Of a stretch of DNA of 35,556 nucleotides, positions 1-35,556 are shown one piece after another (position 1 is the first letter of the stretch; every line of letters starts with the position of its first letter). Location of the stretch: positions 1 to 35,556 of the forward strand of contig BJFQ01000013.1 of NCBI GenBank assembly GCA_014189895.1, given 5' to 3'. A program made the translations under genes and the position numbers. Below the pieces are notes generated by a model. That model did no database searches and was not told the DNA's origin. It worked only from the letters and a program-made list of their open reading frames with translations. The DNA comes from Acidobacteriota bacterium (lineage in GTDB: Bacteria > Acidobacteriota > Holophagae > Holophagales > Holophagaceae).

Positions 1-2
1 TA

Positions 3-278
3 GCTCCCGCTTCACTGATGTCCATTCAACACTTTAAAGAGGTGGTTCGCCAAGAGTCTTGGTGGGCTCCCCGAGCAGTCCTTGAGAAAATAGGACATTT
101 TTCACCCCCTATTTCTCTTTCCGGCGATGAAGAGACCATCATGCTTCGAGGACTAATCGAGATGGCCCGATCGAAAATCAAAACACCCCCTCAGAAGCCC
201 CTCGTACCAATTTATATTCGCGAAACCGATGCAGAGATTCATTTAAGGTCATCTCAAAATCAACCTGCATCTTCCTAG
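3..278 (+). CDS. tsaB: TsaB-like protein, C-terminal fragment (cut by window edge)
   Basis: The frame is open to the left edge, so this is the 3' end of a longer gene. The methionine at base 18 is probably internal. The last third contains a PxYIRETDAE-type segment, which matches the conserved PLYLRxxDAE tail of TsaB, the ASKHA-fold partner of TsaD in making t6A on ANN-decoding tRNAs. The next gene, 7 bp downstream, is a RimI-like acetyltransferase, and tsaB-rimI is a very common bacterial pair. No catalytic part of the protein is visible here, so the call rests on the tail motif and on context. Confidence 0.6.
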   Translation, partial: APASLMSIQHFKEVVRQESWWAPRAVLEKIGHFSPPISLSGDEETIMLRGLIEMARSKIKTPPQKPLVPIYIRETDAEIHLRSSQNQPASS

Positions 279-285
279 GGCGCGC

Positions 286-693
286 ATGATGGATCTTTTG
301 ACATCCACCGATATCTATCCACCCTGGATCAACGCACTTGAATTGCAGGTCTTTCGATCTTCGTGGGGTCCGTTAGCTCCCCAAGAAATTTTATTCATAG
401 AAACTCCCTGGGCTTATGCTCGATGGAGTGTCAATGTAGTTGGAAAGGAAGCTGAACTTTTGCGTATTGTGACTCACCCATCCCACCAAAGAAAAGGCAA
501 GGCAAAACAATTGCTTCTTGCAAGTGAAGAATATCTCAAAGAACACGGAGTGGAACATCTATTGCTTGAGGTGCGTGAGAGCAATGCCGTCGCCTTAAAA
601 CTGTACCAAAACCTTGGCTGGTCTTTTTATCGCCAAAGGATCTCTTACTATCCTGACGGAGAAAACGCTCATCTTTATGAAAAAAGCCTCTAG
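286..693 (+). CDS. rimI: RimI-like GNAT N-acetyltransferase
   Basis: A GNAT-fold protein of 135 residues, close to the usual RimI length of about 150. The acetyl-CoA pyrophosphate loop is visible as HPSHQRKGKAKQLL (motif A, Q-R-K-G-K-A). It is followed by the LLLEVRESNAVALKLYQNLGW block, which is typical of RimI-type N-alpha-acetyltransferases. RimI acetylates the N-terminal alanine of ribosomal protein S18, although many homologues act on other N-termini. It sits 7 bp after the tsaB end and shares its strand, so it is probably co-transcribed. Either ATG at 286 or ATG at 289 could start it, and there is no clear Shine-Dalgarno sequence to decide. Family assignment is firm, the exact substrate is not. 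Confidence 0.8.
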   Translation: MMDLLTSTDIYPPWINALELQVFRSSWGPLAPQEILFIETPWAYARWSVNVVGKEAELLRIVTHPSHQRKGKAKQLLLASEEYLKEHGVEHLLLEVRESNAVALKLYQNLGWSFYRQRISYYPDGENAHLYEKSL

Positions 694-722
694 ATCAGAT
701 AGCCTTGTTATGAGGTCTTCAT

Positions 723-2807
723 TTGAATCTGCAACCTAAACGTGCCCCTGAACTGAACCGTCTCTACCTTGGAGCAGCTCTTGTAGCGCTGATTTGGGTT
801 ATTTTTGGAATCTACAAAACCTTAAGTGCCCAAGTAGGTGGAAGCCTTGACGCACCGTCCAGGTGGATTCTGGTGGGCGTTGGCATCATCAACGTCTTTG
901 CGATCGCCGCGCTGCTCTTCATGCTGGTACGCATTATTGCGAAGCTCTATTTCGAAAGACGGCGAGGTATTTTGGGTTCTAAATTACGATCAAGGCTAGT
1001 CACCACCCTTTTTGCCGTCAGCATTCTTCCAAGTCTTATTCTTTTCTTTGTTGGACGCAACTTTATCTCCAAAAACGTCGATCGATGGTTTCAACCTGAA
1101 GTTCGAAATGTGCTATCAAGTGGGAAGCAAATTGCCGATGAGCTAGAAAAGACCTATCAGTCTCGTCTATCAAATGCCGCCCCTGGATTCAAAAAGGGTC
1201 AAAATCTCTCTTCGCTGCGAATCAAAGAGGTTGGAGTCGACTTACTGGGCTCTCTTTCAAATAAAAATGGACGAGCTTGGCAATTAAGAACTATAGATAT
1301 TAAGAAGGGCTTCAAGCCCCCATCTTGGCCTCCAACGACCGCCTTTAAAAATAGAATTTTGACTCCCGAGGGAGAGTGGATCCTGCAGACTATCGAACGG
1401 AATGGTGAATATTGGGTCATGGGAGTGCTTATTCCGCTCGATACATACAATCGAATACTCACCATACGTCAGCGCTATCGTGAAGAGAGCGATCTTACGG
1501 GAGCCCGCGAAGCAATCGAAATCTTGCCTCAACGTACCTTTACTTTACTTACCCTCTTAACGCTTTTCATTGCCGTTTGGTTCGGATTAGCCTTAGCAAA
1601 ATCCTTGTCTGAGCCTATTCAGAGTTTAGCGAAAGCAGCTCAGCGAGTAGGGTCGGGCGACTTGGATGTCGATTTAGCTATTACCGGAAAAGATGAGTTA
1701 ACTTTTCTCGCCCAAAGTTTTAATGCCATGACACGCGACCTGAAAAAAAGTCAGACATCGATACGGGAGCAATCCGAAAATATTGAGCAGCAACGTCTTT
1801 ATCTTGATCAGTTGTTAGCTACTCTGCCCGTAGGGGTGATTAGCTGGCGCGCTTCTGGAGAACTAGCCATTATGAATGCCTCCGCTTGCCATCTTTTTGG
1901 ATTACAAATCTTCCGCCATGATCTTCAGCCATGGGAGTCGATTAAGCACTTGCCGGGTGTTGATGTGCTTGATCGACTCAAAGAAACCGTTAGAGAATCG
2001 GGTCGTCGTCTCCAAGAAGAATTTCGCATTGGCGGAGAAGGGGAGGGTCGACTCCTTCGAGCTTTCTTAGAAGTTCAATCAGACGGGGGCATTCTGGCCG
2101 TGCTCGAGGATCTTTCCCTCTTGGCTCAAGCTGAGAAGCGGGCCGCCTGGCAGGAAGTCGCCCGACGTATGGCTCACGAGATTAAAAATCCACTGACTCC
2201 TATCCAACTTACAGCCCAGTTAATGCTTCGAAAAAGCCGAGAAGGTCGGTTGGATATAGCATCCGTAGAAGAAGGATCTCAAACGATCTTGTCTGAAGTT
2301 ACAAGCCTCTCTAATTTGGTTGATAGTTTTTCGAAATTCGCCAAACTTCCCTCACCTCTGCTTCGGGCCTGCAATCCCATCGAGCTAGTCCAGGCGGTAG
2401 CTACTCTCTATGAACCTAATCATCCTGAGATCCAATGGCATGTCACCTCTGATCCTAGTTGTACTTTGGCAAAGTGGGATCGGGATATGATTAAACGGGC
2501 TCTCATCAATTTGATTGATAATGCGGTCTCTATTTTGCATGAGCATCCGCCTGCTGCAGAGCCTCCGCTTATTCGGCTTATTCTTGAACGTAAAGGATCT
2601 GAAATTTCGTTTAGAGTCGAAGATAATGGCCCTGGAGTTTTACCTGAAAACCAAGAGCATCTTTTTGAACCCTATTTTTCTATGAAGCGTAAAGGGACTG
2701 GCCTCGGCCTCGCCATTGTTCAAAAAATTGTAGAAGATCACGGTGGATCCACACACTACGAACCCTTGCCGAAGGGAAGTCGCTTTATTCTTACCCTCCC
2801 TCTTTAA
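723..2807 (+). CDS. NtrY-like transmembrane sensor histidine kinase
   Basis: A 694-residue membrane kinase. It has hydrophobic segments near residues 15-34, 48-73 and 92-111, an extracytoplasmic stretch of about 160 residues, and a fourth segment near 272-292. A HAMP linker, a PAS-like region (about 350-460) and a HisKA/HATPase_c core follow. The H-box RMAHEIKNPLTPIQLT puts the phospho-accepting histidine at residue 485, and its sequence is the classic NtrY form. The N-box (NLIDNAVS), G1 box (DNGPGV) and G2 box (GTGLGLAIVQ) are intact. The start is TTG, supported by GAGG 7 nt upstream. The likely partner is the NtrX-like regulator about 2.7 kb away on the other strand. NtrY/NtrX systems often sense redox, nitrogen or envelope state, but the signal cannot be read here. 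It meets surE tail to tail. Confidence 0.88.
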   Translation: MNLQPKRAPELNRLYLGAALVALIWVIFGIYKTLSAQVGGSLDAPSRWILVGVGIINVFAIAALLFMLVRIIAKLYFERRRGILGSKLRSRLVTTLFAVSILPSLILFFVGRNFISKNVDRWFQPEVRNVLSSGKQIADELEKTYQSRLSNAAPGFKKGQNLSSLRIKEVGVDLLGSLSNKNGRAWQLRTIDIKKGFKPPSWPPTTAFKNRILTPEGEWILQTIERNGEYWVMGVLIPLDTYNRILTIRQRYREESDLTGAREAIEILPQRTFTLLTLLTLFIAVWFGLALAKSLSEPIQSLAKAAQRVGSGDLDVDLAITGKDELTFLAQSFNAMTRDLKKSQTSIREQSENIEQQRLYLDQLLATLPVGVISWRASGELAIMNASACHLFGLQIFRHDLQPWESIKHLPGVDVLDRLKETVRESGRRLQEEFRIGGEGEGRLLRAFLEVQSDGGILAVLEDLSLLAQAEKRAAWQEVARRMAHEIKNPLTPIQLTAQLMLRKSREGRLDIASVEEGSQTILSEVTSLSNLVDSFSKFAKLPSPLLRACNPIELVQAVATLYEPNHPEIQWHVTSDPSCTLAKWDRDMIKRALINLIDNAVSILHEHPPAAEPPLIRLILERKGSEISFRVEDNGPGVLPENQEHLFEPYFSMKRKGTGLGLAIVQKIVEDHGGSTHYEPLPKGSRFILTLPL

Positions 2808-2810
2808 GGC

Positions 2811-3557
2811 TTATCCAAAAATCTTCTTAAATTCATCACGACGTGTGATCACCTCAGGGTGACCTAAGTCTAGTTTAAGAGGCGTCACGCTGATCCACTG
2901 ATCCAGGACTGCATCTGCGTCGCAACCTTCCTGTCGGGAATACGTGGGGGCGCTTTCTCCACCGATCCAATAGTAAGGTTTTCCCCGAGGATCTTTCCTC
3001 TGCTCGACGACATCGTGATAAGCACGATTATCTTGTCCTGTTAATCGCACACCTAGAGGCGCATGCTGAGGAAAATTAATATTCCAAATTGTTTGAGGGG
3101 GCAGAGGCATCTTTTCCCATTGCTCTAAAAATGTCGACAAGAAGGGCTTTGTATTCTCCAAGCTCCCCTTCGTGGTTAAAGAAAAAGCTGCTGATCGCGC
3201 ACCCAATAGGCAGCCTTCGATGGCTGCAGCCACTGTACCCGAATAGAAAACATCTTCTCCGAGATTCCACCCGTAATTAATTCCGCTAAGGACCCAGTCC
3301 GGTTTTCGCTCGAGTTTGTGATAAAAGCCTAAATTCACACAGTCAACAGGAGTTCCATCGCTTGAATAACGATCGACACCCACTTCGTTCATTCTGATGG
3401 GGCTATGGAGCGATAAGGCGCTAGATATGGCTGACCGATTACGATCGGGAGCAATGACTACGACTCGGCCAAAACGAGAAGCTACGGTGGCTAAAAGATC
3501 AATACCTTCTGATTGAATCCCATCATCATTCGTCACTAAAATAAGTCGTTCGTTCAT
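2811..3557 (-). CDS. surE: 5'/3'-nucleotidase SurE
   Basis: A 248-residue SurE-family phosphatase, which hydrolyses nucleoside 5'- and 3'-monophosphates and short polyphosphates with a divalent metal. The N-terminus ILVTNDDGIQSEGI carries the metal-binding Asp11-Asp12 pair. The NRSAISSALS and VLSGINYGWNLG blocks supply the further Ser and Asn ligands expected of the family. Length is normal. GAGGG a few bases before the ATG gives a good ribosome-binding site. It is transcribed divergently from the Fur-family gene. It is not next to pcm or nlpD, the neighbours it has in gammaproteobacteria. Confidence 0.95.
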   Translation of the reverse strand: MNERLILVTNDDGIQSEGIDLLATVASRFGRVVVIAPDRNRSAISSALSLHSPIRMNEVGVDRYSSDGTPVDCVNLGFYHKLERKPDWVLSGINYGWNLGEDVFYSGTVAAAIEGCLLGARSAAFSLTTKGSLENTKPFLSTFLEQWEKMPLPPQTIWNINFPQHAPLGVRLTGQDNRAYHDVVEQRKDPRGKPYYWIGGESAPTYSRQEGCDADAVLDQWISVTPLKLDLGHPEVITRRDEFKKIFG

Positions 3558-3648
3558 TGTCCCTCGGGTGCGTTAAGGTATCTTTATATATTCTCATTGA
3601 AAATCAGCCTTCTTTCGATCATTTACTTTAATCTCGTTCATTTGGTCT

Positions 3649-4104
3649 ATGTCCAAAGCACACCCCCACTCTCCTCGAACGCTCGAATCTCAAGATTCTC
3701 TTTTCCTAAGAGCTATGAGTATGCTCAAGGAATCCGGCTACAAAAGAACCATGCATCGAGAAACCCTGGTTCGCTTCTTTATTATGAATCCAGGCCCTCT
3801 GACTACGGAGGATATACAAACCCGGACTGACGGCCTAGATAAGGTAACGATCTACCGATCGCTAGCAAGTTTTGAATCCCTAGGGCTTCTTAGAAGAATT
3901 GATTTTGGTGATGGGCTTCTGCGTTATGAACTGAACCTGAATGATGAAGAGCATCACCATCATGTAATATGTACGCAATGCGGCAAGGTAGATGTGGTTC
4001 ATCACTGCGAAGTGTCAGCCATCTCCCAAATAGAAACCCAAACAGGTTACCGATCGATTCGCCACTCTTTAGAATTTTTTGGACTCTGTCCTCAATGCCA
4101 ATGA
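3649..4104 (+). CDS. Fur-family metal- or peroxide-responsive repressor
   Basis: A 151-residue Fur superfamily regulator. An N-terminal winged helix (about 20-90) contains TMHRETLVRFF and the recognition segment DKVTIYRSLASFESLGLLRR. The C-terminal dimerisation domain begins with HHHHVICTQCGKVDVV. Two Cys pairs, C108/C111 and C147/C150, form the structural zinc site. The sequence cannot decide between Fur, Zur and PerR specificity. There is no good Shine-Dalgarno sequence before the ATG. It lies 23 bp upstream of a tryptophan 2,3-dioxygenase gene on the same strand, and that haem-enzyme pairing is unusual for a Fur protein. I do not see a convincing Fur box in the upstream region. Confidence 0.9.
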   Translation: MSKAHPHSPRTLESQDSLFLRAMSMLKESGYKRTMHRETLVRFFIMNPGPLTTEDIQTRTDGLDKVTIYRSLASFESLGLLRRIDFGDGLLRYELNLNDEEHHHHVICTQCGKVDVVHHCEVSAISQIETQTGYRSIRHSLEFFGLCPQCQ

Positions 4105-4127
4105 TCCATTCACTTTAAGGACACTTG

Positions 4128-4964
4128 ATGACTGCTAAATCCCCCCTCTCTTATGAGTCTTATTTAAAAATCCCTGAATTAACGGGAATTCAGGTACCTT
4201 TGGCTGAGCCTAGTGCGCACGATGAAATGCAATTTATTGTGGTCCATCAGACCTATGAATTGTGGTTCAAGCTCCTTACCCATGAAATTCAAGCGATGAT
4301 CGCTTTTCTCAAAAAGGGGAATTTGCCACAATCCATCTGGATTATAAAAAGATGTAATGAAATTACCCGAGTATTAAATCAACAAATCCTTGTTATGGAA
4401 ACGATGAGTCCTGCCTCTTTCTTAGAGTTCAGAAATCTCCTTAATCCAGCCTCAGGCCTTCAAAGTTATCAATTTAGGTGTTTAGAATTCATGTCTGGGT
4501 TGAAACACGAGCGTTATCTTGGGCTTTATGAGCCAGGCTCCATGGGTCATACGGCACTGGCTAAAGCGCTCATTGAGCCAACAATATGGGATGCCTTCAT
4601 GACGCATTTAGAATCTCAAGGGTTTAAAGTTGAGGGGGAGGCAGATCAATTAGCATCGTTAAAAATCATTTACACTGAGTCCAAATGGGATTCGATCCAT
4701 TTCTTCTGTGAGTCCTTAATGGACTATGATGAATCCTTTAGGGTTTGGCGACACCGTCACTTCTTGATGGCGGAACGCATGATCGGCTTTAAGCCCGGAA
4801 CTGGGCACCAGGAACTTCCGAAAATTAAACATCCAGAGAGCGGAGCCCTTCCTTCGAGCGAATCAGGACAGGCATTTAGAGATGCAGGGGTTCATTATTT
4901 GAAGAGCCGAACAGAACCTAGGTATTTCCCGCTTCTATGGGAACTGAGGACACATCTAGGCTAA
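4128..4964 (+). CDS. kynA: Tryptophan 2,3-dioxygenase (haem), with unusual loop insertion
   Basis: This enzyme opens the indole ring of L-Trp with O2 to give N-formylkynurenine, the first step of the kynurenine pathway. The N-terminal signature is clear: YESYLKIPELTGIQVPL, then HDEMQFIVVHQTYELWFKLL with active-site His40. SLQSYQFRCLEF follows, with the substrate-carboxylate Arg region. The haem-ligand His is at about 211 in RHRHFLMAER. The substrate loop normally reads GTGGSSGV. Here GTG (224-226) is separated from GV (254-255) by about 27 residues instead of 3. ATG at 4128 is preferred over TTG at 4125 because AAGG lies 7 nt upstream. No kynureninase or kynurenine formamidase is nearby. Confidence 0.92.
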   Translation: MTAKSPLSYESYLKIPELTGIQVPLAEPSAHDEMQFIVVHQTYELWFKLLTHEIQAMIAFLKKGNLPQSIWIIKRCNEITRVLNQQILVMETMSPASFLEFRNLLNPASGLQSYQFRCLEFMSGLKHERYLGLYEPGSMGHTALAKALIEPTIWDAFMTHLESQGFKVEGEADQLASLKIIYTESKWDSIHFFCESLMDYDESFRVWRHRHFLMAERMIGFKPGTGHQELPKIKHPESGALPSSESGQAFRDAGVHYLKSRTEPRYFPLLWELRTHLG

Positions 4965-5008
4965 GGACGTCCCCTATGGGGGCCTAACAGAAGTGGTGAT
5001 ATTCAGAT

Positions 5009-5085
<77 letters not shown>

Positions 5086-5118
5086 AAATTCTAACTCTAA
5101 AGGTCTCGACGGGATTCG

Positions 5119-5523
5119 TCAAGTAATGTTAATGGGACGACTCAATTGATCAATCATTTCGCGAAGAGACGCTTTTGCATCTTCAATTTGATCTCTTCGC
5201 TTGATCCCCGCTGTCGAATCATTCTGAAGATCAACTGTAATGGGTAATGCACGATCTTCCGCTATTACATCATGTGTTGGGGAACCCGAAGAAAGATTAG
5301 GTTTTGAAGCTTCTTGCGCGGCTTCACGAATGGATAAACCAGACTCAATCAGTCGCTTCATATTTTCAAAAATAGGAAGATCGTCTCGATGATAGTAGCG
5401 TAAGTTTCCTTGGCTTCTTCTTGACTTAAAGGATTCGAGATTGAGTTCCCAGTATCTCAAATCTTTAGGAGTAACCCCAATAATACGAGCCGCGTCACCG
5501 ATCTTAAACCAAAGTTGCTGCAT
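5119..5523 (-). CDS. MerR-family transcriptional regulator
   Basis: A 134-residue protein whose first 70 residues form a MerR winged helix-turn-helix: [22 protein letters not shown], then [29 protein letters not shown]. The remaining part is short, polar and without metal-binding cysteines, so it is not a MerR, ZntR or CueR metal sensor. It resembles the compact MerR-like proteins (HspR- or ihf-associated types) of unknown signal. ATG at 5523 overlaps the TGA of the NtrX-like gene (TGATG), which suggests translational coupling. TTG at 5526 is a weaker alternative start. The tRNA-Pro follows downstream. Confidence 0.85.
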
Positions 5524-6902
5524 CAATTTTCTCGATGTTCAATGCCCAAAGCCTTGAGGCGCTTGTAAAGATTGGAACGATCTACCCCGGCTTTCTCGGC
5601 TACTCGGGTCATGTTTCCTTTTTGGAGTTGGATCTCCCGCTCCAAATAAATCTTTTCAAACCAATCACGAGCATCTTTGAGGGTAGCAAATTCAGGGAAT
5701 GAGAAAGGATCGATATTATGAATCTGTCTTGAGGGTAGAGGAAGGAGATCGCGTTTGTGGATTTCAGGAGTGCGACATAAAATCATCGCTCGTTCCATCA
5801 GATTTTTGAGTTCGCGGACATTACCGGGCCAATCATGGGACGTTAAAATACTGCGCGCTTCTGGCGTAAGGGCTTTGGGGTTTTTTCCATAATGTTTAGC
5901 GATCTGCTTAATGAACAATTCTGATAGAGGTAATATGTCTTCTGGGCGTTCTCGAAGAGAGGGCACCCTGAGGGGCACGACGGCTAGGCGAAAATAAAGA
6001 TCTTCTCTGAATTGGCCTTGCTTAATGAGTTCCCCAAGATCTTTGTTGGTAGAGGCAATGACACGACAATCCACCGTCACGGATGCTTCTGATCCTAGAG
6101 GTTCAATCTGGCCTTCCTGGAGGGCCCGGAGTACCTTAGCTTGGGTTCGTAGGGACATATCGCCGATTTCATCGAGGAACAGTGTTCCTCCATCTGCTTC
6201 TCTAAATCGCCCCCGTGCATCTTTCAGGGCGCCCGGAAAACTTCCCCTCACATGACCGAACAATTCGCTCTCAATGAGTTCATCAGAAATCGATGCGCAA
6301 TTGACTTCAATAAAAGGTCCTTGAGCGCGCGCGCTCTTTTGATGGATCAATCGCGCAATGTCTTCTTTGCCTGTCCCATTTTCTCCGGTAATCAGAACCC
6401 GCCCATTGGAGGCCGAAATAAGGGTGAGGCTGGACAGGAGATCACGCATGATGGGACTATCAGCGATGAAAAAACGCTCCTGCTCCATGAGGGACTTTAG
6501 TCTTTTATTTTCTCGTTCTAATTTAGATTGGCGAATAGCATTACTTGAAACCAGTAGAAGTCGCTCTAGATCGATAGGTTTTTCTAGAAAATCAAATGCT
6601 CCATGTTTGGTGGCTTCGAGAGCCGTGTTAATCGTTCCGTGACCGCTGATCATAATGATGGGTAATTCGGGTTGAATTTTTTTGAGTTCTTGGAGTGTTT
6701 TAAGTCCATCGAGCCCTGGCAGCCAAACGTCTAACAAAACAAGATCCACAGCCTCGCCATCGGGTCCGCTAATAAGATCAATTGCTTTTTCCCCATTATC
6801 TGAACGAAGGACCTGATAGCCCTCATCTTTTAGGGCCGTACTCAGGGATTTTCTAATCCCAGGTTCGTCGTCGACAAGCAGGATAGTCTTAGATACTTGC
6901 AT
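5523..6902 (-). CDS. NtrX/NtrC-type response regulator with GSFPGA in place of GAFTGA
   Basis: A 459-residue regulator with a receiver domain (about 5-120, acidic pocket D11/D12, phospho-acceptor D58 in LLDVWLPG), a AAA+ domain with Walker A GENGTGKE (173-180) and Walker B GGTLFLDEIG, and a C-terminal Fis-type helix-turn-helix (NMTRVAEKAGVDRSNLYKRL). It closely resembles NtrX. The loop that contacts sigma-54, normally GAFTGA, reads GSFPGA at 220-225, so the key threonine is replaced by proline. The gene has no Shine-Dalgarno sequence. TAATCT lies 6 nt before the ATG, which could indicate a leaderless message. It is coupled to the downstream MerR gene. The NtrY-like kinase at the left of the window is the probable partner. 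Confidence 0.9.
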   Translation of the reverse strand: MQVSKTILLVDDEPGIRKSLSTALKDEGYQVLRSDNGEKAIDLISGPDGEAVDLVLLDVWLPGLDGLKTLQELKKIQPELPIIMISGHGTINTALEATKHGAFDFLEKPIDLERLLLVSSNAIRQSKLERENKRLKSLMEQERFFIADSPIMRDLLSSLTLISASNGRVLITGENGTGKEDIARLIHQKSARAQGPFIEVNCASISDELIESELFGHVRGSFPGALKDARGRFREADGGTLFLDEIGDMSLRTQAKVLRALQEGQIEPLGSEASVTVDCRVIASTNKDLGELIKQGQFREDLYFRLAVVPLRVPSLRERPEDILPLSELFIKQIAKHYGKNPKALTPEARSILTSHDWPGNVRELKNLMERAMILCRTPEIHKRDLLPLPSRQIHNIDPFSFPEFATLKDARDWFEKIYLEREIQLQKGNMTRVAEKAGVDRSNLYKRLKALGIEHREN

Positions 6903-6985
6903 GGGAAAAGATTAACGTATTCATAGGGAAAGTTGTAATTATTACCCTGATCCAAAGCGATTGAAACGTGGGAAAATAGTTACCT

Positions 6986-7768
6986 ATGCTGATTGATGCA
7001 CATTGTCATTTGACGGGGACTTATCTCGCTGAGTCTGAAGTGGCTCCGACCCTGACCCGTGCCCAAGCGCAGGGCGTCACCGGTTTTATTGCTGTAGGCA
7101 CAAGTCTTGAAGATTCCCGCGCAGTGCTTGACTTGACGCAAAAAGGCCCCAATATTCAAGCGAGTCTCGGCATCCACCCGCATGAAGCTAAAACCTGGGA
7201 TCAGGATACCGACGCTGAGTTAGAATCCATACTTCGAGACCCTTCTGTCCGATTCGTGGGCGAAACAGGTCTCGACTTTCATTACGACTTGAGTCCGCGC
7301 GATCAGCAAGAAGAAGTTTTTAGGCTCCAGATTAGGTTGGCTAAAAAAATTCATAAGCCCCTCATGATTCATACACGGGAAGCGCCTAGTGACACGTTGA
7401 GAATTCTTAAAGAAGAAGGAGCTGAAGAAGTTCAAGGGATTATCCATTGTTTTTCCGAAGATCTTCACTTTGCCAAACAGGCCGTTGACTTAGGCTTCTA
7501 TATTAGTTTCTCTGGGATTCTTACCTTCAAAAAGGCAGAGGCAATTCGTGAAGTAGCCCAGTGGGCTCCTCAAGATCGGATTCTTGTAGAAACAGACGCT
7601 CCTTTCCTTGCCCCAGCACCCCATCGTGGTAAGCCCAATGAGCCTGGTTTCGTCCGCTTTACTGCGGAAGCCCTTGCCGATCTTCGGGGCCTTTCTCTCC
7701 ATCAATTAGCTGACATTACAAGTCAGAATCTAGGGACCCTATGCGGTTGGCATCCATCTTCTTTGTAG
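6986..7768 (+). CDS. tatD: TatD-family metal-dependent DNase
   Basis: A 260-residue TatD-type TIM-barrel hydrolase, a metal-dependent 3'-5' exonuclease linked in other bacteria to DNA repair and D-Tyr-tRNA quality control. Metal ligands are visible in order: MLIDAHCHL (HxH at 6-8), VGETGLDFHY (Glu), PLMIHTREA (His), IIHCFS (His) and ILVETDAPFLAP (Asp). Length is typical. No Shine-Dalgarno sequence is seen at the ATG. The last 28 bp overlap the start of the next gene, so the two are probably coupled. Confidence 0.93.
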   Translation: MLIDAHCHLTGTYLAESEVAPTLTRAQAQGVTGFIAVGTSLEDSRAVLDLTQKGPNIQASLGIHPHEAKTWDQDTDAELESILRDPSVRFVGETGLDFHYDLSPRDQQEEVFRLQIRLAKKIHKPLMIHTREAPSDTLRILKEEGAEEVQGIIHCFSEDLHFAKQAVDLGFYISFSGILTFKKAEAIREVAQWAPQDRILVETDAPFLAPAPHRGKPNEPGFVRFTAEALADLRGLSLHQLADITSQNLGTLCGWHPSSL

Positions 7769-8439
7769 CCCTTAACTTAATCTCACAAAGTATCCAACCT
7801 CTTCCTTGGTCGGGCGCTCCATCTCGAGCGATCCCTCAGGACACCCGGATTCTTTTTGAGAGTGACGCCCCCCTTAAACTTCCTTTCTTAACGGGTAGCC
7901 GAAGAGTCGAGGTTACTGAGGACGGTACGTTAGGAATTATTGACCAAAGCAATCAAATTATTTGGCGTGGGTCTCTACCCGGACGACGCCTGAAGTCCTG
8001 GCTTGGGGCCGGCACCCCCCTATCGTTTGAAGAACTTAAAGATCTACGCTTTCCAGAATCTACCCCCGATCGTACTATTTTTTCTAAAGACAAAGACCCA
8101 CGGGCCGATCTTGACCACCTTCTTTGGTTTATTGATGATGGAGAGAGTTACTTGACTTGTCTCAACCCCGTCACTTTGAAGATTATGTACCTCAAGTTGC
8201 CTAATGTAAGAGAGCCTCAGATTATATTTGCTCCTACCGGCATCCTCCTTTCTGCTTTCGATAAACAATGGCTGATCCCTTGGATCGACCTCACTACCGA
8301 TATCAAAGATTTAGATACCCCATCTCCGCAGAATCCACTTGGAACTGCCTTCAAGCCTTTTCCTAATGCAGAAAGTCAGGGATTTAAAAAAACGCGTGCC
8401 ACTCCCTTTGAAGATCGACCAAAACCAAGAGATGAATAA
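7741..8439 (+). CDS. Exported protein of unknown function
   Basis: I do not recognise a family for this 232-residue protein. The first 20 residues (MRLASIFFVALNLISQSIQP) are a short basic then hydrophobic segment, consistent with a Sec signal peptide. The middle part contains beta-rich stretches such as VEVTEDGTLGIIDQSNQIIW that resemble repeats of a small propeller or sandwich, but I cannot assign one. The tail is Pro-, Lys- and Asp-rich and probably disordered. The start is supported by AGGGA 4 nt before the ATG. It overlaps tatD by 28 bp in another frame. It is probably periplasmic. Confidence 0.7.
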   Translation: MRLASIFFVALNLISQSIQPLPWSGAPSRAIPQDTRILFESDAPLKLPFLTGSRRVEVTEDGTLGIIDQSNQIIWRGSLPGRRLKSWLGAGTPLSFEELKDLRFPESTPDRTIFSKDKDPRADLDHLLWFIDDGESYLTCLNPVTLKIMYLKLPNVREPQIIFAPTGILLSAFDKQWLIPWIDLTTDIKDLDTPSPQNPLGTAFKPFPNAESQGFKKTRATPFEDRPKPRDE

Positions 8440-8508
8440 GCGACTTACTGCCTAGATGCTCTGTCCCCCCGTAAACTAAAAGTTCTTATTTTTATTGGAT
8501 CTCTATTT

Positions 8509-9204
8509 ATGCCCGAAGGTCAACAGATACAAAAAATGTTTTCTAAGATTGCTCGAAGATACGACTTCGTCAATCATGCTCTGTCTCTGGGAATGGATTT
8601 CTATTGGTGGCGCCGAATGGCTCAGAGAAGTGGAGCTGCCCCCCATAAACTCTTTCTCGATGTCGCTGCAGGAACCGGTGATTCATCTATTGCTGTTGCT
8701 CGATTAGGTGCCGAGGTCATCAGCACTGATTTTACGCATAACATGTTGCGATTTTCAGCTGCAAAAAGTTACCAAAAAAATCTCGAGGATAAAATTTGGG
8801 GATTTGCCGATGCGGACGCTCAGCAACTCCCCTTTAAATCCTCCCAGTTTGATGGCGTAACGGTATGCTACGGAGTCCGAAATATTGAAAATAGGGCGCA
8901 AGCCTTTCAGGAGTTTCTTCGTGTACTGAAGCCTCAAGGCCAATTGACCATTCTTGAATTCTCTACGCCGCCTAATCTGATCTTCAGAAAACTGTACGAC
9001 GTCTATAGCTTTTATATACTACCCCTGGTTGGCTCTCTCATTGCCGGGGATCGAAGTGCCTACGACTACCTTCCCGAAAGCATACGAACCTTCCCGAATC
9101 AGGCTTCGCTAGCCGAAGAATTGAGAGTAAGCGGTTTTAAATCAATTGAATGGATTAACCTGACAGGGGGAATCGTGGCTATTCATTCGGCCATTAAGGA
9201 GTAA
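8509..9204 (+). CDS. ubiE: Demethylmenaquinone/ubiquinone C-methyltransferase
   Basis: A 231-residue SAM-dependent class I methyltransferase that adds the final C-methyl group in menaquinone synthesis (MenG) and/or the C2 methyl of ubiquinone (UbiE). Diagnostic parts are the N-terminal FSKIARRYDFVNHALSLGMD, the SAM loop DVAAGTGD (51-58), VCYGVRNIENRAQAFQEFLR, and the UbiE signature around AGDRSAYDYLPESIRTFPNQ. No other quinone genes are nearby, so the sequence does not show which quinone is used. Menaquinone would be expected in Acidobacteriota and in Bdellovibrionota. Confidence 0.93.
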   Translation: MPEGQQIQKMFSKIARRYDFVNHALSLGMDFYWWRRMAQRSGAAPHKLFLDVAAGTGDSSIAVARLGAEVISTDFTHNMLRFSAAKSYQKNLEDKIWGFADADAQQLPFKSSQFDGVTVCYGVRNIENRAQAFQEFLRVLKPQGQLTILEFSTPPNLIFRKLYDVYSFYILPLVGSLIAGDRSAYDYLPESIRTFPNQASLAEELRVSGFKSIEWINLTGGIVAIHSAIKE

Positions 9205-9214
9205 TATCTTATTT

Positions 9215-9418
9215 ATGAACAAACTTAAAATCAATCTCCCTACTAATCTTCTCCAGTCCGTACTTAATGCTAAACCCGTTGACGGAACCAGTAAGCCAAG
9301 TGATGCATCGAAGGCTTCCGACAAGAATGTGGATGCTTCAAAGGTTAAGATATCGACTAAGCCTACAAACAAGCCCTCTAATTTAGGATTCACACGAAGC
9401 AGCAATCGGGGCAAATAG
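9215..9418 (+). CDS. Small basic Ser/Lys/Asp-rich protein, hypothetical
   Basis: A 67-residue ORF that begins 10 bp after ubiE. AAGGAG overlaps the ubiE stop region, but its spacing of about 13 nt to the ATG is longer than ideal. The N-terminus (MNKLKINLPTNLLQSVLNAK) could form an amphipathic helix. The rest has a low-complexity run with a repeated ASK/DASK pattern and ends in a basic SNRGK tail. No family is recognised. Its stop codon abuts the gpmI stop (convergent). It could be a real basic peptide, for example a nucleic-acid binder, or a chance ORF. Confidence 0.45.
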   Translation: MNKLKINLPTNLLQSVLNAKPVDGTSKPSDASKASDKNVDASKVKISTKPTNKPSNLGFTRSSNRGK

Positions 9419-10957
9419 TTAAAGTAGCGATTGACCGGTCATTTCACTCGGTTGGGGTACACCCATGAGAGTGAGAAGTGTTGGTGCCACATCCTGAAGT
9501 GCCCCGCCGCTTTTCAAGGGGAGTCCTCTCGTAGACTTTGAAATGACAACGATCGGTACAGGGTTCATGGTGTGAGCTGTATGGGGATTCCCTTCTCGAT
9601 CGAGCATCGACTCGCAGTTGCCATGATCGGCAGTGATCAAGAGAGCCCCTCCAGACTGAAGGGTTGCTTCAGCAATGTCATGAATGCTTTGGTCTAAGAC
9701 GCTACAGGCAGACTCAGCGGCCTTTAAATTCCCCGTATGGCCCACCATATCCCCATTGGCTAGATTGCAGACTAAAAGTTGATAGTTCTTTGATCGAATA
9801 GCCCCGACAAGGCCTTTCGTGACCTCGGGGCAACTCATGGCTGGCTGTAAGTCGTAGGTGGCAACTTTGGGCGAAGGAACGACGTGGCGATCTTCACCCG
9901 GGAAAACACTTTCTTCGCCGCCATTAAAAAAGTAGGTGACATGAGGATATTTTTCACTTTCGGCAGTTCTAAACTGCTTCCAACCTTTTTGGCTAATGAT
10001 CTCTCCGAGAATATTTACCAAGGGTGTTTTGGGATATAGAACCCCCAAATAAGGATTCAAGGTTTCATCATAGGAAGTGAGGGTCACAACGTGAACGTGT
10101 GGCCGAGGTCGGGTATTAAAGTACTGAAACTCTGGAGTGACTAAAGCATGAGCAAGTTGACGCATACGATCAGCACGAAAGTTAAAGAATAAAACCCCAT
10201 CACCATCCTGGATGGGATGAAAATCGTTGAGCCTTGTGGGTGCAATAAACTCATCCGTTTCACCTCGGCTATAGCCTTGCTGAAGTCCAGTGAGAGCTTC
10301 TTCTGCCTGAAATGTGGATTCACCACGGATCAGGAGGCGATAGATTTTTTCGGTACGTTCCCATCTTTTGTCTCGATCCATGGCTGTATAGCGACCACAC
10401 AACGAAGCTACCGTGACGCAAGGCAATTGATTGAGGTGTCCTTGGAGTCGGCGGAGATACCTGTCGGCACTCTTTTGGAGAGTGTCGCGTCCATCCAGAA
10501 AGGCGTGTATAGACGTAGAGAGGCCAATGGCTTGAGCCCAGTGAGCCAGAGTAAATAAATGATCTTCGTGGCTATGAACTCCTCCGTCGCTTAGAAGCCC
10601 AATAAGATGGAGCCGTCCATTTGAAAGCTTAAGACTTTTCCCTAGCTGAACTAAGGGGTCCTTAGTTAAAAAAGAACCTTTTTGAATGTCTTCATTAATT
10701 AAAGTGAGATCTTGCATAACAATACGGCCCGCACCAAGGTTCATATGACCCACTTCAGAGTTTCCAAATTGGCCCTCGGGCAGGCCTACTGATTCTCCCG
10801 ACGTTTGTAGTTGCCCACTCGCATATGTCGATCTCAACTGATTAAAAAAAGGCATGCCGGCTAAGCGCGGTGCATTATGGGTATGTTCTTCGCTATCTCC
10901 AAAACCGTCGAGAACCAGGAGAGTGACAGGGCCCTTTACTTGCAGTGAGGCATTCAT
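9419..10957 (-). CDS. gpmI: 2,3-bisphosphoglycerate-independent phosphoglycerate mutase
   Basis: A 512-residue iPGM of the alkaline phosphatase superfamily, which interconverts 3- and 2-phosphoglycerate in glycolysis and gluconeogenesis using two Mn ions. The N-terminus VTLLVLDGFGD has the metal ligand Asp17. The phospho-accepting Ser67 is in GQFGNSEVGHMNLG. HAFLDGRD, the FNFRADRMRQ segment and the C-terminal ITADHGNCE and HTAHTMNPVPIV metal motifs are all present. Length is standard. The ATG directly follows the pyrB TAA (TAAATG), so pyrB-gpmI is an operon. Confidence 0.96.
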   Translation of the reverse strand: MNASLQVKGPVTLLVLDGFGDSEEHTHNAPRLAGMPFFNQLRSTYASGQLQTSGESVGLPEGQFGNSEVGHMNLGAGRIVMQDLTLINEDIQKGSFLTKDPLVQLGKSLKLSNGRLHLIGLLSDGGVHSHEDHLFTLAHWAQAIGLSTSIHAFLDGRDTLQKSADRYLRRLQGHLNQLPCVTVASLCGRYTAMDRDKRWERTEKIYRLLIRGESTFQAEEALTGLQQGYSRGETDEFIAPTRLNDFHPIQDGDGVLFFNFRADRMRQLAHALVTPEFQYFNTRPRPHVHVVTLTSYDETLNPYLGVLYPKTPLVNILGEIISQKGWKQFRTAESEKYPHVTYFFNGGEESVFPGEDRHVVPSPKVATYDLQPAMSCPEVTKGLVGAIRSKNYQLLVCNLANGDMVGHTGNLKAAESACSVLDQSIHDIAEATLQSGGALLITADHGNCESMLDREGNPHTAHTMNPVPIVVISKSTRGLPLKSGGALQDVAPTLLTLMGVPQPSEMTGQSLL

Positions 10958-11899
10958 TTAATGCGTCCCTGAGGTGAAGAGTAGCTGAATCACAGCCATT
11001 CGGACCGGTACCCCAAACGCTACTTGTTTTAATATGAGGCTTCTTGGATTGTTAAACAGTTCTGAAGTCAATTCAACACCATGATTAACAGGACCTGGAT
11101 GCATGATCACCGCTGTCTTACGGGCCCGAGCAAAACGCTCTGCGTTCATTTGGTAGAATTCCACATATTCTTTTCGGGTAGGAATAAGGGTATTGGTTCC
11201 CCGTTCGGTTTGAATTCTCAACAGGATAAAGGCATCTTGATGAGGGAGTATATTATCGAAATCAGAGGTGAGCTCAGCCTCAGGCCAGATACTCTGGAGT
11301 TCTTTGGGCAGTAGAGTCGGAGGGGCTACAAGCGAAACGTGAGCCCCTAGTTTCGTCAGCAACCATGTATTTGATCTGGCGACTCTAGAATTGCGAATAT
11401 CCCCGACGATGGCAATCCGTAGGCCTTCGATTTTTCCAAAATGCTCACGTAATGTGTACGCATCTAGTAGTGCCTGAGTGGGATGTTCGTGAGAGCCGTC
11501 TCCTGCATTGATGACGTGGCAATGAAGGTGACGAGATAAGAAGTGGGGAACACCCGGTGCCGAGTGGCGGATCACCATCATGTCAGCCCCTGTGGCTTCT
11601 AAATTAAGCGCGGTATCCAGGAGGGTTTCGCCTTTTTTAGAAGAACTTGACTCAACATCAAAATTAACAATATGAGCTCCAAGCCGTCGTTCAGCGATTT
11701 CAAAACTTGTGCGCGTTCGAGTGCTGCCTTCTAAGAAAAGATTAATAATGAGACGGTCTTTAAGTAGGTAAGAAAATTTGGGCTCACCAGAAGAAGCTAA
11801 GTTCTTGGCAAGATCTAAAATATGGTAAATATCTTCGCTAGTTAATGATTCAATCCCCAGCAGATGGTGGTGAGGGAAGGGATTGGGAGTCATACTCAT
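10958..11899 (-). CDS. pyrB: Aspartate carbamoyltransferase catalytic subunit
   Basis: A 313-residue ATCase chain that makes carbamoyl-aspartate in pyrimidine synthesis. The carbamoyl-phosphate loop STRTRTSFE (59-67), the SSSKKGETL 80s loop with catalytic Ser/Lys, HPTQALLDAYT, GDIRNSRVARSN and MHPGPVNHGVEL are all intact. No pyrI or pyrC neighbour is present, and the downstream partner is gpmI. AGGA lies 4 nt before the first ATG, and a second in-frame ATG follows 6 bp later. The gene is divergent from asnS across about 200 bp. I do not see a clear PyrR attenuator or U-tract hairpin there. Confidence 0.96.
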   Translation of the reverse strand: MSMTPNPFPHHHLLGIESLTSEDIYHILDLAKNLASSGEPKFSYLLKDRLIINLFLEGSTRTRTSFEIAERRLGAHIVNFDVESSSSKKGETLLDTALNLEATGADMMVIRHSAPGVPHFLSRHLHCHVINAGDGSHEHPTQALLDAYTLREHFGKIEGLRIAIVGDIRNSRVARSNTWLLTKLGAHVSLVAPPTLLPKELQSIWPEAELTSDFDNILPHQDAFILLRIQTERGTNTLIPTRKEYVEFYQMNAERFARARKTAVIMHPGPVNHGVELTSELFNNPRSLILKQVAFGVPVRMAVIQLLFTSGTH

Positions 11900-12097
11900 G
11901 GGGTCCTGTTGAAATGCACGGAATCCGAGGGATATAACAAGGGAGATCGTGGTCGAAAGGCTCGAGATAGAGAGAGGGACCTACTTTGGGCTTCTTTTGT
12001 TAATTGTATCAACAAATCTCGGTGCTTATTGGCTTTCAACCACCTTGTGCCTTGGATATCATCTCGTTCTTAGCGACAATGAATAGAGAGGTAAATT
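11900..12097. promoter_or_regulatory. Divergent pyrB/asnS intergenic region with inverted repeat
   Basis: About 198 bp separates the divergent starts of pyrB and asnS and must carry promoters for both. The only structure I can support is an inverted repeat, TTTGTT-N9-AACAAA, at 11996-12016, which could be an operator. The asnS ribosome-binding site GAGAGG is at 12086-12091. No convincing coding sequence, tRNA T-box or terminator is visible. Confidence 0.35.
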
Positions 12098-13393
12098 GTG
12101 ACATCTTTTCTGATGGTCAAAGATCTTAAATCCCACATTGGAGAGACGGTTTCCTTACGGGGTTGGATTAGAAATGTTCGAACGAGTAAAACTCGTTTCA
12201 TAGAACTACGAGACGGCTCTGGATTTATTCAATGTGTCGTGACGGCGCAAGATGCTTCTCTGCAAAGTTATGAATTAGCTGGCACGCTGACCCAAGAAAG
12301 CGCTTTGGTTATCGAGGGCGTAGTCCAGGCTCATCCCAAAAGTGGAGAGCCAGAACTTTTGGTTCACGAAATTCAATTAGTGGGGCCAAGCGTGGACTTC
12401 CCTATTACCCCAAAAGAGCACGGCACAGAATTCCTAATGAATAATCGTCATCTCTGGATGCGATCCAAGCGTCAGTGGGCAATTTTGAAAATTCGCCACA
12501 CTATCATTAAAGCGACACGAGATTTTTTTGATCAAGAGGGCTTCACGCTTTTTGATTCGCCCATCTTGTCACCGAGTGCCTGTGAAGGAACTAGTACACT
12601 CTTTCAAACTGATTATTTTCATGAAGGGACAGCATTTCTAAGTCAAAGCGGTCAACTTTATCAAGAGCCAGGTATTTTTGCCTTTGGAAAAGTTTATTGT
12701 TTTGGGCCGACTTTTCGAGCTGAGAAAAGTAAAACCCGTCGTCATCTCACTGAATTCTGGATGGTTGAGCCCGAAATGGCCTTCGCTCACCTTGATGATG
12801 TTCTCAAATTAGGACAAGGCCTTGTCCAATTCATCCTTCAAAGGGTTCTCAATGACCGGCTCGAAGAATTAAAGATTCTCGAGAGAGATACGGCTCCCCT
12901 CGTGCTTGCAATGAATGAATCGTTTCGTCAAATGTCATATACCGAAAGCGTTGAGCAATTAAAAACTCTTGGAAGTGATATTGAATGGGGCCAGGACTAC
13001 GGTAATGATGATGAGACACTCTTGATGAATGCACACGATCGCCCCCTCTGGGTCCACCGCTTCCCGAAAACATTCAAAGCCTTTTATATGGAACAAGATC
13101 CCCATGACCCACGCTTAGCGTTGGGCGCAGATCTTCTTGCGCCTGAAGGATATGGAGAAATTATTGGAGGCGGCGAGCGCGCCTCAAGCGAGGCTTATCT
13201 TTTAGAGCAGATCGCTCATCATGGCTTGAATCGATCAGATTATGAGTGGTACCTCGATTTAAGACGTTTTGGATCGGTACCTCATGCAGGATTTGGCATG
13301 GGCATTGAGCGTGTCGTCGCCTGGATTTGTAAATTGCCTCACGTTCGTGAAACGATTCCTTATCCCCGAATGATGGGAACTTTACGACCCTAG
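12098..13393 (+). CDS. asnS: Asparaginyl-tRNA synthetase
   Basis: A 431-residue class IIb synthetase that charges tRNA-Asn. An N-terminal OB-fold anticodon domain (about 5-100, SLRGWIRNVRTSKTRFIELRDGS) precedes the catalytic core. Motif 2 is GPTFRAEKSKTRRHLTEFW, and motif 3 is GFGMGIERVVAWI followed by the C-terminal IPYPRMMGTLRP. The start is GTG, strongly supported by GAGAGG 6 nt upstream. Together with a discriminating-looking AspRS in the same window, this suggests direct charging of tRNA-Asn rather than the amidotransferase route. It is convergent with the DUF493 gene, with no gap. Confidence 0.96.
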   Translation: MTSFLMVKDLKSHIGETVSLRGWIRNVRTSKTRFIELRDGSGFIQCVVTAQDASLQSYELAGTLTQESALVIEGVVQAHPKSGEPELLVHEIQLVGPSVDFPITPKEHGTEFLMNNRHLWMRSKRQWAILKIRHTIIKATRDFFDQEGFTLFDSPILSPSACEGTSTLFQTDYFHEGTAFLSQSGQLYQEPGIFAFGKVYCFGPTFRAEKSKTRRHLTEFWMVEPEMAFAHLDDVLKLGQGLVQFILQRVLNDRLEELKILERDTAPLVLAMNESFRQMSYTESVEQLKTLGSDIEWGQDYGNDDETLLMNAHDRPLWVHRFPKTFKAFYMEQDPHDPRLALGADLLAPEGYGEIIGGGERASSEAYLLEQIAHHGLNRSDYEWYLDLRRFGSVPHAGFGMGIERVVAWICKLPHVRETIPYPRMMGTLRP

Positions 13394-13642
13394 TCACAAT
13401 TGGAGTTCGTACCCAGGGAGTTTAGAAATGGCCTCCCGGAGGGGTTTTTCCTGATCGGCATCCTCAAGGGAAACCCAAAAGGTATGGCTGACGTATTGAC
13501 CCTTACAAGCCACCGCATATCGGTGAGAGTGATGAGCTTGGGGACCAAGCATTTTAGAGATGAGCCCTTCGATCATATCGGCCTTAAGGGTTTCTGAATG
13601 ACCCATGACTTTAATGGGAATCAGTAGGGGGTCATCTATCAT
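13394..13642 (-). CDS. DUF493/YbeD-family small protein
   Basis: A small protein of about 82 residues whose core, LLIPIKVMGHSETLKADMIEG then KGQYVSHTFWVSLEDADQ, matches the YbeD (DUF493) family: a KVMG motif near the start, a GxYxS/T beta strand in the middle and a ferredoxin-like, ACT-like fold. Its molecular role is not established, although family members occur near lipB in Enterobacteria. I prefer ATG at 13642, with GAGG about 9 nt upstream and a family-typical length. A GTG at 13687 would add 15 residues. Its stop abuts that of asnS. Confidence 0.75.
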   Translation of the reverse strand: MIDDPLLIPIKVMGHSETLKADMIEGLISKMLGPQAHHSHRYAVACKGQYVSHTFWVSLEDADQEKPLREAISKLPGYELQL

Positions 13643-13742
13643 TTTGCTGAGCCTCGGTAAGAACGTTATGTTTCTATGTTGACGCACTTCTTTAACTTTA
13701 TGAATTTCATGGTGATGTTAGGCTTAATTAAGTGGAGTTTTT

Positions 13743-14618
13743 ATGGTCTCGTCCTTGATGCAGCATGAGTGGGTCTCCCCTTATTTCTTAGGGTCCTCTG
13801 ATCCGAAAGAAGCCGATATTGGTCTTTTTGGACTTTGCTGGGATGGAACGAGTTCTTTTAAACCAGGGTCTCGATTTGCTGGTTCGGCTGTTCGAGAGTC
13901 TTCTCAGGGGATGGAAGAGTTTTCTTTTTATCAACAAGCTTCTTTAATGGATATTAAATATACAGACTATGGCGATCTTTTTCTCCCCCCGGGGCAAAAA
14001 GATCGAGTTCTCGCCTCTATCGAAAGTGCCGTCCGTGAAGTTGTTGCTGCTGGGCATTTTCCCATTGGATATGGCGGCGAACATTTGTTGGCTTACCCCC
14101 TGATTATGTTGGCCTATGAACGTCATCCAGATCTCGCAGTCGTTCATTTCGATGCTCATGCCGATATAAGGCCCGAATTGTGGGGAGATGAGTTGACGCA
14201 TGCAACAATTTTGGGACGCGTTGCCGATAAGATTGGGTACGCCAATCTAAAACAGTTTGGTATCCGATCAGGGTCTGCAGAGGAATGGAAGTTGACTCAG
14301 CAGCACGATACGCTCCGTCCTTTTACCAAAGAAGCCATCAAAGAGCATTTGGATTCCCTAGGTGATCGCCCCATTTATCTTACGTGTGATCTGGATGTTC
14401 TTGATCCCTCGATTTATCCGGGAACAGGAACACCGGAACCCGGCGGAATTCTTTGGGATGTCCTCATTGGAGGTCTCAAGCAATTATCGGGACGTCGTTT
14501 AGTGGGGATGGATTGCTTAGAGCTCTCTCCGCATTATGATCCATCAGGCGTCTCAGCCATCACGATGGCTAAGACCTTACGCGAGATGATTATTTTGGCC
14601 AGCCGACGTAAACGCTAA
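13743..14618 (+). CDS. speB: Agmatinase (ureohydrolase family)
   Basis: A 291-residue binuclear-manganese ureohydrolase. Metal-binding motifs are GGEHLL (His114), HFDAHADIR (H135, D137, H139, D141) and CDLDVLDP (D216, D218). The GTGTPEPGGI signature favours agmatinase over arginase. Agmatinase turns agmatine into putrescine and urea. The SpeE or SpeA partners are not nearby. GGAG lies 5 nt before the ATG. The 3' end overlaps the opposite HU/IHF gene by 4 bp. Guanidinobutyrase or a related activity cannot be excluded. Confidence 0.9.
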   Translation: MVSSLMQHEWVSPYFLGSSDPKEADIGLFGLCWDGTSSFKPGSRFAGSAVRESSQGMEEFSFYQQASLMDIKYTDYGDLFLPPGQKDRVLASIESAVREVVAAGHFPIGYGGEHLLAYPLIMLAYERHPDLAVVHFDAHADIRPELWGDELTHATILGRVADKIGYANLKQFGIRSGSAEEWKLTQQHDTLRPFTKEAIKEHLDSLGDRPIYLTCDLDVLDPSIYPGTGTPEPGGILWDVLIGGLKQLSGRRLVGMDCLELSPHYDPSGVSAITMAKTLREMIILASRRKR

Positions 14619-14899
14619 GACGTTTCGCCCGAGCCCATATCTCGTATATCTTTACCAGGTTTGAATCGAATAGATCTTCCTTTAGGAATATCTACTGATG
14701 ATCCCGTTTTGATGTTTCGACCCAAGCCATTTTTTCTGGGCCGGGGTTCGAAAACACCGAAGCCCCGAATCTCGATACGATGACCCTCGAGTAGAGCTTG
14801 CTTCATTCGCTCAGTCAGTATGTCCACAACCTGAATAGCCGTATGACGACTGCAGGGGTGGACGTTCATAATCGAGTTGGCGATATCAAGTTTAATCAT
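14615..14899 (-). CDS. HU/IHF-family DNA-bending protein
   Basis: A 94-residue histone-like protein. The DNA-binding arm signature IEIRGFGVFEPRPRKNGLGRNIKTG and the following VDIPKGRSIRFKPGKDI place it in the HU/IHF family. The GFGxFxxRxRxxRxGRNPxT pattern is retained, but with LGRNIKTG in place of the usual GRNPKTG. These proteins bend DNA and organise the nucleoid, and IHF also helps sigma-54 activators. It is unclear whether this is HU or an IHF subunit. ATG at 14899 has AAGG upstream with good spacing and is preferred to GTG at 14905. Confidence 0.92.
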   Translation of the reverse strand: MIKLDIANSIMNVHPCSRHTAIQVVDILTERMKQALLEGHRIEIRGFGVFEPRPRKNGLGRNIKTGSSVDIPKGRSIRFKPGKDIRDMGSGETS

Positions 14900-15125
14900 G
14901 GGCACCCTTTCGGAGTGAAGTAGAGCCTGAGAGTTACAGAAAATGATAATCCTAATTTCTAAAAATGCAGATGTATTTCCGAGGTTAAAAGGTTCCTAAA
15001 AGCTAACTTAACTGCTAGAATTAAAGGTTCTAGCCTCTTTTGTTTAAAGCTTGGATTGAAGATCCCTCATGTCTTTTGCCCCGTCTTTTGAGAGGGCATC
15101 CTTCCTCCTGAAAGAATAGGTTTTC
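14900..15125. promoter_or_regulatory. HU-typA intergenic region with 7-bp hairpin
   Basis: A gene-free stretch of about 225 bp between divergent HU/IHF and typA, so it should contain both promoters. At 15014-15034 there is a perfect 7-bp inverted repeat (GCTAGAA-N7-TTCTAGC) followed by CTCTTTTGTTT, which could be a weak terminator or leader hairpin in front of typA. AAAGGTTC-type words occur twice nearby. The typA ribosome-binding site AGG is at 15118-15120. Confidence 0.35.
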
Positions 15126-16958
15126 ATGAAATATATCGAGAGTGTTCGGAACATCGCCATTATTGCCCACGTTGATCATGGTAAAACCACGCTCGTGGAT
15201 GCCATGTTTAAAGGGACCCACACATTTCGGGACAATCAACGCATGCAAGAACGTGCAATGGATTCTAATGATCAAGAGCGCGAACGAGGTATTACTATTC
15301 TTGCCAAAACAACGAGCGTCAAGTGGCAAGATTATCGGTTTAATATCGTCGATACTCCTGGACACGCAGATTTTGGTGGAGAAGTCGAACGCGTACTGAG
15401 CATGGTGGACAGCGTACTTCTGGTCATCGATAGTTTTGATGGGCCCATGCCCCAGACTAAATTTGTTACTCGCAAGGCCCTTGCTCTAGGCTTAAGACCC
15501 ATTGTCGTCATCAATAAGGTAGATCGTCCCGGGGCAAGACCTCTCTGGTCCCAAGAGCGTGTGCTGGACTTATTAATTGAACTTGATGCGAACGATGATC
15601 AGCTAGATTTCCCGTGTGTCTTTGCCTCTGCAAAAAATGGCTATGCCATGATGAGCATGGACGAGACCAGCACCAATATGGACGCACTCTTTAAGACCAT
15701 TGTCGAGCAATGCCCCCCTCCCAAAGGATCTCCATCGGCCAATCTTCAGATGCTCGTCACGCTTATGGATTACAACGACTTTGTGGGACAAATTGGCATC
15801 GGGCGTGTGGTCAATGGAGAAATAGAAGTTGGACACAATGTTTCATTAATCAAACAGAATGGCGATATTCAAATGCATAAAATTACCCAGCTCTATGGTT
15901 TTGAAGGATTAACCAGAGTCCCGCTCGATAAAGGTCAAGCAGGAGACATTGTTGCCATCGCCGGCATTGAAGATATTAGAGTTGGAGAAACTATCTCAAG
16001 CATTGAACAACCCGATGCCTTGCCTTATGTTCAAATTGATGAGCCCACTATTTCGATGATGTTCATGGTGAATAATGGGCCTTTTTCGGGTCAAGATGGT
16101 AAAAATGTCCAAAGCCGAAGAATCCGAGAGCGCCTTATGAAGGAACTTCAACATAATGTGGCTCTAAGAGTGGCAGATACGGAGAGCCCGGATTGTTTTA
16201 AGGTCTCAGGCCGGGGCGAATTGCATCTCTCTGTTTTGATCGAAAATATGCGACGAGAAGATTTTGAACTCTGTGTTTCGAGACCCGAAGTCATTATCCA
16301 TACGAATCCAGAAACGGGCGAAAAAGAAGAGCCCTACGAGGACCTCGTCGTAGATGTTCCCGATACCTATATGGGTATCGTGATGGAAAAATTGGGTCAG
16401 CGTAAAGCTGAAATGCAAGACATGGGCAATGAAGGAGGTCGACTTCGCCTTCATTTTAAGATTCCTAGTCGTGGCTTGATTGGTTATCGTTCAGAATTTA
16501 TGACAGACACTCGCGGCGAAGGCATCATGAACGCACTTTTTAGTCATTACGGCCCTTTCAAGGGAGAATTGCCAGGCCGTAAGAATGGAGTATTAGTAGC
16601 GATGGAAACTGCCGAGGCCGTAGGGTTTGCGCTCATGAATCTAGAGGATCGTGGCGTAATCTTTCTTCATCCACAAACGAAATGCTATGAGGGCATGGTT
16701 GTCGGAGAGCATTCTCGAGAAAATGATCTCGTCGTGAATATCGCTAAAGGTAAAAAACTTTCCAATATGCGTGCTTCGGGTTCCGATGATGCTACGCGTC
16801 TTACCCCACCTCGAGAGCATACCCTAGAGCAAGCACTTGAATATATTGCCGATGATGAATTAGTGGAAGTAACGCCCCATTTTATTCGTATGCGAAAACG
16901 TATTTTAGATGCGAACGAGAGAAAGAAAGTAGAAAAAAAGACTTCAGAGAGCTATTAA
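15126..16958 (+). CDS. typA: Ribosome-associated GTPase TypA/BipA
   Basis: A 610-residue translational GTPase of the EF-G/LepA group that supports 50S assembly and stress or low-temperature growth. G1 is [10 protein letters not shown], the switch I region contains [12 protein letters not shown]3 is [14 protein letters not shown], and G4 is [10 protein letters not shown]. The BipA-specific C-terminal part is present ([19 protein letters not shown] and the [15 protein letters not shown] block). Length is standard. AGG lies 5 nt before the ATG. rsmI follows 18 bp later. Confidence 0.97.
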
Positions 16959-16976
16959 CTTTCAAGCTAGGATATT

Positions 16977-17828
16977 ATGGCTGGCCATCTCATTCTCATT
17001 CCAACGCCCATCGGAAACTTGGGCGATATAACTATCCGCTCTATTGAGCTACTCAACACAGCAGATGTCGTTGCGTGTGAGGATACTCGACGAACGGGAG
17101 CCCTTCTAGATCATCTTGGGATCGTTAAAAAATTAGTACGCTTCGATGATCATGCTGATGAAAGTGTGTATCGAGATATTCAGGCTTATTTAACGCAAGA
17201 TCTCATTGTTGCTTACTGCTCCGATGCTGGTATGCCGGGCATCAACGACCCCGGCTTTGAAATTCTAAGATTAGCTCGCGAAGTGTCTTCTCAAATTACA
17301 GTTCTTCCGGGAGCAAGTGCGGTATTAATGGGTGTGGTGGCTTCAGGATTACCTTGTCACAAGTTCTCTTTCCTTGGCTACCTCCCGAATAAGAATACAA
17401 GTCGACAAGAAGCCTTAAAGCTGATTGCCGGACGAGAAGAAACAACCCTGGTTTTTGAGGCACCTCACCGCATTCAAGAAACCCTCAAGGAAATCCATCG
17501 GCTCATGCCGGATCGTGAAATTGCGTTGGGCCGTGAACTTACTAAGATGTATGAAACTTGGTACCGTGGTACTCCCGAAGAAGTCATAGCCTCGTTAGGT
17601 GCCGAAGATCGCGGCGAGATGGTGTTAGTCATTGCGGGAGCCGACAGTAAACAAGTGATTCATGAAAAACATGCCCCGACCCTGGGAGATACCCTACCCG
17701 AGTGGGCTTTGCGCTACTTGGAAGCAGCTCGAAGTGGGGGTATGACGTTGCGCGAAGCTGCCAAACCTTTGGCTAGGCACTTTGGCGTCACTGCTTCTGA
17801 AATCTATCGCATGGCCGTCGAGAAATAA
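16977..17828 (+). CDS. rsmI: 16S rRNA 2'-O-methyltransferase RsmI
   Basis: A 283-residue tetrapyrrole-methylase-fold enzyme that methylates the 2'-OH of C1402 in 16S rRNA at the decoding site. The N-terminus LILIPTPIGNLGDIT, then ACEDTRRTG, SDAGMPGINDPG and LPGASAVLMGVVASGLP are characteristic. AGGA lies 7 nt before the ATG. It probably shares a transcript with typA, which makes a small ribosome-related operon. Its stop abuts that of the converging histidine kinase gene. Confidence 0.96.
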   Translation: MAGHLILIPTPIGNLGDITIRSIELLNTADVVACEDTRRTGALLDHLGIVKKLVRFDDHADESVYRDIQAYLTQDLIVAYCSDAGMPGINDPGFEILRLAREVSSQITVLPGASAVLMGVVASGLPCHKFSFLGYLPNKNTSRQEALKLIAGREETTLVFEAPHRIQETLKEIHRLMPDREIALGRELTKMYETWYRGTPEEVIASLGAEDRGEMVLVIAGADSKQVIHEKHAPTLGDTLPEWALRYLEAARSGGMTLREAAKPLARHFGVTASEIYRMAVEK

Positions 17829-19058
17829 TCAAAGTTTTTCTGTGCGCGGCAATGAAACGGTAAAAATAGACCCTTGATCGATTCCCTTAGACGCTACCTT
17901 AACGCTCCCTCCATTGAGTTCTACCATTTGCTTTACTAAAAAGAGCCCTAGACCTGTCCCAGGTACACGGCGCGTCATTTCTTGGCCCGATCGATAAAAC
18001 TTATCGAAGATTTTAGTGAGATTTTGAGAATGGATTCCGTATCCCTGATCGGAAATCGTCAAGATGGCACGGTTTTTATCCGATTTCAATACCACCTCGG
18101 TCGATCTTGGACTATCTGCGTACTTATAGGCGTTAGATAGGAGGTTCTCGACGATTATCTGAAACTGCTCGAGATCAGCTCTCACATAAATCTCATCTTG
18201 GATCTTTTCAATGAGCCCGAGAGTACCAGGTCCCAATTTCTGATCCATGGTTGCTAAGATTCTCGAAAGAGACTCACTCAAATTAAGGACTTCCGGATTA
18301 GAGGGAAGTTCTCCAGCTTCACCACGGGCAACCACGAGAAGGTTTCCAACGAGGTCAGATAGCCGAGTAAGATCTTGGTCCATTCGGAGCGATATCTTTG
18401 TCAATTGATCTTCTTTGAGAGTCTTGGAAAAAAGAGTTTCCATCCAAACGCGAATAGAAGCAATAGGAGTCTTGAGCTCATGGGTCACGGCATCAATAAA
18501 ATTCTTTTGTCGCAACTTGAGATCAAGTTCATCATTCAGTTTTTTATAAATCATGACCAATCCTGTAAGAATCCCGATCGCCATCGCTCCACTTTGAAGC
18601 ACTGCTTTCCAAATCACCGATACGCGTTCGCGCTCTAGACGAGCTAGTTTACTTTGATCCAATGTGAGATAAGCACCCGACATATCTAAAAGAGGTGGAT
18701 CATCAGAGTCCACGGGTTTCGGCACAATTAGAACATCTGGAAATCTCAAAGCAAGATCAGCTATTCTTTGTTTACGGCTAGGAAGATCGGTAGGCAATTT
18801 TGAAAGAACAACGGTCCCGCCAGAATCCTTCGTGTTGATAGCACCACTACTTTCGTAGTATCTAAGGACTTTTGAACTATCGAAGAGCCACGCTTCCGCC
18901 CGAACAGACTTTAGTTTTTCAATGCGAGCACTTAAAAGCTCTTGTGTTTGTGAAATCTGTAATGAGATCCACCATCCTATGAGTGAAATCAAAAGAATGG
19001 TGGCTACAATAAAGACAAAACGCTGTTTATCTATCTCTTGATCTAGATTTGCATTCAT
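17829..19058 (-). CDS. Orphan two-transmembrane sensor histidine kinase
   Basis: About 409 residues. Hydrophobic segments near 13-32 and 155-175 flank a periplasmic domain of about 120 residues with no recognisable fold. HisKA follows, with phospho-accepting His193 in VTHELKTPIASIR, and then HATPase_c with NLLSNAYKY, ISDQGYGI and GTGLGLFLVKQM. The architecture is like that of PhoR- or BaeS-type kinases. No response regulator gene lies next to it. I prefer ATG at 19058, with GGGA just upstream. TTG at 19070 would add four residues and overlap the upstream region of the divergent aminotransferase gene. The signal is unknown. Confidence 0.88.
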   Translation of the reverse strand: MNANLDQEIDKQRFVFIVATILLISLIGWWISLQISQTQELLSARIEKLKSVRAEAWLFDSSKVLRYYESSGAINTKDSGGTVVLSKLPTDLPSRKQRIADLALRFPDVLIVPKPVDSDDPPLLDMSGAYLTLDQSKLARLERERVSVIWKAVLQSGAMAIGILTGLVMIYKKLNDELDLKLRQKNFIDAVTHELKTPIASIRVWMETLFSKTLKEDQLTKISLRMDQDLTRLSDLVGNLLVVARGEAGELPSNPEVLNLSESLSRILATMDQKLGPGTLGLIEKIQDEIYVRADLEQFQIIVENLLSNAYKYADSPRSTEVVLKSDKNRAILTISDQGYGIHSQNLTKIFDKFYRSGQEMTRRVPGTGLGLFLVKQMVELNGGSVKVASKGIDQGSIFTVSLPRTEKL

Positions 19059-19114
19059 CCCGCATCCCAAGCAAGCTATATAGTGAGATAATACTAGGCA
19101 TTCTAGGAGAAAGA

Positions 19115-20311
19115 ATGGCTTTGCGCAGAGAATCTTTTTTGCCCTTTTCGCGGCCTGTTATCGGCCAAGAAGAAATCGATGAAATGATTGATTCCATCCA
19201 AAGTGGTTGGCTGACGACCGGTCCTAAAACCGCCCAGTTTGAGGAACGTCTGGCCACCTACAATAACGCGCCTTATGTCCGGGTTATGAATAGTGCCACA
19301 ACAGCCCAAGAAATATCACTCCAAGTGATGGATCTTCAGCCGGGAGATGAAGTGATCACTAGTTCTTTGACTTGGGTCAGCACGCTCTCCACGATTATCT
19401 TGAGAGGGGGTGTCCCGGTCTTGGTTGATATCGACCCCCGAACCCTCAATATCGACCCCCAAAAAATTGAAGCAGCGATCACCCCGCGGACGAAGGGAAT
19501 TATTCCCGTACATCTGACCGGGCTTCCCTGCGATATGGATGCCATTTGGTCCATTGCAGAACGCCACCAGTTATGGGTGATTGAGGATGCGGCCCAGGCC
19601 ATGGGCGCTTCTTATAAGGGGAAGAAAATTGGCAGTGACCCTCGTTCGGTGATGTCAATCTTCAGCTTTCATCCGAATAAAAATATGACTACGGGCGAAG
19701 GGGGAGCCATTGCCTTCCATGATGAAAAATATTTGAATCGAATTACCCGATTACGTTTTCACGGTATCGAAAAAGATGCATGGAAACGGCAAAGTAAAGA
19801 TGGGAGTCCTCACATCGATGTAGTCGAACCTGCCCGTAAAGCTAACTTTATGGACCTGCAAGCCGCCCTTGGACTTCATCAATTACCTAGGCTCGATCAG
19901 TTCAATCTTCGTCGAGGAGAGCTTTTTAATCGTTATTTGAAGCTTCTTCAGGACGTTGAAGAGTGTCAATTGCCCTGGGAGGGCAATCAGACTTTCGGAC
20001 ATTGTTTTCATTTATTCGTTTTCAGGATCCTGCCTGAAAAGGCTGGCCTGAGTCGAGACGAGTTTGTACAAGCCCTTAAGGATCGAAATATTGGCACTGG
20101 CATTCACTATCGACCAGCCCATCTTCACACGTTCTATCGAAACTACTATCAAGCCCATCCTCAAGCACTCCCTCCCCAAGGCTTACCTTATGCAGAATGG
20201 AGCGGAGATCGTCTCTTGAGTCTTCCTTTGTGGCCTACCCTGGCAGAGGAAGATCAGGATTTGACCGTCAGTATTATTAAAGATCTATTTATAAGCGCCA
20301 AGAAAAAATAA
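19115..20311 (+). CDS. DegT/DnrJ/EryC1 (ArnB-like) PLP-dependent sugar aminotransferase
   Basis: A 398-residue fold-type I aminotransferase of the DegT/ArnB family, which usually transfers an amino group from Glu to a nucleotide-linked keto-sugar for surface polysaccharide or lipid A modification. Features: the N-terminal FSRPVIGQEEIDEMIDSIQS, NSATTAQEISLQVM (cofactor phosphate loop), IEDAAQAMGA (Asp that pairs with the PLP nitrogen) and FSFHPNKNMTTGEGGA with Schiff-base Lys189. ATG at 19115 has AGGAG 5 nt upstream and is clearly the real start. It stands alone, with no other sugar-nucleotide genes nearby, so the substrate is open. Confidence 0.93.
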   Translation: MALRRESFLPFSRPVIGQEEIDEMIDSIQSGWLTTGPKTAQFEERLATYNNAPYVRVMNSATTAQEISLQVMDLQPGDEVITSSLTWVSTLSTIILRGGVPVLVDIDPRTLNIDPQKIEAAITPRTKGIIPVHLTGLPCDMDAIWSIAERHQLWVIEDAAQAMGASYKGKKIGSDPRSVMSIFSFHPNKNMTTGEGGAIAFHDEKYLNRITRLRFHGIEKDAWKRQSKDGSPHIDVVEPARKANFMDLQAALGLHQLPRLDQFNLRRGELFNRYLKLLQDVEECQLPWEGNQTFGHCFHLFVFRILPEKAGLSRDEFVQALKDRNIGTGIHYRPAHLHTFYRNYYQAHPQALPPQGLPYAEWSGDRLLSLPLWPTLAEEDQDLTVSIIKDLFISAKKK

Positions 20312-20317
20312 TTGGGT

Positions 20318-22297
20318 CTATTCAAATTCGAAAAATGGACCTTCTTGAATGGTGCGAGTGTCAATAACTTGGCCTTTAGGATCGAAAGAAATTAAGCCCT
20401 GGGTTTGTGTTGAAGTGATTTCTTGTATCCGTTTACCTAATGCTCGTCTCAAAGCGGGACTCGAGGCTTCTGATTCAAAAAATACAGCACCTACGCGATA
20501 GGTTTGTTTATTTTCTTTGAGTAATCCCAGATCGGTTAGTTGGCGAAGATCCACAAAACTGGGTGCAGAGGTCATAAGGCAACGAGCTTGAGCAGTTTTC
20601 GGGAAGGCAATCACTTCGCGAATACTGGTTTCTCCAGCAAACAGCATGGCTATGCGGTCCAACCCTAGCGCGATGCCCCCCATGGGAGGTGCTCCATAAC
20701 TGAGCGCCTCAAGTAAGAATCCAAATTTTTCTTGAGCCTCAGCCATAGAAATACCTAAAAGCCTGAATATGCGAGATTGGAGTTCGGTGCTATGAATACG
20801 GATTGATCCCCCTCCGATCTCGAATCCGTTGAGTACTAAATCGTATGCAAGAGCCCGACAAGAACCTGGTTGATCTTCGAGAATGTCGAGATCATCTGGA
20901 TGGGGACTCGTAAATGGATGATGAACAGCGACCCAACGATGGGCTTCATCGTTCCATTCAAACATCGGAAAATCGGTAACCCAAACAAACGCGAAGATTG
21001 AAGGGTCAATAAGCTGAAACTGCTGGCCACAGTGGTTCCTAAGCTCGCCTAAAACCTTGGAAGTTTGGGCATCCGTTCCTACAGCGAAAAGGATGAGGCC
21101 CTCGGCGTTAAAACCCAGTGCTTGAGCTATTCTGTACGCCTCTTCTTCTGAAATAAATTTCTTCAATGAACTAGATAGACCCTCCTTGCCCCACTTAATA
21201 TAAGGCAGGCCCCCGGCCCCTAAATGCTTAGCCTGTTCTTCGAGAAGATCAAGTTGCTTTCGAGACAGATTACCCGCGAGTGTCCCCGAAAAACCTAGGG
21301 CTCTTACACGACGCAGTCCTTGGCTTTCAGTTGCATTTTTAAAAATCTTGAATTCAGAATTAACAAAAAAACTTGTCACGTCTAGAATGCGGTTTTCAAA
21401 TCTTAAGTCAGGTTTATCTGAACCATAAAATTCCATCGCATCTCGATAGGTTATTTGAGGTATGGGCGTATTTACCGTGCGTCCTACCATGGCCGAGAGA
21501 CGAACCATGAGTTTTGAAATCACGTCTTGGATATCTTCTTGATTGATAAAACTCATTTCCACATCGACTTGGGTAAATTCAGGTTGGCGGTCCGCCCTGA
21601 GATCTTCGTCCCTGAAGCATCGACAAATTTGGAAGTATCTTTCAAAGCCAGAAACTTGAAGTAATTGCTTGAAGAGTTGAGGGCTCTGGGGGAGCGCAAA
21701 AAATTCTCCCGGATGAACACGACTCGGAACGAGGTAATCTCGTGCGCCTTCTGGTGTTGATTTCGTTAAAATTGGTGTTTCGACTTCAATGAAATCATTC
21801 TGTCGAAAATGATCACGAATAATGTGAGACATCTCGCTTCGAAGCCATAAATTCTTTTGAAGTGAGCTCTTGCGTAAATCTAAGTAGCGATATCGAAGCC
21901 GGAGTTCTTCTCCTGCAGGTTCTTCCCCATCTTCAATGGGAATTGGAGGTGTCAGTGACGAATTCAGGATCTTCAGATCAAGGATTCGAACTTCAATTGC
22001 ACCTGTGACCATTTCTTCATTGGGACTCTTTCTTAGTTCAACGGTGCCTTTGACCGATAGCACAAATTCACTTCGTACAGACTTTAAGGTGCGCAAAAGG
22101 TCAGATGAAATCGTCGTTGTATCCGCAGTAAGTTGGATGAGGCCCCATCGATCTCTCAAATCGAGAAATATTAAAGAACCGAGGTTGCGTACCCGACGAG
22201 CCCACCCTAGCAAATGCACGGTCTCGCCCACGTGAACGCGAGATAAATCTCCATTTCGGTGGGTGCGTTGCATTGACTGTTTTGGTGGTTTGGCCAT
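20318..22297 (-). CDS. aspS: Aspartyl-tRNA synthetase with C-terminal extension
   Basis: A 659-residue bacterial-type AspRS: OB-fold (LGWARRVRNLGSLIFLDLRD), class II core with motif 2 (CRCFRDEDLRADRQPEFTQ), inserted GAD domain, and motif 3 (GIALGLDRIAMLFAGETSIR, then VIAFPKT). The anticodon-domain loop reads NLGSLIF as in discriminating enzymes such as that of E. coli, which fits the presence of asnS. Bacterial AspRS normally ends shortly after PSxVxxxQLxELxI, at about 590 residues. Here about 66 extra residues follow, from about 594 to 659, with no known domain. GAGG precedes the ATG. A hairpin separates it from the peptidase gene upstream. Confidence 0.95.
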   Translation of the reverse strand: MAKPPKQSMQRTHRNGDLSRVHVGETVHLLGWARRVRNLGSLIFLDLRDRWGLIQLTADTTTISSDLLRTLKSVRSEFVLSVKGTVELRKSPNEEMVTGAIEVRILDLKILNSSLTPPIPIEDGEEPAGEELRLRYRYLDLRKSSLQKNLWLRSEMSHIIRDHFRQNDFIEVETPILTKSTPEGARDYLVPSRVHPGEFFALPQSPQLFKQLLQVSGFERYFQICRCFRDEDLRADRQPEFTQVDVEMSFINQEDIQDVISKLMVRLSAMVGRTVNTPIPQITYRDAMEFYGSDKPDLRFENRILDVTSFFVNSEFKIFKNATESQGLRRVRALGFSGTLAGNLSRKQLDLLEEQAKHLGAGGLPYIKWGKEGLSSSLKKFISEEEAYRIAQALGFNAEGLILFAVGTDAQTSKVLGELRNHCGQQFQLIDPSIFAFVWVTDFPMFEWNDEAHRWVAVHHPFTSPHPDDLDILEDQPGSCRALAYDLVLNGFEIGGGSIRIHSTELQSRIFRLLGISMAEAQEKFGFLLEALSYGAPPMGGIALGLDRIAMLFAGETSIREVIAFPKTAQARCLMTSAPSFVDLRQLTDLGLLKENKQTYRVGAVFFESEASSPALRRALGKRIQEITSTQTQGLISFDPKGQVIDTRTIQEGPFFEFE

Positions 22298-22321
22298 TCC
22301 AACCCTCTAATTTACAAGAAT

Positions 22322-22366
22322 AAAGGCTTCAGCATAGAAGTGCATTACTTATATGCTGAAGCCTTT
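22322..22366 (-). terminator. Perfect 15-bp hairpin, probable terminator of the S9 peptidase transcript
   Basis: AAAGGCTTCAGCATA (22322-22336) and its exact reverse complement (22352-22366) are separated by a 15-nt loop. Read on the minus strand, it follows the peptidase stop by about 35 bp and precedes aspS. It is followed by ATTCTTG, so the T-tract is weak. A bidirectional or rho-assisted terminator, or an mRNA-stabilising hairpin, is also possible. Confidence 0.6.
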
Positions 22367-22400
22367 CCGTGTAGAGACTTGAAGGTTAGAAAATGCGAGT

Positions 22401-24752
22401 TTACTTTAGATTATTCTCAAAAAGTTTGAAGATACGCTTGTACTCATCTGCCCAACTGGTGGCTTCACGAAAACCATGGTCTTCAGCTGGATAGAGGGCC
22501 AATTCCCAATTTTCTTTGCGAAGTTCGATCAGTTTCTGCGCCAAACGCACACTGTCTTGAAAATGGACATTGGTATCGATAACCCCGTGGCAAATCAGCA
22601 GAGCACCACTGAGCCCCTGAGCATGATAAATAGGCGAGCTGCGTCGGTAGGCCTCACTTTCTTTCTGGGGCTCCCCTAGAATATTGGAGGTGTAGCCATG
22701 ATTGTAATGTGCCCAATCTGTGACTGGGCGCAAAGCAGCGCCAGCTGCAAAGACGCCAGGCTGTGTAAACATAGCCATCAATGTGATGAAACCTCCGTAG
22801 CTACCGCCATAGATTCCAATACGTTTAGGATTTACTTCGAATTCTGAAGTAATCCAGCGAGCTGCATCAACCGCGTCATCCAGATCTTTGCCTCCCATGA
22901 AGGTGGAAATGGCCGTTCGCCAGTCGCGCCCATACCCGGAAGACCCTCGGTAGTCGATATCGAGAACCAAATAACCGCGCTCCATCAAAAAATGATGAAA
23001 CATATACTCTCTTGGATAGGTGGACCAACCTTTGTGTGCATTTTGTAGATAGCCAGCTCCATGGATGAAGAGCACGGCTGGTCCACCTGCCTTCCACTGA
23101 GCGGGTTTATAGAGTCGGACCGGGACTCGAGCCCCATCCCGGGCCGGAAAGGTAAGTACGGGTGGGACGATCCATGGTCGATTCTCAAAATCATTCGACA
23201 TAGACTTTGTAATCTGAATGGGAGGTTTGTTGGTTTCTAAATTCTCGATAAAAATTTCAGGGGGACGATTGGCCGACGAAAAAAGATCAGCCATCATTTT
23301 TCCATCGGGAGAAATGTAGGGTTCATGAAAACCTGTGCTTTTTGTCAATGGACGCCGAGGCCCGCCATTAATAGATAAGAGGTAAGCATGTTTTTCTCCA
23401 TGGTGTTTTTCATTAGTGACTAATAAAAAATCCTTTTTATTAGGCATGAGCATGGCAGATTGGACTTCCCATGGACCGCTCGTCAGCGCTACTGGCTTCC
23501 CTCCTCGATAAGACATACGGTAGAGATGAGCCCAACCGCTTGACTCCGTTTCAAAATAAATATCTTCGTTATTAATCCAACCCAAGACGAAAGCCCCAGG
23601 TCCTCCGACCCAAGCCTTATCGTGATGACTATAGAGAACGCGGCCCTGGGCTGTATCCACATCCATAGCAAGAATCCATTCATCCTTATTGTCTATTGCG
23701 CGAGCATAAGCAATGGCCCGTGTCCCTTCTTCGTTCCAATTAAACTCAGAGACCCGAATAGCCCTCTTAGATTCTTTGCCGTCCTCAAGCATCATTTGAA
23801 AGGGTTTGGCTTCGCCTGTCTTGATATCGATCCGCATCCATTGAGAGGTGGATTGTTGATCACCCACGAGGGATCTAGAGGGGATATTTTCAACGTAACC
23901 CTTTTCGGTGACATAGGAAGGGACAATCGTATTGATAGCTTTTGGTGCGGGGAAATTTAAATTGATCATGGCATACCGACCGTCCGGCGAAGGCCTCACC
24001 GCCCCAACAGACGCGGTCGGGGGTAGCACAAAAGGCTTTCTAATTTGTTCTTCACGGCGGCTCTGCTCATCTTTGATGCGTCGATCAGCCCGACGCCTGA
24101 CGGTGTCCAAAAGGTCTCGCTCTTCTTTTTTAACCCACTCTTGGCTTTCTGTCCCCCGGTCCGCCTGATCGCCTAATGCACCCCGACCCCCGCGAGCTGA
24201 GGTAGAGGGGACTTGAATATCAGACCCAGCACTTCTTATATCGGTGTGTTGGTTTAGTTGGCCTGTATCAAGGTTGAGGCTGAATAAATTATTAGAGCGC
24301 ACAAAATAGACATCAGATTCTTTTTTTCCGAAAATAGGTGAAGACTCTAGTTCAGTGGTGGTCGTTAGTGCTGTATTGGTCCCCATTTTGATGTTGTGAA
24401 GATAGATATCTCCCTTGTCTGAAAATGTAATCCATTGACCATCGGAACTCTTGGATCCTCGTGAGGGGGGAAGGTGCCGAAGATCTTCTTTGGAGAGCTG
24501 ATAAACATTTCTGCCGTTTCGATTTACGCTATATACCTCCATAGCGTCATCAAGATCTGCACTAGCCGGCTTCCAAGAAAAATAGAGTTTCGACCCATCG
24601 GGTGACCAATAGATATTCTGTGGAGTATTTCCATAAAGCGAAGGGCCCTGCATAATCCAATCTATAGTTAGAGGCGAAGCAATCTTTTCTTGAGCCCCTA
24701 GGAAAAGAGAACAGAATATAAAACCTATGGCGACTTGTTGTCGAAGATACAT
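22401..24752 (-). CDS. Secreted S9 family (prolyl oligopeptidase/DPP IV-like) serine peptidase
   Basis: A 783-residue exopeptidase-type alpha/beta hydrolase. The N-terminus (QQVAIGFIFCSLFLGAQE) is a signal peptide, possibly cleaved after about residue 20. Residues of about 30-520 contain PD40/WD40-like propeller repeats (SPDGSKLYFSW, SSDGQWITFSD, SPDGRYAMINL, SPDGKMMADLF). The catalytic domain carries the triad Ser651 (GGSYGGF), Asp726 (GVIDTNVHF) and His759 (AEDHGF). Such enzymes trim peptides in the periplasm or outside. A central low-complexity, charged Arg/Glu-rich stretch (about 200-240) looks disordered. AGGAG lies 8 nt before the ATG. It is 22 bp downstream of hisS and may share its transcript. 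Confidence 0.93.
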   Translation of the reverse strand: MYLRQQVAIGFIFCSLFLGAQEKIASPLTIDWIMQGPSLYGNTPQNIYWSPDGSKLYFSWKPASADLDDAMEVYSVNRNGRNVYQLSKEDLRHLPPSRGSKSSDGQWITFSDKGDIYLHNIKMGTNTALTTTTELESSPIFGKKESDVYFVRSNNLFSLNLDTGQLNQHTDIRSAGSDIQVPSTSARGGRGALGDQADRGTESQEWVKKEERDLLDTVRRRADRRIKDEQSRREEQIRKPFVLPPTASVGAVRPSPDGRYAMINLNFPAPKAINTIVPSYVTEKGYVENIPSRSLVGDQQSTSQWMRIDIKTGEAKPFQMMLEDGKESKRAIRVSEFNWNEEGTRAIAYARAIDNKDEWILAMDVDTAQGRVLYSHHDKAWVGGPGAFVLGWINNEDIYFETESSGWAHLYRMSYRGGKPVALTSGPWEVQSAMLMPNKKDFLLVTNEKHHGEKHAYLLSINGGPRRPLTKSTGFHEPYISPDGKMMADLFSSANRPPEIFIENLETNKPPIQITKSMSNDFENRPWIVPPVLTFPARDGARVPVRLYKPAQWKAGGPAVLFIHGAGYLQNAHKGWSTYPREYMFHHFLMERGYLVLDIDYRGSSGYGRDWRTAISTFMGGKDLDDAVDAARWITSEFEVNPKRIGIYGGSYGGFITLMAMFTQPGVFAAGAALRPVTDWAHYNHGYTSNILGEPQKESEAYRRSSPIYHAQGLSGALLICHGVIDTNVHFQDSVRLAQKLIELRKENWELALYPAEDHGFREATSWADEYKRIFKLFENNLK

Positions 24753-24774
24753 AATAAACTCCTAAGGATCGTGA

Positions 24775-26022
24775 TTAAAGTTTAAGAATGCGCGATGAAA
24801 TTTCCCTCAAGGGCCATTCCTCTTGTTCGCCAGTCGTTAAAAATTTAACCGTAATGATGTCTTTGGCTTTTTCTCCTTCGCCCAAGATAAAGGCGTGAGA
24901 GTGGCCTTTTCGGTTGGCAGTTGAGAGGGATTTTTTGAGGGCTACACCCCGTGTTTCAAGCTCAATCGAATGACCGGCAGCCCAAAGAGGTCGAACTAAT
25001 TGGAACGCATCTTCGATCATTGAATCACCTAATGGGATCAGAAAAATACGGGGCTTAGAAGGTAAGGCAGTGTTCTTCTTCATCAACAAGGAGACAAGTC
25101 GATCTAATCCAAGTGCCCAACCGAAAGCCGGAGTTGGAGGACCGCCTAGATCCTGAATGAGTCGATCATACCGACCCCCGCCCAGAAGTGCCGACTGGGC
25201 TCCTAGATCCGAGGAGAGTACTTCGAAAGTTGTTCGGGTGTAGTAGTCCAAACCCCGCACCATTTTGGGATTAACAGCAAAAGGGATTCGAGATGACTGC
25301 AGGCATTTTTGAAATTTTTCATGATGCGATTGTGATTCAGCACTTAAAAAGGTCAATACTTCGGGATGCCCTGTAAGAGCCATTTGGCAAGAGGGAACTT
25401 TACAGTCGAGAACACGAAGAGGATTGTCTTCGATGCGACGCTGACAATCCAAGCAGAAAGCCCCCTCTTGGGCTTTCACGAAAGCCTTCAGGGCAATGTA
25501 GAAAGAAGTGCGCTCTTCCGGAAATCCAACCGAGTTAATGGAGAGAGATAGATCTGCTAATCCTAGCGAGGCAAGAAAGTCAAAGAGCATCACAATGCTT
25601 TCAACTTCGCTTTCAGGCGAAGATACTCCGATCGATTCAGCTCCGATTTGCCAAAACTGACGATAGCGTCCCGCCTGCATTCTTTCGTATCGGAACATGG
25701 GGCCAATATAAAAAAGATGAAGCGGGTCGTTACCTTCTAAAAGTTTATTTTGGATAATAGCCCTAACCACCGAAGCTGTATTTTCAGGCCTAAGGGTGAG
25801 GCTTCGATCAGATCGATCTTGGAAGGTATACATTTCTTTGTTCACAATGTCCGTTGTCGAACCCACGCCCCTCGAAAAAAGATCTGTTGATTCAACAATA
25901 GGGGTACGGATTTCTTGGTACCCATGCGCACCCATAATTTGGTGACACATCCTTTCAACAAATTGAAAATGGGCTAATTCGGTGCCCCAAAGATCTCGCA
26001 TTCCTTTTATTGATTGAGTCAT
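24775..26022 (-). CDS. hisS: Histidyl-tRNA synthetase
   Basis: A 415-residue class II HisRS. The core begins with IKGMRDLWG, motif 1 lies around EIRTPIVESTDLFSRGVG, motif 2 is FYIGPMFRYERMQAGRYRQF, the His-binding loop is GLDYYTRTTFEV with GGGRYDRLI, and motif 3 is AFGWALGLDRLVSLL. The C-terminal anticodon domain is present. A weak AGGT lies 11 nt before the ATG. It is divergent from the beta-barrel gene across 75 bp. Confidence 0.96.
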   Translation of the reverse strand: MTQSIKGMRDLWGTELAHFQFVERMCHQIMGAHGYQEIRTPIVESTDLFSRGVGSTTDIVNKEMYTFQDRSDRSLTLRPENTASVVRAIIQNKLLEGNDPLHLFYIGPMFRYERMQAGRYRQFWQIGAESIGVSSPESEVESIVMLFDFLASLGLADLSLSINSVGFPEERTSFYIALKAFVKAQEGAFCLDCQRRIEDNPLRVLDCKVPSCQMALTGHPEVLTFLSAESQSHHEKFQKCLQSSRIPFAVNPKMVRGLDYYTRTTFEVLSSDLGAQSALLGGGRYDRLIQDLGGPPTPAFGWALGLDRLVSLLMKKNTALPSKPRIFLIPLGDSMIEDAFQLVRPLWAAGHSIELETRGVALKKSLSTANRKGHSHAFILGEGEKAKDIITVKFLTTGEQEEWPLREISSRILKL

Positions 26023-26097
26023 GGCGGAAATGCACCTGTTGCGTGTTATTCATAGTGTAAGCACAAAACCAAGATAATTGAATGGATAAGGGAACCT

Positions 26098-26892
26098 ATG
26101 AACCGCTTCTTTAGAAGTTTTAAAATCTTAGCCTACAGCTTGGCTTTTTTTGGAATCGCGACGGCTCAACTGCCTGATGAAATTCAGGTTTATGTTAATG
26201 ACCTTACCCGAAAAGGTGAATGGTCGGTGGAGCTCCACGTTAATACCACTCCTTCGGGACAAAGATTGCCAGATTTCGCTGGGGCTGTGGTGACAGACCA
26301 TGGATGGAGGGTCACGCCGGAAATTAATTATGGGCTCGGAAATAATTTCGACGTAGGTCTCTACTTACCCATGGTTAAAACTAGTGACAATAAATTTTTG
26401 TTCGGTGGACCTAAGGTTAGATTTAAATGGCTACCCCTTCAGGCTGACAATGAGTCTCAGCCTTTTTTCTTTGGGATGAATTTAGAACTAGCAAATATAA
26501 ATAAAAGTTTTTCTCAGACTCCTTGGAGTAGCGAACTTCGTTTCATTATGGGTTGGGAAAAGGACCGATGGTTAGTGGCTGTGAACCCAACTTTAGAGCG
26601 TGAATTAGGGCCAAACCCGCAAAATCCAAGCACTCTTTTCAACACCGGGTGGAAAGTCGCCTATCGTATTCGTCCAAGGGTAAGCCTAGGGCTTGAGCGC
26701 TATGACGATTTAGGCCCTTGGGATCGGTGGGATTCCTCTTCACTGCGGTCTACTAGCACGTATTTAACTTTAGATATAGACGGGGATACGGAATTTAACT
26801 TTGGTATCGGATATGGAGCAGGTCCCCAAAATGATCGATGGACAGTCAAATTGATTTATTCCATCCCTTTGAGTCGATGGCTGAAACTCTAG
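26098..26892 (+). CDS. Predicted outer-membrane beta-barrel protein
   Basis: A 264-residue exported protein with a clear signal peptide (basic MNRFFRSFK, hydrophobic core, predicted cleavage after ATA-23 before QLPDE). The mature part alternates short amphipathic strands rich in Tyr, Trp, Phe and Gly (for example FDVGLYLPM, FFFGMNLELAN, FNFGIGYGAG), separated by Asn/Asp/Gly turns. It ends in a strand with a terminal hydrophobic residue (SRWLKL). This is the pattern of 10-12 stranded barrels such as the DUF/MetA-like transporter group. AAGGGA precedes the ATG. The transported substrate cannot be inferred. Confidence 0.72.
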   Translation: MNRFFRSFKILAYSLAFFGIATAQLPDEIQVYVNDLTRKGEWSVELHVNTTPSGQRLPDFAGAVVTDHGWRVTPEINYGLGNNFDVGLYLPMVKTSDNKFLFGGPKVRFKWLPLQADNESQPFFFGMNLELANINKSFSQTPWSSELRFIMGWEKDRWLVAVNPTLERELGPNPQNPSTLFNTGWKVAYRIRPRVSLGLERYDDLGPWDRWDSSSLRSTSTYLTLDIDGDTEFNFGIGYGAGPQNDRWTVKLIYSIPLSRWLKL

Positions 26893-26916
26893 AGTTTTGG
26901 GCGTAGGGGTGAAGTT

Positions 26917-27042
26917 ATGTCGATGAATCCCCAAGATGAAAAAAAGATGATCGGCATCGCACTAAGCGTCCTTGTATTCTCACTGATTGCAGCAGCGATG
27001 TATTGGGCATGGATGTTCAAGGGCTTACTCAAGAATCAATAA
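26917..27042 (+). CDS. 41-residue single-pass membrane protein
   Basis: A very short ORF 24 bp after the beta-barrel gene. A polar N-terminus (MSMNPQDEKK) is followed by a hydrophobic helix of about 22 residues (MIGIALSVLVFSLIAAAMYW), then WAWMFKGLLKNQ. AGGGG with about 7 nt spacing precedes the ATG at 26917. The ATG at 26923 is an alternative. The combination of ribosome-binding site, membrane helix and lysine-rich cytoplasmic ends argues that it is real. It resembles small accessory subunits of membrane complexes (CcoQ-like in size only), but I cannot assign a family. Confidence 0.6.
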   Translation: MSMNPQDEKKMIGIALSVLVFSLIAAAMYWAWMFKGLLKNQ

Positions 27043-27047
27043 TTTAT

Positions 27048-27254
27048 CTATGTCTTGGTCTTGAAAACGTATCTACGGTAAGCCCATACGAAGCAGGCTG
27101 CAAAAACAAAACCTTCACCGAAGAGCTGGAAGGCATCAGTCAATCTGGTAGATTGTTTTGAAAAAAAGCTATAGGCGATTGCTGCCATCAATACAATCAC
27201 AGTAGACACCCAACTCTTTATGGGCGGAATCGGGGGGGGTGTCGGATTGGACAT
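27048..27254 (-). CDS. Small two-helix membrane protein, hypothetical, possibly leaderless
   Basis: A 68-residue protein with a proline-rich start (MSNPTPPPIPPIKSW) and two hydrophobic helices (about 16-31 and 45-59), ending in the basic tail RRYVFKTKT. No family is recognised. There is no Shine-Dalgarno sequence. A perfect TATAAT lies 6 nt upstream of the ATG, so transcription may begin at the start codon itself. Its 3' end is 5 bp from the stop of the converging 41-residue gene, and its 5' end is divergent from the desaturase operon. Confidence 0.65.
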   Translation of the reverse strand: MSNPTPPPIPPIKSWVSTVIVLMAAIAYSFFSKQSTRLTDAFQLFGEGFVFAACFVWAYRRYVFKTKT

Positions 27255-27260
27255 TTTTTG

Positions 27261-27290
27261 ATTATATGTTTAACAATGAACAATTTGCAA
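27261..27290 (-). promoter_or_regulatory. Promoter for the small membrane gene (TATAAT, -35 TTGCAA)
   Basis: On the minus strand TATAAT (27266-27261) is a perfect -10 element, preceded by TTGCAA (27290-27285) with an 18-bp spacer, matching 4 of 6 bases of TTGACA. The -10 ends 6 nt before the ATG, so the predicted start site falls on or next to the initiator codon. Confidence 0.55.
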
Positions 27291-27314
27291 TCCCTTTAAG
27301 GTTATTAGTTCGTT

Positions 27315-27323
27315 TGTTATGCT
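27315..27323 (+). promoter_or_regulatory. Extended -10 element for the desaturase operon
   Basis: TGT followed by TATGCT (27318-27323) forms an extended -10 (TGnTATnnT). It ends 6 nt before the desaturase ATG at 27330. AGGG lies only 2 nt from the ATG, too close to act as a normal ribosome-binding site. The -35 region (TTTAAG, 27295-27300) is poor. A leaderless message is the simplest reading. Confidence 0.42.
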
Positions 27324-27329
27324 TAGGGA

Positions 27330-28211
27330 ATGACACCAAATTTAGTAACGAGTTCGGATTCGCGACCTAGATGGACGCCTCTCTCAATCAGTTTTTTAGG
27401 CCTTCATATAATATGCTTGGCGGTTTTTTGGACCCCCTTTGCTTGGCCTCTTTTTGTAGGGTTGGTTTTCAGTTATGCCATTCGCATGTTCGCCATTACT
27501 GCGGGCTACCATCGTTACTTTTCGCATCGAACTTTTAAATTGAATCGAATAAGCCAGTTCTTATTAGCTTTTGTAGCCCAGACGTCAGCCCAAAAAGGTA
27601 TTTTATGGTGGGCGAGTCATCATCGTAATCATCATCGTTTCTCTGATCAACACGAAGATATTCATAGCCCTCTCGCCAAGGGGTTTTGGTACGCCCACGT
27701 GGGCTGGATTCTCTCTGATGCCCACGAAGCCTATGATTCCAAAAATATTCAAGACTTTGAAAGATATCCCGAACTTCGTTGGCTGAATACCTATCACTGG
27801 GTTTGCCCCCTGTCTCTAGGAATTGCAACTTTTCTTCTCGGCTATGCAACAGGGCTAGGGGCCTGGGCTACCTTGCTCTGGTTCTTCGTCCTTCCAACGG
27901 TTCTTCTTTTTCACGGAACGTTTACAATCAATAGCCTTTGTCACCTCTGGGGTTCTGTTAGATTTTCGACTGGAGATGGTAGTCGAAATAATTTTATTTT
28001 AGCTTTCTTGACCCTGGGAGAAGGCTGGCATAACAACCATCATCATTTTCAAAATGGTTGTCGCCAAGGTATTCGATGGTGGGAATGGGATCCTACTTTT
28101 TACATCCTTAAAGTATTCAGTTGGTTATCTATTGTTCAAGATATACGCCCTTGGCCTCCTGAAAAACTCCTAGCCCGTAAAGACGCCTCCTTCTCTTCCG
28201 ACCTATCTTGA
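27330..28211 (+). CDS. Membrane acyl (delta-9-type) fatty acid desaturase
   Basis: A 293-residue di-iron membrane desaturase of the OLE1/DesC type that introduces a cis double bond into an acyl-CoA or lipid acyl chain. Three histidine boxes are intact: HRYFSH (61-66), HHRNHH (97-102) and HNNHH (234-238, within GEGWHNNHH). Hydrophobic segments lie near 17-58, 74-95 and 150-195. It opens the eight-gene lipid operon, followed 13 bp later by a flavin oxidoreductase gene, and would supply the unsaturated chain that the two Cfa-family methyltransferases need. The exact regiospecificity cannot be read from sequence. Confidence 0.93.
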   Translation: MTPNLVTSSDSRPRWTPLSISFLGLHIICLAVFWTPFAWPLFVGLVFSYAIRMFAITAGYHRYFSHRTFKLNRISQFLLAFVAQTSAQKGILWWASHHRNHHRFSDQHEDIHSPLAKGFWYAHVGWILSDAHEAYDSKNIQDFERYPELRWLNTYHWVCPLSLGIATFLLGYATGLGAWATLLWFFVLPTVLLFHGTFTINSLCHLWGSVRFSTGDGSRNNFILAFLTLGEGWHNNHHHFQNGCRQGIRWWEWDPTFYILKVFSWLSIVQDIRPWPPEKLLARKDASFSSDLS

Positions 28212-28224
28212 GACAGTGATCTTT

Positions 28225-29487
28225 ATGACGCGGGTTGCGATTATTGGATCGGGTATTTCAGGCTTAGGCACGGCTCGTTTTTTATCTCAAACGTCCGACA
28301 TTACCCTTTTCGAAAAGCAATCTAGGCTTGGCGGACATACTCACACCCATCATTTATCGATTGGCGAAACCCCCGTCTCTGTAGACACGGGGTTTATCGT
28401 CCACAATCGTATGAACTACCCGAACTTGATTCGGCTCTTAGAAGAATTGAACATTGAGACTTGTGATTCGGATATGAGTTTTGCCGTTGATCGGCGAGGA
28501 GAGCCTCAAGGTCTTTCCTGGTGCTCTCGGGGGCTTAATGGGGTTTTTACTGAACGTAAGAACATTTTGAACCCTCGTTTTTATGGTTTTTTATCTCAGA
28601 TTTATCGATTCAATACAGTAGGTCGTCGCTTTATTGCTCAACACGATCACAAAGGGGCAGCCCTCACGCTTGAGAACTTTCTTCATCAACATGGTCTGGA
28701 TAACGCCTTTGCTGAAAATTACATCTATCCCATGGCTTCCTCGGTTTGGTCCATGTCTCGACAGCACATCAAAGATTTTCCAATATTGACGTTGCTTCGT
28801 TTTTTTCAAAACCATGGAATGCTCGGTATGACGACCCAATATGGATGGCGAACGATCCCTGGAGGAACAAGTCGCTACATTGCCCCTTTGATCGAACCAT
28901 TCAAGCATCAAATATTCCTCAATCGGACGCCAATCCGAGTCGAGCGACAGGCCGATCGAGTCAATTTAATTTTTGCCGACGGAACTCTCCAGTCTTTTGA
29001 TCATGTTGTTTTGGCTTGTCCTGCCCCCGATGCGCTCAATTTACTTAGCGATCCTTCAGATCGAGAACGCGAGATTCTATCTGCTTTCGAAGTAAGTCGA
29101 AATCCAACCATTCTCCATCGTGATCGGAATTTATTACCGCCCCACCGTCGAAGTTGGGCTTCTTGGAACTTCCCTGCGAATCCTGAAGGCAGTTCAGCGA
29201 GACTCACCTATCACATGAATCGCTTACAGCCTTTAGCGACCAAAGAGGATCTCTTCGTTACGCTCAATGGTGAAAGTCATATTGATCCAGAGTTGGTTGA
29301 GCGACGCATGGATTATGTGCACCCAAAATATAATGATCGAAGCATCGCCGCCCAAAATCGATGGCAGGAAATCAGTCGTGTTGATCGCCGCACCCATTTT
29401 GCAGGGGCCTACTGGGGCTATGGTTTTCATGAGGATGGCCTTGTTTCAGGGCTTCGCGTCGCCCATGCTTTAGGCGCCCGATGGTAA
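28225..29487 (+). CDS. FAD-dependent amine-oxidase-like protein of lipid modification clusters
   Basis: A 420-residue flavoprotein with an N-terminal Rossmann FAD site (VAIIGSGISGLGTARFL, then FEKQSRLGGHTHTH) and a C-terminal FAD-contacting segment (GAYWGYGFHEDGLVSGLRVA). SVDTGFIVHNRMNYPNLIRL is typical of the amine oxidase subgroup that travels with Cfa and DUF1365 genes and that is fused to Cfa in plants. In Rhodobacter a related flavoprotein, which I recall as UfaD, acts as a desaturase in furan fatty acid synthesis. GTG at 28216 is an alternative start, but ATG at 28225 fits the family start better. The 3' end overlaps the DUF1365 gene by 7 bp. Confidence 0.88.
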   Translation: MTRVAIIGSGISGLGTARFLSQTSDITLFEKQSRLGGHTHTHHLSIGETPVSVDTGFIVHNRMNYPNLIRLLEELNIETCDSDMSFAVDRRGEPQGLSWCSRGLNGVFTERKNILNPRFYGFLSQIYRFNTVGRRFIAQHDHKGAALTLENFLHQHGLDNAFAENYIYPMASSVWSMSRQHIKDFPILTLLRFFQNHGMLGMTTQYGWRTIPGGTSRYIAPLIEPFKHQIFLNRTPIRVERQADRVNLIFADGTLQSFDHVVLACPAPDALNLLSDPSDREREILSAFEVSRNPTILHRDRNLLPPHRRSWASWNFPANPEGSSARLTYHMNRLQPLATKEDLFVTLNGESHIDPELVERRMDYVHPKYNDRSIAAQNRWQEISRVDRRTHFAGAYWGYGFHEDGLVSGLRVAHALGARW

Positions 29488-30245
29488 CCTCGGGCCTTTA
29501 CCGCGGATCACTGCGTCATCGACGCTTTACCCCTCAGTCTAATGAGTTTACTTACCCCATCTTTATGGCCTTCTTGGACGTGGATCGTTTATCGGAGCTC
29601 ATGCAGGTTTCGCCGTGGGTCAGCAATAACCGTTTTAATTGGGCTAGCTATGACGACCGAGATCACCTAGGAGATCCTCGCTTACCTCTTCGTGAACGGC
29701 TTAAACTAGAAGCTCAATCTCGAGGTATAGACCTTGGGTCGGGAAAAATATTCCTCTTAACTCATTTACGATATTTGGGGTATTGTTTCAACCCAGTTTC
29801 ATTTTTTTATTTCTATAACGAGGCAGATGAACTGGTGGATGTCCTTGCCGAAGTTAACAATACGCCCTGGGGTGAGCGCCATCTCTATTGGATGAGCCAA
29901 TTCCCCATGCACCAAGAGGGCTCTCGTCGAACCTATGCAGTCCCCAAGGCCTTTCATGTTTCCCCCTTTATTTCCATGGATTGTCGATATCTCTGGTCCT
30001 TCGAGAATCCCGCCCATCGCCTAGGGATCCATATTCAAGAATTCGAACAAGATCATTTCTTTTTTGACACAGATCTCAATTTAGTTCACCACGTATGGAA
30101 TGCCCAAGAGATTCGACAAACTTTATTCGCGTTTCCATGGATGACTTTAAAGGTGATAATAAGCATACATTGGCAAGCCTTCCGTTTGTGGTGCAAGCGA
30201 GTCCCCATCCAAACTCACCCTAAAAAAATAAAATCCCCCAAATGA
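29481..30245 (+). CDS. DUF1365 protein
   Basis: A 254-residue DUF1365 protein. The family signature is plain: LYRGSLRHRRFTPQSNEF near the start and HLRYLGYCFNPVSFFYFYN, then AEVNNTPWGERH in the middle. Hydrophobic segments are weak, so it is probably peripheral on the membrane. Its biochemical role is unestablished, but it co-occurs very consistently with the flavin oxidase and Cfa-like methyltransferase, which suggests a role in the same acyl-chain modification. It begins inside the flavin oxidase gene and ends in an ATGA overlap with the next gene. Confidence 0.9.
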   Translation: MVTSGLYRGSLRHRRFTPQSNEFTYPIFMAFLDVDRLSELMQVSPWVSNNRFNWASYDDRDHLGDPRLPLRERLKLEAQSRGIDLGSGKIFLLTHLRYLGYCFNPVSFFYFYNEADELVDVLAEVNNTPWGERHLYWMSQFPMHQEGSRRTYAVPKAFHVSPFISMDCRYLWSFENPAHRLGIHIQEFEQDHFFFDTDLNLVHHVWNAQEIRQTLFAFPWMTLKVIISIHWQAFRLWCKRVPIQTHPKKIKSPK

Positions 30246-31459
30246 TTAATCGCCTCCTTCGTTATTTCACTGTTCGTCTCCTCTCCAAGATCGAGGGTGG
30301 ATTTCTTGAACTACGTACAGCCGAAAAAACATATTTTTTAGGCGATGCAGAAAGCTCCATGAAAGCCGTTGTCATTATTCATGATGCTCGAGCTTATCGC
30401 ATAGGTTTATTACAGGGCGAAGTAGGGTTTGGTCTTGCCTACATGAAAGGCTATTGGTCTTCACCGGATCCTGTCGCTTTGGTCCGTCTTGTGGTTCGCG
30501 GGATGACCTCCCTGACTGAAGATCGGGGACTGTTCTCATGGCTAGGAAAAAAGATCAATCGATTACGCCATCTCTCTAAGGACAATCACTTGCAGGGTTC
30601 TCGATCTAATATTGCTCACCACTACGACTTAGGTAATGATTTTTACCAATTATGGCTCGACCCAACTTTGGCTTACAGTTGTGCTTACTATCGATCGCCG
30701 AATGACTCACTCGAGGTTGCTCAAATGCAAAAGTTTTCACGGATCGCTGAAAAACTTTCACTGAATCCCCATGATCATTTACTTGAGATTGGGACTGGAT
30801 GGGGGGGCTTCGCACTTTATGCCGCTAAACACATAGGGTGTCGTGTAACAACCACCACTATCAGTCAACAACAATTCGAATACGCCCGAGCTCTATTTGA
30901 TAGGGAAGGGGTCAGCCATCTCATCGATATTCGTTTCGAAGATTATCGATTGCTCGAGGGAACCTTCAGTAAAATTGTTTCTATCGAAATGTTTGAGGCG
31001 GTGGGCCTAAAGTATTACGATGATTACTTTGGGTGTATCAGCCGACATTTGAAGACTGGCGGTCTTGCCTTGATCCAGACCATCACCATGAATGAAACTC
31101 AGTGGGAAACATACATCAAGGGTACCGATTGGATTCAGCAATATATCTTTCCTGGAGCCGAACTTGCTTCATTATCCGAAATTCTTAAATCACTCGGTCG
31201 GACAGGTTCTCTTCGTGTTTTACACCACGAGGATATTGGCGCTCACTATCACCGCACCATAGATGCTTGGCGCCAGGGATTCTGGGCTCAGATCGATAGG
31301 GTACGCGCCTTGGGATACAGTGATGAATTCATCCGAATGTGGGACTGGTATTTAGCCTATTGTTCAGGTGCTTTTGCTGAAAGATACATTGGTGATTCAC
31401 AATTATTACTAGGCCACCCTGAAGCCATTGGGGTGAACCATGAACCTTGGAGTCGATAA
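30242..31459 (+). CDS. Cyclopropane-fatty-acid-synthase-family SAM methyltransferase (first copy)
   Basis: A 405-residue Cfa-type enzyme that acts on the double bond of phospholipid acyl chains with SAM. HHYDLGNDFYQLWLDP and LAYSCAYY (Cys147) match the family, followed by the SAM site LLEIGTGWGGFALYAA and SIEMFEAVG (Glu252). Compared with E. coli Cfa active-site residues C139, E239, H266, I268 and Y317, four are retained (Cys147, Glu252, Ile281, Tyr336). The residue equal to H266 is Gln279 (IQTIT). The product could be a cyclopropane or a methylated chain. It is coupled to the DUF1365 gene by ATGA and to the DUF1475 gene by TAATG. Confidence 0.92.
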   Translation: MINRLLRYFTVRLLSKIEGGFLELRTAEKTYFLGDAESSMKAVVIIHDARAYRIGLLQGEVGFGLAYMKGYWSSPDPVALVRLVVRGMTSLTEDRGLFSWLGKKINRLRHLSKDNHLQGSRSNIAHHYDLGNDFYQLWLDPTLAYSCAYYRSPNDSLEVAQMQKFSRIAEKLSLNPHDHLLEIGTGWGGFALYAAKHIGCRVTTTTISQQQFEYARALFDREGVSHLIDIRFEDYRLLEGTFSKIVSIEMFEAVGLKYYDDYFGCISRHLKTGGLALIQTITMNETQWETYIKGTDWIQQYIFPGAELASLSEILKSLGRTGSLRVLHHEDIGAHYHRTIDAWRQGFWAQIDRVRALGYSDEFIRMWDWYLAYCSGAFAERYIGDSQLLLGHPEAIGVNHEPWSR

Positions 31460-31782
31460 TGAACTATCTTAAATTTTGGGCCTGGGCAGTCTTGATTGCG
31501 ATGCTAGTCGTCACGTCTTGGGCCTCGCTTCATGAATCTATTTTTCATGTCATCGCGTATTTTCCTGATGAACCTTGGTGGGTTGCAACTTTGTTTGATA
31601 CCTACTTTGCTTTTATCTTCTTTTGGCTTTGGATTGTTTATCGCGAAGGTTGGTCCATCCCCAGTTTTGTTTGGTTAATTACGATTTTACTTTTAGGTAA
31701 TATTGCTATGTCTATTTATGTTTTGTTAGCTATCCAGAAGACGCAGGACCTTTCAGGCCTTTTCCGTCGGCAGTCTGCATGA
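31459..31782 (+). CDS. DUF1475 small membrane protein
   Basis: A 107-residue protein with three hydrophobic helices (about 5-23, 40-61 and 69-92). The segment ATLFDTYFAFIFFWLWIVY with LLLGNIAMSIYVLLAI matches the DUF1475 family, known from plants and some bacteria. Function is unknown. The start is ATG at 31459, overlapping the previous stop (TAATG). An upstream in-frame TTG at 31447 lies inside the previous gene and is unlikely. It ends in ATGA with the next gene. The membrane location and operon context suggest a scaffold or substrate-handling partner for acyl modification. Confidence 0.75.
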   Translation: MNYLKFWAWAVLIAMLVVTSWASLHESIFHVIAYFPDEPWWVATLFDTYFAFIFFWLWIVYREGWSIPSFVWLITILLLGNIAMSIYVLLAIQKTQDLSGLFRRQSA

Positions 31783-32243
31783 GTAATTGGCTGAAAACAA
31801 AGGTCCTAGATCCTCTTATTAATCTCTTAAAACAGGGTACTACGCCAACTAAATTAGGTTGGAGTGTGGCTGCGGGTTTTGTGATCGGCACGAGTCCATT
31901 GATTGGGACTTCGACTATTCTTTGTGTTGTTGTTGGGTTTATTTTTCGGCTTAATCATCCTGCAATCCAGACTGTGCATCTCGCCTTGTCCCCTTTGCAG
32001 TTTCCATTTCTTTTCTTTTTTATTTATGCGGGCGAAAAATTATTCAATCAACCACATATTGTTCCCATAATTATTCAAGAGATTAAATCAGGTTCATTTT
32101 CACCTTTTGCAACGATAGAGACTTACTGGAGTAGTTTTTGGCATGCAGGTCTTGTTTGGTTATTGGTTGGGATTCCCTTAGTAATTATTTTGGGTTTAGG
32201 TCTTAGTGCATTTTTTCATCGCATTAAAAAGGCAACGCAATGA
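31779..32243 (+). CDS. DUF2062 membrane protein
   Basis: A 154-residue protein with the DUF2062 pattern: GTTPTKLGWSVAAGFVIGTSPLIGTSTIL then FRLNHPAIQ. Helices lie near 26-56, 66-84 and 120-148. The family is common next to lipid and glycosyltransferase genes, but its function is not known. It starts in an ATGA overlap with the DUF1475 gene and ends in one with the DUF1295 gene, so production is tightly coordinated within the lipid operon. Confidence 0.82.
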   Translation: MSNWLKTKVLDPLINLLKQGTTPTKLGWSVAAGFVIGTSPLIGTSTILCVVVGFIFRLNHPAIQTVHLALSPLQFPFLFFFIYAGEKLFNQPHIVPIIIQEIKSGSFSPFATIETYWSSFWHAGLVWLLVGIPLVIILGLGLSAFFHRIKKATQ

Positions 32244-33031
32244 ATACATTTGAACTTGTTTTATATGGAGCCCTGATTGTTTCGGTTCTCCAGTTTTGTC
32301 TTTGGCTGTATTACCGCGCAACGGACAATGCCGCCTGGGTCGATGTGGGTTGGGCTTATGGCCTAGGACTCATCGTTCTTTTCTATGCTTTTAATGGCTC
32401 GGGTAGCCTGACTTCTCGACTACAAGCAGGGATTATGGGAGGTCTTTGGAGTGCGCGTCTCGGTACTTACCTTTTTAATCGAGTTAAAAATGAAAAAGAA
32501 GATGGCCGTTATGGTGAAATTAAGCGAAGCTGGAAAACCAATTTACCTTTTAAATTTTTTATTTTCTTTCAAACGCAAGCCTTGCTTGATGTCATTCTCT
32601 CCATTCCTTTTCTCATCTTAGTCCAAGATCTCCGAGAAGACCTTCGATGGACCCAGTGGATCGCCTTAGGTCTTTGGGTCATCTCGATGATTGGAGAGGC
32701 GGCGGCAGATCAGCAATTAGCGCAGTTCAAATCAGAAACAGCCCACAAGGGTCAAACTTGTCGACGAGGGCTATGGCGTTATTCTAGACACCCTAACTAT
32801 TTCTTTGAATGGTTGATGTGGGTGGCCTTTGCACTCATGGCCATTCAATCTCCCGGAGGCATCTGGTCTGTGGTTTGCCCAGCACTCATGCTGTATTTCC
32901 TTCTTCGCGTCACGGGAATCCCTGCTACGGAAGCCCAAAGTCTACGAAGTCGACCTGAAGACTATCGACGTTACCAAGAAGAGACTTCCATGTTTATCCC
33001 TTGGTTCTCCAAGAAGGGGGTCTCTCAGTGA
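32240..33031 (+). CDS. DUF1295 steroid-reductase-like membrane protein
   Basis: A 263-residue polytopic protein with about six hydrophobic segments. Its C-terminal block RRGLWRYSRHPNYFFEWLMW (about 174-193) is the signature of the DUF1295/isoprenylcysteine-methyltransferase-like/steroid 5-alpha-reductase fold, which binds NADPH or SAM. The RHPNYF motif is intact. This suggests a reductase or methyl-transfer step on a lipid in the membrane, but the real reaction is unknown. It starts in an ATGA overlap and ends in a GTGA overlap with the second methyltransferase. Confidence 0.88.
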   Translation: MNTFELVLYGALIVSVLQFCLWLYYRATDNAAWVDVGWAYGLGLIVLFYAFNGSGSLTSRLQAGIMGGLWSARLGTYLFNRVKNEKEDGRYGEIKRSWKTNLPFKFFIFFQTQALLDVILSIPFLILVQDLREDLRWTQWIALGLWVISMIGEAAADQQLAQFKSETAHKGQTCRRGLWRYSRHPNYFFEWLMWVAFALMAIQSPGGIWSVVCPALMLYFLLRVTGIPATEAQSLRSRPEDYRRYQEETSMFIPWFSKKGVSQ

Positions 33032-34062
33032 ACTGGACCGATCATTTAATTCGTCGAGGATGGATTCCTGACGGGGTGATTCGTTTTCAAATCAAGAGGC
33101 TTCTTCGACTTCGTCTTCGAGAAGAATACGCAGGAGGAGCGGAGTCTGTTCATGATCGCTTCCGAGCGCGTCTCGCCCTTTGGTCCCAAGGACCGATCGC
33201 CATCAATATGCAAGAGGCGAATGATCAGCACTACGAGGTACCTCCTGCTTTTTTTCAAAAAGTACTGGGGCCCAACCTTAAATATTCATGCTGTTGGTTT
33301 GATAACCCTCAGCAAAGCCTGGAAGCCGCTGAACGTGCGATGTTGCAACGGACCTGCGAGCGTGCAGACCTCAGGAATGGGCAGACGATTCTTGAATTAG
33401 GGTGCGGTTGGGGCTCACTTTCTTTATGGATGGCGGAACATTTTCCCGAATCGCGAATCACTGCAGTATCGAATTCAAAGGATCAGCGTCTTTATATTGA
33501 AAGCCAAGCCCTAAATAGGGGACTCTCTAATCTTACGATTCTGACCCAAGATATGAACGCCTTCGAGACCGATAAAACATTTGATCGCGTAGTTTCGGTT
33601 GAAATGTTTGAACACATGCGTAATCACCAAGCTCTCATAGGTAAAATTTCAAAGTGGCTTAAGCCCCAAGGCAAATTGTTTGTGCATATCTTCACCCATC
33701 GAGAGTTGACTTATCCTTTTGAGGTTAAAGATAAGACCGATTGGATGGCTCAGTACTTCTTTACGGGGGGTATGATGCCGAGCGACCATTACCTTTTAAG
33801 GTTTCAGGAATCGTTGAAGATCGAAGATCACTGGCGGCTCAATGGACTTCATTACGCCTACACGTCTGAAGCCTGGCTTCAGAATCTCGATGCACATTAC
33901 GATAGTTTAAAAAATCTATTTGCAGCCTCAATGACAATTCCTGAAGCCGAACTTCAGTTAGCACGCTGGAGAATATTCTTTATGTCCTGTGCTGAATTGT
34001 GGAAATACAAACAAGGGGAAGAATGGATCGTTTCACATTACCGATTTCAACGACCTAACTAG
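33028..34062 (+). CDS. Cfa-family SAM methyltransferase, CNMT-like (second copy)
   Basis: A 344-residue SAM enzyme of the Cfa superfamily, closer to the coclaurine N-methyltransferase-like branch than to E. coli Cfa. Features: KYSCCW (Cys88), ILELGCGWGSLSLWMA, VSVEMFEHMRNH (Glu195, His196), KLFVHIFTH (His220 in the place of the Cfa bicarbonate His) and the GLHYAYT tail. The start is GTG at 33028, in GTGA overlap with the DUF1295 stop and with AGGGGG about 8 nt upstream. It differs strongly from the first copy, so the two enzymes probably do different steps on the acyl chain. It ends the operon. Confidence 0.88.
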   Translation: MNWTDHLIRRGWIPDGVIRFQIKRLLRLRLREEYAGGAESVHDRFRARLALWSQGPIAINMQEANDQHYEVPPAFFQKVLGPNLKYSCCWFDNPQQSLEAAERAMLQRTCERADLRNGQTILELGCGWGSLSLWMAEHFPESRITAVSNSKDQRLYIESQALNRGLSNLTILTQDMNAFETDKTFDRVVSVEMFEHMRNHQALIGKISKWLKPQGKLFVHIFTHRELTYPFEVKDKTDWMAQYFFTGGMMPSDHYLLRFQESLKIEDHWRLNGLHYAYTSEAWLQNLDAHYDSLKNLFAASMTIPEAELQLARWRIFFMSCAELWKYKQGEEWIVSHYRFQRPN

Positions 34063-34147
34063 AATATTGATTTCCTAGACATCCAGGGTTTCTCCTCATC
34101 CTGGTTATTCGTTTGCCTCATACTAAACAAGAAAGCAGGTTGATAAG

Positions 34148-35257
34148 ATGACTATAAATCCCGGTTCGAATATGAATTTTAAAAAAAGATTGCCTCTCGG
34201 ATGGATCATCTTAGGATCCGTATTCTTTATTGGCTTCATTGGTTGGATGATGTCCGAAGGAACCTCCCTTTCCGTCAGTACGAATACACCCACACTCTTC
34301 AAGAAGGGTTCTCAAACTCCTCTAGTGACAGCTTCGGGTTATATCGTCGCTCGGACGCGCGCGACTCTTTCCAGTAAGGTTCTAGGTCGCGTCGCTTATT
34401 TGGGAGTTCAGGAGGGTAGCCCTGTGATCAAGGGTCAGGTCTTAGCGAAATTAGAATCGCCTGATATTGAGGCCTCCCGGAATGCTATTTTTTCTCAAGT
34501 CAAGCAAGCTCAGCAGGACTATGATCGAAGCGCCACCCTACTGAAGGCAGGTTATGAAAGTCAGGCCAATACTGAGCGACTGTTGACTCAGTTGAATACC
34601 CTTAAATCCCAATTGGCCTATCAAGAGGCCCTACTGGAAAGCATGACCCTTAAGGCTCCCTTCACGGGTATTGTGACTCAAAAATTATCTGAAGTAGGGG
34701 AAACTGTGGCTCCCGGCAGTGCGGGGGGAGCTAATGCGATCAACGCTATTTTAGTGATGGCCGACTTCGATACGTTGGAGGTCGAAGTAGAAGTAAGTGA
34801 ATCGGGCGTTGGAAAACTGAGATCAGGGATGGCTACTGAAGTTCGGGTCGATGCCCTAGAAAAAAAGAAAGATTCTGCAGTTTTAAGAGGCCATTTACGA
34901 GCCATCTATCCGAGTTCCAATCGCCAAAAAGCTACCATTATTGTTCGTGTTGCACTAGACCAAAAAGATCCCCTGTTAGTTCCCGATATGGGAGCCAAGG
35001 TGACTTTTCTAGGGGCCCCTTACGAAGAAGACGTCCTAGTTTTAGGACGTGAGCAGGTTTATCGAGACCCTCAGACTTCAGAAAGTTTTACTTGGGTTGT
35101 GGAAAAGGGTGTTGCCACAAAAAAATCACTTTTAATTCTAAATCCCAGTAATCCCCTAGGCTATGAAGTCTCAGGATTAACGCCTTCCTCTCAACTGATC
35201 ATCGCTCCCCCCGATAATTTGAAGCCAGGCCAAAAAGTCGTCGCTAAGCGATTGTAG
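34148..35257 (+). CDS. HlyD/RND-type periplasmic adaptor protein of an efflux system
   Basis: A 369-residue membrane fusion protein. One N-terminal transmembrane helix (about 18-36) precedes the lipoyl half-motif (VTASGYIVARTRATLSSKVLGRV), a helical hairpin (about 105-160), the second lipoyl half (LKAPFTGIVTQKLSEVGETV) and a beta-barrel domain. It should link an inner-membrane ABC pump to an outer-membrane channel. AGGT at 34137-34140, 7 nt from the ATG, gives the ribosome-binding site. The ABC ATPase gene starts 2 bp after the stop. The permease would be to the right of the window. The substrate is unknown. Confidence 0.9.
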   Translation: MTINPGSNMNFKKRLPLGWIILGSVFFIGFIGWMMSEGTSLSVSTNTPTLFKKGSQTPLVTASGYIVARTRATLSSKVLGRVAYLGVQEGSPVIKGQVLAKLESPDIEASRNAIFSQVKQAQQDYDRSATLLKAGYESQANTERLLTQLNTLKSQLAYQEALLESMTLKAPFTGIVTQKLSEVGETVAPGSAGGANAINAILVMADFDTLEVEVEVSESGVGKLRSGMATEVRVDALEKKKDSAVLRGHLRAIYPSSNRQKATIIVRVALDQKDPLLVPDMGAKVTFLGAPYEEDVLVLGREQVYRDPQTSESFTWVVEKGVATKKSLLILNPSNPLGYEVSGLTPSSQLIIAPPDNLKPGQKVVAKRL

Positions 35258-35259
35258 TC

Positions 35260-35556
35260 ATGAATCGAAACTCTGCGCCAATCATCCATATCCAGAACCT
35301 AGCTAAAAGTTATTTTAGAGAGACCCTTGAAATTCCTGTGCTTCAGGGGTTGGATTTGGATATTCCCTCAGGAGGTTTCTATGCATTGATGGGACCCAGT
35401 TGCTCTGGAAAAACGACTTTGCTCAACCTGATCGCTGGCATTGATCGACCTACGGGTGGTTTGCTTGAAGTGTGCGGATTCAATTTTAATCAGCTCGATG
35501 ACGACGAGCTGGCTTCTTGGAGAAATCAAAATGTCGGTTTTATTTTCCAAAATTAC
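35260..35556 (+). CDS. MacB/LolD-type ABC transporter ATPase, N-terminal part (cut by window edge)
   Basis: Only the first 99 residues are inside the window. They show IIHIQNLAKSYF, VLQGLDLDIP and the Walker A motif GPSCSGKTT, then GIDRPTGG and the Q-loop region NVGFIFQNY. This matches the MacB/LolD/FtsE group of ATPases that pair with HlyD-type adaptors. The fourth residue of Walker A, usually Gly, is Cys. The Walker B and signature motif lie beyond the edge. It starts 2 bp after the adaptor stop. Confidence 0.9.
   Translation, partial: MNRNSAPIIHIQNLAKSYFRETLEIPVLQGLDLDIPSGGFYALMGPSCSGKTTLLNLIAGIDRPTGGLLEVCGFNFNQLDDDELASWRNQNVGFIFQNY

Follow-up and report, generated by a model that had tools for sequence, protein, structure and literature searches.

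A predicted eight-gene operon for dimethyl furan fatty acid synthesis in a small-genome member of the Holophagaceae

An eight-gene operon of a Holophagaceae bacterium probably encodes a complete assembly line that leads from a saturated acyl chain to a dimethyl furan fatty acid. It lies in a stretch of 35,556 nucleotides (contig BJFQ01000013.1, hereafter the window), where positions 27330-34062 hold eight tightly packed open reading frames, all read from the sequence and all on the + strand (Table 1). The chemistry of steps 2 to 5 of the scheme proposed below was established with the enzymes of Rhodobacter and Rhodopseudomonas. For the window, the analysis shows the identity, order and recurrence of the genes and the fold of the DUF1295 protein; that these copies catalyze the same reactions is inferred, as are desaturation by the first gene product, what the partner proteins do, and the biological purpose. 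Furan fatty acids are found in fish, plants and microbes and are membrane lipids that protect against singlet oxygen formed by light. Characterized bacterial enzymes for their synthesis were found only from two Alphaproteobacteria.

Table 1. Genes of the operon and a 3' hairpin, in window coordinates
Feature	Length (aa)	Position	Strand	Match or remark
DES, membrane fatty acid desaturase	293	27330..28211	+	PF00487 (FA_desaturase) 65 bits
UfaD homologue, FAD-dependent acyl desaturase	420	28225..29487	+	PF01593 (Amino_oxidase) 77.7 bits, PF13450 (NAD_binding_8)
UfaO homologue (DUF1365)	254	29481..30245	+	PF07103 259 bits
UfaM homologue, Cfa-family SAM methyltransferase	405	30242..31459	+	PF02353 (CMAS) 275.6 bits
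DUF1475-type small membrane protein	107	31459..31782	+	PF07343 22.3 bits, exactly the cut-off
DUF2062 membrane protein	154	31779..32243	+	PF09835 42.7 bits
DUF1295 protein	263	32240..33031	+	PF06966 210.6 bits, Steroid_dh 45.6 bits
FufM candidate, CNMT-like SAM methyltransferase	344	33028..34062	+	GTG start; PF02353 (CMAS) 146.4 bits
Weak terminator-like hairpin 3' of the last gene		34083..34104	+	Such sites not clearly above shuffled sequence

A preliminary description of this DNA had listed eight same-strand genes with overlaps from the flavin gene on; all eight reading frames were recovered, Pfam agrees with every name, and each overlap was confirmed. The UfaD and UfaO genes overlap by 7 nt, UfaO and UfaM by 4 nt, UfaM and DUF1475 by 1 nt (TAATG), and DUF1475 and DUF2062, DUF2062 and DUF1295, and DUF1295 and the FufM candidate (GTGA) by 4 nt each. 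The gap between DES and the UfaD homologue measures 4 or 13 nt, depending on whether UfaD starts at an alternative GTG at 28216 or at 28225. The hairpin fits an end of the operon after the FufM candidate, which is suggestive only. A promoter scan returned fewer sites than in shuffled sequence and was uninformative. Reverse-strand reading frames at 27535-27849 and 28591-28911 are regarded as shadows of the coding sequence.

Several features flank the operon. The motif TTGTTATGCTTAG(G/A)GAATG (window 27312-27332) stands immediately 5' of the desaturase start, and its copy in the congener locus L010 differs by one base despite divergent flanking DNA; it could be the -10 box of a leaderless message. 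Further upstream, a 41-residue reading frame (26917-27042) with one hydrophobic stretch appears to be kept in the congener loci L010 and L011. A membrane-fusion protein gene (34148-35257) begins 85 bp past the operon and is followed by an apparent ABC transporter ATPase (35260 onward). The membrane-fusion gene has the same place in two congeners and also lies 3' of the operon in L012; it was not seen there in L013 or L015.

The core of the pathway is known from Rhodobacter sphaeroides and Rhodopseudomonas palustris, where UfaM, UfaD, UfaO and FufM were defined via mutants, heterologous expression and in vitro assays (Lemke 2020, PMC7380195). UfaM, a Cfa-like methyltransferase, converts cis-vaccenate to 11Me-12t-18:1; the product of the FAD protein UfaD is 11Me-10t,12t-18:2; with UfaO, a DUF1365 protein, the furan is closed using O2; and FufM, a second SAM methylase that is 26% identical to UfaM, yields the dimethyl furan acid (PMC7380195). 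All members of the UfaM/UfaD/UfaO pathway have counterparts in the window: a DUF1365 protein, which is single-copy in the host genome, an FAD desaturase-like protein beside it and a Cfa-family methyltransferase. The UfaD homologue is a conserved neighbor of UfaO and UfaM across relatives and other phyla. The solved structures nearest to the UfaM homologue are CFA synthases (197 bits, versus 66 for CNMT), and its identity with the FufM candidate is 33% over 322 aligned positions. As judged by sequence, the flavin gene, the DUF1365 gene and the first Cfa-like gene are UfaD, UfaO and UfaM. The preliminary description had noted that this trio recurs in bacteria and has relatives in Rhodobacter, which was correct, the trio being ufaD-ufaO-ufaM (PMC7380195). 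Its proposal of a membrane route that desaturates, methylates and oxidizes acyl chains was also supported. It had left the choice between cyclopropane, branched and furan products open, whereas the trio, together with a second Cfa-family enzyme that fits FufM, leads one to expect methylated furan acids.

Sequence is a poor guide to function in the Cfa family, as is seen with the mycobacterial pair BfaA/BfaB. These proteins, an FAD enzyme and a Cfa-like methyltransferase encoded by overlapping genes, as here, make 10-methyl stearate in E. coli. Accordingly constituted, the operon might yield mid-chain methyl-branched acids of the tuberculostearic type, formed by Cfa-like methylation of a monounsaturated chain and reduction by the flavin protein or by DUF1295, whose reductase fold would suit such a step. 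Arguing against this pathway is that the BfaA/BfaB product, which is saturated and branched, requires neither a DUF1365 protein nor a second enzyme of the FufM type, both of which the window operon has in addition. Moreover, the only characterized case of a DUF1365 protein is UfaO, which forms the furan, and genomes with FufM almost always contain DUF1365. Branched acids are thus considered quite unlikely. The proximity of the UfaM homologue to bacterial CFA synthases among solved structures would agree with synthesis of cyclopropane fatty acids by one or both Cfa-family enzymes and their modification by the other gene products. Cyclopropane synthesis needs a single enzyme, this reading would leave the DUF1365 and FufM-type genes, which are conserved, without an explanation, and a trio of this make-up has been tied functionally to furans; a cyclopropane product is very unlikely. 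Methylated furan acids remain the preferred reading.

Among solved structures the protein encoded by the last gene scores 252 bits with plant coclaurine N-methyltransferase and 108 bits with CFA synthase. The Arabidopsis protein LIME1 is, by its annotation, presumably of the CNMT type. LIME1 (AT4G33110) is 38% identical to FufM (PMC10940516). If the last gene encodes FufM, it is expected solely in genomes that also have UfaO, and this prediction was tested in 297 Acidobacteriota genomes, with at least 400 bits required for a FufM-type call. The scores were bimodal, at least 400 bits for the FufM type and at most 135 bits for the rest; a next best score of 135 makes for a clean split between FufM and UfaM/CFA enzymes. 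UfaO was present in 31 of 32 genomes with FufM and in 13 of the 265 others (Fisher p about 1e-30, a value that overstates independence because the relatedness of the genomes was not corrected for). In the sole exception, G174, FufM lies at a contig end. DUF1365 was also found in all of 20 further genomes, chosen via FufM loci, most of them with few or no ufa genes. These results are in line with the report that FufM genes are nested within UfaO genomes (PMC7380195). The plant N-methyltransferases, as best solved relatives, could be taken to indicate that the last gene encodes a true CNMT-like amine N-methyltransferase and that the operon links the modification of lipids with an amine or an amino lipid. 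This is highly improbable, since FufM itself falls on the LIME1/CNMT-like side and genes of this type are found almost exclusively in genomes that have UfaO. From family membership, published identities and gene context, the last gene most probably is FufM, predicted to add the second methyl group to the furan ring.

The pathway requires an unsaturated chain. DES is the only match to FA_desaturase (PF00487) in the host genome, and the only FabA-family protein there is FabZ; FabA was not found in that genome. Based on these two observations DES is likely the source of the chain double bond. With DES in front, the gene set could, to judge from its sequences, take a saturated chain all the way to a dimethyl furan fatty acid. 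In the proposed sequence of events, DES would place a cis double bond in the saturated chain (step 1). The UfaM homologue would transfer a methyl group from SAM onto the chain with a shift of the double bond (step 2), and the UfaD homologue, an FAD enzyme, would convert this product to a conjugated methyl diene (step 3). The UfaO homologue would then insert oxygen from O2 and close the furan ring (step 4), and the FufM candidate would methylate the free ring position to give the dimethyl furan fatty acid (step 5).

Three membrane proteins accompany these enzymes. DUF1295 gave no match by sequence against the PDB, and its fold was compared instead. The model (pLDDT 95.6) matches Delta14-sterol reductase (4quv, Z 15.5) and steroid 5-alpha-reductases (7c83, Z 15.0; 7bw1, Z 13.8), whereas unrelated entries score near 5. 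The alignment spans most of the protein, and the membrane fold is held in common; identity to these reductases is 13-14% and there are matches to ICMT methyltransferases as well (Z about 11.7), so that the fold does not single out one reaction. Our best guess for DUF1295 from the model is a probable NADPH-dependent reductase of the membrane whose substrate would be a lipid of the pathway, perhaps the ene-dione that remains once singlet oxygen has spent a furan. The model of DUF1475 (pLDDT 88) is a bundle of about three long helices; its comparison with the PDB yielded no meaningful match, which is no proof of a new fold. Residues P39, T44, D47, Y49, W58, E63 and G80 are invariant in an alignment of 31 DUF1475 sequences, and DUF2062 has conserved residues of its own in an alignment of 17. 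Both DUF1475 and DUF2062 probably act as small partners in the membrane, where they may serve as a scaffold or present substrate. As far as titles and abstracts tell, none of the literature naming DUF1475 or DUF2062 appears to concern lipid modification. One DUF1475 homologue (L014:8376-8711, genome G028) has no furan genes nearby, and the family thus has another context as well.

The order of the genes is retained beyond what chance would give, as it is kept in congeners and in relatives of the same family and class. In both congeners (G001, G002) the eight genes stand in this order with 71-91% identity, a member of another genus of the family (G020) has kept all eight at 36-61%, and three members of another family of the class (G030, G034, G038) have seven, without DUF2062, at 28-57%. 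To survey more distant organisms, the best 80 FufM loci among 84,980 species genomes were scanned with profiles made from the family of the window proteins; these loci are the closest relatives and were not drawn at random, and short contigs are among them. Among these 80 loci DUF1295 was found in 63, UfaM in 60, UfaO in 56, UfaD in 54, DUF1475 in 35 and DUF2062 in 19, and a desaturase of the close type in 16 and of a more distant type in 19 (for example L061:8014-8748, with histidine boxes recognized by eye). DUF1475 lay directly by DUF1295, DUF2062 or FufM in all 35 of its loci. In the Acidobacteriota, FufM was present in 17 of 22 genomes with DUF1475 versus 15 of 275 others. The preliminary description had named DUF1475 and DUF2062 as partners, and the recurrent neighborhoods back this. 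The comparison of neighborhoods it had proposed confirmed that DUF1475 and DUF1295 recur beside ufa genes and showed the eight-gene arrangement to be widespread, not unique. The identical order occurs in four Verrucomicrobia loci (L023, L056, L057, L082). In Bacteroidetes the order is desaturase-DUF1475-DUF1295-FufM-UfaD-UfaO-UfaM, in the Acidobacteria loci L046, L059 and L083 the gene set forms two divergent halves, and shortened forms of the set are present in other Acidobacteria, Bacteroidetes and Proteobacteria. Culturable carriers include Mucilaginibacter, with DUF1475-DUF1295-FufM, and Pedobacter. Plasmids of Acinetobacter piscicola, Shinella and Cupriavidus confirm the core set, which in Cupriavidus lies near a photolyase gene; a search for DUF1475 on plasmids gave no match. 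In about 18 loci, mostly of Bacteroidetes, an alpha/beta hydrolase-like protein (L065:10617-11840 and relatives) is encoded near FufM and may be a further lipid-acting partner or reflect shared ancestry.

The biological role of the operon is best considered in the light of its host. The host genome has 1,165,493 bases (97% complete), whereas most genomes of its family measure 2-5 Mb. In the family of a 'Holophaga sp.' MAG genome sizes vary in the same way, with members of 1.2 and 0.9 Mb among them, and among 60 genomes drawn only the 1.2 Mb member had a rhodopsin. In the host rhodopsin (L102:1471-2166; G000:C5:18342-18974) a helix C of the D-T-E type and the retinal lysine were identified by eye; its gene adjoins a polyprenyl synthetase-like gene. 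Acidiparvus (UBA12189) is described as the sole Holophagaceae genus with rhodopsins, with genomes below 1.4 Mb and a habitat in lake surface water; crtY, crtI, crtB and crtE are reported to be absent, and the terms 'fatty acid', 'furan' and 'singlet' do not occur in its description (PMC11561045). Small genome, rhodopsin and membership in the Holophagaceae match, and the host accordingly fits this streamlined freshwater genus.

For a cell that carries rhodopsin and lives in sunlight, the likely benefit of the pathway would be a membrane shielded from singlet oxygen. Upon exposure to singlet oxygen the furan acid vanishes, and cells that cannot synthesize it die. The SigE-ChrR regulon, which responds to singlet oxygen, has the furan acid synthesis genes in its core (PMC6852236), and in Pseudomonas light induces ufaM (PMC9758184). 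Singlet oxygen acts through SAK1 in Chlamydomonas to induce CFA1, CFA2, whose annotation is coclaurine N-methyltransferase, one DUF1365 gene and one DUF1295 gene (PMC4067076), which ties DUF1295 to the furan pathway independently. On the Shinella plasmid DUF1295-FufM directly follows the genes for a sigma factor and an anti-sigma factor of the ChrR type, a pair that in Rhodobacter is the singlet-oxygen switch. A MerR-type regulator is encoded near furan genes in L029, L033, L059, L073, L075 and L078, which belong to several phyla, and that of L073 looks LitR/CarH-like by eye, with a B12-binding part. Its recurrence suggests light control of furan genes. A far-reaching extension would be a self-renewing lipid antioxidant, in which dimethyl furan acids serve as a sacrificial trap for singlet oxygen, DUF1295 reduces the resulting ene-dione, and DUF1475 and DUF2062 hold the membrane enzymes together. 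Such a system would shield a streamlined proteorhodopsin bacterium from light, its genus reportedly being without carotenoid-type genes for retinal; as a whole this scheme is speculative and unlikely.

Retention of the operon in a 1.2 Mb rhodopsin genome suggests that membrane photoprotection was worth keeping amid gene loss. As the operon is common to Acidobacteria, Verrucomicrobia, Bacteroidetes and Proteobacteria, many more producers of furan fatty acids are predicted, and the gene set provides a signature by which to find them. DUF1295, DUF1475 and DUF2062 are uncharacterized families that can now be tested as parts of a pathway.

The pathway itself is already known. The preliminary description had considered the combination of two Cfa-family enzymes with these DUFs possibly undescribed. 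Joint action of two such enzymes, UfaM and FufM, has been shown functionally in R. palustris (PMC7380195), whereas no account of the complete operon, its spread across phyla and its three partners turned up in the literature searched, which took in only a minority of subscription papers. In the SigE-ChrR and LitR systems ufa genes are core members of the regulon, and the Shinella and Pseudomonas clusters contain the same enzyme families; the window operon differs in having no adjacent regulator of that kind, neither a sigma/anti-sigma pair nor a ChrR- or LitR-type regulator being found beside it or among the scanned proteins of the window. The plasmid operon of Acinetobacter piscicola (NZ_CP048660) has the same order, desaturase-FAD-DUF1365-Cfa-DUF1295-FufM-type methyltransferase, without DUF1475 and DUF2062, and its annotation names no furan pathway. 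All four enzyme classes of the pathway of Lemke (2020) are also represented in the window operon: the DUF1365 oxygenase, the FAD desaturase and two different SAM methyltransferases. In R. palustris fufM (RPA0924) is located away from ufaM-O-D (RPA2569-2571) and not in one operon with them, and the gene set sufficient for the pathway in Rhodobacter does not include DUF1295, DUF1475 or DUF2062 (PMC7380195). In the window, by contrast, the four classes are united in one overlapping operon, together with a desaturase, DUF1295, DUF1475 and DUF2062.
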